44,132 nucleotides of DNA, from positions 1-44,132 of IMG/VR virus record IMGVR_UViG_3300025294_000256; one strand, 5' to 3'. Below are positions 1 to 44,132 of the stretch, one piece after another. A model generated the notes under the pieces. That model saw nothing but the letters and a program-made list of their open reading frames with translations, was not told where the DNA came from and made no database searches. Within the stretch, counting starts at the first letter, position 1. The number at the start of each line of letters is the position of its first letter. The DNA comes from a virus. A program made the position numbers and the translations under genes.

Positions 1-1314
1 TTATCGCTGGCATAATCTGCCAAACCCAACTGGATCAAACGAGGATGCATCGGGACAAGGCGGCAGGATGCGTCCGTTTTTGACGCTCTTTCGGTCGCCT
101 ACATCGTTGAAGTCGAAGCATAAGATGCCATCAACTTCACGAATATCCTTAAGGTGAAGCTGTGCAATCTCATTGAGTCGTGCACCCGTATAGATGCCGA
201 TAAGCGGCCCCCATTTCTGGTAGTCTTTATTGGCCAGACCGCCCTTGTTGGAAAGAATGGCAGAAAGAATGACCTGTATCTGGTCCGGGGTGAAGGCTTC
301 GCGGCTGTCCTGATTGCGGGCCTTGTTCTGCTTGATTGTCAGTCCAGCAAAAACATTCTGGTCAACATGGCCGTTCTGCTTGGCCCAATTGAATAGGTCG
401 CCATAGCTTTGAAGGTACTTGTTGACGGATGTCGTGTGCAGCTTGGGTACGCCCGGCAGATCAAGGATTTCGGACAATGGTCGGTTGCCTCTCGTGGCCT
501 CATTCTTCTCACGATTGACCGGATAGGCCCGCAAGGTGTCCTTGACCTTCTTCGCGTCCAGTGCGACGAGGGCTTTAACATCCGATGTCGCGCCCAGTAT
601 CTCTTTGAGTAGCTCAAGGTGGCCTAGCTTCTCGCTCTCGGTCTTGGCTGCCCAGTTTTTTCCGTCTCGCTTCTCGTCTATGTAGCTCTTGATAGTGTCG
701 GCAAGGGACATGCCTTTTTGTCTCGGAGCCGTTGGTGAGGGTGCGACAGCAAGCTGCGCCGGTGGATCAAGATCGAAATCCGCGACATCAGCATCGTAGG
801 CAAGTACGTCTTCAAGGGAGCGGCGGTGGCCTCGCTTCACATCTCGCTCTAGTTTTTCGTATTGGTCCGAACCCTTGGCGATGTCGAGGTCGTACTTCTC
901 GATGAAGCGAGCTAGCAATTCTTCGTCGGATTTTACCAACGATAGCGGTTTGCCCGTCACGATTGCCTGCTCGGCAATCTTAAGGCTCGTCCGGTAAAGA
1001 TCGCGGTCGCTGGCGCTCAAGCCGCCCGCTGCATCTATTTCTTGTCGGGTTTGGTCCCTCAACTCCCGAAAGTGGTTTTGAAGGGTGCTACGCAAATGCT
1101 GATAGTCCATGCGGCAGGCAATTCCGACACTATTATATTGTTCGCCTATGTGGATCATAGGGCGGGACAAACGCAATGCCTTTCGGGGATCGCGGGTCTG
1201 TAGCGATACCTTGATGTCAGATGCCAGTTTCTGTGGATGGAGTTGCCGGGGCAGGGGCCAGCGCAGGTAGAAGAAACCGTTACGCGACCGCAGCAAATAG
1301 GCTGGAATGAGCAA
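1..1314 (-). pseudogene. Tyrosine recombinase (DUF6538-type), frameshifted, of a neighbouring element
   Basis: This is the N-terminal part of a site-specific tyrosine integrase. The DUF6538-like entry domain (YLLRSRNGFFYLRWPLP) is at the start, a SAM-like core-binding region follows, and then the catalytic domain with Arg I in the GARLNEIAQL motif. After DRKSVK the frame breaks at an A5 run (T5 at 77-81 on the plus strand). Removing one A restores a family-like continuation (KTDASCRLVPMHPRLIQLGL), whereas the actual frame stops at 1-3 before the later catalytic Lys, His and Tyr boxes. An upstream ATG at 1404 would extend the reading across the att core. I prefer the TTG at 1314, which has GAGGGAG 8 nt upstream and begins right at the family domain. 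It lies outside this prophage and reads away from it, which suggests a second element in the same tRNA site. A single-base assembly error is the alternative. Confidence 0.75.
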
Positions 1315-1380
1315 GCCAATGTCTCCCTCGAATGGCTCACTGGCCAAATTCAAGGTGCAAGGCTTTGATTCTAAGGGGAA

Positions 1381-1397
1381 TGGTGGGCGATGAGAGA
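1381..1397. repeat. Left attachment site core (attL)
   Basis: The 17 bases TGGTGGGCGATGAGAGA are identical to 42587-42603, the last 17 nt of tRNA-Val (CCA, acceptor strand and part of the T arm). Flanking bases differ on both sides. The copy lies 11 bp beyond the stop codon of the prophage integrase. Confidence 0.9.
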
Positions 1398-1408
1398 TGG
1401 CCATGGCT

Positions 1409-2500
1409 TTATTTTGGCGTTGTTTTTATTGCCTTCTTTGATTTCATTCCCTCACCTGATTCAGGGTGAGGGATTTTGATGTTCCCGATCTGATCCGCGA
1501 CGATGCGGCTGGCTTCGATCCCGAGCCGCTTCCGGTCCACGCCCTTGGTGTAAATTTCGGCCGTCGCGATGTTCGTCCATCCATATTGGGCGAGCAGCTG
1601 ATGCGTGGCCGCGCCGCCTTCGGCCGCCAGTGTCGCGCTCAGCTTCCGCAGGCCGTGAGCCGACTTTGTCACGCCGGCTTCGGTGCATTTCTCCCTGAAC
1701 CAGTTGCCGAAGCTCTCCTTCACGAACGGCTTTCCGTGAGCGTTCGATACGAGGTGTAGGCCGCGCCGGGGCGTCTTCTTGATGATATCGACTAGATCGT
1801 CTGACAGCTCCACAGTGATCCGCGCGCCTGTTTTCGTGGTGTCGATCGTTAGCACGCGGTCGCTGATGTGCTGCCGGCCGACGAGGACGACGTCAGAGCG
1901 CCGTAGGCCAGCCAGCAGCATAAGCTCCATCGCCAGCCGCGCGGGTGTACCGATCGGGTGCTTGGAGCGGAAAGAGATCACATCCTCAACCGTCCAGGCT
2001 GGGAAGCCCTCGGTTTTGTAGGTAGGCGCTTCCACCCCTACTGTCGGGTCTGCCACGACGAGGCGCATCTTCTTCCCCCATCCGAACATTCCCTTCATGG
2101 TCTTCAGGAAGTTTGCGGCCGCGGCTGGCGTCTCGTGGCGCTTGTCGACGCCCTCTTGGATGACGTCCTGGGTGAAAGCGGTCAATGCAGCCCTGGCATT
2201 CGTCTTCAGGACCTTCTCCATGATGAGACGCTGTTGCTTCCGGGTGGCCGGGCTGTAACCGGCCCACTTCGCGCTCTCGGTCGTGTAGCGGTCCCAGAGC
2301 CACTGTAGCGTGCCTTCGTGGACCCTGGGGACGGGCAGGGGCAAGCCGCCCGTGAGGGCTGCTGTATAAGCCGCCTTGAAGGTCGGATCAGCAGGGGCGG
2401 GGAGGCGGATGCGTGTGCCTTTCCCGATGCGGAAATAGAAGACCCACTTTCCGTGGCGGGTTTTCTGTTTATGGACGTGAAGGGGGAGTTTCCGGGGCAT
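1409..2500 (-). CDS. int: Prophage tyrosine integrase
   Basis: This enzyme catalyses site-specific integration and excision at the tRNA-Val core. The N-terminus (TRHGKWVFYFRIGKGTRIRLP) is an Arm-DNA-binding-like module, a SAM-like domain follows (LQWLWDRYTTESAKWAGYSP), and then the catalytic domain. The active-site residues are visible: Arg in AGLRRSD, the beta-hairpin Lys in TTKTG, HGLRK, a Trp in place of the second His (YGWTNIATAEIY), and the Tyr nucleophile in that motif. I chose ATG 2500 (MPRKLPLHV), which falls just after the upstream gene stops. A GTG at 2542 would give 14 more residues and overlap that gene. It is the last gene of the leftward early operon and ends 12 bp from the att core, the usual position for a phage integrase. 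Confidence 0.93.
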   Translation of the reverse strand: MPRKLPLHVHKQKTRHGKWVFYFRIGKGTRIRLPAPADPTFKAAYTAALTGGLPLPVPRVHEGTLQWLWDRYTTESAKWAGYSPATRKQQRLIMEKVLKTNARAALTAFTQDVIQEGVDKRHETPAAAANFLKTMKGMFGWGKKMRLVVADPTVGVEAPTYKTEGFPAWTVEDVISFRSKHPIGTPARLAMELMLLAGLRRSDVVLVGRQHISDRVLTIDTTKTGARITVELSDDLVDIIKKTPRRGLHLVSNAHGKPFVKESFGNWFREKCTEAGVTKSAHGLRKLSATLAAEGGAATHQLLAQYGWTNIATAEIYTKGVDRKRLGIEASRIVADQIGNIKIPHPESGEGMKSKKAIKTTPK

Positions 2501-2510
2501 CCCCGAGTCT

Positions 2511-2702
2511 TCACAGGTTGGGGCGCGAATAGTCAATTCCACCGTCCTTTGCCGGTGCCGCCTCGGTCGAAGAGGGCGTAGCGCCTGGATAAAGCGTCAC
2601 CGTGGCATCACCCACCTTGATTTCTACGCGGCAGCCGGTGGTTTTCGCCACCTCTGCGGCACGCATCATGTCCTGCTTGCGGATAAGAGCGGGGGCTGAC
2701 AT
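2511..2702 (-). CDS. Small conserved protein upstream of integrase
   Basis: A 63-residue protein with no domain I can name. It looks like one compact alpha/beta unit (RAAEVAKTTGCRVEIKVGDATVTLYPG) followed by a disordered, proline- and alanine-rich tail. Similar small genes sit directly upstream of integrases in rhizobial prophages, so an excisionase or directionality role is possible, but no HTH is evident. Its start lies 3 nt after the preceding stop and its end is 10 nt before the integrase start, indicating translational coupling. Confidence 0.7.
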   Translation of the reverse strand: MSAPALIRKQDMMRAAEVAKTTGCRVEIKVGDATVTLYPGATPSSTEAAPAKDGGIDYSRPNL

Positions 2703-2705
2703 CGG

Positions 2706-2921
2706 TCAGTTCTCCCCGTTGTTCGAGTTTTCCACAGGCTCGTCGTCGTCTGGGAATAGCAAGATAAACGTGTTTCTGTGATCAATCTCAACCCGCCAGT
2801 TGCCACCATGGATATAGGACATGAGCGCGGCGAGATGATCGGCAGCCGCCTGTACCTCTGCATGTTTCCCAACTCCAGAGGCGACGGCGCGCGATATCGA
2901 AGCTGGAAGCGAGGTCAGCAT
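2706..2921 (-). CDS. Small early protein, unknown function
   Basis: A 71-residue acidic protein starting MLTSLPASISRAV with an acidic, Asn-rich tail (LLFPDDDEPVENSNNGEN). ATG 2921 overlaps the end of the preceding gene by 7 nt (ATGCTGA), which decides the start; a longer reading upstream has an unlikely Arg-rich composition. No domain is recognised. It belongs to the leftward early operon. Confidence 0.6.
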   Translation of the reverse strand: MLTSLPASISRAVASGVGKHAEVQAAADHLAALMSYIHGGNWRVEIDHRNTFILLFPDDDEPVENSNNGEN

Positions 2922-3184
2922 TTCCGCCTCTCCTGGCTGTTGGTGTGCGCGATGTACCAAGCGTCTTTCGCCTTCCTGCTCATCGCCAGCGCCAGACCAG
3001 CAAGGAAGAAAAGGCGGGCTCCATCTTCGGCGGAGATGCGGTAGCCGTCGGCGGGGCAACGGCCTTCGAACTGATCGAGCACAAGGTTTCCCAGAACGTC
3101 GACCATATTGTCGGCATCGCAGATGATCGGCTCAAGATCGAAGAATTCGACGTCCGGCTCGACCGGGCTGAGAGTGGTCACCAT
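2915..3184 (-). CDS. Small early protein, unknown function
   Basis: An 89-residue protein (MVTTLSPVEPDVEFFDLEP) with an acidic N-terminus and a hydrophobic helix (ARLFFLAGLALAMSRKAKDAW) that could be a buried helix or one weak membrane segment. A strong Shine-Dalgarno, GGAGG, lies 9 nt before ATG 3184 inside the 3' end of the preceding gene. No function can be assigned. Confidence 0.65.
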   Translation of the reverse strand: MVTTLSPVEPDVEFFDLEPIICDADNMVDVLGNLVLDQFEGRCPADGYRISAEDGARLFFLAGLALAMSRKAKDAWYIAHTNSQERRKC

Positions 3185-3185
3185 C

Positions 3186-3986
3186 TCATGGCCTCCCGAT
3201 GACGTTTAGGGCTTCATCAATGAACCGGGCCATGGCGCCGAGAGCGCCACCTTTTTTGCACAGGTATGGCGCCATGCCATCATCCTGCACCATCAGGGCG
3301 GCGGCCTTCATGCGCAGGCCTTCGACCGTGAACGCTGGTTCATTGGAGACATCGACGCATGCGCGGTTCAACGCCTCTCTGGATGCTTTGAGGCGCTGAT
3401 TTACACTCTCCACACCGGAGGCCATCCGTAGCCGCGCAACTTCGGCGTGGTATTGCTCGGAGATGCGAAGTTTATGGCGGTACTCTGAGAGAACTTTGCG
3501 TTGTTCGGCAATGTTGCGAGCAAGTGCCTTTTCCGTCTTGCCGGTGCGAGGCCTTTCCCACCTCTCAATGACCTCTTGTAAAAATTCCGGTGGATAGACC
3601 TGGAAGCAGGTGTGTGGGTGCTTCTCCACGAAATCACGCTTGAGATTTTGTCTAAGGTACGCCGTTTTCCGGAAAATGACGTTGCCCGCGATGTCGCGTT
3701 CCGCTTCTTTCGTATATTCGTCGACATTCGCACAGCCAAGGATTTCCTCCGGAGCCAGCGGCCAACGATGCCGCCACTCGTCGACCAGCCATTCGAGTGC
3801 GTCGTTTGCCGCGGCCAACTCCTCGCGCGCTGAGATGAAGCGCTCATAAGCGGCAAGGAGATCGCGGTTCTCGCTCTGTGTCGACCCGCCGCACGGCACG
3901 GCGCCTGCGCCGGCCGTGGGGATGGCGGTAAGCGCGAGGACGGCCGGCGATTGCTTTAGCAGATTGCGACGGGTGATATTGGACAT
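3186..3986 (-). CDS. Phage protein with Tat-like leader, unknown function
   Basis: A 266-residue protein. The N-terminus carries a twin-arginine-like motif (TRRNLLKQS, Arg6-Arg7), then a hydrophobic Ala/Leu segment (AVLALTAIPTAGAGA) and a Cys, resembling a Tat signal peptide and possibly a lipobox-like end. The rest is charged and helical (AAYERFISAREELAAANDALEW; LARNIAEQRKVLSEYRHKLR). Start ATG 3986 has AAGGAGG 7 nt upstream and overlaps the previous stop by one base (TGATG). A Tat-type leader in an early phage operon next to the integrase is unexpected; the same N-terminus could be a DNA- or membrane-binding helix. The function is unknown. Confidence 0.7.
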   Translation of the reverse strand: MSNITRRNLLKQSPAVLALTAIPTAGAGAVPCGGSTQSENRDLLAAYERFISAREELAAANDALEWLVDEWRHRWPLAPEEILGCANVDEYTKEAERDIAGNVIFRKTAYLRQNLKRDFVEKHPHTCFQVYPPEFLQEVIERWERPRTGKTEKALARNIAEQRKVLSEYRHKLRISEQYHAEVARLRMASGVESVNQRLKASREALNRACVDVSNEPAFTVEGLRMKAAALMVQDDGMAPYLCKKGGALGAMARFIDEALNVIGRP

Positions 3987-4774
3987 CACGCGGCCTCCTT
4001 CTCGCCGGCGAGGACTTCGATCATTTCCCGCAGCTCGTCGGTGATGCCTGCTGCCCAGCGATCAGTATGGGCGAGCGTCCACATAGCGAACTCGCGCGCG
4101 GTGCGCGGATATTGCTCGGCGATGAGGTCCTGCAGGGCGTTGTACTCGACCTGCGCCAGTTCGGCCGCCTCATCATCCTCTGCTGCATCTGCCCTTGCTT
4201 CGGCGCCCTTCCAGCGGCTGAAAAGGTCCTCGATCATGTCCACACCGGGGATAGCAACGTCGAAGCCTGACATTACGGTCGTGCCATCTTCGGTAAAACG
4301 GATGATGGCCGCTTCGGTGCGCGGATCGCGCGACCGGAGAATTTCCATCATCCGCGTCGAAAGACGCTTCATCTCGTCCTTCGGTTTCTCCGGCGTTGCC
4401 TCGTTGCTGCGGTCCCAAGCGCGAATATTTGAGAACATCACCGTGTGGCCGGCTTTATCGGACGGAAGAACCATCGCCTGGAAGTTTCCACCGTTCCAGC
4501 CGTTCAAGGCCTCCGACAAATCCCAGGCAAGACGGTTCACCCGATCGACGGCAAGCTCGTCCTTGGCGTCTCCCTTGGGGAGCGCGCCGAAGTAGACATT
4601 CGGAGCGACGTCAGCCGGCAGGACGTGGGCGAACCAGTCGGCGCTATCGCAATCCTGGAGGACTGCGGAAAGCTCCTTGGTCAGGCGGCGCGCCTTCACC
4701 CATGGATGGTCCACGGTTGAAATTTCGGGCGCAGTTGTGCTATTGGACTGCTTGTCCATTTTCATCATCCTCAT
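3986..4774 (-). CDS. Early phage protein, unknown function
   Basis: A mostly soluble protein of about 260 residues with no domain I recognise. It has an acidic Ala/Glu-rich helix (KGAEARADAAEDDEAAELAQ) and a C-terminal helix ending MIEVLAGEKEAA. Several starts are possible: ATG 4774, or ATG 4759 (MDKQSN), the latter with AGGA 9 nt upstream. It is coupled to the next gene by the TGATG overlap at its end. It lies second in the leftward early operon behind the small RHH regulator. Confidence 0.65.
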   Translation of the reverse strand: MRMMKMDKQSNSTTAPEISTVDHPWVKARRLTKELSAVLQDCDSADWFAHVLPADVAPNVYFGALPKGDAKDELAVDRVNRLAWDLSEALNGWNGGNFQAMVLPSDKAGHTVMFSNIRAWDRSNEATPEKPKDEMKRLSTRMMEILRSRDPRTEAAIIRFTEDGTTVMSGFDVAIPGVDMIEDLFSRWKGAEARADAAEDDEAAELAQVEYNALQDLIAEQYPRTAREFAMWTLAHTDRWAAGITDELREMIEVLAGEKEAA

Positions 4775-4834
4775 GGTGATTGTGGTTTCAGCAGCGGCGG
4801 GGATTGGTCGCCAAACTTGGTCCCCGTCTGCTGC

Positions 4835-5005
4835 TCACTCTCCGGCCGAGACCGGTACTTTCTTTGCCAGTGCTTCCCTAACGAGGGTCCGAACTGCTTC
4901 GGCGCGACTGCCTATGCGGTTGGTGAATCGGTATGTGTCGATACGCTCGACCAATGACGGCTCCATCATCAGCGGAATGCGGGCTTTTTTGGCTTCCTTG
5001 TGCAT
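4835..5005 (-). CDS. Ribbon-helix-helix regulator (short)
   Basis: A 56-residue RHH-type DNA-binding protein. The strand-helix-helix pattern reads ARIPLMMEPSLVERIDTYRF then SRAEAVRTLVREALAKK. It is clearly paralogous to the N-terminus of the divergent gene at 5143 (RVPIMM, DDWRFANRI, TRSDAIRRL), which also fixes the start: ATG 5005 has AAGGA 4 nt upstream and gives the same N-terminal length. A longer GTG reading (5047) would run through an operator-like repeat and the likely transcription start. It probably autorepresses and controls the leftward early genes. Confidence 0.75.
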   Translation of the reverse strand: MHKEAKKARIPLMMEPSLVERIDTYRFTNRIGSRAEAVRTLVREALAKKVPVSAGE

Positions 5006-5027
5006 GCTGTCCTTCACAATCAGCGTT

Positions 5028-5115
5028 ACTTGTGCCGATTTATTCACTGAACATTAATCTTGTTGCGCCGGCACAGTCAATGCCACTTGTGCCGATTTTT
5101 AGTATGCGGTATCAG
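5028..5115. promoter_or_regulatory. Divergent promoter and operator region of the two RHH genes
   Basis: A 14-bp direct repeat, ACTTGTGCCGATTT, occurs at 5028-5041 and 5085-5098. An inverted TGTGCCG copy at 5069-5075 makes three TGTGCCG/CGGCACA sites. A leftward promoter fits between them: TTGACT (5080-5075), 18-bp spacer, TAATGT (5056-5051), giving a leader of about 40 nt to ATG 5005. A rightward candidate is TTGTGC (5087-5092), 17 bp, TATCAG (5110-5115). The repeats overlap or flank both promoters, as expected for RHH operators. Confidence 0.6.
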
Positions 5116-5142
5116 TTTCGTCGAAAAGTCACGGGGGTTTGA

Positions 5143-5829
5143 ATGGTAAAGCCACGGGAAAAGCGTGTTCCGATCATGATGTCTGAGGACGAAATGTTGG
5201 CAATCGACGATTGGCGATTTGCTAACCGCATCGCGACGCGATCAGACGCGATACGAAGGCTGTGTCGTATCGGTCTCGTAATCGACGCCCAGTTTGACGA
5301 CCTGTGGAAGCGATCGGTGCGGATCGACAAGATCGCCACAGACTTTCCGAACGCAATCGCGTCGGCGAAGGACCGGAGTCGGACCGAGGCGCAGCAGAAC
5401 GAACGAATTGCCGCGCGATCAGAGCAGGTGGCAAGGGAGTTGTTCGACCTCGCAGGGGACCTCCTCGTTACCGTAGATAAGATTCTGCGGCAGACTTGGG
5501 CATACAAAACCCCGGGAAGCTTCGAGGAAGCCGTCGCGGAGGCCGCTGACAAACTCAATGACCTTTCAGCTACCGAAGAGCGGCTTCGGTCTGAGCGTGA
5601 GAGAAAGCGCGAGGTGAGCAAGCGCATAGAAGCTCTCAACGTTGAAAAACTAGGCAAGGCAGTACTTGATGCAGTCGCTGGTTCAAGTGAGGAAGAGGAA
5701 CGATCAGCTGTACTGGATACCGTTGCGGAATGGTTGAGCGAGCAACGGGAAACGCAACAGAAGTCACTGGAAGATCGAATTCGCCGGAAAGCCGAGTACG
5801 AAGCACGGAAGCAGGAAAACGACGATTGA
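5143..5829 (+). CDS. RHH DNA-binding protein with long coiled-coil tail
   Basis: A 228-residue protein. Residues about 7-46 form an RHH-like fold (KRVPIMMSEDEMLAIDDWRF, TRSDAIRRLCRIGL) paralogous to the short divergent regulator. Two long charged helices follow (RSRTEAQQNERIAARSEQVA; RLRSERERKREVSKRIEAL), probably a coiled coil for oligomerisation or partner binding. GGGGG lies 6-7 nt before the ATG. It is the only rightward gene between the immunity region and the leftward early operon, so it may counteract its short paralogue at shared operators. It lies under antisense transcription from the PL-like promoter at about 6030-6064. Confidence 0.75.
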   Translation: MVKPREKRVPIMMSEDEMLAIDDWRFANRIATRSDAIRRLCRIGLVIDAQFDDLWKRSVRIDKIATDFPNAIASAKDRSRTEAQQNERIAARSEQVARELFDLAGDLLVTVDKILRQTWAYKTPGSFEEAVAEAADKLNDLSATEERLRSERERKREVSKRIEALNVEKLGKAVLDAVAGSSEEEERSAVLDTVAEWLSEQRETQQKSLEDRIRRKAEYEARKQENDD

Positions 5830-6037
5830 AACATAACGTTCGTTTCCGCGATGCAACGCGCAAGGTCATCAGCGCCTTCGACGGCGATGCCTACCCACCC
5901 ACTCAAGCGGCGGGGGTTGGCGATTTCTTCACCCACATGTGACAAGTGGTCGAAGAACACCCCGGCCATGTGGCGGTAACGCGAAGGACTTTGCCCGATA
6001 GTGCACATGTCGGCTCCAGTGGTTAACTGGCGTCGAT
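5830..6037. other. Non-coding stretch between RHH gene and left operators
   Basis: No gene I can defend. A minus-strand reading frame gives a protein-like stretch (HMAGVFFDHLSHVGEEIANP) but then runs on as an Arg/Ser-rich shadow of the RHH gene, and on the plus strand a short open frame ends at about 5941. It could be the decayed end of an older gene. This region is the leader downstream of the PL-like promoter. Confidence 0.4.
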
Positions 6038-6087
6038 AATCCGTCAAACGGATTTAAAGGTCAAGATGAAAATCCGTCAAACGGATT
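6038..6087 (-). promoter_or_regulatory. Left operators and PL-like promoter
   Basis: Two identical 17-bp palindromes, AATCCGTCAAACGGATT, lie at 6038-6054 and 6071-6087, 33 bp apart. On the minus strand TTGACC (6064-6059), a 17-bp spacer and GATTAT (6041-6036) form a good sigma70-type promoter, with the first operator in the spacer. This copies the PR arrangement at 6830-6858 and drives transcription leftward toward the integrase operon. Confidence 0.75.
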
Positions 6088-6149
6088 TATTCTGGCCTGT
6101 GCATCCTCAACGCGTCGGGAATATCCGTAAGGCGAAGTAATGGGTGCTC

Positions 6150-6770
6150 TTACGCCCTCAGCCTCAAACTGCCTTGCACACCGCCCTTCTTCTGAACGGA
6201 TCTCAGGTGCGAGCGGGGGAGCACGGCGAAAATCTCGCCGATCCATTCAAGTTCAACATCCTCGATCATGGCCGCGTTGAAAGACATTAGGTTGATGCCG
6301 CCAGCACCGCGAGCGATGGTTTTGATATATCGTTTTCCATCACTTGTCCGGACGGCGGCTTCTTCGCCGTAGAAAGATTCGACCGGCCGCTTTTGCTCTC
6401 GGTAACAGATGATGATTGCCCGGTCCTTGAAGATCGGCAACATGCTGTCCCCCTTTACCTCGAAGGCTATCATGTCGTCAGGCAGCGGAAAGGGAACCTC
6501 GATCTGGTCGATGCCGTCGGGCGGTACTTGCTCGAACTCAGGGAGGATCTCGGCTCCAGCTCCGATGTAGCCCATAAGCGGGACCACGTTTTCCGGGCCA
6601 ACCTCGCGCAGGTATATCTCGTCGATTTCTCTCTTCCTCGCTGTTTCGGGCTCAACACCTGAAACCCAACGGGCGACCGTCGATTGCGACACGCCCATCT
6701 CAGCAGCGAGGCGCTGCTGTTTCCATCCATCGAGCCGGAGGATCGCTTTGATTTTTGTCGTGTAATCCAT
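6150..6770 (-). CDS. CI-like repressor (HTH plus S24 autopeptidase)
   Basis: The lysogeny repressor, 206 residues. The N-terminal HTH spans about residues 5-40 (QQRLAAEMGVSQSTVARWVS). The C-terminal S24 peptidase region has the Ala-Gly cleavage site near residues 71-72 (YIGAGAE), the catalytic Ser109 in GDSMLP and Lys150 in RYIKTIA. RecA-stimulated self-cleavage is therefore expected, so DNA damage should induce the prophage. It is transcribed divergently from the Cro-like gene, with operators between them and at 6038-6087. The ATG at 6770 has little Shine-Dalgarno, and one operator (6781-6797) lies in its leader, suggesting autoregulation. Confidence 0.92.
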   Translation of the reverse strand: MDYTTKIKAILRLDGWKQQRLAAEMGVSQSTVARWVSGVEPETARKREIDEIYLREVGPENVVPLMGYIGAGAEILPEFEQVPPDGIDQIEVPFPLPDDMIAFEVKGDSMLPIFKDRAIIICYREQKRPVESFYGEEAAVRTSDGKRYIKTIARGAGGINLMSFNAAMIEDVELEWIGEIFAVLPRSHLRSVQKKGGVQGSLRLRA

Positions 6771-6780
6771 GAACGCATCT

Positions 6781-6858
6781 TATCCGGCAAAAGGATTAAA
6801 TAAAAGTTGCGTTTGACGGATATAATTGATTGACAGTCAAATCCGTTTGACGGATAAT
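6781..6858 (+). promoter_or_regulatory. Right operators and PR promoter
   Basis: PR is TTGACA (6830-6835), 17 bp, GATAAT (6853-6858). The operator AATCCGT-TTG-ACGGATA (6840-6856) fills its spacer. Weaker copies with the same 7-3-7 layout lie at 6806-6822 (GTTGCGT-TTG-ACGGATA) and 6781-6797 (TATCCGG-CAA-AAGGATT), making three right operators, the last next to the repressor start. The predicted transcription start, about 6865, is only 3 nt before the Cro ATG. Confidence 0.8.
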
Positions 6859-6867
6859 TAGTGGGCT

Positions 6868-7104
6868 ATGAACCCAATCCGATTTATCCGAACCAAGATT
6901 TTCCGGCTGAACCAAGCTGAGTTCGGCCGCATGGCAGGCCTTAGCCAGCCTGCCGTTTCGCGCATAGAAAACGGCGAGCAGTCGCCGTCCTTGGACGATG
7001 TCGCCCGCATCAGAGCTGAAGCAAAGCGCCGTGCGCTGAGCTGGGACGATGCGTGGGTGTTCGGAGGCATTCCGATCGATGAAACGACACAGGTGCAACC
7101 ATGA
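6868..7104 (+). CDS. Cro-like HTH regulator
   Basis: A 78-residue XRE-type HTH protein (FRLNQAEFGRMAGLSQPAVS, then RIENGEQSPSLDDVARIRAE). It is the first gene of the rightward early operon, opposite the S24 repressor, hence the Cro assignment. No Shine-Dalgarno precedes the ATG, and the PR start point is nearly at the ATG, so the message is probably leaderless. Its stop overlaps the next start (ATGA). Confidence 0.85.
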   Translation: MNPIRFIRTKIFRLNQAEFGRMAGLSQPAVSRIENGEQSPSLDDVARIRAEAKRRALSWDDAWVFGGIPIDETTQVQP

Positions 7105-7274
7105 CCGTCGTCAACCTCAAATCCTTTGAAGAGGCTCGACAGGAAAAGGCTTGGGCCGAATACGTCGAGCTGGCCAACAAGGCGCAGAAGACGCAACGCC
7201 TCGACGATGCCATTGCGGCCGGTAAGGCATGGAGCCGCTTCGTCTATCTTTTCTGCCCTCGGAGCACGCGATGA
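7101..7274 (+). CDS. Small early protein, 57 aa
   Basis: A short charged helical protein (MTVVNLKSFEEARQEKAWAE...). It is supported by ATGA overlaps with both neighbours: its ATG sits in the Cro stop and its stop overlaps the helicase ATG. No domain is recognised. It may be a helicase-associated accessory or only a coupling cistron. Confidence 0.65.
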   Translation: MTVVNLKSFEEARQEKAWAEYVELANKAQKTQRLDDAIAAGKAWSRFVYLFCPRSTR

Positions 7275-8719
7275 ATGCTTCGCCGGTCGCCGCAGCCATT
7301 CCCGATGCGGTCTCATTCTCTGTCGAGATAGAGCAGGAGGTCTTGGGCGCCGTCCTCATCTCCGGCAATTTCGCAGCTGTTCAGGGTAAGGTGCGTCCGG
7401 ATCATTTCCTCGAGCCGGTCCACCTTCGCATTTTCGAAACGATCTTGATGGCAGGCGAGCGTTTCAAGACCGCCACTCCGCTGATCGTAATGAACCTTTT
7501 CCCGCCCGGCGAAGTCGAGACTTGGAGCAAGGCGCTCGGCATGCCGCTGGCAGAGTATCTTGCACGTCTATGCGGCGCCACGATCTACGGCGCGGCTGGG
7601 CTCAGCAAGTCTATTCCCCTGCTCATCAACCAGTGGGCTCGCCTTTCGGTCAAGAAGGAAGCCGAGCTTGTCGCGCTGGCCGCATGTGACGGCGCTGCGG
7701 TCCCGGCCGATCTCATTCGCGAAGCCACGCGGGCGCTCGACGACATTGCGATCGGTCTGAAAACCAGCGCGCGCGGCAAGACACGGTTCTTCATCGGGGA
7801 GGCGGCTGAGGCTGCCCTTGGCGAGGTCGAAGACGCGATGCACCGCGGAAGCGGTATCACGGGGATCACTTACGGCCTGACCGATATCAACCAGACGACG
7901 GGCGGGATGCATCCTGGCGAGATGGTGGTGCTTGGCGCTCGCCCGGGCATGTGCAAAACTGCCTTCGCCTTGTCGACGTCCATCAAGGCGGCAAAATCCG
8001 GCAAGGGGGTCGCCTTCATCTCTCTGGAGATGGGCGCGAAGACGCTGGTCAAGCGCGCGATAACCGATATCGCATATGACTGGAACGTGAAGGTTCCTTT
8101 CTCGGACCTGATCACCGGCCGCGTGTCGCAGAGGGACTTTGAAGCCCTCGTCGTCGCCAACACGGATCTGGCAAAGCTTCCCATCTGGATCGAGGAGCAA
8201 TCAGGCCTCACGCTTGCGGATCTACGCGTCAAGGTCGATCGTATCCGCGAAGACATGGCGCGCCAGGGCCAGTCGCTCGACCTTCTCGTCGTCGATTACC
8301 TGCAACTGCTTGCCGCATCCGGGCGCTACGCTGGAAACCGCGTGCAGGAGGTGACGGAGCTTTCCGCCGGCTTGCGGAACTTCGGCCGAGAGGAGGGGCT
8401 TGCCGTCCTGGCGCTTTCGCAACTGAGCCGCGGCGTCGAGAGCAGAGAAAACAAGCGCCCGACGCTTTCGGACCTTCGGGAATCGGGTTCGATCGAACAA
8501 GATGCCGATACGGTCGCGTTCCTGTATCGCGAAAGCTACTACCTTGAGAAGGAGCGCGGCAAAAACTCGGACGAGGAAGCCGACCGTATCGAGCGGCTGG
8601 CGGACTGCCATAACAGCCTCGAATTCATCATCGCCAAGCAGAGGAACGGCGCGGTCAAAACCATTGACCTGTTCGTCGATGTCGCTTGCTCGGCCGTCAG
8701 AAACGCGGTGAGGCTCTGA
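7271..8719 (+). CDS. DnaB-type replicative helicase
   Basis: A 482-residue hexameric 5'-3' helicase for phage replication. The N-terminal DnaB domain (VEIEQEVLGAVLISGNFAAV) is followed by the RecA-like ATPase with Walker B DLLVVDYLQLL and the downstream ALSQLSRGVE and LRESGSIEQDADTVAFLYR motifs. Walker A reads GARPGMCKTAF: the Gly before the catalytic Lys is Cys228 (codon TGC, 7952-7954; one base from GGC). That Gly is nearly invariant, so ATPase activity may be reduced or lost. ATG 7271 overlaps the previous stop (ATGA), and the gene is coupled to the initiator gene by TGATG. Confidence 0.93.
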   Translation: MNASPVAAAIPDAVSFSVEIEQEVLGAVLISGNFAAVQGKVRPDHFLEPVHLRIFETILMAGERFKTATPLIVMNLFPPGEVETWSKALGMPLAEYLARLCGATIYGAAGLSKSIPLLINQWARLSVKKEAELVALAACDGAAVPADLIREATRALDDIAIGLKTSARGKTRFFIGEAAEAALGEVEDAMHRGSGITGITYGLTDINQTTGGMHPGEMVVLGARPGMCKTAFALSTSIKAAKSGKGVAFISLEMGAKTLVKRAITDIAYDWNVKVPFSDLITGRVSQRDFEALVVANTDLAKLPIWIEEQSGLTLADLRVKVDRIREDMARQGQSLDLLVVDYLQLLAASGRYAGNRVQEVTELSAGLRNFGREEGLAVLALSQLSRGVESRENKRPTLSDLRESGSIEQDADTVAFLYRESYYLEKERGKNSDEEADRIERLADCHNSLEFIIAKQRNGAVKTIDLFVDVACSAVRNAVRL

Positions 8720-9552
8720 TGGTCCCTAAAAATCTCAGGGTCAAAAACTGGGAGCAATTCCAGCATTACAAGGACCGCAATCCGCCGTGGATCAAGCTGC
8801 ACTTTGCCCTGCTCGCTAGCGAGGATTGGGTTACGCTAGACGATGCTAGCAAGTTGCTAGCAGTCGTGTGCATGCTGATCGCATCGCGGAACAACGGCGA
8901 GGTGCCGAACAATCCGGCGTACCTAAAGCGCGTTGCATACCTCGATAGGCTGCCAAAACTTGAACCATTGATATCATGTGGTTTTCTGGAAATTCTGCAA
9001 GCATCTGCTAGCACGCCGCAAGCGCCTGCTAGCGGTGTGCAAGCGGATGCTAGACCAGAGACAGAGACAGAGGCAGATAAGAAAGATTCTTTGTCCGAAA
9101 CGAGTTCGGACGAGAGCCCGAAACAGGCTTCCCCGAAAACCTATCCGGCCGACTTCGAAGCCTTCTGGCTGTCCTACCCTCGAACGCCGAATATGTCGAA
9201 ATCGAAAGCGCTGGCCTGCTGGAAGAAGCTGACCCCGGCCGATCGACTCGCATGCGCTCAGGCAGTGCCGGCCTACAAGGCATTCCTTTCCTCGAAAGCC
9301 GATCATCCGACCATGCACGCCACGACGTTTATCAACGAGCGCCGGTTTGAGGGTTTCGCCGCCGGACAGGCCGAGCTCTCCGCGCCGGTCGGCGACGCGC
9401 AGTGGGCCAAACGCGTCCGCTACGGCCGGAAGGAAAGCAAATGGGCATCCGATTGGGGCCCACGCCCTGGTGATCGCGGGTGCCTCGTTCCTCAACACCT
9501 CCTTGAGCCGAGCGACGGTGCCAACTGGACGGAGATGGAGATTTCACGATGA
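8719..9552 (+). CDS. O-like phage replication initiator
   Basis: A 277-residue protein. The N-terminus (WEQFQHYKDRNPPWIKLHFA, LDDASKLLAVVCMLIASR) looks like the winged-helix DNA-binding module of phage replisome organisers. A repetitive Ala/Ser/Pro/Gln linker follows (ASASTPQAPASGVQADAR), then an acidic stretch, then a C-terminal domain (FEAFWLSYPRTPNMSKSKAL; ATTFINERRFEGFA) typical of phage replication proteins that load helicase. The linker is encoded by 21-bp repeats that look like iterons, as in lambda O. Start ATG 8719 overlaps the helicase stop; upstream readings are less likely. Confidence 0.8.
   Translation: MVPKNLRVKNWEQFQHYKDRNPPWIKLHFALLASEDWVTLDDASKLLAVVCMLIASRNNGEVPNNPAYLKRVAYLDRLPKLEPLISCGFLEILQASASTPQAPASGVQADARPETETEADKKDSLSETSSDESPKQASPKTYPADFEAFWLSYPRTPNMSKSKALACWKKLTPADRLACAQAVPAYKAFLSSKADHPTMHATTFINERRFEGFAAGQAELSAPVGDAQWAKRVRYGRKESKWASDWGPRPGDRGCLVPQHLLEPSDGANWTEMEISR
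8815..9054. repeat. GCTAGC motif array and 21-bp iterons: candidate replication origin
   Basis: GCTAGC or GCTAGA occurs at 8815, 8835, 8845, 8856, 9007, 9028 and 9049. Steps within each cluster are 20, 10, 11 and 21, 21 bp, close to whole helical turns. The second cluster is a threefold 21-bp tandem repeat (GCAAGC...TGCTAG, from 8997) inside the initiator gene. A purine-rich, GC-poorer stretch follows (9055-9093), placed where lambda ori has its AT-rich unwinding region. Confidence 0.6.
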
Positions 9553-9614
9553 CCACGCGCGAAAGCATCGCCGGCGCCGCTGTGCTCGATGGGGGCGCCA
9601 GTGACGATAGCTGA
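9549..9614 (+). CDS. Possible 21-aa coupling peptide
   Basis: An ATGA overlap with the initiator stop opens a 21-codon frame (MTTRESIAGAAVLDGGASDD) ending TGA at 9612-9614. It could carry ribosomes to the following gene, whose start lies inside it. It may simply be chance. Confidence 0.3.
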   Translation: MTTRESIAGAAVLDGGASDDS

Positions 9615-9897
9615 GCGCAAAGCCCGGGAGGCTTACGACCGCGTCAATAAATGGCGGCCGATGGTCGAGGCGAAAGTCGACGGCACGATCTGTGAGCTGC
9701 TGTTCTCGGACCTGGTTGGTAGCTTCGACGCAGAGCAGCGCCGGCATTTCTTCCTCGACGCATCCGGAGATTGGTTCTGCGTCGACCCGCCAGAGCGCGT
9801 CAATCGAACCGTCACCAGTTGGCGGCCGGCATGGGTCAAGCTCACCCTGGAACGCCGTCACATCATAAAGCAACGTTGGGCAAGGAGCATCGCATGA
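9589..9897 (+). CDS. Small early protein, unknown function
   Basis: About 102 residues (98 if GTG 9601 is used), with no recognised domain. The N-terminal half is helical (IAERKAREAYDRVNKWRPMV) and the C-terminus is basic with Trp and Arg (WRPAWVKLTLERRHIIKQRW), compatible with nucleic-acid binding. It is coupled to the next gene by ATGA. It sits between replication and antitermination genes. Confidence 0.65.
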   Translation: MGAPVTIAERKAREAYDRVNKWRPMVEAKVDGTICELLFSDLVGSFDAEQRRHFFLDASGDWFCVDPPERVNRTVTSWRPAWVKLTLERRHIIKQRWARSIA

Positions 9898-10094
9898 GCA
9901 ACGTCGTGAAGTTTATCGGCAAAAATCCGCCTGCGCCGCCGGCTGAGGGGCCGTACTGGGCAGGCCGGCCCCTGAAGGACGCTTTTCCGTCTCTCAGAGT
10001 CAGGACACCCGACCAGGTACAGGCTCGCCGCCTCATCATGTTTGAGGGGGAGCTCTGCTATATCAACGATGACGGCCCGGAGGGCGCCGCTTAA
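9894..10094 (+). CDS. Small early protein, 66 aa
   Basis: A proline-rich N-terminal half (KFIGKNPPAPPAEGPYWAGR) and a short C-terminal region ending INDDGPEGAA. The start is fixed by the ATGA overlap at 9894-9897, and its TAA overlaps the ATG of the NusG-like gene by one base. No function is assigned. Confidence 0.65.
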   Translation: MSNVVKFIGKNPPAPPAEGPYWAGRPLKDAFPSLRVRTPDQVQARRLIMFEGELCYINDDGPEGAA

Positions 10095-10714
10095 TGAGGT
10101 CGGGCATCAACCATGAGTTAGTCTGGTATGTTGCACGCACCGCGCCGCTGATGGAATGGCGCGTCGCGGACAAGCTTCAGGCGGAAGGGTACGACGTGTA
10201 CCTGCCGACGATGCGTGTCGAGCGGAAGAACAAGCGAACGCATACCTATGCGACCAAAGAGCGAGTGTTGATGCCGGGATATCTTTTTCTCGGCGCTGGC
10301 CGCTCACTTCACGGCGCTCTCAACTGCTTTGGGGTTGAGGGCGTGTTGAGCAGCGGCGGATACGTGGGTAAGCGCAGAGGCGGTGCCGACGGTTGCCCGA
10401 TCAGCATACCGAGCCAAGTTGTGGAAGCCATCTACTTGGCCGAGATCGACCAGCAGTTTGACGACACGCGCGCGGCGCGGATTTATCGGGAGGAGGAGGG
10501 AAGGACACGCCGGCTGACGGTTGCGATGCAGTTCGCTAAGGGTATCACGGGATATGTTTCTTCAGGGCCGCTCGCTGGGCTCTCTGGCGTCGTCGAGAAC
10601 GTTACTCATCAGGGCATGGTCGAGATGCTGGTCGATCTTTTTGGCCGCGCGACGCTTGCGACGTTAGATCCTCTCGACGTCACGGTTGGGGATAAATTCC
10701 CAAAAGCGAGCTAG
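10094..10714 (+). CDS. NusG-like transcription antiterminator
   Basis: A 206-residue protein with the two-domain NusG/RfaH plan: an NGN-type domain (ELVWYVARTAPLMEWRVADK, then VYLPTMRVE and VLMPGYLFL) at about residues 8-110 and a C-terminal KOW-like domain (PLAGLSGVVENVTHQGMVEM, LVDLFGRATLATLDPLDV). NusG paralogues bind RNA polymerase and suppress pausing or termination. As the last gene of the early right operon, it is the best candidate for switching on the long late operon, in the place of lambda Q. Confidence 0.82.
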   Translation: MRSGINHELVWYVARTAPLMEWRVADKLQAEGYDVYLPTMRVERKNKRTHTYATKERVLMPGYLFLGAGRSLHGALNCFGVEGVLSSGGYVGKRRGGADGCPISIPSQVVEAIYLAEIDQQFDDTRAARIYREEEGRTRRLTVAMQFAKGITGYVSSGPLAGLSGVVENVTHQGMVEMLVDLFGRATLATLDPLDVTVGDKFPKAS

Positions 10715-10929
10715 GGCATTGAATATATTCCTGATCGATGGTAGCTTCGACAAATCACGCGAATGGCTGCCGCCGGACCTTTGACATAGGGAACACTCGC
10801 CGGGCCAATGCTGGAAATCGCGTCCAGCGTATTGCGCAGCTTTACCAAAATTTCAGCTGAAAGTGCCTTGCCTCGTAATCGGTGGTCTGCCTTCTATACC
10901 CTTTTCGCACCAACCGGGGGATGGAAGAG

Positions 10930-11157
10930 ATGAGCGGCGGCGGCGAACTGACTCAATATATGGCGTGCGATGTGCAACTGCAATTCACCGGCCCGACGGT
11001 CGCGGTGAACAACAAGTGGGCTGCTGACGTTCTGCGGGCGCTGGCTGACCGGGTTGAAAAGGGAGAGTTCGATGACGGGCACCACGAGGTAACCGATAGG
11101 GTTGGAAAACCGGTCGGCTTTATCTACGTCGATTACTCCGAAGGTGGAGAACTGTAG
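10930..11157 (+). CDS. Small conserved phage protein
   Basis: A 75-residue acidic protein (MSGGGELTQYMACDVQLQFT; LRALADRVEKGEFDDGHHEV). ATG 10930 has GGGGG 9 nt upstream; ATG 10921 is an alternative with almost no spacing. No domain is recognised. The 215 bp before it contain an isolated TTGACA (10781-10786) without a good -10 and nothing else I can name. Confidence 0.6.
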   Translation: MSGGGELTQYMACDVQLQFTGPTVAVNNKWAADVLRALADRVEKGEFDDGHHEVTDRVGKPVGFIYVDYSEGGEL

Positions 11158-11169
11158 CGCCAGCCCGTA

Positions 11170-11421
11170 TTAAGAGAACGTAGCCTGGGGCTGGTTCAGA
11201 GATTCCGCTGAGAATTTCAGTTTCAACAAAACGTACCCTGCCTCATCTGTGACGGCCATCAGCCATTCGTTACCCAGCCACAGGTTCATATTCTCATCCG
11301 TCAGCATTTCACCGGCGCCGCGAAGCGCTTCGGCTCGAGCTTCGGTTTCATTGGCGAGGAAAAGGCCGTCAACGTCCATCGCTGCGCGCCCATCCAATAC
11401 GTGAAAGAAATATCTTGGCAT
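11170..11421 (-). CDS. DUF6894-like small protein
   Basis: An 83-residue protein beginning MPRYFFHVLDGRAAMDVDGL with the helix ETEARAEALRGAGEMLTD. This matches a small family frequent in rhizobia and their plasmids and phages (DUF6894, from memory). The start is set by AAGGAG 9 nt before ATG 11421. Function unknown. It converges on the preceding plus-strand gene. Confidence 0.75.
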   Translation of the reverse strand: MPRYFFHVLDGRAAMDVDGLFLANETEARAEALRGAGEMLTDENMNLWLGNEWLMAVTDEAGYVLLKLKFSAESLNQPQATFS

Positions 11422-11598
11422 AGTTTGCACTCCTTGCGACGGGAGCGCGGTATGAGTCTCTCTCTCTCAGCGTGCCAGGTGGGAGCTGATGATGAGGCGT
11501 CGTACACCTATTCTGCTACCCGGTGAATTGAGTTCGCCGAAATCCTGCTTCACAGGTCGGCGTGCTTGCTCCGACAAACGGATTCTGTCGGTCAGCAA

Positions 11599-11859
11599 TT
11601 ACGTTCTCGAATCAAGTTCGAGAGCATGGTCGATGTCGCTCTGTGTGACTTGCAGGAACTGGCGCTTCCCCGTCGCTATCGATATCGCTGGGATCTCAAG
11701 GTGGGTGGCCACGCGCTTGTAGGCGGTGAAGCTCAACCCTTCAATCAGCTCGTCGTCGACAATAAGACGATAGGTTCCCGCGGGCTGTGGCCCCACGAGA
11801 GCATTCAGTGTAAACGGATGCATGAACGCAATTTCGGATTCTGTTGTTCTCTCTACCAT
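11599..11859 (-). CDS. Conserved hypothetical protein, 86 aa
   Basis: The pattern FMHPFTLNALVGPQPAGTYR followed by a short beta-rich domain (LIVDDELIEGLSFTAYKRVA) and a charged tail (VTQSDIDHALELDSRT) recurs in alphaproteobacterial genomes as a hypothetical protein. No catalytic motif is visible. It stands alone on the minus strand, with no gene in the 177 bp downstream before the DUF6894-like gene. Confidence 0.7.
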   Translation of the reverse strand: MVERTTESEIAFMHPFTLNALVGPQPAGTYRLIVDDELIEGLSFTAYKRVATHLEIPAISIATGKRQFLQVTQSDIDHALELDSRT

Positions 11860-12010
11860 TGCGAATATCCTACTCGGTTACGGAACGATTAAGCGGCGTA
11901 TCTGAAGCGGGGTAAGCCCCGCGTGCCAACTTTGACCAAGGCAACAGCTCCCTATGACGCCTACTGAACGGCAAGGATGACTGCGGCTGGCAGGCGGGTG
12001 GACACCGCGC

Positions 12011-12280
12011 TTATTCTTCCACTGAGCCGCCCTCATTCTCCCAATTATCGACCCCGGCGCGGCGGTTCCGTTCTATCGAGTTTAGGGAAAGCGGGTATTT
12101 GTCGGCGCCGATTGTCGCGGCCTTGATGAGCCGGATCACGTTTCGCGCTTCCTCGTGCTGGGGGCCGATACCCCCAACCAGGATTTCGCTTTCATAGTTC
12201 GCGTCCCGGAGGATCTGCTGAAGGACTGTCCTCGGGGGGATCGAAGTCTTCCTCACGCCGGTGAGCCCGAGGACTACCAT
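12011..12280 (-). CDS. Hypothetical protein, 89 aa
   Basis: Begins MVVLGLTGVRKTSIPPRTVL and ends VDNWENEGGSVEE. ATG 12280 has GGAGG 8 nt upstream and overlaps the stop of the small membrane gene by 7 nt, so the two are probably one cistron pair. No domain is recognised. Confidence 0.55.
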   Translation of the reverse strand: MVVLGLTGVRKTSIPPRTVLQQILRDANYESEILVGGIGPQHEEARNVIRLIKAATIGADKYPLSLNSIERNRRAGVDNWENEGGSVEE

Positions 12281-12390
12281 AGCCACCCCTCCGTGAGAAC
12301 GAACATGACTGTGAGAATGCTTGCCGAGAGCACGACATGAGAGATCGTGATTGGGATAAAGTTTCGATTTGACAGAACTCGGGAAGACAT
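12274..12390 (-). CDS. 38-aa single-span membrane peptide
   Basis: Starts MSSRVLSNRNFIPITISHVV and continues as one hydrophobic segment (LSASILTVMFVLTEGWLW). A strong GAGGAGG lies about 7 nt before ATG 12390. The size, one transmembrane helix and coupling to the next gene suggest a small membrane effector or regulator. Its role is unknown. Confidence 0.55.
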   Translation of the reverse strand: MSSRVLSNRNFIPITISHVVLSASILTVMFVLTEGWLW

Positions 12391-12651
12391 ATCGTCCTCC
12401 TCTCGTTTGGGGCCAGGGTAGCAAACCCTCACATGGCAGCGCCCGGAACATTGGCTGCCGAAGGAATCATCCTGCGCGCATATCGAAGCGTTCACAAGAA
12501 AACAAATAAGGTCATTTGAAGTCTTCAGACCAGTCGACCCATCCGGCATAGCCGACAATCATGCGGATACGGTAACCCGTCACTATGCCGCAGAGCCGGA
12601 GTGATTGATGTGATGCCGGCACCTCGCCTCGCCTTCATCGGGTAGCGGTGT

Positions 12652-12942
12652 TTATCTATCCAAAGACGAATGGTCCTGCCCGCAGCGTGAGCATTGCTTG
12701 TTGGGCCAAGGATGGTAGACGTAAAGGAATACCCCACTGTCGCTCTTGAAAAGCGACAAACCGCATTTCGGGCAAGCAAGCACGAACACAAGAAAGAGGG
12801 CGTGTCCAGCAAAGACCGCTGTACCAACAGCTGAACTGCTCATTCCAAACAGCCTGGCTACGCCAGCGGTCCAATCCGGTGACGTGAGAATAAGAGTGAC
12901 GGTCCAGATCATGAACAGCCATGCTTTGTAATATCGGGTCAT
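12652..12942 (-). CDS. Membrane protein with C-terminal zinc ribbon
   Basis: A 96-residue protein. Two hydrophobic segments (AWLFMIWTVTLILTS; AVGTAVFAGHALFLVFVLA) are followed by a cytoplasm-sized tail with two CxxC knuckles (CPKCGLSLFKSDSG and CSRCGQDH), a probable zinc ribbon. Such small membrane-zinc-ribbon proteins are scattered in rhizobial genomes. The function is unknown and it is most likely cargo rather than a virion part. Confidence 0.7.
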   Translation of the reverse strand: MTRYYKAWLFMIWTVTLILTSPDWTAGVARLFGMSSSAVGTAVFAGHALFLVFVLACPKCGLSLFKSDSGVFLYVYHPWPNKQCSRCGQDHSSLDR

Positions 12943-13029
12943 GTGACGATGCTATATCGCGTCATATCGATCAACGAAAGACGCGCGAAGATGCCACCCG
13001 AAACGAGAGCCGGGCTTAGGTCCGGCTTC

Positions 13030-13287
13030 TCATTGACCGTACATCTCTCTGGCGCTTTTAAGCATGCCGAGAATGTTCTTTCCCATCTCGTCCGTGAAGT
13101 AGTCAGCTTTCGCTGGATCGGTTCCCGGGATCGTGAACGCAGCAACCTGCTCTTTGGCTAGCTGTTCATGCAGGTCGAGAGCGGCACTGGTTATGCCAAT
13201 AGCGCGGTACTGGACCACAAGCACGTGCTGGATCATGTACTCAATGGCACTCAGCCGCGCCTCCATTTCGAATTGCTCTTGTGTCAA
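13030..13287 (-). CDS. Conserved hypothetical protein, 85 aa
   Basis: An all-helical protein (MEARLSAIEYMIQHVLVVQY; ALDLHEQLAKEQVAAF; DEMGKNILGMLKSAREMYGQ) likely to form a small helical bundle. The start is TTG 13287 with GGAAGGA about 9 nt upstream. No catalytic residues are recognised. Confidence 0.65.
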   Translation of the reverse strand: MTQEQFEMEARLSAIEYMIQHVLVVQYRAIGITSAALDLHEQLAKEQVAAFTIPGTDPAKADYFTDEMGKNILGMLKSAREMYGQ

Positions 13288-13537
13288 TCAGAGTTCCTTC
13301 CAGAAGTTTGCCTAGGCCGCTGACAAGTTCGCGGTATTGGCTTTGGTTGAGAAGGAGATGGCAATACACGGCGAACTTTCGGTCAAGCGTTTCCGGCAGA
13401 AACGGCCAGAAACACCCGATGTCAGACTTTTCCACAGGCAGAAACACCACAGCATAGACTTGAAGCCGGGTCGGTAGTCCTCGGGATGCGAAGCGCGGGG
13501 TGTTCGCGCACGCGTCGATTAAATGCAACAGGAGCAA
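13241..13537 (-). CDS. Possible hypothetical gene overlapping its neighbour
   Basis: An open frame with protein-like composition in its middle (VVFLPVEKSDIGCFWPFLPE; HLLLNQSQYRELVSGLGKLL). It overlaps the start of the next gene by 47 nt in another frame. The only far-upstream start is TTG 13537; internal GTGs near 13450 are alternatives. It fills the gap between the divergent late operon and the leftward accessory genes. Weakly supported. Confidence 0.35.
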   Translation of the reverse strand: MLLLHLIDACANTPRFASRGLPTRLQVYAVVFLPVEKSDIGCFWPFLPETLDRKFAVYCHLLLNQSQYRELVSGLGKLLEGTLIDTRAIRNGGAAECH

Positions 13538-13540
13538 GAC

Positions 13541-13678
13541 ATGATTGGAATGAACCTTCGTTGCCCAGCCATCGGTATTACTGGCACCGTTGACGCCGAG
13601 AGCGTACAGCCCGACGGCAAGGCACTGGTCCGCATCAACGATCGCTGGTTTGAAGTCGAGAACCTGGTTGGCGCCTAA
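13541..13678 (+). CDS. Small protein at head of late operon, 45 aa
   Basis: MIGMNLRCPAIGITGTVDAE, then a Gly-to-Val beta-like segment (ALVRINDRWFEVENLVGA). AGGAG lies 7 nt before the ATG. Its end overlaps the likely TTG start of the HNH gene by 11 nt. It appears to be the first cistron of the late operon. Confidence 0.6.
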   Translation: MIGMNLRCPAIGITGTVDAESVQPDGKALVRINDRWFEVENLVGA

Positions 13679-14018
13679 GCGCTACAGGCCGGAGCACCAG
13701 GCGCTCTACAAGCATCCCGCCTGGCAACCGCTCCGGAAGAGGATCTTCCTCCGCGACAACTACACCTGCCAGTGGCACGGCTGCGGCAAGATGCTGATAG
13801 GGAAGGGCAAAGAGCCAAACGCTCCAGTTGCTCACCACAGGCGGGACCACAAGGGCGACCTTGACCTCTTCCTCGATCCAGAGAACATCATGGCCGTCTG
13901 CAATGAATGCCACGATGGCCCTATCCAGCGACACACGAACCGCGGCTATGTGCCAGGGCACGACGAGGACGGTCGGCCGATCGATCCCAACCACCCCTGG
14001 AACAGGAGCGCTTTATGA
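13668..14018 (+). CDS. HNH endonuclease
   Basis: A 116-residue HNH nuclease. The catalytic motif is visible: His56-His57 (VAHHRRDHKGD), Asn73 (PENIMAVC) and His82 (CHDGP). A zinc site is formed by Cys34/Cys39 and Cys78/Cys81. HNH proteins directly upstream of the terminase genes are common in cos-type phages, where they assist terminase cleavage. The start is TTG 13668; the frame is open upstream but reads through the previous gene in an unlikely composition. It is coupled to the next gene by ATGA. Confidence 0.85.
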   Translation: MAPKRYRPEHQALYKHPAWQPLRKRIFLRDNYTCQWHGCGKMLIGKGKEPNAPVAHHRRDHKGDLDLFLDPENIMAVCNECHDGPIQRHTNRGYVPGHDEDGRPIDPNHPWNRSAL

Positions 14019-14305
14019 ACGACGAGCTTGAACTGGCGCTGGCTTACTGGCGCACCATGGCACCGCAGCCCAAGGCGCTCGTCTATGCCGGTGCTATCGA
14101 GGCCAAGCTTAAGGGCGAAGATACCGACGCCATCCTCGTCGACCATGAGCTTGCCAACGCCATCACCCGCGGCGCGTCTATCGCGCGAGCAAAGGGCATC
14201 AACGTAGAGGGAGCGGAGGCCAGCGAACACCCGGAGGCCGAAGCCAAGCTCGTCGAGAAGCCCAAAGCAAAGACACGGCGAAAGGCAAAGACGGTCGAGG
14301 CGTGA
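14015..14305 (+). CDS. Hypothetical protein between HNH and terminase
   Basis: A 96-residue, mostly helical protein (NDELELALAYWRTMAPQPKA; EDTDAILVDHELANAI) with a highly basic, Lys-rich tail (KPKAKTRRKAKTVEA). The start ATG 14015 is given by the ATGA overlap with the HNH gene. The charged tail suggests DNA contact. No family is recognised. Confidence 0.7.
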   Translation: MNDELELALAYWRTMAPQPKALVYAGAIEAKLKGEDTDAILVDHELANAITRGASIARAKGINVEGAEASEHPEAEAKLVEKPKAKTRRKAKTVEA

Positions 14306-14419
14306 AACAGTGCCCGTGAAACATCAGGCACCCCCCTCGACTTTTAAAGAGGGGTCGATTTCTCCGCATCCGCGTCCCCCCTTCATTTGCACTGAAAGCA
14401 GTCCGGGAAGGGGGGTAGG

Positions 14420-14824
14420 GTGGTCAAGGTAGTTCAACCCGCCTACGGGCGCGTCTTTCGCGATGACGAGGGTGCCGCCGAACTGGCGAAGGCGCTCTGG
14501 AAAGAGACCGTCGCAGCGCTGAAAGAAGCCGAGGCCGCAACACTCGCCAACCTGGCACGCGCAGACCGGTATGTCCGAGCCAAAGTCGAGTTCGAAAATC
14601 TCTATCCGACCGCTTTTGAGCAAGGTCCGGTCCTGAAGGGCGAAGAGGGCGGCGAGTATTTCAATTACCGCTGGAGCGCCTGCGAGAAGCTGAACGAGCG
14701 GATGCTGAAATTGGAAAAGGCGATGTTCGGTGAAGCAGCAGTCAAAGCGAGCGCGAAAAAGCCCGCCGCCGGCTCCACTGCCGCCGACGAGTTCCTTGGA
14801 CCCGACAACCGCCTACGCCAGTAA
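14420..14824 (+). CDS. terS: Terminase small subunit (P27 type)
   Basis: A 134-residue DNA-recognition subunit of the packaging motor. The body (YVRAKVEFENLYPTAFEQGP, then FNYRWSACEKLNERMLKLEK) matches the P27-like TerS pattern as I know it. The C-terminus is Lys/Ala-rich. The start is GTG 14420 behind a G-rich Shine-Dalgarno region. It overlaps the large subunit gene by about 95 nt, and it lies between an HNH gene and TerL, the usual P27 context. Confidence 0.8.
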   Translation: MVKVVQPAYGRVFRDDEGAAELAKALWKETVAALKEAEAATLANLARADRYVRAKVEFENLYPTAFEQGPVLKGEEGGEYFNYRWSACEKLNERMLKLEKAMFGEAAVKASAKKPAAGSTAADEFLGPDNRLRQ

Positions 14825-16568
14825 GGTCGTCCAGGGCGAGATCGTCGCCGGCCGGTTCGTCCGTGCCGCATGCAAGCGCCACCTCGACGACCTGAAGAAT
14901 GGTCACAAGCGCGGGCTCCGCTTCGACGTTGACCAGGCGGGCAGGGCACTCCGGTTCTTCCCCGCGATGTTCACGGTCACGGCCGGCGAAAAGGTGGGGC
15001 AGCCGTTCCATTTGTTGGACTGGATGATGTTCGTCGTCGGCTCGCTCTTCGGGTGGCGCGATGCGTCCGGCACGCGCCGCTTCCGGCATGCGTGGATCGA
15101 GACAGGAAAGGGGCAAGCCAAATCTCCGCTCATGGGCGCGATCGGCCTCTACATGATCGGCTTTTGCGGTGTGAAGCGCGCCGAGGCTTACGCAATCGCC
15201 AACGACTTGGATCAGGCGAAGGTTCTGTTTTCAGACGCTGTCGCGCTGTGCCGCGCCGAGATACCGGGCAAGGATGGGGACACCCTTGAGAGCCGACGAA
15301 CGGTGATTATTCGCGGCGTCGGCGACAATGCCTGGAAGATCGAAGTCCCGGCGATGGAGGCGAAGTTTCTGCCGATGGCCTCCGGCGACACGATTTCAGG
15401 TCCGAAACCGATTGCGGTTTTTGGCGACGAAATCCACGAGATGAAGACGGACAAGGCCATCCAGTTGTGGAAGGCCGCGATCGATAAGATGCCTGGTGAC
15501 CCGTTGATGGTGCTCGGCACCAACACGCCGGCGGTGGATCAGGTAGTAGCAACAGACCTTTCGCAGTTCTACCAGCGGGTGGCGGAGGGCGTGATCAACG
15601 ATGACAGCGCATTCTCGTATATCGCGCGCGTCGACGAGACCGACGACCCATTCAACGACGAAACATGCTGGATAAAGGCTCTGCCAGCACTCGGGATCAC
15701 CTATCCGATCGACAACGTAAGGCGCCGTGTTGAGACGGCGAAGCACATCGCATCCGAAAGGCTGGCGACCGAGCGGCTGTATTTCGGTAAGCCGGTCGGT
15801 TCATCCGGATTCTGGCTGCCGGATGAACAGGCTTGGCGGGCCTGCCTTGGGCCGGTGGATGAGAAGAATTACCGCAAAACTCCGTGCTTTCTTGCACTGG
15901 ATTTGTCGCAGAAGAACGATTTGACCGCGCTTTCGGCCTGCTGGCGGGCAGAAGATGACACGCTCACCACCAAGACTTGGTACTGGACGACAAGGAAAGG
16001 CCTGGCTCGGCGCGAAGCGGAGGATCGCATTCCCTACGCGGCATACGAGGCCGACAAATATCTGACGATCTGCGAAAGCGAGACGATCGATTACACATTC
16101 ATCGCAGGGCAGGTCGCAAAGCTAAAGGCCGACCACATGGTCGACAGTCTGACGGTCGATCCGGCCTACGTCTCGTCCTTCATCACGGCATGCGAGGACA
16201 TTTCGCTTCCGGTCTGGCGGTACATGGGGCCCAAGGAAAAAGCGGGCTCCGGCCTGAAGATCGTCACCCACGCCCAGGGCACCAAGATCGCCTTCGAGGA
16301 TCGGCAGCTCTGCATGCCACACTCGATCAGCCGCATGACGGACAAGATCCTGAAGGGCGAAATCCTGATCGACGACAACAAGCTCACGGACGTCTGCGCT
16401 TCGAACGTGGTTCTGAAGGCCGACGGGATTGGAAATCAGATGTTCGACAAAAGCCGCTCCCGCGGACGCATCGACGGCATGGTGTCGAAAGCCATGGCCG
16501 TGGGCGCGTCGAAGTCCGACAAGAAAACCAAGGGCAGCTACATGTCGCGCGGGGTGCGCGTCGCATGA
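14730..16568 (+). CDS. terL: Terminase large subunit
   Basis: A 612-residue packaging ATPase and nuclease. It has a P-loop-like segment (WIETGKGQAKSPLMGAIG), Walker B with coupling Glu (IAVFGDEIHEM), a motif III-like region (PLMVLGTNTPA) and the nuclease-domain Asp strand (CFLALDLSQKNDLTALS). It corresponds to the P27-partner TerL class. The start is GTG 14730, giving a basic, Pro-rich N-terminus; a later start is possible. The stop overlaps the portal ATG (ATGA). Confidence 0.9.
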   Translation: MKQQSKRARKSPPPAPLPPTSSLDPTTAYASKVVQGEIVAGRFVRAACKRHLDDLKNGHKRGLRFDVDQAGRALRFFPAMFTVTAGEKVGQPFHLLDWMMFVVGSLFGWRDASGTRRFRHAWIETGKGQAKSPLMGAIGLYMIGFCGVKRAEAYAIANDLDQAKVLFSDAVALCRAEIPGKDGDTLESRRTVIIRGVGDNAWKIEVPAMEAKFLPMASGDTISGPKPIAVFGDEIHEMKTDKAIQLWKAAIDKMPGDPLMVLGTNTPAVDQVVATDLSQFYQRVAEGVINDDSAFSYIARVDETDDPFNDETCWIKALPALGITYPIDNVRRRVETAKHIASERLATERLYFGKPVGSSGFWLPDEQAWRACLGPVDEKNYRKTPCFLALDLSQKNDLTALSACWRAEDDTLTTKTWYWTTRKGLARREAEDRIPYAAYEADKYLTICESETIDYTFIAGQVAKLKADHMVDSLTVDPAYVSSFITACEDISLPVWRYMGPKEKAGSGLKIVTHAQGTKIAFEDRQLCMPHSISRMTDKILKGEILIDDNKLTDVCASNVVLKADGIGNQMFDKSRSRGRIDGMVSKAMAVGASKSDKKTKGSYMSRGVRVA

Positions 16569-17746
16569 AGTTGCCGTCTCTCTTCCGCAAAAAAGATTAC
16601 GACCTCAATGGTAACCGGTTCTATCAGGAGTATGTCGTCGAGCGCGAGATCATCGCGACCGAAAGGCACCTGAAGGTGACGGCTTCGCTCGCGGCTGGCC
16701 TACGGATTGCCGAGGGCGTTGCCGCGATGCCGATCATTACCGGCGTGAAGTCCTATGACGACATGGGCCGCATGATCAGGCGTCCGGTTATAGAAGGCGA
16801 ACTGGCGGAGCGCCTTGGGCAACGGCCGAACGACTATATGACGCCGGTCGAGTTCGTCGAATGCCTGACGCTGCATGCCGTATTCGATGGGGTGGGCCGG
16901 GCCTACATTGACCGCGGCTATAGGAAGCGCATCAAGCGGCTGATTCCGATCGTCGATGGACAGGTGCGCGCGGTCAAAGACCCCGAGACGGCCCGGGTAA
17001 CCTACACCGGGACCATTCCCGGCATCGGCTCTGTCAGTGGGATGACACGAGAGGATTTCATCGAGATTTCAAATCCGCGATGGGATGACATCGAGGGCCT
17101 GGATATCACGTCCGAAATTCGGAAGGTTCTCGGCTTGGCGATGACGCTCGAGGATCGCCAGTCCGACGACGGAAAGCAGAAGGCGGTTCGCGGCTATATC
17201 ACGACAGACCAGACCCTCGGTGACGATGCGGCCAAGGCGGTCGAGGCGGCGCTGAAGGATAAGCTTCCTGGCACGCCGATCTTTGACAGCGGCGCGAACT
17301 ACAAGAGCATCGTACCAACGCAGGCCGACATGAAGCTCTTGGAGACGCGCCGCTTCCTCATCGAGGAGGTGGCCCGAGCCTATGGCATTCATCCGATCTT
17401 CCTCGCGCACGACGCAGCTGGACAGTCTCTGACCCGCATCGGCGACGCCATGGACTATCACGTCACGGTTACGCTGCAGCCCTGGGCGCGGCGCTGGGAG
17501 CACGCCATCGCCTTCTCAATGCTGGAGCCGGGTCAGTACGTGAACCTGGACGAGACGCAATATTACCGCGGTGACATGAAGACCATCGGGGAATACGCCG
17601 CCAAGGCGCTCGGCAACAACACGGCCTGGGAAACCCAGAACGACATCCGCGCGAAGATGGGCATGAACCCGATCAAGGGCGCTGATGATCTTCCCAAACG
17701 AAGCGAGGCAGGAAATGGACCTGGAAACCAAGTTCTCCCGGCTTGA
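16565..17746 (+). CDS. Phage portal protein (HK97 family)
   Basis: A 393-residue dodecameric portal through which DNA enters the head. Supporting segments are LKVTASLAAGLRIAEGVAAM near the N-terminus, VFDGVGRAYIDRGYRKRIKR, and the C-terminal clip and crown-like FLIEEVARAYGIHPIFLAHD. ATG 16565 is set by the overlap with TerL. Its end overlaps the prohead protease gene. Confidence 0.9.
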   Translation: MKLPSLFRKKDYDLNGNRFYQEYVVEREIIATERHLKVTASLAAGLRIAEGVAAMPIITGVKSYDDMGRMIRRPVIEGELAERLGQRPNDYMTPVEFVECLTLHAVFDGVGRAYIDRGYRKRIKRLIPIVDGQVRAVKDPETARVTYTGTIPGIGSVSGMTREDFIEISNPRWDDIEGLDITSEIRKVLGLAMTLEDRQSDDGKQKAVRGYITTDQTLGDDAAKAVEAALKDKLPGTPIFDSGANYKSIVPTQADMKLLETRRFLIEEVARAYGIHPIFLAHDAAGQSLTRIGDAMDYHVTVTLQPWARRWEHAIAFSMLEPGQYVNLDETQYYRGDMKTIGEYAAKALGNNTAWETQNDIRAKMGMNPIKGADDLPKRSEAGNGPGNQVLPA

Positions 17747-18371
17747 GGAGCAGTCGGTCAAGGAGGATGGCACGTTCTCCGGCTATGCGTCGAAGTTCCA
17801 TCTTGTCGACCTGGGCGGCGACGTCACCTTGCCTGGTGCGTTCAAAAACAGCCTAGCGGTTCGACGACCCAAGATGCTCTGGGGTCATGATCCTGACCAG
17901 CCCATCGGCGTCTGGTCTGTCGTCGACGAGGATAGCGTCGGCCTGCGGGTCGAGGGCAAGCTTCTTCTCAAGACGGCCAAGGGCCTTGAAGTGCATGAGA
18001 TGATGCTGGCCGGCGTCGTCGATAGCCTCTCGATTGGCTACCTGACGCGCAAGTCGGAAACGCGCGGCGGCAACCGCGAACTGATCGAGGTCGATCTGTT
18101 CGAAATCTCGGTGGTGACCTTCCCCATGCTGGAGGCCGCCACCATCGATGCAGTGAAGAGCATCAACGACGTAATCATGGCGACGAAGACGTCTGGCGAC
18201 TTCGCGCCCCTCAAACGTGCGGTGGAAGGTGCCTTGCGTGACGCAGGCTTCCCGGCATGGCTGGCCAAGGCCCAGGCGGCACTTGCGCCACAAGCTCTGG
18301 GCGATGGACCGCGCGACGCGTCCGCCTCGGAGATCGCGAAGCTGATCAAAGAGAAGTTCAGCTTCAACTAA
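17715..18371 (+). CDS. Prohead maturation protease (HK97/U35 type)
   Basis: A 218-residue serine protease that trims the capsid precursor. It shows the catalytic His58 in LWGHDPDQPIGVW and Ser106 in VDSLSIGYL, followed by the DLFEISVVTFPM strand diagnostic of this family. I chose ATG 17715 (MDLETKFSRL), with GAGG 8-9 nt upstream, over 17685, which extends into the portal gene. Confidence 0.9.
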   Translation: MDLETKFSRLEEQSVKEDGTFSGYASKFHLVDLGGDVTLPGAFKNSLAVRRPKMLWGHDPDQPIGVWSVVDEDSVGLRVEGKLLLKTAKGLEVHEMMLAGVVDSLSIGYLTRKSETRGGNRELIEVDLFEISVVTFPMLEAATIDAVKSINDVIMATKTSGDFAPLKRAVEGALRDAGFPAWLAKAQAALAPQALGDGPRDASASEIAKLIKEKFSFN

Positions 18372-18397
18372 ACCTTCCATCACCACAGGAGTTTACG

Positions 18398-19576
18398 ATG
18401 GATATTGAGATCAAGGCCGCGCTCGAAGCCGCGTCGAAGGATATCGGCGACAAGCTGAAGGAAGTCACCAAGGAACAGAAGGCTCTGTCGGAAAAGCTCG
18501 CCGAGCTTCAGACGAAGCAGGTCTCCGGCGACGATATCACCGATATCAAGGGCCGCGTCGAGGACAGCCGGAAGGAACTGACCGAGCTTGGCGAGACGGT
18601 CACCGACCTGACCAAGAAGCTCAACGCCCGCCGTGACGAAACGAAGTCGATCGGCCGCATCATCGCGGAGACGAAGGACTTCGGTGCCAAGATGCGCAGC
18701 CGTGAAACGGTCGAAATCAAGGACATCACGTCCGCATCGTTCGGCACGGTCACGCTACCGGCCGGTGCCCGTCGCCAGAACCGGGGCCTTATCGAACCTG
18801 TCAACCAGGCGCTGTTCCTGCGCGACGTCATCCCGACGCTCGCAACGACGGCGGCCGTCATCGAATACCTGCAGGAGACCGGTTACACTAACGCCGCCGC
18901 GACGGTCGCCGCAGGCGCGCTCAAGCCACAGTCCGACATCACCTTCGCCGGAAAGACCGCACCGATGGTCAAGATGGCGCACTGGTTCCGCGTGAACGAG
19001 GAAGTCCTCGACGATGTGGACGGCATGGAGGGCTATATCAACCAGCGCGGCATCTACGGCCTCCAGCTCAAGGAGGAAGGCGAGGTCATCAATGGCGACG
19101 GCACCGCGAACCACGTCGATGGCCTGATCGCCAACTCCACCGTCTATGATCCGGCCATCGTTCCCGGCATCACGCCGGCAAACGCCATGGATGACATCCG
19201 CGTTGCAATCGCGCAGGTGTCGGAAGCCGACCTTGTCGCCACCGCCGTCGTCATGAACCATCTCGACGCCGCGGCGCTCGATCTGGCGAAGGACGCCGAC
19301 GGCCGCTACCTGCACCCGGCTTTCGCTGGCAATACTGCTTGGGGTCTGCCCGTCGTCCGCACCAAGGGCGTCGCGCAAGGCAAGTTCCTTGTCGGTGGTT
19401 TCGTCGGCAACACGATCCTCTGGCAGCGCAAGGGCATCGAGATCCGCCGCTCCACCGAGGACCGCGATAACTTCATCGCAAACAAGGTGACGCTGCTCAT
19501 CGAGGAGCGCATCCAGCTCGAAACCCTCCGCCCCGAGGGTATCGTCTATGGCGATCTGACCGAGCAGACCCCGTAA
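18398..19576 (+). CDS. Major capsid protein (HK97 fold)
   Basis: A 392-residue protein. The first 100 or so residues are a charged coiled coil (KDIGDKLKEVTKEQKALSEK), the scaffolding delta-domain that the preceding protease removes. The capsid body follows (FGTVTLPAGARRQNRGLIEP; HWFRVNEEVLDDVDGMEGYI; ILWQRKGIEIRRSTEDRDNF). ACAGGAG lies 7-8 nt before ATG 18398; the long upstream reading belongs to the protease gene's other frame. Confidence 0.93.
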   Translation: MDIEIKAALEAASKDIGDKLKEVTKEQKALSEKLAELQTKQVSGDDITDIKGRVEDSRKELTELGETVTDLTKKLNARRDETKSIGRIIAETKDFGAKMRSRETVEIKDITSASFGTVTLPAGARRQNRGLIEPVNQALFLRDVIPTLATTAAVIEYLQETGYTNAAATVAAGALKPQSDITFAGKTAPMVKMAHWFRVNEEVLDDVDGMEGYINQRGIYGLQLKEEGEVINGDGTANHVDGLIANSTVYDPAIVPGITPANAMDDIRVAIAQVSEADLVATAVVMNHLDAAALDLAKDADGRYLHPAFAGNTAWGLPVVRTKGVAQGKFLVGGFVGNTILWQRKGIEIRRSTEDRDNFIANKVTLLIEERIQLETLRPEGIVYGDLTEQTP

Positions 19577-19594
19577 GCCTCCAGCGAGGGCAAG

Positions 19595-20116
19595 ATGAAG
19601 ATTGAGCAATCCGGCGAACCGGTGGGCGAAGTCCTATCGCTTGCCCTCGCCAAACAGCATTGCCGCGTCCGTCATTCCGATGACGACGCGATACTGCAGC
19701 ACTACGTAGGCGCCGCGGTGGATTGGGTCGAGCGTGCTTGTCAGACGGTGTTTCTGGAAACGGAGTTCACCGCGAAGGGCACGAAATTCTTCCTGAACTT
19801 CAAGGGGTATCCGAATGTCGATATCCAGTCTGTCACCTATCTGGACCCGGTCGGCGTGCCCGGAACGGTGACGGACTATGAGATCCGCGACGGCGCGCTT
19901 TACATCGACAATGTACCGGCAATCTCGGAGGCGACGGTCGTGTTCAAGGCCGGCCTCGGTGCCGGCAACGTTCCGCCAAAATTGGTGCAGGCGTGCTTGA
20001 TGCTGGTCGCCAGCTTCTATCTGCACCGCGCGGATGTCACCGCCGACATGACCGGCAGTATTCCGATGGGCGTCAAGGCCATGGTCGCCATGCACAGGAG
20101 CTTCGCGTTTGCATGA
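19595..20116 (+). CDS. Head-tail connector (gp6-like)
   Basis: A 173-residue protein. The N-terminal signature (LALAKQHCRVRHSDDDAILQ, HYVGAAVDWVERACQTVFLE) is typical of the HK97 gp6/phi3626-type adaptor that attaches to the portal ring. GAGGG lies before ATG 19595. It overlaps the next gene by ATGA. Confidence 0.85.
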   Translation: MKIEQSGEPVGEVLSLALAKQHCRVRHSDDDAILQHYVGAAVDWVERACQTVFLETEFTAKGTKFFLNFKGYPNVDIQSVTYLDPVGVPGTVTDYEIRDGALYIDNVPAISEATVVFKAGLGAGNVPPKLVQACLMLVASFYLHRADVTADMTGSIPMGVKAMVAMHRSFAFA

Positions 20117-20454
20117 TTGACCCGGGAAAGATGGATTACCTCGTCGTGTTCGAAGAGCCGGGCAAGGTAGATAATGGCTATGGCGGAACCGAAGAGGGAT
20201 GGGTCAACCCCGTCACGACCGATGCGTCGTTCCGCTTCCTGCGGGGCGGCGAGACGGTGCAGGCCTCGCGTCTCGCCGGGAAGCAGCCGGTCGTCGTTAC
20301 GGTCTATGACAATTCGCAGATGCGGGCCGTCAAGACGTCCTGGCGCATGCGGGATGCGAGGTCCGGCACGGTCTACAACGTGCGCTCCGGCCCCGTTCCG
20401 ACGGATGACAGGCAGTATCTCGAGTTCACCGTGGAATCCGGAGTTGCGACCTGA
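20113..20454 (+). CDS. Head closure / head-tail adaptor protein
   Basis: A 113-residue beta-rich protein (MDYLVVFEEPGKVDNGYGGT; AGKQPVVVTVYDN; TVYNVRSGPVPTDDRQYLEF) of the SPP1 gp16 / Phage_H_T_join type, which stacks on the connector to seal the head. ATG 20113 is set by the ATGA overlap. Confidence 0.83.
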   Translation: MIDPGKMDYLVVFEEPGKVDNGYGGTEEGWVNPVTTDASFRFLRGGETVQASRLAGKQPVVVTVYDNSQMRAVKTSWRMRDARSGTVYNVRSGPVPTDDRQYLEFTVESGVAT

Positions 20455-20660
20455 TGGCGTGGATCAAGATAACCGAGCGGTGGGACTGGAAGCCGAACAC
20501 CGGCACGACGATCGTCTACCAGTCCGGCAATTACAACGTGCCGCGCGCTGCGGCAAAACTCGCCATCGACGCCGGCAAGGCAGTGAGGCTGCGGAAGGCA
20601 AGCCGAGACGCCGAGCCCGTCGAGCTGCCGGAGATCGATCCAGAAGGTGAGGGCGCCTAG
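20454..20660 (+). CDS. Small morphogenesis-region protein, 68 aa
   Basis: Begins MAWIKITERWDWKPNTGTTI. A short beta-rich N-terminal half and an acidic tail (PVELPEIDPEGEGA). The position, between head closure and the gp10-like gene, recurs in rhizobial and GTA-like phages. The function is unknown. The start overlaps the previous stop (TGATGG). Confidence 0.7.
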   Translation: MAWIKITERWDWKPNTGTTIVYQSGNYNVPRAAAKLAIDAGKAVRLRKASRDAEPVELPEIDPEGEGA

Positions 20661-21116
20661 ATGGCCTTGAAGGCGAAGGTGATGGGGCGGCAAGCCTTGA
20701 TGCGCCGGCTGAACGAACTGGCCCCGAATGCGGAGAAATACGCGGCGGAGGCCAAGCTTGAAGTCGTCAAGGAAGCCGCCAACCTGATCAGCGCCGATGC
20801 CCCCCATGATACCGGCGAGTATATGACGGAGATCAAGGGCGAGCGACAGGCGGACAACCCGCACCTGGCGCCGCTAATCGGGCGAACGTCGAAAGACCCG
20901 GATGCCACGGCCGTCTATGCCCCCTGGATATGGCGCTTCCTCGAATTCGGAACGAAGGCGCACATCAACAAGGGCAAGTTCGCGGGCACCACGCATCCCG
21001 GAACGCCGGCACAACCGCACATCTTCCCGACGTGGAACAGCTTCAAGCCCGCCGCGAAGAAGCGCGTCAGCGCCGCAATCAATCGAGCGGTTCGTGAAGC
21101 CATGAGGAAACGATAA
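20661..21116 (+). CDS. HK97 gp10-like head-tail protein
   Basis: A 151-residue protein. The motif DAPHDTGEYMTEIKGERQ, then YAPWIWRFLEFGTKAHINKG and AQPHIFPTWNSFKPAAKKRV, is the HK97-gp10 family signature. It takes part in neck or tail completion. It directly abuts the preceding stop and overlaps the next start by one base. Confidence 0.87.
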   Translation: MALKAKVMGRQALMRRLNELAPNAEKYAAEAKLEVVKEAANLISADAPHDTGEYMTEIKGERQADNPHLAPLIGRTSKDPDATAVYAPWIWRFLEFGTKAHINKGKFAGTTHPGTPAQPHIFPTWNSFKPAAKKRVSAAINRAVREAMRKR

Positions 21117-21523
21117 TGGCGTCGCCGGATCTGGAGCTTCAGGGAGCCGTCGTTGTTCGACTTCGGGCTTTCGCGCCGTTGACAGCGCTTGTGGGCCAGA
21201 AGGTCTATGACCGGCCGCCGGCTGACGCGGTCGAGCCCTACGTAGATATCGGTGAGGCGTACTGCCTGCGCTCCGATGCCGAATGCGTTGATGGTCAGGA
21301 AGTCCGGCTGACGCTTCATGCGTGGTCGACTGATGCTGGTGGTTTCAAGGAGGTGAAACAGGTCGCGGACGCCGTCGTCGTCGCCCTTCACCAGCATCCG
21401 ATGGTCCTGCCGACGAACCGCCTCATATCCATCGTCCACCGTCTCACCCGCGTGATGCGTGATCGCGATGGACTGACCAGCCACGCAGTTATCCAGTTCG
21501 TGGCCTTTACCGAACGGCTTTAG
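21116..21523 (+). CDS. Tail completion protein (DUF3168-like)
   Basis: A 135-residue protein with the DUF3168 pattern: LELQGAVVVRLRAFAPLTAL, VYDRPPADAVEPYVDIGE, LTLHAWSTDAGGFKEVKQVA. It corresponds to gpU-type tail terminators that cap the tail tube. Confidence 0.83.
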   Translation: MASPDLELQGAVVVRLRAFAPLTALVGQKVYDRPPADAVEPYVDIGEAYCLRSDAECVDGQEVRLTLHAWSTDAGGFKEVKQVADAVVVALHQHPMVLPTNRLISIVHRLTRVMRDRDGLTSHAVIQFVAFTERL

Positions 21524-21587
21524 CGCTCCGCGACGCCGATCACCCATCAACCTCAAAACAGGCGTCCGCGCGACGCAAGGAGTTATC

Positions 21588-22013
21588 ATGGCACAGCAAA
21601 TCGGCCGCCTGCTGCTCATCAAGATCGGCAATGCTGCAACCCCGGAAGTGTTCAGCGCCCTCTGCGGCATCCAGACGCGCAGCTTCAACATGTCTGCCAA
21701 CGAGGTGGATACCACCATCCCGAACTGCGAAAATCCGGAGGAAACGCCTCAGCGCACGGTCGAGCCCGGCATCAAGAACCGGACGTTCACCGGCTCCGGC
21801 AAGTTCTTCAAGAGCGTGAATACAACGGCCTTCATGCAGCATGTCGTGGACGCGACCAAGTTCAACGCGCAGGTTTCGGTTCCAGGTCTTGGCGAATTCG
21901 AAGGCCCTTGGATGGTCAGCGAGTTCGAGGTCAGCGGCGAGCAGGAAGGCAATATGGACTTCAGCGCAACGTTCGTCGCGGCCGGCCCGCTCGAATTCAC
22001 GGCGGAGGCCTAA
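21588..22013 (+). CDS. Major tail tube protein
   Basis: A 141-residue beta-rich protein (IGRLLLIKIGNAATPEVFSA; SFNMSANEVDTTIP; GEFEGPWMVSEFEVSGEQEG) of the TP901-1 / GTA tail-tube type. A Shine-Dalgarno (AAGGAG) precedes the ATG. No sheath gene follows, which supports siphovirus morphology. Confidence 0.87.
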   Translation: MAQQIGRLLLIKIGNAATPEVFSALCGIQTRSFNMSANEVDTTIPNCENPEETPQRTVEPGIKNRTFTGSGKFFKSVNTTAFMQHVVDATKFNAQVSVPGLGEFEGPWMVSEFEVSGEQEGNMDFSATFVAAGPLEFTAEA

Positions 22014-22016
22014 GCG

Positions 22017-22373
22017 ATGGGCGACAACAGGCCTTTCCCGCTTGAAGTGAATGAGGCTCGCGGCGAGGTCGGTTTGCGAGTCGGAAAGGTCCCCGTCGTG
22101 ATCGCCGCAAGCATGAAAGGTCTCTCGGCCGTTTCCACGCGGCTGGGGTGCCTGTCGCTTCAGGATTTATTCCTTCGCCTTTCCGGTACTGAGGTCGCGG
22201 CGACGATGGCGGCAATCTCGCTCCTCAGCATCCGAGGTGACGCCGAAAAGGCGGTCGACGTACTCAAGTTGAAGGATTTCCCGGCTTGCGCGGAAGCGTT
22301 TGCCAAGGCCCTGGCGCATCATTTCGAGGGTGACGAGGGAAACGGAGCAGCCGCGGAGGCGACGACGAGCTAG
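22017..22373 (+). CDS. Tail assembly chaperone, short form (gpG-like)
   Basis: A 118-residue protein similar to the GTA gp10-like chaperone (VNEARGEVGLRVGKVPVVIA; LSLQDLFLRLSGTEVAATMA). It is the position equivalent of lambda gpG. Near its 3' end it carries a slippery heptamer, and a -1 shift there fuses it to the downstream frame. It stops at TAG 22371-22373. Confidence 0.85.
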   Translation: MGDNRPFPLEVNEARGEVGLRVGKVPVVIAASMKGLSAVSTRLGCLSLQDLFLRLSGTEVAATMAAISLLSIRGDAEKAVDVLKLKDFPACAEAFAKALAHHFEGDEGNGAAAEATTS

Positions 22374-22570
22374 CGGCGCCCTTTCCATGGAATGAATGGA
22401 TGCGCGGCGCTTTCGGCTTCCTCAAATGGACGCCGGAGGTCTTCTGGTCATCGACGCTGACGGAGTACTTCCGTGCGATTGAGGGCCATAACCAAGCCAA
22501 CGGCGGGACAAAGAAGATCGCCGCACCCTCTGACGACGACATGCAAGCGCTACTGGCGCGGTATGGATAA
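22334..22570 (+). CDS. Tail assembly chaperone, -1 frame extension (gpT-like)
   Basis: In the -1 frame an open stretch runs from the TGA at 22331-22333 to the TAA at 22568-22570. It encodes the classic second chaperone (ELAAPFPWNEWMRGAFGFLK, WTPEVFWSSTLTEYFRAIEG, then DDDMQALLARYG). There is no good independent start before the conserved PWNEWM motif (first ATG is inside it), so it is most likely made as a G-T fusion of about 184 residues by frameshifting at 22337-22343, as in lambda. Confidence 0.85.
   Translation, partial: RGKRSSRGGDDELAAPFPWNEWMRGAFGFLKWTPEVFWSSTLTEYFRAIEGHNQANGGTKKIAAPSDDDMQALLARYG
22337..22343 (+). promoter_or_regulatory. Programmed -1 frameshift site G GGA AAC
   Basis: GGGAAAC is in the exact X XXY YYZ phase of the short chaperone's frame (codons GGA at 22338, AAC at 22341) and falls inside the 37-nt overlap with the -1 frame. 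Lambda G/T uses the near-identical G GGA AAG. Confidence 0.85.
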
Positions 22571-22571
22571 G

Positions 22572-22883
22572 CTACTGTTTAACGCACGACAGAGCTGATA
22601 CAAAATCGATCAGACCAGCGTTTGCTTCCGCCACCTCGATCATGCAGGCTTCCATTTTCGTTGCCGGTATACCTGGGTTCTGGGTCATATAGAGAGCTGT
22701 CGCAGTGGCGGCGGCCAGTTGCGCGCCTACGCATTCTTCCATTTTTCCTTGCCAGGGAGCTGCTTGGCCGCAGAACGATCTAGCTAACGTCTCCACCTGT
22801 TGGACAGACTGCGCACTTTCCGATGCCAGGACATTCGTAGACGCGAGAACGCTGACGCAAAGCGAATACAGAAATCGCCTCAT
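22572..22883 (-). CDS. Secreted small Cys-rich protein (cargo)
   Basis: A 103-residue precursor. A signal peptide (MRRFLYSLCVSVLASTNVLA) precedes a mature domain of about 83 residues with four Cys (RSFC, MEEC, MEAC, ALSC), probably two disulphides in the periplasm. GGAGG lies 8 nt before ATG 22883. It is transcribed against the late operon, between the tail chaperones and the tape measure, where phages rarely tolerate insertions, which marks it as a moron. The function is unknown; surface or periplasmic modification of the lysogen is possible. Confidence 0.75.
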   Translation of the reverse strand: MRRFLYSLCVSVLASTNVLASESAQSVQQVETLARSFCGQAAPWQGKMEECVGAQLAAATATALYMTQNPGIPATKMEACMIEVAEANAGLIDFVSALSCVKQ

Positions 22884-22943
22884 TAGAGACCTCCCAAGCC
22901 CGAGGCACAACGTGCCGTGGATTAGTTGCTATCAGGAAAACCC

Positions 22944-25262
22944 ATGGCCGATAAGACGGACGATCTTGTAATTGGCGTCAGCACCGATTTGTCATCGGTA
23001 CAGCGTTCCATTCGCAAGCTCGATGGTGACATTGCGAAGTGGGGAGGCCAAATCGAGCGTCAGTTCGCTGCCGTTGGCAAGGGAATCGACCGGGCAATGC
23101 CGGCCGCTGTGCAGGACCGCATCAACAAGATGGTCGGAATCCAGACGGCGGCGACCAAGGAATGGACGGGAGCGCTTGCCGAGCAGGGAAAGGAGTTGGA
23201 GCGCCTTCGCGCACGCTTCAATCCTATGTTCGCGACAATCACCAGCTACAAGTCGGCAATCGGCGAGATACACGCTGCCCACCGTCTTGGCGCGATATCC
23301 GCGGACGAAATGGCCGCGGCAATCCAGCGCGAGCGTCAGGCCGCGCTCTCCTCCATCGCCGCGATCAAGCAGAGAAATGCTGCGCTGTCGGACACTACGA
23401 ACCAGCGTGGCGGACGCGGAGCTTTCAACACCTCAAACCTCGCTGCGCAGGGTTTCGATATCGTCGCCACGGCCGGCTTCATGCCCTGGTATACCGTCGC
23501 TTTGCAGCAGGGTCCGCAGGTTGCGCAGGTCTTCAACGATATCAGGTCCAGCGGTTCGGCCATCGGGCCGGCGGTATCATCTGCGTTCATGCAGTTGGTC
23601 AATCCGGTGTCGCTGGTCACGATCGGCGTCATCGCGGCCAGTGCAGCCGTCCTACAATACGGCCTCGACGTTTTCAGCAGCACCGAGGACTCGGCGGAAG
23701 CTCTTCAGAAGCAGGCTCAGCTTATCCAGCAAGTCGCCCAGCGTTGGGGCGAGGCGATACCAGCGCTGAAGGAATATGCCGACGAACTTCAGCGAGCGCA
23801 GGACGCGGCCCTGCTTGATCAAGGCGTTGCGGACTATAATGAGAAGACCCTTGCGGCCGTCCGCGCCTCGATTGAAGATGCTCGCGGGTCCATCGGCGCG
23901 CTCGTGCAGGATCTCCAGGCAGCCGGCGAAGATGCAAGTTCCGTCATGGCCTTGCAAGATGCCTTCAACCAGTTCGCCGTAGCGGCCGATAAGGGTGAGG
24001 TTAGCACCGATGATGTGAAGCGTGTCACCGACGCGCTCGCAGCCGCCATTGCGAGTTCCGGCATTCCCGCACTGGCCGACTTCGCCTCCATGTTCGATCA
24101 GGTTTCGGCCGCTGCGCTTGGTGCTGCTGGCAGCGTGCAGAAGATGGCGACCGTGGCTGGCCAAGCTCGGATGACGGATCCCACGACATGGCGCGGCGCA
24201 AAGCTGCGCGACCAGTCTGCCGATGGTCGTATCCAGGGCGAGAGCTTTCCTCTGCCGGAGAGCGGCCCCACGCCCGACCCGCGGCCATCCGAGCTCGGCA
24301 TGTATCCCGGCGGAACGTGGAACAAAGGTCGTTCCGGCGGCGCTAGGGCACCCAAGCGCACGGCCGACGACCGGTTCTTTGAGGACATAGAGGCCATCAA
24401 GCAGCGCACGGTTGCTCTGGCTGAGGAGTGCTCGCAGCTTGGCCTGTCCTATGAGGCACAGCAGAAGCGCAGGACCGCCTTCGACCTGGAGCAGAAGGCG
24501 CTCAGGGATGTTCGCGAAGAGGCGCGCAAGAAGGGTGATCAGGACTGGCGCAACGCGCAGCTTACTCCGGAGCAGATCCGGCAGATCGACGAAACGTCGG
24601 CCGCCTACGCCCGCCAGGCTGACGAACTGCGAAAAGCGCAGAACAATCTGGCTTTCCAGAAAGACCTGATGCGTGGCGCGCTTGGCGACCTCAAATCTGC
24701 TTTGGCGGATGGGAAGCTTGAATGGGAAGAGCTTGGCCAGGTTGCCGGCAATGTCCTCGACAAGATCACCGACAAACTTCTCGACGACGTTGTGAATGCC
24801 ATCTTCGAGGTTAACCGCGCCGGTTCCATGGGTGGGGGCGGCGGTGGAATTCTCAGCGGTATCCTCGGTCTCTTTGGCGGCGGCGGTGGTGGGTTCCAGG
24901 CCAACACGACACTCGGGAACTTCCTGAAGGGCATTCCGGGGTTTGATGGGGGTGGCCACACTGGAAATGGTGCCCGCGCAGGTGGAATGGATGGCAAGGG
25001 CGGCTTTCTTGCGATGCTGCACCCGCAAGAGACCGTCACGGATCACACGAAGGTCGCGGCCCGAACCTTACAAGCACCCCGCCTCGTGGGTTACGGCGAA
25101 GGACAAACTGTAAGTGCGCCAATCAACATTCGCATCGACGCTACCGGAGCCGATGCGGCGGGGTTGGCCCGCGTCGAGCGCCGGCTCGCCGCGCTCCAGC
25201 AGGAACTCCCCGGCACGATCGTTAAGACCGTGCAGGACGCGCAGAAGCGTAGGGGATTGTAG
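22944..25262 (+). CDS. Tail tape measure protein
   Basis: A 772-residue protein that sets tail length and travels with DNA ejection. It has a helical N-terminus (DLSSVQRSIRKLDGDIAKWG), a hydrophobic segment (VSLVTIGVIAASAAVLQYGL), long charged helices, a Gly-rich region (GGGILSGILGLFGGGG) and the C-terminal GFDGGGHTGNGARAGGMDGK and FLAMLHPQETV motif common to these proteins. ATG 22944 has AGGA 7-8 nt upstream. Confidence 0.92.
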   Translation: MADKTDDLVIGVSTDLSSVQRSIRKLDGDIAKWGGQIERQFAAVGKGIDRAMPAAVQDRINKMVGIQTAATKEWTGALAEQGKELERLRARFNPMFATITSYKSAIGEIHAAHRLGAISADEMAAAIQRERQAALSSIAAIKQRNAALSDTTNQRGGRGAFNTSNLAAQGFDIVATAGFMPWYTVALQQGPQVAQVFNDIRSSGSAIGPAVSSAFMQLVNPVSLVTIGVIAASAAVLQYGLDVFSSTEDSAEALQKQAQLIQQVAQRWGEAIPALKEYADELQRAQDAALLDQGVADYNEKTLAAVRASIEDARGSIGALVQDLQAAGEDASSVMALQDAFNQFAVAADKGEVSTDDVKRVTDALAAAIASSGIPALADFASMFDQVSAAALGAAGSVQKMATVAGQARMTDPTTWRGAKLRDQSADGRIQGESFPLPESGPTPDPRPSELGMYPGGTWNKGRSGGARAPKRTADDRFFEDIEAIKQRTVALAEECSQLGLSYEAQQKRRTAFDLEQKALRDVREEARKKGDQDWRNAQLTPEQIRQIDETSAAYARQADELRKAQNNLAFQKDLMRGALGDLKSALADGKLEWEELGQVAGNVLDKITDKLLDDVVNAIFEVNRAGSMGGGGGGILSGILGLFGGGGGGFQANTTLGNFLKGIPGFDGGGHTGNGARAGGMDGKGGFLAMLHPQETVTDHTKVAARTLQAPRLVGYGEGQTVSAPINIRIDATGADAAGLARVERRLAALQQELPGTIVKTVQDAQKRRGL

Positions 25263-25264
25263 GC

Positions 25265-25882
25265 ATGCCGATCACTTTTCCGCGCGAGTTGCCCGATGTC
25301 GGTTACGCCACAGCCGATGTGATGCTCAGCGAAGGTGTTTCAGCCTCGCCGGCTGCCGGCGGCCTGATCAACTACACTCAGGTCGCTCCGGCGGTCTGGG
25401 AGGCCAGTCTTACGACCCGGCCGTTGCTCCTGTCACAGTTCGCCGAGCTTGAGGCGTGGTGGATGTCCCTGCGTGGCGGCCTGCGATCGGTGCTCTTTCG
25501 GCATCCCCAAGTTTGCTATCCGAAAGCGCATTGGCAGGATCACGATCCGGCCGACGATCCGGGCAGTCTCGTGAGCGTTGCTGATGGCAATGTCCTTTCG
25601 GTGAACAGTGTCGACGCCGGCCTGGTGCTGTCGCCGGGCGATCGTATCGGCCTTGAGCGATCAGGCCGCTACTACGTCGGGCGGGTCACGGAAGCCTCGG
25701 GCTCCGGTACGACACGCACCATCACCGTCGAGCCGCCGCCGTTCGCCACAGTCGCGCAGGCCGGAGCCGTGGTGCGTTTCGCCAAGCCGGCCATTCTCAT
25801 GCGCCCCGTGCCCGACAGCTTTCAGGCGCCACGCAACGGGCGATTCTATACCGTCTCCTTCAAGCTGGTGGAGAGTGCCTGA
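25265..25882 (+). CDS. Distal tail protein
   Basis: A 205-residue beta-rich protein (ITFPRELPDVGYATADVMLS; ELEAWWMSLRGGLRSVLFRH; SFQAPRNGRFYTVSFKLVES). It occupies the distal tail (Dit-like) position, directly after the tape measure. It starts 3 nt after the preceding stop and overlaps the next start. Confidence 0.75.
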   Translation: MPITFPRELPDVGYATADVMLSEGVSASPAAGGLINYTQVAPAVWEASLTTRPLLLSQFAELEAWWMSLRGGLRSVLFRHPQVCYPKAHWQDHDPADDPGSLVSVADGNVLSVNSVDAGLVLSPGDRIGLERSGRYYVGRVTEASGSGTTRTITVEPPPFATVAQAGAVVRFAKPAILMRPVPDSFQAPRNGRFYTVSFKLVESA

Positions 25883-26532
25883 TGCTCTCGAATGACGTCA
25901 AAGACCTATACGACGCCGGGCGGATTTCCACGCGCCAGATGATCCGGCTGGACTTCGGCACGGGCACCTATGGCTTCATCGCCGATAAGGATGCCCTCAC
26001 CCATGCCGGCCTGACCTATCAACCGTTCGGCCTGATCGAGGTTTCGGACCTCGGCGGTGGGCTCGGCACCTCGGCCGACGGCAATTTCACGCTGCGCCTG
26101 GCGGAAAGCAGAGACTTCGGCCTCACGCCGGAGATGCTGACCGAGATCGAGAACGAGGATTATCGCGACCGGCCGGTGCGCGTCATGGATGCGCACTTCC
26201 ATCCCGATACCGGCGCGCTGTTGCAGGTCGAGACTGTCGCGCGCGGCTACGTCGACACGATCCAGCATCATTTCGGGCCGGATGGCGGCGCCTATATCGA
26301 GGCGGCCTGCGAGGGCCGGCAGCTCGACTATAGCCGGAAGAACGGCCGGTATCGGTCCATCTCTGACCAGAAGCGCCGCGATCCCGGCGACAGGTTCTTC
26401 GAACATGCGGCAACGGCGGGCCGGCTGGAACTGATCTGGGGCCGTGCCGGGCCATCCGGTGCGCAGCCCTCGCCAAATCGCGGGCAGTGGGCCGGCTCGG
26501 TCAAGAGCGGCTTCCTCGGATTGTTCAGGTAG
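25882..26532 (+). CDS. Tail protein (DUF2163-like)
   Basis: A 216-residue protein (MIRLDFGTGTYGFIADKDAL; FTLRLAESRDFGLTPEMLTE; YIEAACEGRQLDYSRKNGRY) similar in layout to the baseplate-hub proteins of GTA-like phages. The DUF2163 assignment is tentative. It lies in the conserved tail-tip cluster between Dit-like and hydrolase-like genes. Confidence 0.7.
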   Translation: MLSNDVKDLYDAGRISTRQMIRLDFGTGTYGFIADKDALTHAGLTYQPFGLIEVSDLGGGLGTSADGNFTLRLAESRDFGLTPEMLTEIENEDYRDRPVRVMDAHFHPDTGALLQVETVARGYVDTIQHHFGPDGGAYIEAACEGRQLDYSRKNGRYRSISDQKRRDPGDRFFEHAATAGRLELIWGRAGPSGAQPSPNRGQWAGSVKSGFLGLFR

Positions 26533-26537
26533 GAATC

Positions 26538-26942
26538 ATGCGACATCCAGACTGGTTGAACCGCCTCAACAAAGTTGTGGCGGCCCATCAGGCATTGCCT
26601 GCGCAGTACGGTCTTTCCGACTGCTACATCATCGCCGACGACGCGGTTGAGGCCGTGACGGGCAAGACGATGCATGGCGCGGCCGCCCGCCGCTACAAGA
26701 CGCCGGCCGGCGCCGGCAAGCAGCTGCGCAAGCGCGGCTTTGAAACCGTTCGCGATGCCTTCGCGGCTCGCTTTGCCGAGATTCCCGTGCTGATGGCCCA
26801 GCGCGGCGATATCGGCGTCTACGACAATAATGGCGAGATTTCCGGCGGCGTTTTTACGGCCGTCGGCTTCATGACGCGCGGCACGCAGGAAATCGTGTTC
26901 CTGCCGCCGACCGCCGTTCTCGCCGCATTCCGGGTGGAATAA
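26538..26942 (+). CDS. DUF6950-like tail protein, NlpC/P60-related
   Basis: A 134-residue protein. The segment YGLSDCYIIADDAVEAVTG resembles the Cys-containing helix of NlpC/P60-type tail hydrolases, and QRGDIGVYDNNGE resembles the following strand. A clear catalytic His is not visible (AVGFMT), so it may be inactive. GTAGGAATC precedes ATG 26538. It overlaps the tail-tip gene by one base. Confidence 0.7.
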   Translation: MRHPDWLNRLNKVVAAHQALPAQYGLSDCYIIADDAVEAVTGKTMHGAAARRYKTPAGAGKQLRKRGFETVRDAFAARFAEIPVLMAQRGDIGVYDNNGEISGGVFTAVGFMTRGTQEIVFLPPTAVLAAFRVE

Positions 26943-29372
26943 TGGGTTTTCTCGCTCCCGTCATCGGCGCCATCGGCTCGTTCTTTGGCGGCCTCGGCAT
27001 CATCGGCAAGCTGGTGCTTGGCATCGGCCTCCAGCTGATCAGCGCAAAGATCCAGAAGAATCGCGCCAAGAAAGCCGAACAGCAGGCCGGCGGCGTGCAG
27101 TTCGAAATTCAGTACGGCGAGAATGTCCCCCGCCAGGCGGCGTGCGGCCTCGTCGGGATCGCGGGCCACGATTGCTATGCCAACTCCTACGGCGATGCGA
27201 ACAAGATCCTGCAGCAGGTCTACGCGTTCTCCGATTTCCCGTGCGATGGGGCTCTCGCGGATCTGGGCGGGCGGAAAGCGCCTGTCCCTGACCCATGAAG
27301 GCGACGGCTACTACACGGTGAACAGCGGCGATTATGCCGGCTTGATGGCCTTCCGTTTCTACGACGGCACGCAGTCGGCCGCCGACAGCAGACTGATCAA
27401 TGGCGCAAACCCGTCCGGACGCTGGACCGCGAACCACGTCGGAACAGGCGTCTGCTACATCGTGGCCTATCTGACCTACGACCAGGAGCGCCTTGCTCAG
27501 CCGCCGCAATTCTTCTTTGAGATCCGCGGTGCGCGGCTCTACGATTTCCGCAAGGATTCCACAGCCGGCGGCGTCGGTCCGCATCGCTGGGGCGATTACT
27601 CGACCTATGAGTGGACCGAGAACCCCGTTGTCATGGATTACAACTATCGCCGGGGCTTCTCGGTCAACGGCGACATGTTCCTTGGCATGGGCATGTCGCC
27701 GGTTGATCTGCCTGTTGATCGCTATGCCATCGCCGCCAACATCTGCGATGAGACCGCGGCCTATGGAAAGCGTAGCCGCTGCTCGATCATCTTCGACGCC
27801 GACCTTGAGCACGGCGATAACATCGACGCCGTCATGCAGTCCTGCGGCGGCATTGTCGTCGATAGCGTTGACGGTTCCTGGCCGCTCATCGGAACGGATC
27901 AGCCGATTGTCGAGACAATCACCGACGAAGATCTGATCAGCACCGAGCCGGTTCGCTTCCAAAAGTACAAGTCGCAGGCCGATATCGTGAACTCGGTACA
28001 GGGCACCTATCCCGAACCGGCGAATATGTGGTCGCCGGTCGGCTACGACACGCAGACGAATGCCTCTCAGGTCGGGCTCGATCGGCGCACGCGGGATTTC
28101 AACCTCAATTTCACGACGGTTCCCTATAAGGCGCAGGCCAACCAGCTGGCGGCGATCTACTACAAGGAGAACCGGTATGAGGCCACGGCTGAGATCGTCG
28201 TGCGACCGCGCTTCCAGACGATCAAGGCCGGCGACTGGATCCGCTGGAACTCCGCGCGCTACGGCGACCGCGTTTACATGGTCGCCAACCGCTCCATCAA
28301 GGCGCTGACCAGTGACGGCCCGCGCAATGTCGTCCTCTCGCTCGTCGAGCGCAATGGTGCGATCTATGACAGCGTTGGTGTCCTGCCGCCCGAGATCCCG
28401 TTTCCGCCCGGCGAGCCGGAATATGCCAACGAGCTGCCGGACTATGCCGTCATTCCGGTGAAGGCCATCGGCGCGGACGGCCGTAGCTATGCCGCGTTTC
28501 GCATATCTTGGTCGACGATCGCGGACCCGACCGTCACGGCCATTGAATTCCAGTGGCGTATCAAGACCGAGCCGACGAACATCTTCACCCGCACGGTTCA
28601 GGCGGATTCGCTTATCGCATTCATTCAGGAAGGTATCCTAAGCCTGACGGAATACGAATTCCGCTACCGGGTGATTGTCGATGGCCGTCCGGCGCCCGGT
28701 TTCGTCGACTGGATCGACGTTACCTCGATCGACGGCGGTAATGCCGATCTTGAGGTTGGCCTTTCCAACCTGAAGAAAGATGTCGTCGACCGGTTCAAGG
28801 ATCTCCAGAAGGGCCTTGACGACACCCGGTCGCTACTTGAGCAGATCCTGACCGATCAGCAGCTTCACGGCGCGATATCGGAAAGCGCGCGCCGGCGCCT
28901 GGCGGTCGAAGTCGGCCGAAACCGTGCGGCAGTTGACGAACAGATTGTCGTCGTCGCGGGAGAACTTGAGGCGCTGGCCGAGCAGATCACCGATGTCACG
29001 GTGGCTGTCGATGACCGCTTTGCGCAGGGTCGCATTCGCTTCACGGCTGCCGCCGACCAGGCCGGCGCGCTAGCGCGCTTCTCGGTGCAGCTGCGTGTGT
29101 CGGAAGGCGACGCCTGGAACGATTCCGGCTTCTATCTCCAGATCATCGACGCCGGCGGGGTGATCCAGTCGGAGTTCGCTGTCATGGCTGACCGGTTCGT
29201 TGTGCTCAACCCCGGCGACCTCAACAGCAACTTCCTGCCGCTCGTGTTCGAGGGCGGGGAACTCAAGCTTCAGATCGCGAATATCGGCCTGGTGCGGTCC
29301 GGGCGCCTGCTTTCGCAGAACAACAAGGTCGATTTTGACCTGAATAACGGACGATTGATCTTCAAATCATGA
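26942..29372 (+). pseudogene. Tail tip / host specificity protein (J-like), frameshifted
   Basis: This is the central tail fibre/tip protein, about 809 residues if intact. The N-terminal part (MGFLAPVIGAIGSFFGGLGI; FEIQYGENVPRQAACGLVGI; YAFSDFPCD) runs in one frame and stops at 27296-27298. The rest (LSRIWAGGKRLSLTHEGDGY onward, including FEIRGARLYDFRKDSTAGGV) continues in the +1 frame to 29372. Deleting one G from the G4 run at 27248-27251 joins them seamlessly (DGLSRIW). Downstream domains include TipJ-like, fibronectin-like and coiled-coil regions. An ATG at 27246 could start the second part, but it has no Shine-Dalgarno. A sequencing error in the homopolymer is the main alternative to true inactivation. 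Confidence 0.8.
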
Positions 29373-30934
29373 CCCAGACGCTCATTGGCTTCGACTATGC
29401 CGGCGTGCCCTGCGTGAAGATCACCAAGGGCGACATCGATCCAGCAAACGAGCCCGACAGCAATGTCGGGTCCTTCCTCTACAATTCGAAGTGGGCGAAG
29501 GATTACAAGATTGCAGGGATCGACCTAATTCCGCAGGTTGGTTCCACAACCTTCTACCCATCCGGAGCGGGGCTCAGCAATTACACGAAATATGCCATCC
29601 GCAACACGAGCGCGAAGGCCGACACACAGCAAACGTACTTCCGGTCTGGCCACTTCCCGGATCTGAACTACGCCATCCCCCTTGTCGACATAAAGGCTCG
29701 ACGAATTACCAATGACCGGTTCGTTTCGGGGCAGCTCCAGCGACTTATCTACGGTCCCGAGTTGAGTGGCGCGCGACGAAACGGTGTGTGGTATCAACCC
29801 GCCGAGACCCTTTTCGGCTGGGGAACCGGGATGACGGTTTACTATCCGTCGTCCACCGGCTCCATATCGTCCGGCACTGTGATCAACAGCACGTTCAGGA
29901 ATGATGACGACACGCCCGACGGCGAATCCTTTTACTACAATCTGTCGCTTTGGGACCTGCCCGGAAACAATGTGCCGATAACCGACGGGGCGCCCGTCGT
30001 GCCGATCGCGGACGCGACGGTTATCCAGATCGACAACGCCGGCGCGCGCGTCGCGAAGCCCGGCTTTGACCTGAACAATATAACAAGGCCGTCGCAGCTG
30101 GCGTTCGATTCCGCGCGAAGTCCGACGAAGATCATCGGATCAGGGGATATCGCCTGCCCGGTCGGGGTGACGAACTACGATATCGGCGTGACGATCCCGC
30201 CGAATGCGCAGGCCGACGTTCACTTCTACTCCGGCTCGACGATCGCCTATCCCATGAACCCGACGGGCACGACGGACCAGTTGTTTGGCGCGGAGTACTG
30301 GTTTCAGGGGAGCCTTATACGCTTCAACAATCCGAACTCCGCCTGCCGCGCGCGCTTCGTCATCTATGCCAACAGCACCCAGGCTGTCAGTAGCGGCAAC
30401 AACGACGTGCTCCGGCAATTCGAGGAGAACGGCGAAAACGTCGTGCAACTGTTGCGGCCGGGAGCGGCAGACCCGCCAAGGTTTGCCGATATCGTCGTCG
30501 ATAGCCGTTGGCCATGCATCCAGATCCTGGCGGAGGGCTATATCCCTGTCGGGACCGGCATTCTGACACACACCATCAACTTCAATGCGGCCGGCTGCTT
30601 CCCGATGGTGAAGTACACCACGGTTCATGGAGCCGGGTCTTTCGGGCAGAATATCGGGGCCGGCAATGTGGATAGCTGGAGCGCTCGCGCCAGGGTGCCG
30701 TTCTTCTCTCGATGCGCCGTTCGCAATGGGGCGTCATGGGAGGGCAACATCTGCGGCAACGCCACTTGGTGCACTCTGACGCAGAGTCAGGCGGTCTTCC
30801 GGACCTACCGGGGGCAGCCGTTGCGGCTGGAGTACTTCACCGCCACTCAGTACACCAACCGAAACCCGGATGTCCTGTACGACACCAACCCGGTGGTTGG
30901 CATCCGCTACTACATCCTCGGCATTCCGGCCTGA
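29369..30934 (+). CDS. Tail structural protein, probable fibre or tip component
   Basis: A 521-residue beta-rich protein (MTQTLIGFDYAGVPCVKITK; TFYPSGAGLSNYTKYAIRNT) with many Asn, Gly and Ser residues, coupled to the tail-tip gene by ATGA. Repeated aromatic-rich strands and position suggest a virion surface protein. No named domain is recognised. Confidence 0.65.
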   Translation: MTQTLIGFDYAGVPCVKITKGDIDPANEPDSNVGSFLYNSKWAKDYKIAGIDLIPQVGSTTFYPSGAGLSNYTKYAIRNTSAKADTQQTYFRSGHFPDLNYAIPLVDIKARRITNDRFVSGQLQRLIYGPELSGARRNGVWYQPAETLFGWGTGMTVYYPSSTGSISSGTVINSTFRNDDDTPDGESFYYNLSLWDLPGNNVPITDGAPVVPIADATVIQIDNAGARVAKPGFDLNNITRPSQLAFDSARSPTKIIGSGDIACPVGVTNYDIGVTIPPNAQADVHFYSGSTIAYPMNPTGTTDQLFGAEYWFQGSLIRFNNPNSACRARFVIYANSTQAVSSGNNDVLRQFEENGENVVQLLRPGAADPPRFADIVVDSRWPCIQILAEGYIPVGTGILTHTINFNAAGCFPMVKYTTVHGAGSFGQNIGAGNVDSWSARARVPFFSRCAVRNGASWEGNICGNATWCTLTQSQAVFRTYRGQPLRLEYFTATQYTNRNPDVLYDTNPVVGIRYYILGIPA

Positions 30935-30960
30935 CGGCCAACCTAGGGGAACCCCTTCAC

Positions 30961-32871
30961 ATGACAGCACTCCATTACTCGGCGGGGACCGTGTCCCTGA
31001 CGGCCGGCAGCGCCGTGGTTACGGGCATCGATACCGCCTGGGCGATAGCACTGCTCAAGGGCGGCGAGATCTTCGTCCAGGCGCCGGGCAACCCGCTGCC
31101 GATCGAGACGATCGACAGCGATACACAGATCACCTCCGCACTCGCCTGGACCGGCGAGACGGGTGTCTATGAATACGTGCTGCGCGTCGCCACGACCTAC
31201 GACCAGCAGATTGCCAAGAACGCAGAAGTGTTCGCGCAGCTGCGCGCCGAGATCGAGGCAGGCACGATCTGGAAGTTTGATGTTTCCGGCGTGCTTGCCG
31301 ATCGCGACACATACGATACCCGGCCAAGGCATTTCAGTTTCCTCGAGTTCGACGATCCGAATGCTTGGCTGTGGGTGAAGGCTTCGAACCTTGAAGGGGA
31401 TTGGGCTGGGCCCTTCGCGTATGGCGTCGGGCCTGCGGGTCCAGCTCCATCGTTGACGTTCTCTCCTGTTGTCACGGGGGTGCCGGGAACGCCGGCCGGC
31501 CTGACCGTGACGGGCAGCGGCCCTTACAATCTGGCCTTTACAATCCCGGCGGGCCTGACGGGGCTACGCTGGCGTGGGGCGTATAATGCCGGCACGTCCT
31601 ATCTTGAGCGCGATGGCGTTCGCGATAACGGCTCGACATGGATTGCGCTTCAGGACACGCTCGGCAACGCGCCGCCGGTCCTGCCGGCGACATCGAATGC
31701 CTTCTGGGAGCTTGTCGCTGCCAAGGGCCTCGACGGGACGGGAACTGGCGATGTCGTCGGCCCCGCCAGCGCGATCAATGGGCGGCCTGCGGTCTTCGAC
31801 GGAACGTCCGGAAAGCTGCTTCGGGAAGGCCCGACGCCGTTTAGCGGTGCCTATGCCGATCTCTCCGGCAAGCCGACCCTCGGCGCCGCCGCCTCTATGA
31901 ACGTTGGGTCAACTGCCGGCACGGTCGCGGCCGGCGATGATCCTCGCTTCACGTCCGGTGGCAGCACCCGCAACGAGGCCCTTCTGGCGCTTGAGATCGC
32001 CGACCTGAAGGGAAGCCGGCTCGGCATGATCGGCGGTGTTGCCGATGCGTTCGATGATGAGGCCGGAGTGGATACCGTCGGGTCGGTCAATGCTGCCTAT
32101 GACGCGGCGAATGACTGGTACATGCCCGTCGCGCCGGCGTCGCAGACCGACGGCAACGGAAGCTCCACCACGGGTGCCTCACTCTTCACCTTGATATCGC
32201 GCGTGTTTGCCCTGCGAAACGGCGAGAAAATGGTGTCCATCGGCGTCCAGACGAACGTCGCAAACGACGTGACCGTCAAGATCGTGCAGCGGAATTCGGC
32301 GACGAACTACACGGTCCTTCAGTCTCACACATTTGCTCACCCGGGCGGTGGCTGGTTCGACTTCGTGCTGCCGGCGCCATTCGACGTACCGGCATCCGGC
32401 ACGTTTCATGTGGGTGCCGTCCAGATACAGGGTCAAACGATCCTCACGCGGTCGGCAGCTCGCACATATCTGGCAGGAGATGCCCCCGTCGGACCCGCCA
32501 CATCGGGGTGGACGGAAGACAGTTCCGGCGCTAGGCCGATGCGCGCAGCCTACCTGCCAACGAACATGATCCTCAAATCGGTGTCCTACACGGCTCAGGT
32601 TGCGCCGACCAAAGGCAGACTGTCATTGCAGATCGCGTCGGGCGCGCCAACGATCAATGTCGATCTGTTGGCGGACATCTCGCGCGACGGCGGCATCACC
32701 TGGACGACGGCCAATCTCGCCGTAGCGTCTTCCTTCTCCGGGATAGACGTGTTCGAGGCGCAGAACATCGACATTGCCGCGCAGCCGTCGGGCACCGCGA
32801 TGCAATGGCGCGTGAGAACCCAGAATAACAAGCTGATCGCCGTTTCAGGCATCGTCATGCAGTGGAGCTGA
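30961..32871 (+). CDS. Tail fibre protein, likely receptor binding
   Basis: A 636-residue modular protein. The N-terminal adaptor (YSAGTVSLTAGSAVVTGIDT) is followed by a short collagen-like GPAGPAP / GVPGTPAG stretch, a carbohydrate-binding-like module (RWRGAYNAGTSYLERDGVRD), the fibre motif YADLSGKPTLGAAASMNVG then GTVAAGDDPRFT, and a C-terminal beta-sandwich (NMILKSVSYTAQVAPTKG). It is probably trimeric and contacts the host surface. ATG 30961 is chosen; upstream reading is a shadow of the previous gene. Confidence 0.82.
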   Translation: MTALHYSAGTVSLTAGSAVVTGIDTAWAIALLKGGEIFVQAPGNPLPIETIDSDTQITSALAWTGETGVYEYVLRVATTYDQQIAKNAEVFAQLRAEIEAGTIWKFDVSGVLADRDTYDTRPRHFSFLEFDDPNAWLWVKASNLEGDWAGPFAYGVGPAGPAPSLTFSPVVTGVPGTPAGLTVTGSGPYNLAFTIPAGLTGLRWRGAYNAGTSYLERDGVRDNGSTWIALQDTLGNAPPVLPATSNAFWELVAAKGLDGTGTGDVVGPASAINGRPAVFDGTSGKLLREGPTPFSGAYADLSGKPTLGAAASMNVGSTAGTVAAGDDPRFTSGGSTRNEALLALEIADLKGSRLGMIGGVADAFDDEAGVDTVGSVNAAYDAANDWYMPVAPASQTDGNGSSTTGASLFTLISRVFALRNGEKMVSIGVQTNVANDVTVKIVQRNSATNYTVLQSHTFAHPGGGWFDFVLPAPFDVPASGTFHVGAVQIQGQTILTRSAARTYLAGDAPVGPATSGWTEDSSGARPMRAAYLPTNMILKSVSYTAQVAPTKGRLSLQIASGAPTINVDLLADISRDGGITWTTANLAVASSFSGIDVFEAQNIDIAAQPSGTAMQWRVRTQNNKLIAVSGIVMQWS

Positions 32872-32874
32872 GAC

Positions 32875-33204
32875 ATGGCACCGAAAACATGGGGTAACGT
32901 CGTCGCTGAGGGCTACGTGCCAGCCGAGATTTCCCGGCGCCAATTTTTTCAGGAGCTGGCAAACCGCGATATGATCACCAAGGAAGAGGCGCTGGCGGCG
33001 ATCACCGTCGGTACGCTGCCGGCGGCTTTTGATGTCCTCGTTTCGGCAATCCTCGACGAGGATATCGAATGGCAGGCCCGAATGCTGCTCGCGGGTGCGA
33101 CAACGTTCATGCGGGCAAACTGGTTCGTCGACTACTTTGCCACCATGCAGGGTTTCCCGTCGCCCTACATGGACGACTTCTGGCGATCTGCGGCGCTGAT
33201 TTAA
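32875..33204 (+). CDS. Small protein after tail fibre
   Basis: A 109-residue helical protein (RRQFFQELANRDMITKEEAL; TLPAAFDVLVSAILDEDIEW; FMRANWFVDYFATMQGFPSP). Its position 4 nt after the fibre gene suggests a fibre-assembly or tail accessory role, but no family is recognised. Confidence 0.65.
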   Translation: MAPKTWGNVVAEGYVPAEISRRQFFQELANRDMITKEEALAAITVGTLPAAFDVLVSAILDEDIEWQARMLLAGATTFMRANWFVDYFATMQGFPSPYMDDFWRSAALI

Positions 33205-33440
33205 CCACGCGGACGGCGAACGCCTTCACTGATTTCGGCCAAAAGGCCGACAATGATGCAAACAAACATCACATAGAGGCCTCGGTCGATATGTTCACCC
33301 GCGGTGCCTTTCCCCAGATAACGCGGAATCGCCCCCGCTGGCGAAATTTCCATCGCTACGAGCATAGCCGTTAGAAACCTGGCACCTCCTGCAACTAGGC
33401 CCAATACCGCGACTACTTTCGCAACTTTTGTGAAAAACAT
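33201..33440 (-). CDS. Small membrane protein (cargo), 79 aa
   Basis: Two hydrophobic segments (VAKVVAVLGLVAGGARFLTA; LYVMFVCIIVGLLAEISEGV) flank a short polar loop. AAGAGG lies about 7 nt before ATG 33440. It faces the late operon between the fibre and lysozyme genes. It could be a small holin-like or superinfection-exclusion protein, but the orientation argues for expression in the lysogen. Confidence 0.6.
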   Translation of the reverse strand: MFFTKVAKVVAVLGLVAGGARFLTAMLVAMEISPAGAIPRYLGKGTAGEHIDRGLYVMFVCIIVGLLAEISEGVRRPRG

Positions 33441-33549
33441 GTGCAGACCTCTTCGCTTGCAATGGAAGATGAAGAGCAATGCATAACGCTCTCTCGCTTC
33501 AAGGTCGCTAGCGCCAGGCGCAAAACTTACAAAAAAGAGGACACCAACC

Positions 33550-34407
33550 ATGGATAGAACCGTACCGAAGGGCGCGGCGTTTTCGCGCGTCGACAAGTAT
33601 CACGTCTACCGCCCGCTGCTCGATCTCATCGGCTTCACCGAGGGGACCGACAAGGGCCGCGGCTACAATGAGACTCTGGCTTACGGGAAGATGCTCGACG
33701 GCAAAGTGACGAAGGGTAAGGGGCCGACGGTCGAGCTCGTTGCCATGACCCTCAAGGAACTTGACGCGCTTCAGACGAAAATGCTGTCGGACCCCGACAA
33801 CAAGAAGCTCAACTCGTCGGCGGCCGGGCGCTACCAGATCGTGAGGACGACCGCTCGGGCCATCCGCAAGGCTCTGCCCGATCGCTACCCGCTTTCGCGC
33901 AAGTTCGATGCCGACTGCCAGGACGAAATGGCCTGCTACCTGCTTGGCCTGCGCGGCATCGACAAGTACCTAGCCGGCCGACTGAGCGAGGACGCGCTGA
34001 TCAACAATCTCGCGCACGAATGGGCCTCTCTTCCGAAGCTCGACGGCAAGGGCGCCTATGCGGGGCAACATGCGGCCATCAGCGTGGATCGGCTGCGCAA
34101 CTGCCTGTCGGAGGTAATGAACCGCCATGCCAAGGGGCAGCCGGTGCGGGAGGTGGCCGTCCCGGTCGAAAAGCCCGTTGTGCCGGAAAAGGTGGAGGAG
34201 AAGGTCAAGGAGAAATCCAACTGGTTGACCTGGCTGACGGGCACCGGTGGTCTCGGCACCATCGGCCTCGGCTGGCTGTCGGGCATGGATTGGCAGGCGA
34301 TCCTCGCCGGCGGCGTCGTGCTCATCGTCGTTGTCCTCGTCCTGCTCCTCCTGCGCAGCCAGATCATTGCCGCTGTCCGGCAGATCAAGGCTGAGGTCGC
34401 GGAGTGA
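33550..34407 (+). CDS. Endolysin (lysozyme-like) with C-terminal membrane anchor
   Basis: A 285-residue protein. The catalytic domain shows Glu31 in GFTEGTDKGRGYNETLAYGK and the family segment SSAAGRYQIVRTTARAIRKA, like GH104/lambda-R-type phage muramidases. A Glu/Lys/Val/Pro linker (EKPVVPEKVEEKVKEKSNW) leads to two C-terminal hydrophobic segments (GGLGTIGLGWLSGMDW; AILAGGVVLIVVVLVLLLLR). No signal peptide is seen. The tail could tether the enzyme or form holin-like lesions. GAGGAC lies 8 nt upstream of the ATG. It overlaps the spanin gene by one base. Confidence 0.82.
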   Translation: MDRTVPKGAAFSRVDKYHVYRPLLDLIGFTEGTDKGRGYNETLAYGKMLDGKVTKGKGPTVELVAMTLKELDALQTKMLSDPDNKKLNSSAAGRYQIVRTTARAIRKALPDRYPLSRKFDADCQDEMACYLLGLRGIDKYLAGRLSEDALINNLAHEWASLPKLDGKGAYAGQHAAISVDRLRNCLSEVMNRHAKGQPVREVAVPVEKPVVPEKVEEKVKEKSNWLTWLTGTGGLGTIGLGWLSGMDWQAILAGGVVLIVVVLVLLLLRSQIIAAVRQIKAEVAE

Positions 34408-34676
34408 TGGGCCTCCTCGACGCCGGCAAGGTGGCCGCTGGCGTGCTGATCGGTGCGGCGGCGGCCATTGCCTACGCCCACCTCATTTCCATTCCAGCGG
34501 CCCGCTCTGAGGCGAGGGCGCTGGAGCGTGCCCAGCTCGACGCCGCAACCACGAAAGCAATCGGAGAACTGACCCATGAAGCTGACCGGGCTCGTGTTGC
34601 TCGTCGCCTGTGCCTTGAGCACGGCGGGGTGTACCTCAACAAAACAGGTGGCTGCCTCGAAAGACCGGCTGAATAG
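34407..34676 (+). CDS. Inner-membrane spanin-like (Rz-like)
   Basis: An 89-residue protein: one N-terminal membrane segment (GKVAAGVLIGAAAAIAYAHL) and a helical periplasmic region (ARSEARALERAQLDAATTKA) with two Cys. The architecture and position match Rz-type i-spanins, although it is short. It hosts the start of an overlapping lipoprotein gene, which supports the spanin assignment. ATG 34407 overlaps the endolysin stop. Confidence 0.72.
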   Translation: MGLLDAGKVAAGVLIGAAAAIAYAHLISIPAARSEARALERAQLDAATTKAIGELTHEADRARVARRLCLEHGGVYLNKTGGCLERPAE

Positions 34677-34830
34677 CACGGCGCGGGCCATTGTTGGCAC
34701 GTCGCTGATCGGTGCCCGTGGCGCTACGTCGGTCGATCAGGACAAAATCGACGACGCCATCGCTGGTCTCTGCGGATCAAAAACATGGACCCGCGAGGAA
34801 TGCGCGCGGCACGACGAGGCAAGTAAATGA
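34576..34830 (+). CDS. Outer-membrane lipoprotein spanin-like (Rz1-like)
   Basis: An 84-residue lipoprotein precursor. The signal peptide ends in a lipobox (MKLTGLVLLVACALSTAGC), and the mature chain starts at Cys19. It begins inside the Rz-like gene in another frame and overlaps it by 101 nt, as in Rz/Rz1. The partner i-spanin would link it across the periplasm to fuse membranes at lysis. It overlaps the next gene by ATGA. Confidence 0.75.
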   Translation: MKLTGLVLLVACALSTAGCTSTKQVAASKDRLNSTARAIVGTSLIGARGATSVDQDKIDDAIAGLCGSKTWTREECARHDEASK

Positions 34831-35291
34831 CGTCACTTAAACCCGTCGAGGCTGCTTGGCAGCGATTCGGATCCATGATCAATACAGTGCTCATTTTGGC
34901 CGCCTTGATCGGCCTCATCTGGAAGGGCGGGGCCTACACCCAGCAGGTGGAGGCGGATATCACCAAGAACGCCGCCGGCATCGACCGGGTGGAGCGTGAG
35001 CAGGGGGCGAGATGGACGGCCCATGATGCCCTTCACAAGGACCGCCTGGCCGACGTGAAGGCGAACGAGGCGCGGACCGACGAGCGGTTCAAGGCGATCG
35101 AGGGCGAGGTCCGGAAGATCGAGCGTCTTGATTATCGGCTTACGGTCACGGAGCAGACCAGCAACACGACGGCGAATGCCATCAAGGAGCTGCAATCGAC
35201 GCTGAGCGAGACGTCGGGGGATTTGAAGGTGGTACGGGAAATTCTCCAGAGGCTGGAAGCCTCACAGCGCGGCGGCGTTGATCATCGATGA
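34827..35291 (+). CDS. Membrane protein with coiled coil, lysis region
   Basis: A 154-residue protein. One transmembrane segment (INTVLILAALIGLIWKGGAY) is followed by about 110 residues of charged heptad-like helix (RVEREQGARWTAHDALHKDR; LKVVREILQRLEASQRGG). It is the last gene of the lysis cassette. It may be a holin or anti-holin-type protein or a second inner-membrane spanin; the topology fits both. Confidence 0.68.
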   Translation: MTSLKPVEAAWQRFGSMINTVLILAALIGLIWKGGAYTQQVEADITKNAAGIDRVEREQGARWTAHDALHKDRLADVKANEARTDERFKAIEGEVRKIERLDYRLTVTEQTSNTTANAIKELQSTLSETSGDLKVVREILQRLEASQRGGVDHR

Positions 35292-35292
35292 A

Positions 35293-35808
35293 CTACAAGC
35301 TTACATCATCATGGAACACATAGTCTTCTTGAAGGTGAGAAATGTCAGTCGCTATTCCCTCCAGGGCTGACAGATGATTATCAACGGCGGCGATGTGCCT
35401 TTTGATCTCCGCAAGATCTACCTTTCGCCGTTTTCCTTCTCGGCCAACCGAGGCAATACTCATCTTGATATGTTTTCCTTGAGCTTCGTACATGGTCTCA
35501 AGTGGCTCATGTATCAGCGCGTTTCGTTTGCCGTAGAGCTCAGACAAATCGGCTATGTGCCCCAATATCTCTTTGCGAGTAACCTCTTCGAGCCCTGAAG
35601 CGCCGATCACGCGCTCGAACAGCCTGAAGCGTTGCTGTCCCGCGCCCTTTGCAAACACGAGTTGATGCGCGGCCTCATGGTTTTTCAGAACGGCGCTCAT
35701 AATTTGGACGAGCAGTAAGTCCAGCGCTGACCAGCGAACAGTGACCTTCCCGAGCTCCATAATGAGATCGGGGTGCTGTTCAACGTGCCACACCGTGGTG
35801 GATATCAT
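35293..35808 (-). CDS. HEPN-like protein (candidate RNase toxin)
   Basis: A 171-residue all-helical protein. It contains RNALIH (Arg95-His100), which fits the RNxxxH / Rx4-6H active motif of HEPN RNases, flanked by long helices (RWSALDLLLVQIMSAVLKNH; LAEIKRHIAAVDNHLSALEG). It overlaps by 4 nt with an upstream 53-codon gene that looks like an RHH antitoxin (ATGA at 35808-35805). It lies outside the late operon on the opposite strand. The toxin or abortive-infection role is inference; it could be a non-catalytic helical protein. Confidence 0.6.
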   Translation of the reverse strand: MISTTVWHVEQHPDLIMELGKVTVRWSALDLLLVQIMSAVLKNHEAAHQLVFAKGAGQQRFRLFERVIGASGLEEVTRKEILGHIADLSELYGKRNALIHEPLETMYEAQGKHIKMSIASVGREGKRRKVDLAEIKRHIAAVDNHLSALEGIATDISHLQEDYVFHDDVSL

Positions 35809-35966
35809 CTAATCGAATCCCCTTTCTCCTCGCCCTCGTCGGCGGAGAGATACCCATTCCCGATCAACCAGTCTCGGGCGATGACTGCAAGCGCTTCCTC
35901 GCGCGTGATGTCCTGCTCCAGGGCAAAGCGGTCCAAGGCGTTCTCAATCTCAGGCGCCAGCTTCAT
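35805..35966 (-). CDS. Small RHH-like protein (candidate antitoxin), 53 aa
   Basis: MKLAPEIENALDRFALEQDI then TREEALAVIARDWLIGNGYL looks like the strand-helix-helix of CopG/Arc proteins and is followed by an acidic tail. GGAGG lies 6 nt before ATG 35966, and the stop overlaps the HEPN-like start. The pairing matches the antitoxin-toxin order of type II modules, in which the small DNA-binding protein comes first. Confidence 0.6.
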   Translation of the reverse strand: MKLAPEIENALDRFALEQDITREEALAVIARDWLIGNGYLSADEGEEKGDSIR

Positions 35967-36041
35967 TTCCCCTCCGAAATAACGTCGCAGCGTATGTTAC
36001 CCGCTCCAGCATACATCTCTTCGGGGCGTTGCCCAGACGAT

Positions 36042-36269
36042 TTAACCGGTCGGATCTTCGACCATCCGCAGGACCGGCGGCGCGCCTTCTAGCCGGAACG
36101 TACGAAGATCTACCTGAACCATAGGACCGCGTGCCGTGTGCATCGTCAGGGTGCTGAAATCGACGTCGAGACCAGACTTATGGCAATCGCGAATGGCGTC
36201 GTTCAACTGGCGCAACGCCGCTCCGAGCCTCTCGCCGTAGTGCGTCCGCCGATCCGAAAATGAATTCAT
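36042..36269 (-). CDS. Hypothetical protein upstream of RHH/HEPN pair
   Basis: A 75-residue protein (MNSFSDRRTHYGERLGAALR; VDFSTLTMHTARGPMVQVDL). ATG 36269 is preferred over a TTG at 36287. It is followed after 75 bp by the RHH-like gene on the same strand and preceded by a 12-bp palindrome, so it may belong to the same operon. Confidence 0.5.
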   Translation of the reverse strand: MNSFSDRRTHYGERLGAALRQLNDAIRDCHKSGLDVDFSTLTMHTARGPMVQVDLRTFRLEGAPPVLRMVEDPTG

Positions 36270-36291
36270 GAGCTTTCGCGGCTCCAACCGT

Positions 36292-36310
36292 GGTTACCTC
36301 ATGAGGTTAC
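36292..36310 (-). promoter_or_regulatory. Palindromic operator candidate
   Basis: ACCTCATGAGGT (36296-36307) is a perfect 12-bp palindrome inside a GGTTAC-N7-GGTTAC direct repeat, 27 nt upstream of ATG 36269. It is a plausible binding site for the RHH-like protein encoded in the same operon. Confidence 0.45.
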
Positions 36311-36315
36311 AGACG

Positions 36316-36340
36316 AAAAAGCCCCGCACAAGGGCGGGGC
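36316..36340 (-). terminator. Rho-independent terminator, leftward
   Basis: A GCCCCGC / GCGGGGC hairpin with a 6-nt loop is followed on the minus strand by TTTTT. It isolates the RHH/HEPN operon from leftward transcription. Confidence 0.7.
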
Positions 36341-36744
36341 AAGAGGCGACACCCTTGGCTCGGTATCGCGGGGAGGGCCTGATGGCCTGATCGAATATAT
36401 GACACCGGGGTTGCTCCGGGAAGGCATGGTTCCGCGTTTACCGCACGCCCACGAAAACGCCTGCGGAGCGGCCGGCGATGGACATTCTTCGGAAATTCAG
36501 TGAACGGTAAAGAAAACGTTACTGCGTGCCTTGAATAAGGCAGATCAACCACCGATATGATCCGAGATTTGCATCTGCGAATCAAAAATAGAGCGGCCCG
36601 GAAGGTGTGCTACCACCGACCGGGCCTGAAGAACCAACCTTGCGGCAGGCTATGTGATCACATGGCATTCAAATGGGTACATACCATGTGTTTGTCAAGT
36701 CATTTGTCTGGTCTCCGCGAAAATGCATGAAGGAAATCAGGTAT
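36341..36744. other. Intergenic region before the BstA-like gene
   Basis: About 400 bp without a supported gene. It holds a 7-bp hairpin GGCCCGG/CCGGGCC (36595-36626) with a following T-rich stretch on the minus strand (weak terminator), a perfect 12-bp palindrome ATGTGATCACAT (36652-36663), and a CATGG/CCATG inverted pair (36661-36665, 36684-36688). The palindrome is a likely operator for the rightward gene. Confidence 0.5.
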
Positions 36745-37683
36745 ATGACTATCAAAATCAATAGGTTAGCTAGAGGAAATGCTAGTAAGGAAATCACCCT
36801 TGATCAGGGCGTTCTGGCCCTCACGATCGAGAGAGATCGAGAGGTTCAAGGGGTCGGGATGGGGGTACTGTCTGATGGGACACCTTACCTCAACCAGCGC
36901 GGCCTTGCCGCTCTTTGTGGTGTGCAGAACGCACATATTGGCACCATTAGCTCACAATGGCACGAAGTTGATCAGAAACCTCGTTTGCAGGCGATCAAAA
37001 CAATTCTGGGTAAAATCGGTCCGACTAAGCACGCTCCGCACATTGAGTTGACCCATCGAGGCGTGACGCATTTTTGCTATCCGGCCGACGTGTGTCTGGC
37101 GATCCTCGAATACTACTCTTTTGACGCGGGCGTGAACGTCTCGGAAACCGCGCGGGACAACTACCGGAAGCTGGCGGGGTCCAAGCTCAAAGACATGATC
37201 TATAGCCAGGTAGGCTATGATCCATCCGGTGGTGATAGGTTTAGGAAGTGGCATGAGCGGCTAGAGCTTAACTACCAGTCCGCGCCGAAGGGGTATTTCC
37301 ATGTGTTCAACGAGGCGCATACCATAATTTACGAACTCATTGTTGCCGGAGCAGATATCGGTGAAAAATTCGTCGTTGACATCTCTATCGGGCAGCATTG
37401 GTCTAAATACTGGGAAGATAGCGGTCTCGCTGAAGAGTACGATGTGAGGAAGAAGTACCCGCATCGGTATCCGGACAGCCATCCTCAAGCGAAGGCAAAT
37501 CCCCACGAATCTTGGTGCTACCCGATTGGTGCGCTTGGTGATTTTCGCACTTGGCTGCAGGACGAGTATCTGGAGGGCGGAAAATTCAAAACCTACCTTC
37601 ATGGTAAAGTGAAGAAGGGCGAGCTTGCTCCATCATTTGCCGAGCTGGCGCTTGAGGTACTTGATACGCGGAAGCTTGCATAA
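36745..37683 (+). CDS. BstA-like prophage protein (candidate anti-phage)
   Basis: About 312 residues. The N-terminal third (GVLSDGTPYLNQRGLAALCG) resembles KilA-N/Bro-type DNA-binding regions. The C-terminal half (KGYFHVFNEAHTIIYELIVA; VVDISIGQHWSKYWEDSGLA; YPDSHPQAKANPHESWCYPI) reads like the conserved region of BstA, a prophage-encoded abortive-infection protein. This match is from memory and unverified. I chose ATG 36745 (MTIKINRLA); ATGs at 36727 and 36673 are possible. It is alone on the plus strand within leftward cargo, has AT-richer codon use than its neighbours, and is preceded by palindromes. Confidence 0.55.
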   Translation: MTIKINRLARGNASKEITLDQGVLALTIERDREVQGVGMGVLSDGTPYLNQRGLAALCGVQNAHIGTISSQWHEVDQKPRLQAIKTILGKIGPTKHAPHIELTHRGVTHFCYPADVCLAILEYYSFDAGVNVSETARDNYRKLAGSKLKDMIYSQVGYDPSGGDRFRKWHERLELNYQSAPKGYFHVFNEAHTIIYELIVAGADIGEKFVVDISIGQHWSKYWEDSGLAEEYDVRKKYPHRYPDSHPQAKANPHESWCYPIGALGDFRTWLQDEYLEGGKFKTYLHGKVKKGELAPSFAELALEVLDTRKLA

Positions 37684-37694
37684 GTTGTCTTGGA

Positions 37695-37710
37695 CGGGGC
37701 TCCGGCCCCG
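37695..37710. terminator. GC hairpin between convergent genes
   Basis: A CGGGGC-TCCG-GCCCCG hairpin lies between the convergent BstA-like and 69-aa genes. There is no clear T-run on either side, so it is a possible bidirectional terminator. Confidence 0.45.
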
Positions 37711-37716
37711 CCACCC

Positions 37717-37926
37717 TTAATGCGTCGTCCCCTTACGTCTGGCGATGTACTCGGCGTTCAACAGGTCCACGAGATCGTCGGCCTGCTCAATGTCTAGGCC
37801 GTCCTGCGGAATGCCGTTCACCTCGGCCGTTAGTCCCGTGAAGATATCGTATACAGCCCACCATCCGGTGCCGTCTTCGCGCATGCTGTAGCGGTTTTCG
37901 GGCGCGGGACGCGTTGGCTTGCGCAT
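37717..37926 (-). CDS. Hypothetical protein, 69 aa
   Basis: MRKPTRPAPENRYSMREDGT, then GWWAVYDIFTGLTAEVNGIP and an acidic helix (QADDLVDLLNAEY). It looks like a small beta-hairpin-helix protein. GGAG lies 7 nt before ATG 37926, and the gene follows the nuclease gene by 13 nt. The function is unknown. Confidence 0.65.
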   Translation of the reverse strand: MRKPTRPAPENRYSMREDGTGWWAVYDIFTGLTAEVNGIPQDGLDIEQADDLVDLLNAEYIARRKGTTH

Positions 37927-37939
37927 GCGATCTCCAAAA

Positions 37940-38995
37940 TCAATCGCCGGTGTACTTCTTTGCTGTGGCTCGCAGGCGGTCAGCATGATCGTATATTTGA
38001 TCCAGAGAGTCGATGATGAGGCGTTCCTCGGCTTCGCCATCAAAGAGCCCGATGTACTTAACGGAACGGTTGAACCATAACCGTGCGAGAGGCTTTCGAT
38101 TATTGTTGTCGACGAGAATGCCGCAGTAGGATTTCTGGTCCCGCATTACCACGCGCTTAGGGCTGATCGTGTCTCGCACGATGGCCTTAACAACCATATA
38201 CCCTTCGCGCTCTTCCTCGGTGGTGACAATCTCGGGCTCATCCTCGACCGGCTCATCAATGGCTTGAATGACCTCTTGCGTATCCGCGAGTGCATTTGAG
38301 AGCCGGTTTTTGACTGAATCCATGATGACTTCGCGGAAGGCAGCGCGAACGATGCCGGTGAACATTTCTTTGACTTGCGCCCGCATCTGCCCGTCGTAGA
38401 CGTTGCGGCTCACCAGGCGGACAAACTCTTCTGACGGCTCTTCGATGAGCTTCGAGATTTCCTGTTTCACACCAGAGGTGTACTTAAGCCGCTCCGCAGT
38501 CGCGAGGATCGCGGACACATCGAAGCTTCCCTTCTCGAATTTCCGCAGCTCGGCAACTATGCCGGCGTTGAAATCAGTTACGTCGAAAACGAAGAACGGT
38601 CGGGTGTCGAGCTTATTGGTAGCTTCAAGATCCGTGTAAAAGTTGAAAGTCCGCCCGTTGGTCAGGATCGCAAACTTCGCGTTCGTGACGGTGAAGTACC
38701 GGAAAAGCTGATCTAGGTGCTTCTTCTCCAACTGGACCGAAATAGGTTTGCACTCGATGAGGATGCGGATTTCGCCGTCAATTTTGATAGCGTAATCGAC
38801 CTTCTCGCCCTTTTTGCCTACTGCATCTGCTGTGAACTCCGGCACAACCTCTGTCGGATCGAACACGTCATACCCAAGCGAGCGGAGGAAGGGCAGGACG
38901 ACGGACGTCTTTACAGCCTCTTCGGTAGCCATGGTGCTGGAATGCAGTTTTACGCGCTCCGCGATCGCTCGCAGGCTCTCTTCAATCGTGCTCAT
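37940..38995 (-). CDS. PD-(D/E)XK nuclease, HsdR-N / COG4748-like
   Basis: A 351-residue protein. The N-terminus is the HSDR_N-type fold: TEEAVKTSVVLPFLRSLGYD, VVPEFTADAVGKKGEKVDYA and ILIECKP give the Glu...Asp...Glu-x-Lys nuclease core, followed by HLDQLFRYFTVTNAKFAILT. There is no helicase or methylase domain, so it is the stand-alone type often described as a putative type IV-like restriction protein. A C-terminal helical and beta region (YMVVKAIVRDTISPKRVVMR) completes it. GGGAGGGG precedes ATG 38995. A defence role is plausible but not shown. Confidence 0.8.
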   Translation of the reverse strand: MSTIEESLRAIAERVKLHSSTMATEEAVKTSVVLPFLRSLGYDVFDPTEVVPEFTADAVGKKGEKVDYAIKIDGEIRILIECKPISVQLEKKHLDQLFRYFTVTNAKFAILTNGRTFNFYTDLEATNKLDTRPFFVFDVTDFNAGIVAELRKFEKGSFDVSAILATAERLKYTSGVKQEISKLIEEPSEEFVRLVSRNVYDGQMRAQVKEMFTGIVRAAFREVIMDSVKNRLSNALADTQEVIQAIDEPVEDEPEIVTTEEEREGYMVVKAIVRDTISPKRVVMRDQKSYCGILVDNNNRKPLARLWFNRSVKYIGLFDGEAEERLIIDSLDQIYDHADRLRATAKKYTGD

Positions 38996-39176
38996 TACCC
39001 CTCCCAATATCCCCATCATTGGTTGAGTTGCACGATACCGCGATTCCGCCGGCGCACAAGAAAAACCTACGCTCGGGACGGGTAACAGCGGGGTTAGCTA
39101 CACGCTAACTTGCAGTGCCTCGCGCTGGTCTTTTCGGGTTGGAAATGAGATGAACAGGCTCCGTGTTCTAAACGGT

Positions 39177-39452
39177 TCAATCGTCTTCCATTTCGAAAGT
39201 CCGATACTCGCCACTCTCGCTATCGTAAACTTCGACCTCCACCGAACTGCCGTTACGCTGGATAGACTCGACGTCGACATCTCGATAGCTCCCCGAATTC
39301 GAGTCATAGATTTCGATCGTCTCGCCACGGCGTACGAGGTTTCCTTTCTCGATTTCAACCGCACCGCCGGTGGAACTGTCAACTCCATCCCACGCCAAAG
39401 CGCTAGAACCTGCGAACGAGAACGCAAACGCGACAACAGCCAACTTTCTCAT
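39177..39452 (-). CDS. Secreted DUF5334-like protein
   Basis: A 91-residue precursor with a signal peptide (MRKLAVVAFAFSFAGSSALA). The mature part is two similar beta units: VEIEKGNLVRRGETIEIYDS and SSVEVEVYDSESGEYRTFEM, the DUF5334 pattern. GAGGAG precedes the ATG. It follows the lipoprotein gene by 18 bp, so the two are probably co-transcribed. Periplasmic, function unknown. Confidence 0.78.
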   Translation of the reverse strand: MRKLAVVAFAFSFAGSSALAWDGVDSSTGGAVEIEKGNLVRRGETIEIYDSNSGSYRDVDVESIQRNGSSVEVEVYDSESGEYRTFEMEDD

Positions 39453-39470
39453 AACATTCTCCTCTAGCCA

Positions 39471-39893
39471 TCAATATCCGCCAGGCCGAGACCAAGCGCT
39501 GCGGCGTCCACAGCGGTTGCCGGCGGCATCATACTGCCCGTCGTACTGACAGTTTCCGCGGTAAGGGCGATAGCCACCGCCGCCACCGCAATCGTGGTTC
39601 GCACAATAGGCCACGGCGCCGCCCACAACCGCGACTGCAACAAGTGCCGCAGCGGCCTGGTTTTGCTGTTGAACCATCTGAAAGCAGGACGCCGGATCAA
39701 TTGCTCGTCGGGCAAGCTCTACATGGATCTTGTACCGCAGCCCTTCGTCCTGGCTTTGAACGTAGGATCGGCAAAGCGCCGCCTTGCCCACTTTCTGCGG
39801 CTGTGTGTCCATTTCCTTGGTGGTCGTTGAGCAAGCAGCCAACGACAGTGATATAGCCGCGACGGCAAAGCCGCGGGTCAATATGTTCCCCAT
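39471..39893 (-). CDS. Lipoprotein (cargo)
   Basis: A 140-residue lipoprotein precursor. The signal and lipobox (FAVAAISLSLAAC) are followed by STTTKEMD. A second hydrophobic stretch (AAAALVAVAVVGGAVAYC) and a Gly/Tyr/Arg-rich tail (GGGGGYRPYRGNCQYDGQYD) follow. GGGAGAGGG lies before ATG 39893. It is probably an envelope protein expressed by the lysogen. Confidence 0.72.
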   Translation of the reverse strand: MGNILTRGFAVAAISLSLAACSTTTKEMDTQPQKVGKAALCRSYVQSQDEGLRYKIHVELARRAIDPASCFQMVQQQNQAAAALVAVAVVGGAVAYCANHDCGGGGGYRPYRGNCQYDGQYDAAGNRCGRRSAWSRPGGY

Positions 39894-39978
39894 TTCCCTC
39901 TCCCTCTTATCGGGAAATGAAGCACTAATTCACGCAAGAGTCGAGATGCGAACGGCTAAACGAACATCGCCCCTCGGC

Positions 39979-40203
39979 TTAGAGCTTGAGCTTCCGGATG
40001 GAGGCGGCCACCTCCTCGTTATACCGCATCGACAAGATATGATGGTCCGCCAAGGAGGCAAGCGCCACGCAGGTCTCGCCCTCATCCCATCCTGCCCGAA
40101 CTGCTCGCCAAACCAATTCCTGAAATGCCGTTTCCAGTGCCTACTCGCAGAGCAGGAAACGGTCTTCATCGCGCTCGATTGAGCTAGGTCCCCGAATGTC
40201 CAT
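39979..40203 (-). pseudogene. Small helical protein gene interrupted by amber codon
   Basis: From ATG 40203 (GGAGG upstream) the frame reads MDIRGPSSIERDEDRFLLCE, then TAG (40143-40141), then continues in the same frame as a well-formed helical protein (ALETAFQELVWRAVRAGWDE; CVALASLADHHILSMRYNEE) to TAA at 39979. Joined, it is a 74-codon frame resembling small rhizobial hypothetical proteins with an LxxCE..LE.AF pattern. It is either a recent nonsense mutation or an assembly error. Confidence 0.6.
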
Positions 40204-40233
40204 GGCCGCCTCCGATCGAGGAGATAGGGCGGC

Positions 40234-40455
40234 TCAGGCGTTCGGCAAGGCTCCACCGGTGCGGGCCGACCCTGGCTCTTTGTACGGATAGTGAGCCCAG
40301 CACCACCACCTTACGGGCTCCCCTCTGGAGCGCGCCATGCCGTAGCCTCCCCATTCATTGCAACCGGTGTGCTCGCAATAGTGCTCGTCGGGAGCGTGCG
40401 GGTGAGTGTCTGTCTGCTCTATAGCCATGTCGGCGGTGTATGTGAGTCTCGACAT
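40234..40455 (-). CDS. Small Cys/His-rich protein
   Basis: 73 residues. HYCEHTGCNEWGGYGMARSR and RWWCWAHYPYKEPG place Cys/His pairs for one zinc ion, a pattern seen in short rhizobial hypothetical proteins. ATG 40455 has AGGTGA 5 nt upstream, within the preceding stop, so it is translationally coupled. Confidence 0.7.
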   Translation of the reverse strand: MSRLTYTADMAIEQTDTHPHAPDEHYCEHTGCNEWGGYGMARSRGEPVRWWCWAHYPYKEPGSARTGGALPNA

Positions 40456-40459
40456 AGGG

Positions 40460-40984
40460 TCACCTTGCCAGCTTGAAAATGCCGATTTCGATCTTCATGC
40501 CAGTCCTTCCGGCCTGCCTGCATGCCCGGCATGAAAGCTTTTCCGCGACAGTCTCAAGTGGGTGTCCAAACCACTTTTTCAGCTTCTGATCATAGCGATC
40601 GACCTCCGCCCGATACCCGCAAGAACAGCGGGCGATCAGCCCGTACCATTGTGGTAGCTCCGCAAGCGTGACTTGCTGAGCGCTGGTCCACCCCGATTTA
40701 TCGGGTATCGCGCTAGGGGCGACGACATCACGAATGAGATAATTGCCGTTTGTCTGGGCGAGGTACTTGCCCGGATACTTCTCGATCGCCTGCTTCCAAG
40801 CATCGACAACCACGCCGTTGATGGCCGTCTTCACGGCATATCCCAGGAACTTCCCGTTCTCGCTTTCCCAGACCTGAATTTCATAGTTATCCTCATCGGG
40901 GAGGCCATCCGTCGTCTTAGGACCGCCTAGCAGTCGATTCTCTGGGGCCGTATCTCTGGGCGGAGGTGTCTTCTTGTAGCGCAT
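40460..40984 (-). CDS. Hypothetical protein with C-terminal zinc-ribbon-like motif
   Basis: A 174-residue protein. A disordered Pro-rich start (PPPRDTAPENRLLGGPKTTD) is followed by a beta-rich middle (YEIQVWESENGKFLGYAVKT) and a Cys-containing tail (ARCSCGYRAEVDR; EKLSCRACRQAG) likely to bind zinc. It is the second gene of the SOS-type operon. The function is unknown. Confidence 0.65.
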   Translation of the reverse strand: MRYKKTPPPRDTAPENRLLGGPKTTDGLPDEDNYEIQVWESENGKFLGYAVKTAINGVVVDAWKQAIEKYPGKYLAQTNGNYLIRDVVAPSAIPDKSGWTSAQQVTLAELPQWYGLIARCSCGYRAEVDRYDQKLKKWFGHPLETVAEKLSCRACRQAGRTGMKIEIGIFKLAR

Positions 40985-40999
40985 CGGAGTAGCCGAAGT

Positions 41000-41167
41000 T
41001 CAGTCGCGATCCGCACACGGCCGCCAGCCGCGGGTAAAGCCGGTGCCCGTCGCCCTGCTGGCAAGATCCAACTGCCACCGCAAATAGGCACAGTCGGCAA
41101 TCAGGGTGGCGATCGCCGCCCGCGCGTCGCCGTCGTGCCAGGCGAGGGCTTCATCGATGGCGCTCAT
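41000..41167 (-). CDS. Small conserved protein, 55 aa
   Basis: MSAIDEALAWHDGDARAAIA then TLIADCAYLRWQLDLASRAT, ending in TGFTRGWRPC. It looks like a single helical hairpin and recurs in rhizobial phages. I chose ATG 41167 over 41197. It is the first gene behind the LexA-type promoter. Confidence 0.7.
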   Translation of the reverse strand: MSAIDEALAWHDGDARAAIATLIADCAYLRWQLDLASRATGTGFTRGWRPCADRD

Positions 41168-41273
41168 AGTTTCAGGTCGCGTTTCGAGTGGGCGCACGTC
41201 GTCGTTCTCCTGTGTCTATGCCACAGCAGGCATTATTCCAGTGGGATCAGATTAGCGGCCAGGTCGCCGGTGT

Positions 41274-41307
41274 GTTCTCAATATGTTCTCTTCACGACAA
41301 GAGTCAA
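41274..41307 (-). promoter_or_regulatory. SOS-type promoter with LexA box, leftward
   Basis: On the minus strand GAAC-ATATTGA-GAAC (41288-41274) matches the alphaproteobacterial LexA box GAAC-N7-GAAC. TTGACT (41307-41302), a 16-bp spacer and CATATT (41285-41280) form the promoter, and the box covers the -10. It drives the cargo operon from 41167 leftward. Confidence 0.75.
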
Positions 41308-41508
41308 TTGTCAGCTTGAAGAGTGCGCTGGGTTTCTTCATCTAGCTCAGGTGCGGCTTTGAAATGTCTCGCTGCGCTCCATTTCGGAGCGGACCGTTTT
41401 GGTGCGCCCTGTGTGGATATTGTCGGTGCCGAAAGCATGGAAAGCTTCTCACTTGGACTGAGCCGCTCCGCCGCTCTTAGCCTTCCCTCCTCAACAGAGG
41501 GAACCGAA

Positions 41509-42360
41509 ATGCAAGATAATGTAAGACCCATCGTGCCGGTTAGTGTTAGCGGCCTGACTCCTGGAGTGCCACCGACCGGTATGCCGATATTCGAAACCGT
41601 CAGGCCTACCGACCTCTTCGTAGATCCGGCTTACCAGCGCTCAATAGGGGAGCGAGGGCTGACCCAAATACGAAGGATCATCGAGGAGTTTGACTGGACG
41701 AAGTTCAAACCGCCCATTTGCGCATACTCGGAACATGACGGAGCAACGGTTTTGAAGGTGCTCGACGGGCAGCATACGGCAATTGCTGCGGCGTCGAACC
41801 CTCACATCCAGGAGATCCCGGTTATGATTGTCGAAGCTGAGGATACGATCGCACAGGCCAAGGCATTCATCGGGCAGAACACTCAGTCTCTCGGCGTCAC
41901 CAACCTTCAGCTGCACCAAGCCGCCATCGCGGCAGCCGATGAGGACGCGCTAACACTGGAGTTGACGTGTTCCGCAGCGAACTTGAAGCTTCTTCGCACG
42001 CCGAACTCATACACTGGTGACGGATCAAGGCAGACGATTGCCGTCAAGCAGATCGAGGCTTTGATAGCAAGGCGGGGCCGAATAATCGCGCGGCAAGTAC
42101 TGGAAACAATCGCCAACGCAGAGCGGGGACCGATTACGGCTACACACATTAAAGCTGCTGAGCTCTTGCTTACTGATAATGAGTATTCCGAGCAGATCAC
42201 AGCGGATGACCTGACATCCGCCATCGTCGACCTACTCTACACAGCGGAGGATGAAGCAAAGCTGTTTGCGGCAACTCACAAGGTCCCTATGTGGCGGTCG
42301 CTAGCTATAGTCTGGTTCAGGAAATGCAAGAAGCGGAGGAACGCCCTGCGAGCTGCATAG
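41509..42360 (+). CDS. ParB-like nuclease-fold protein (DUF6551-like)
   Basis: A 283-residue protein. A ParB/sulfiredoxin-type N-domain is seen: FVDPAYQRSIGERGLTQIRR, FKPPICAY and LKVLDGQHTAIAAASNPHIQ, with the DGQH motif. A helical domain follows (TNLQLHQAAIAAADEDALTL; ITATHIKAAELLL). GAGGG lies about 9 nt before ATG 41509. There is no ParA partner nearby. It may regulate or nick DNA; such genes are common near prophage ends. Confidence 0.75.
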   Translation: MQDNVRPIVPVSVSGLTPGVPPTGMPIFETVRPTDLFVDPAYQRSIGERGLTQIRRIIEEFDWTKFKPPICAYSEHDGATVLKVLDGQHTAIAAASNPHIQEIPVMIVEAEDTIAQAKAFIGQNTQSLGVTNLQLHQAAIAAADEDALTLELTCSAANLKLLRTPNSYTGDGSRQTIAVKQIEALIARRGRIIARQVLETIANAERGPITATHIKAAELLLTDNEYSEQITADDLTSAIVDLLYTAEDEAKLFAATHKVPMWRSLAIVWFRKCKKRRNALRAA

Positions 42361-42366
42361 CATCGG

Positions 42367-42393
42367 TTGGGGCGGTAATTCACGCTGCCCCAA
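42367..42393 (+). terminator. Hairpin after ParB-like gene
   Basis: A TTGGGGC / GCCCCAA stem with a 13-nt loop lies 6 nt after the stop. There is no T-run, so it is a weak terminator or pause. The 150 bp between it and the next hairpin show nothing recognisable. Confidence 0.4.
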
Positions 42394-42546
42394 ACCACTA
42401 TCCGCTCTGCGCATGATTCGTATGCGCCCTCATTATCATCGCTCGCTGACAGTGCGCGAAAGGTGAGGGGAGCGCGCCGGGTTTCATAATGAAATCAATG
42501 GGCACAGCAAGGGGGCAGGTGAGGGGTTTCGATACCCCCGAAAAGC

Positions 42547-42573
42547 AAAAAGGCCCTGTGAAAACAGAGCCTT
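42547..42573 (-). terminator. tRNA-Val terminator carried on the prophage end
   Basis: On the minus strand AAGGCtCTGT-TTTC-ACAGgGCCTT is followed by TTT and lies 14 nt after the tRNA 3' end. It is inside the prophage, so the element supplies a terminator to the tRNA it occupies. Confidence 0.7.
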
Positions 42574-42586
42574 GCAAGAAAACGTT

Positions 42587-42603
42587 TGGTGGGCGATGAG
42601 AGA
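42587..42603. repeat. Right attachment site core (within tRNA-Val)
   Basis: Identical to 1381-1397. It forms the last 17 nt of tRNA-Val, including the encoded CCA, so integration restores a complete tRNA. Confidence 0.9.
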
Positions 42604-42662
42604 CTCGAACTCCCGACATCCTCGGTGTAAACGAGGCGCTCTACCAACTGAGCTAATCGCCC
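42587..42662 (-). tRNA. tRNA-Val (anticodon TAC)
   Basis: A 76-nt cloverleaf: acceptor GGGCGAT / ATCGCCC, D loop AGCTCAGTTGGTAGAGC, anticodon stem-loop CCTCGTTTACACCGAGG (TAC), T arm GGGAGTTCGAGTCTCT (with one mismatch-tolerant pair), encoded CCA. It is the integration target. Confidence 0.95.
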
Positions 42663-42812
42663 GCCGCGTTGGTGGCTGTGATCTATGCGGAACCGGATCG
42701 AACCGCAAGAGGCAATTGCAAAGTTTTCTGCATTTTTTTGAAGGGTGCGGTGATGATGCGGGAGGGTGTGGAAACATTTCGTGCGGCGTCATTCTTTTGT
42801 CTTGAAACCTGC

Positions 42813-42841
42813 TTGACACCCAAAGGCGAACCCCGTAGTTA
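42813..42841 (+). promoter_or_regulatory. Promoter for tandem tRNA-Asp genes
   Basis: TTGACA (42813-42818), 17-bp spacer, TAGTTA (42836-42841), 65 bp before the first tRNA-Asp. It is a strong stable-RNA-type -35. Confidence 0.65.
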
Positions 42842-42906
42842 GCCGCTCATCGAACGGCCAAGGCCGCTCGGGACGGATGCCTTGTCATCCGGTCGCTTTC
42901 GAGGAT

Positions 42907-42983
42907 GCGGGTGTAGCTCAGTCGGTTAGAGTGCCGGCCTGTCACGCCGGAGGTCGCGGGTTCGAGCCCCGTCACTCGCGCCA
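42907..42983 (+). tRNA. tRNA-Asp (anticodon GTC), copy 1
   Basis: 77 nt with encoded CCA: acceptor GCGGGTG / CACTCGC (one G-T type mismatch), anticodon stem-loop CCGGCCTGTCACGCCGG (GTC), T arm TCGCGGGTTCGAGCCCCG. Identical to the copy at 43030. Confidence 0.95.
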
Positions 42984-43029
42984 CTCGAAAGGCCGGACCA
43001 TCATCCAGGACTTAAGGTCCAAAAGATGC

Positions 43030-43106
43030 GCGGGTGTAGCTCAGTCGGTTAGAGTGCCGGCCTGTCACGCCGGAGGTCGCGGGTTCGAGCCCCGTCACTC
43101 GCGCCA
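43030..43106 (+). tRNA. tRNA-Asp (anticodon GTC), copy 2
   Basis: Identical in sequence to copy 1 and separated from it by 46 bp. The pair is probably transcribed as one unit from the promoter at 42813. Confidence 0.95.
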
Positions 43107-43244
43107 TTCTTCTTTCTCTTCCAGTTTATTGCCGCTTTTTCTTCATGTGAAGAACGAGCTGCGATTTCCGCTTCTGACGCTGAATGTTTGCAGGCCTCTC
43201 TGCGTCTCGGATATAGCGACGCGTCAAAAAGAGAGAGGATTCGC

Positions 43245-44132
43245 ATGCGAAACGTCACGATGATTCTGGCCGGGTGCGCTGCGCTCGTCGCGCTCAGCAT
43301 TCTGTTCGGCTCCTGGTTCACCGTCGACCAGGGGGAGCGCGGCGTGATCCTGCGCTACGGCGCCATTTCCGGCACGGCCGAGCCGGGTCTCGGTTTCAAG
43401 CTGCCATTCATCGATTCGATCGTGCGCGTGTCCGTGCAGTCCAAGGCCGTGGTCTATGAGAAGATGGAAGCCTACAGCCGCGACCAGCAACCGGCCGAGA
43501 TTCGTCTTTCGGTGAACTATCGCATCCCCGCCGACCGCGTGCAGGAAGTCTACGCCACCTATGGCGGGGAGGACGGCCTTCTGTCGCGCCTGATTGAGCG
43601 CAAGGTCTTCGAGGAGACGAAGACGGTGTTCGGCCGCTTCAATGCGGTGACGGCGATCCAGGAGCGCGGACGGCTGAACGCGGAAATCGCCTCCGCCATC
43701 CAGCAGGGCGTTTCCGGCCCTGTCCTCATCGATAGCGTTCAGATCGAGAACATCGATTTTTCGGATGCCTACGAGGCGAGCATCGAACAGCGCATGCTGG
43801 CCGAGGTCGAGGTGCAGCGCCTGCGGCAGAACGCCGAGCGCGAGAAGGTGCAGGCGGAAATCACGGTGACGCAGGCGCGTGCCCAGGCCGATGCGCGGCG
43901 CGCCGAGGCCCAGGCGCAGGCCGATGCCGTCAGGCTGGCGGCGCAGGCCGAATCGGAAGCGATCCGCCTGCGCGGCGAGGCGGAGGCCGAAGCCATCAAG
44001 GCGCGGGGCGATGCGCTGAAGGACAATCCGGGCCTCGTGGCGCTGACGCAGGCGGAGAAATGGGATGGCCAGCTGCCGCGCACCATGCTGCCGGGCGGCG
44101 CCGTTCCCATGCTGAACCTCAACCCGAATTGA
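43245..44132 (+). CDS. SPFH / Band 7 (prohibitin-family) membrane protein
   Basis: A 295-residue protein. One N-terminal membrane segment (MILAGCAALVALSILFGSWF) is followed by the SPFH domain (VDQGERGVILRYGAISGTAE, GLGFKLPFIDSIVRV) and a long Ala/Glu/Arg/Gln coiled coil (RAEAQAQADAVRLAAQAESE). Prohibitin-like proteins form membrane rings that organise lipid domains or control FtsH-type proteases. I chose ATG 43245, with GAGAGAGGA upstream, rather than 43188. It is host chromosome, outside the prophage. HflC itself is a relative, but no hflK is visible in the window. Confidence 0.85.
   Translation: MRNVTMILAGCAALVALSILFGSWFTVDQGERGVILRYGAISGTAEPGLGFKLPFIDSIVRVSVQSKAVVYEKMEAYSRDQQPAEIRLSVNYRIPADRVQEVYATYGGEDGLLSRLIERKVFEETKTVFGRFNAVTAIQERGRLNAEIASAIQQGVSGPVLIDSVQIENIDFSDAYEASIEQRMLAEVEVQRLRQNAEREKVQAEITVTQARAQADARRAEAQAQADAVRLAAQAESEAIRLRGEAEAEAIKARGDALKDNPGLVALTQAEKWDGQLPRTMLPGGAVPMLNLNPN

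What the first reader, a model, noticed from the sequence alone, without database searches (positions are those of the whole stretch)
36652..37683. BstA-like prophage protein preceded by palindromes
The C-terminal half reads like the conserved region of BstA, the prophage abortive-infection protein that is paired with a DNA self-immunity element near its gene. Here a perfect palindrome ATGTGATCACAT and a CATGG/CCATG pair lie just upstream. It would be an alphaproteobacterial member with possibly a different immunity element. The family call is from memory.
Basis: partly seen in the sequence, partly recalled or inferred. Interest (0 to 1): 0.62.

Follow-up and report, generated by a model that had tools for sequence, protein, structure and literature searches.

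The report
BstA prophage defence with self-immunity DNA
This prophage carries a member of the known phage-defence family BstA, and its self-immunity DNA is most likely not the palindrome first noticed but a pair of matching DNA words 57 letters apart with a binding site for the host's DNA-bending protein IHF between them, a layout that recurs across the family and that some phages without BstA also carry, perhaps to escape it.

Summary
The gene (36745-37683, +) encodes a true BstA protein: PADLOC BstA E=3e-114, phrog_6287 E=1e-83, 41% identity to BTP1 BstA. The upstream palindrome is real but occurs only here, with its core in the nearest relative, so it is unlikely to be the immunity element.

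The likely immunity element (aba) lies at 36730-36796: AAGGAAATCA twice, 57 bp apart across the start codon, with a perfect IHF consensus (AATCAATAGGTTA, 36756-36768) midway. The experimentally mapped BTP1 aba fits the same plan: CCCGCC repeats 56 bp apart around AATCAAATGGTTA.

Of 104 non-redundant bstA loci, 64 carry a repeat pair at 56/57 bp, against 3-5 in flanking controls. An IHF-like site sits mid-element in 43 of those 64, against 0.7 in shuffles. Repeat sequence changes together with the BstA recognition helix.

Intact aba-like elements also occur on about 19 viral contigs in which no bstA was found, about 12 of them inside one small-protein family. I predict these are escape devices.

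BstA membership is solid. IHF looping and orphan counter-defence are inferences from sequence; no binding or plating was tested. Papers I could search call the aba mechanism unknown.

The parts
36745..37683 (+). bstA coding sequence, 312 aa; start chosen by homology with L007 (ATG 36727 is possible)
   Evidence: PADLOC BstA E=2.9e-114, phrog_6287 E=1.4e-83; 41% identity to BTP1 BstA; AlphaFold2 mean pLDDT 90
36730..36796 (+). predicted aba (self-immunity) element, 67 bp, spanning the start codon
   Evidence: layout repeat-IHF site-repeat as in BTP1 aba; 64 of 104 bstA loci have a pair at 56/57 bp
36730..36739 (+). repeat copy 1, AAGGAAATCA, upstream of the start codon; predicted BstA operator
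36787..36796 (+). repeat copy 2, AAGGAAATCA, inside the gene; predicted BstA operator
36756..36768 (+). IHF consensus AATCAATAGGTTA (9 of 9), midway between the repeats
   Evidence: consensus from PMC9820253
36925..36951 (+). recognition helix QNAHIGTIS (residues 61-69) of the helix-turn-helix
   Evidence: AlphaFold2 helices 51-58 and 62-70; covaries with the repeat
   Evidence: exact palindrome in no other locus; core GTGATCAC also in L007

Best explanation
The locus is a prophage-borne bstA with its own cognate aba. Shown by sequence: a BstA protein with an N-terminal helix-turn-helix and, across the start of its gene, two identical 10-bp words 57 bp apart with a full IHF consensus midway, a layout shared by most bstA loci. 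Inferred: each repeat is the operator for the helix-turn-helix of its own BstA; host IHF bends the DNA between them by about 160 degrees, so that BstA bound at both repeats is locked into one compact complex. As the induced prophage replicates, aba copies multiply and titrate BstA into this inactive complex, so the phage's own replication is spared. A foreign phage lacks matching repeats, so BstA stays free to block its replication. Repeat and recognition helix change together, which would explain why immunity is cognate. The same site may also repress bstA, because it overlaps the start codon.
For: BTP1 aba, mapped by experiment, has the same plan: required CCCGCC repeats 56 bp apart (PMC8585504) around AATCAAATGGTTA. 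64 of 104 bstA loci have a repeat pair at 56/57 bp against 3 and 5 in flanking controls and 6.9 (max 13) in shuffles. Central IHF match of 8/9 or better in 43 of 64 against 0.7 (max 5) in shuffles; 7 loci have it reversed with the same predicted bend centre; AT-rich at the A-tract position. TTA as the Leu codon at the TTR position in 22 of 29 against 7.5% background, with the register fixed by the repeat. DNA-level: 15 loci have an out-of-frame spacing of 56, 11 have a stop between copy 1 and the gene start. Own copies match in 62% of loci, copies of different loci in 8%. Helix and repeat switch together 3+5 times on C-terminal-domain trees.
Against: No binding or plating data for this locus. 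40 of 104 loci show no clear pair, including two fairly close relatives, L012 and L028. Only 3 of the 8 joint switches lie on strongly supported branches. A second protein segment, TIIYELIVA, correlates with repeat type as strongly as the helix. In BTP1 a single chromosomal aba does not suppress BstA in trans, yet an induced prophage starts with one copy (PMC8585504), which simple titration does not fully explain.
Confidence: 0.7

Rival explanations
1. The repeat pair with its IHF-like site is only an autoregulatory operator: BstA represses its own gene by looping, and immunity of this phage resides elsewhere.
For: The element overlaps the ribosome site and start codon, a usual place for autorepression.
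Against: In BTP1 the same repeats are required for self-immunity and 63 bp suffice without bstA expression (PMC8585504). Orphan elements occur in phages where no bstA was found, so there is nothing to regulate.
Confidence: 0.12
2. The repeats are a shadow of a repeated peptide (KEI...KEI, NPRT...NPRT) needed in the BstA N-terminus; selection is on protein.
For: In many alphaproteobacterial loci the spacing is 57 = 19 codons and both copies are in frame.
Against: 15 loci have spacing 56, out of frame, and 11 have a stop between copy 1 and the start. TTA and other codons are fixed against usage. The tail is predicted disordered. A peptide was ruled out for BTP1 (PMC8585504).
Confidence: 0.05
3. 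The central motif is not an IHF site but is read by BstA itself, by HU or by a phage factor.
For: The match is to a consensus only; 20 of 64 elements score 7 or less on the forward strand.
Against: Both halves of the consensus, the AT-rich stretch at the A-tract position, and the reversed clade with the same predicted bend centre fit IHF.
Confidence: 0.15
4. One reading: the upstream palindromes (36652-36690) are the immunity element.
For: They are real, and the core GTGATCAC is kept in the nearest relative at the same distance.
Against: The exact palindrome is in no other locus; other relatives have no comparable palindrome; they lie outside the 63-bp region that suffices in BTP1.
Confidence: 0.03

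Closest known systems
BstA-aba of Salmonella prophage BTP1 (Owen et al. 2021, PMC8585504)
   Same: Homologous protein (41% identity), prophage-borne, terminal direct repeats at nearly the same spacing (56 against 57 bp) across the gene start, IHF consensus between them.
   Different: Repeat sequence (AAGGAAATCA against CCCGCC), recognition helix (QNAHIGTIS against HHSVIQDIS), and position in the phage: here beyond the tail and lysis genes, not next to the repressor.
IHF between TnsB sites at the left end of type I-F CRISPR transposons (PMC10201428)
   Same: IHF consensus between two binding sites of one protein, thought to bring the bound protomers together.
   Different: Serves transposition; protein and sites are unrelated.
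Tha/Ith (PMC11087260) and Tab/anti-Tab (PMC10884400)
   Same: A prophage defence gene with a co-encoded antidote that spares the prophage on induction.
   Different: The antidotes there are encoded by phage genes (Ith is a protein); here the antidote is predicted to be DNA.

Membership tests
BstA abortive-infection family | Profile-level homology over the full protein | tested here: met
   PADLOC BstA residues 18-306, E=2.9e-114; phrog_6287 residues 15-305, E=1.4e-83
BstA abortive-infection family | N-terminal KilA-N-like DNA-binding domain | tested here: inconclusive
   A helix-turn-helix is predicted at 51-70 with high confidence, but no Pfam model matches and no fold match is significant
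BstA abortive-infection family | Conserved C-terminal domain | tested here: met
   Invariant columns through the C-terminal half among 98 relatives
BstA abortive-infection family | Carried by a prophage or temperate phage | tested here: met
   Integrase, repressor, terminase, portal, capsid and tail genes in the same record
BstA abortive-infection family | Often downstream of the prophage repressor (frequent, not required) | tested here: not met
   Repressor at 6150-6770 (-), bstA at 36745
BstA abortive-infection family | Abortive infection by blocking phage DNA replication | not testable with these tools
   Needs phage plating and DNA assays
aba self-immunity element | Terminal direct repeats about 56 bp apart, across the gene start | tested here: met
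   AAGGAAATCA x2, spacing 57, 36730-36796
aba self-immunity element | Acts as DNA to give immunity to the cognate BstA | not testable with these tools
   Sequence evidence for DNA-level constraint only
IHF binding site | WATCARNNNNTTR consensus | tested here: met
   AATCAATAGGTTA, 9 of 9
IHF binding site | Bound and bent by IHF | not testable with these tools
   Needs gel shift or footprinting

The most novel reading that the evidence does not exclude
Self-immunity of the whole BstA family rests on one nucleoprotein design: two operators for the cognate BstA helix-turn-helix held 56-57 bp apart around an IHF bend. Operator and recognition helix change as a unit between BstA proteins. Phages without bstA carry the bare DNA element as an escape device, for example as an in-frame cassette in the variable linker of a small MIRDPSDG protein.
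Probability: 0.5. Interest if true: 0.87.

Novelty: new variant of a known kind. Interest (0 to 1): 0.77.

Why it matters
How a 63-bp piece of DNA switches BstA off was left open by its discoverers and was still called an unknown mechanism in 2024 (PMC11087260; PMC10884400). The IHF-centred layout gives that question direct tests: IHF mutants, phase changes in the spacing, and swaps of one repeat base together with the helix. It also allows the cognate aba of many BstA proteins to be read from sequence, and it points to candidate phages that counter BstA by carrying only the immunity DNA.

Tried and rejected
Upstream palindrome as aba: not conserved beyond L007. Middle AATCA as a third repeat copy: better explained as the IHF core. 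Peptide-level selection: argued against by out-of-frame and non-coding copies. Mantel scan to localise specificity to the helix: not clean, a second peak in the C-terminal domain, so I relied on switch-by-switch comparison. Fold search for a mechanism: only a weak match to DdrC of Deinococcus (E=0.1), not used. PDB sequence search: nothing. The BstA-Ec and BstA-Kp loci tested in the 2021 paper were not located in the collections; E. coli phage CL707, Klebsiella phage RCIP0114, an E. coli prophage and an Azospirillum plasmid served as a small independent set. Three of these four have a pair at spacing 57 (8/10 or better); the E. coli prophage has CCACCA at 56 (7/10) with IHF 8/9; IHF is 9/9 in Azospirillum and 7/9 in the other two. 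Pseudomonas phage PseuP_222 gave no convincing element. Orphan-pattern hits L170, L258 and L261 look like chance; L198 and L264 are cut by contig ends.

Full report
What was checked. The window is itself a virus record of 44,132 bp with integrases (1-2542, -), an S24-type repressor (6150-6770, -), a DnaB helicase (7229-8719), terminase, portal, major capsid, tail and endolysin genes. The frame at 36652 has a stop in its second codon. The gene proper most likely runs from ATG 36745 to 37683. It matches the BstA profiles of PADLOC (E=2.9e-114) and PHROGs (E=1.4e-83), and BTP1 BstA at 41% identity over 96%. Pfam and NCBIfam give nothing.

The palindrome. ATGTGATCACAT is real and the only exact copy in the window, but none of the other loci fetched by that point contains it. 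The core GTGATCAC is kept at the same distance from the gene in L007, the nearest relative, in Ensifer. It is more likely an operator or promoter feature than the immunity element.

The element. Owen et al. mapped the BTP1 aba to 63 bp, 29 upstream and 34 inside the gene, with required CCCGCC repeats at its ends; their data indicate that it acts as DNA and not as RNA or peptide (PMC8585504). In the window, AAGGAAATCA occurs at 36730 and 36787, 57 bp apart and nowhere else. Relatives L004 and L005, about 70% identical in protein, have the same repeat at the same spacing.

Family-wide test. I fetched about 160 bstA loci and reduced them to 104 non-redundant ones. A repeat pair (8 of 10 or better) at 56/57 bp is present in 64. 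The same test gives 3 in a region 400 bp upstream, 5 in a region 300 bp downstream, and 6.9 on average (max 13) in dinucleotide shuffles; at 9 of 10 the numbers are 51, 1, 1 and 0.6. The repeat sequence differs between groups: AAGGAAATC, AAGGAACTC, CCGATCACC, CCGCGCACC, CCCGCCA, CCCACCA, GGTCACC, GGTCAGCA. Copy 1 matches its own copy 2 in 62% of loci, but copy 2 of a random other locus in 8%.

The centre. Between the repeats lies WATCARNNNNTTR, the IHF consensus (as given in PMC9820253). It scores 8 or 9 of 9 at the centre in 43 of 64 loci; shuffles give 0.7 on average and at most 5. The window has 9 of 9 (AATCAATAGGTTA), and so does the BTP1 aba (AATCAAATGGTTA, read from the sequence). In seven loci of another clade the best site is reversed and shifted by about 12 bp, which places the predicted bend centre (taken 7 bp to the A-tract side of the consensus, from my own knowledge of the lambda H' complex) at -6.5 against -8 in the rest. 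AT content is 0.72-1.00 at 10-13 bp upstream of the consensus. The Leu codon at the TTR position is TTA in 22 of 29 loci when the register is fixed by the repeat, against 7.5% of other Leu codons in the same genes. An earlier version, 26 of 33, was partly circular. In 15 loci the spacing is 56, out of frame, and in 11 a stop separates copy 1 from the gene start, so the constraint is at least partly on DNA.

The protein side. AlphaFold2 on 98 relatives (mean pLDDT 90) gives a helix-turn-helix at 51-70 and a low-confidence N-terminal tail, which is the stretch encoded by the element. The second helix varies with the repeat: NAHIG with AAGGAAATC, NLHIR with AAGGAACTC, HHxVIQ with CCCGCCA, xHTxxL with CCACCA, NARIVE with CCGATC, DSSRIS with CCGCGCACC. 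On trees of the C-terminal domain alone, helix and repeat switch together three times in one set (33 loci, full concordance) and five times in another (43 loci, full concordance). Only 1 and 2 of these switches lie on strongly supported branches. L145 and L146 have near-identical C-terminal domains but different helix and repeat. A Mantel scan also finds a second correlated segment in the C-terminal domain, so specificity may not lie in the helix alone.

Orphan elements. Exact pattern scans of viral contigs found, besides bstA loci, intact elements without bstA. Of the 22 hits, 21 have spacing 56 or 57 although 51-63 was allowed. About twelve contigs (L225 the weakest) carry the element inside a small ORF, MIRDPSDG...SREWLKxYH; 53 viral loci encode this family, next to a DUF1376 gene in a Bradyrhizobium phage. 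In the other members the same linker is unrelated sequence, while the flanks align. All but one have the AGGAAATC type; L207 has a CGTCACC type. Other orphans sit in L175, L255/L256/L262, L257 (right after an integrase-like reading frame), L259 (stops between the copies) and L263 (5' end of a 921-aa ORF). No bstA was found in these records, up to 67 kb long, though many are fragments. L176 keeps the element with a bstA cut after TPYL, and L192 keeps a perfect Salmonella-type aba in front of a decayed bstA. A phage that carries only the immunity DNA would be expected to escape the matching BstA; this is a prediction.

Mechanism and status. Shown: family membership, the repeat-IHF-repeat layout, its DNA-level conservation, its match to the experimentally mapped BTP1 aba, and covariation with the helix. 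Inferred: BstA binds the repeats, IHF bends the middle, the complex inactivates BstA, and multiplication of aba during replication titrates it. The closest mechanical analogue is IHF between TnsB sites in a CRISPR transposon (PMC10201428). I found no paper linking BstA with IHF: Owen et al. never mention IHF, and the two papers that hold both terms appear from their abstracts to concern other topics. Subscription papers and preprints are not searchable here.

Noticed in passing
L204-L222, L225 (positions): Small phage protein family MIRDPSDG...SREWLKxYH, with no Pfam or PHROGs match, whose variable linker holds an aba-like element in about 12 of 50 members and unrelated sequence in the rest.
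   Followed up: partly
L192:1545-1607 (+); L176:2273-2338 (+): Intact aba in front of a decayed bstA (L192, Salmonella type) or a bstA cut after TPYL (L176): the immunity DNA seems to outlive the defence gene.
   Followed up: partly
L263:12092-12155 (-): aba-like element at the 5' end of a 921-aa phage ORF on a 66-kb contig; the N-terminus matches only phrog_31240 (unknown function).
   Followed up: partly
window 36745-37683, residues about 190-201 (TIIYELIVAGAD): A C-terminal segment of BstA correlates with repeat type as strongly as the recognition helix; perhaps a second contact or a dimer interface.
   Followed up: no
L053, L065, L066; L012, L028: The clade with helix RNKYIGI(I/L)S, and two fairly close relatives of the window's BstA, show no clear repeat pair; their immunity element is unknown.
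   Followed up: no
window 37940-39019 (-): Neighbouring gene with an HSDR_N nuclease domain (phrog_4225 endonuclease), possibly another defence or recombination gene beside bstA.
   Followed up: no
window 42587-44132: tRNA-Val, two tRNA-Asp genes and a Band_7/SPFH gene at the contig end; may be phage cargo or host flank.
   Followed up: no
window 37261-37683 and model: The best fold matches of the BstA model are all DdrC, the DNA-binding damage-response protein of Deinococcus, but weak (E=0.1 and above).
   Followed up: no
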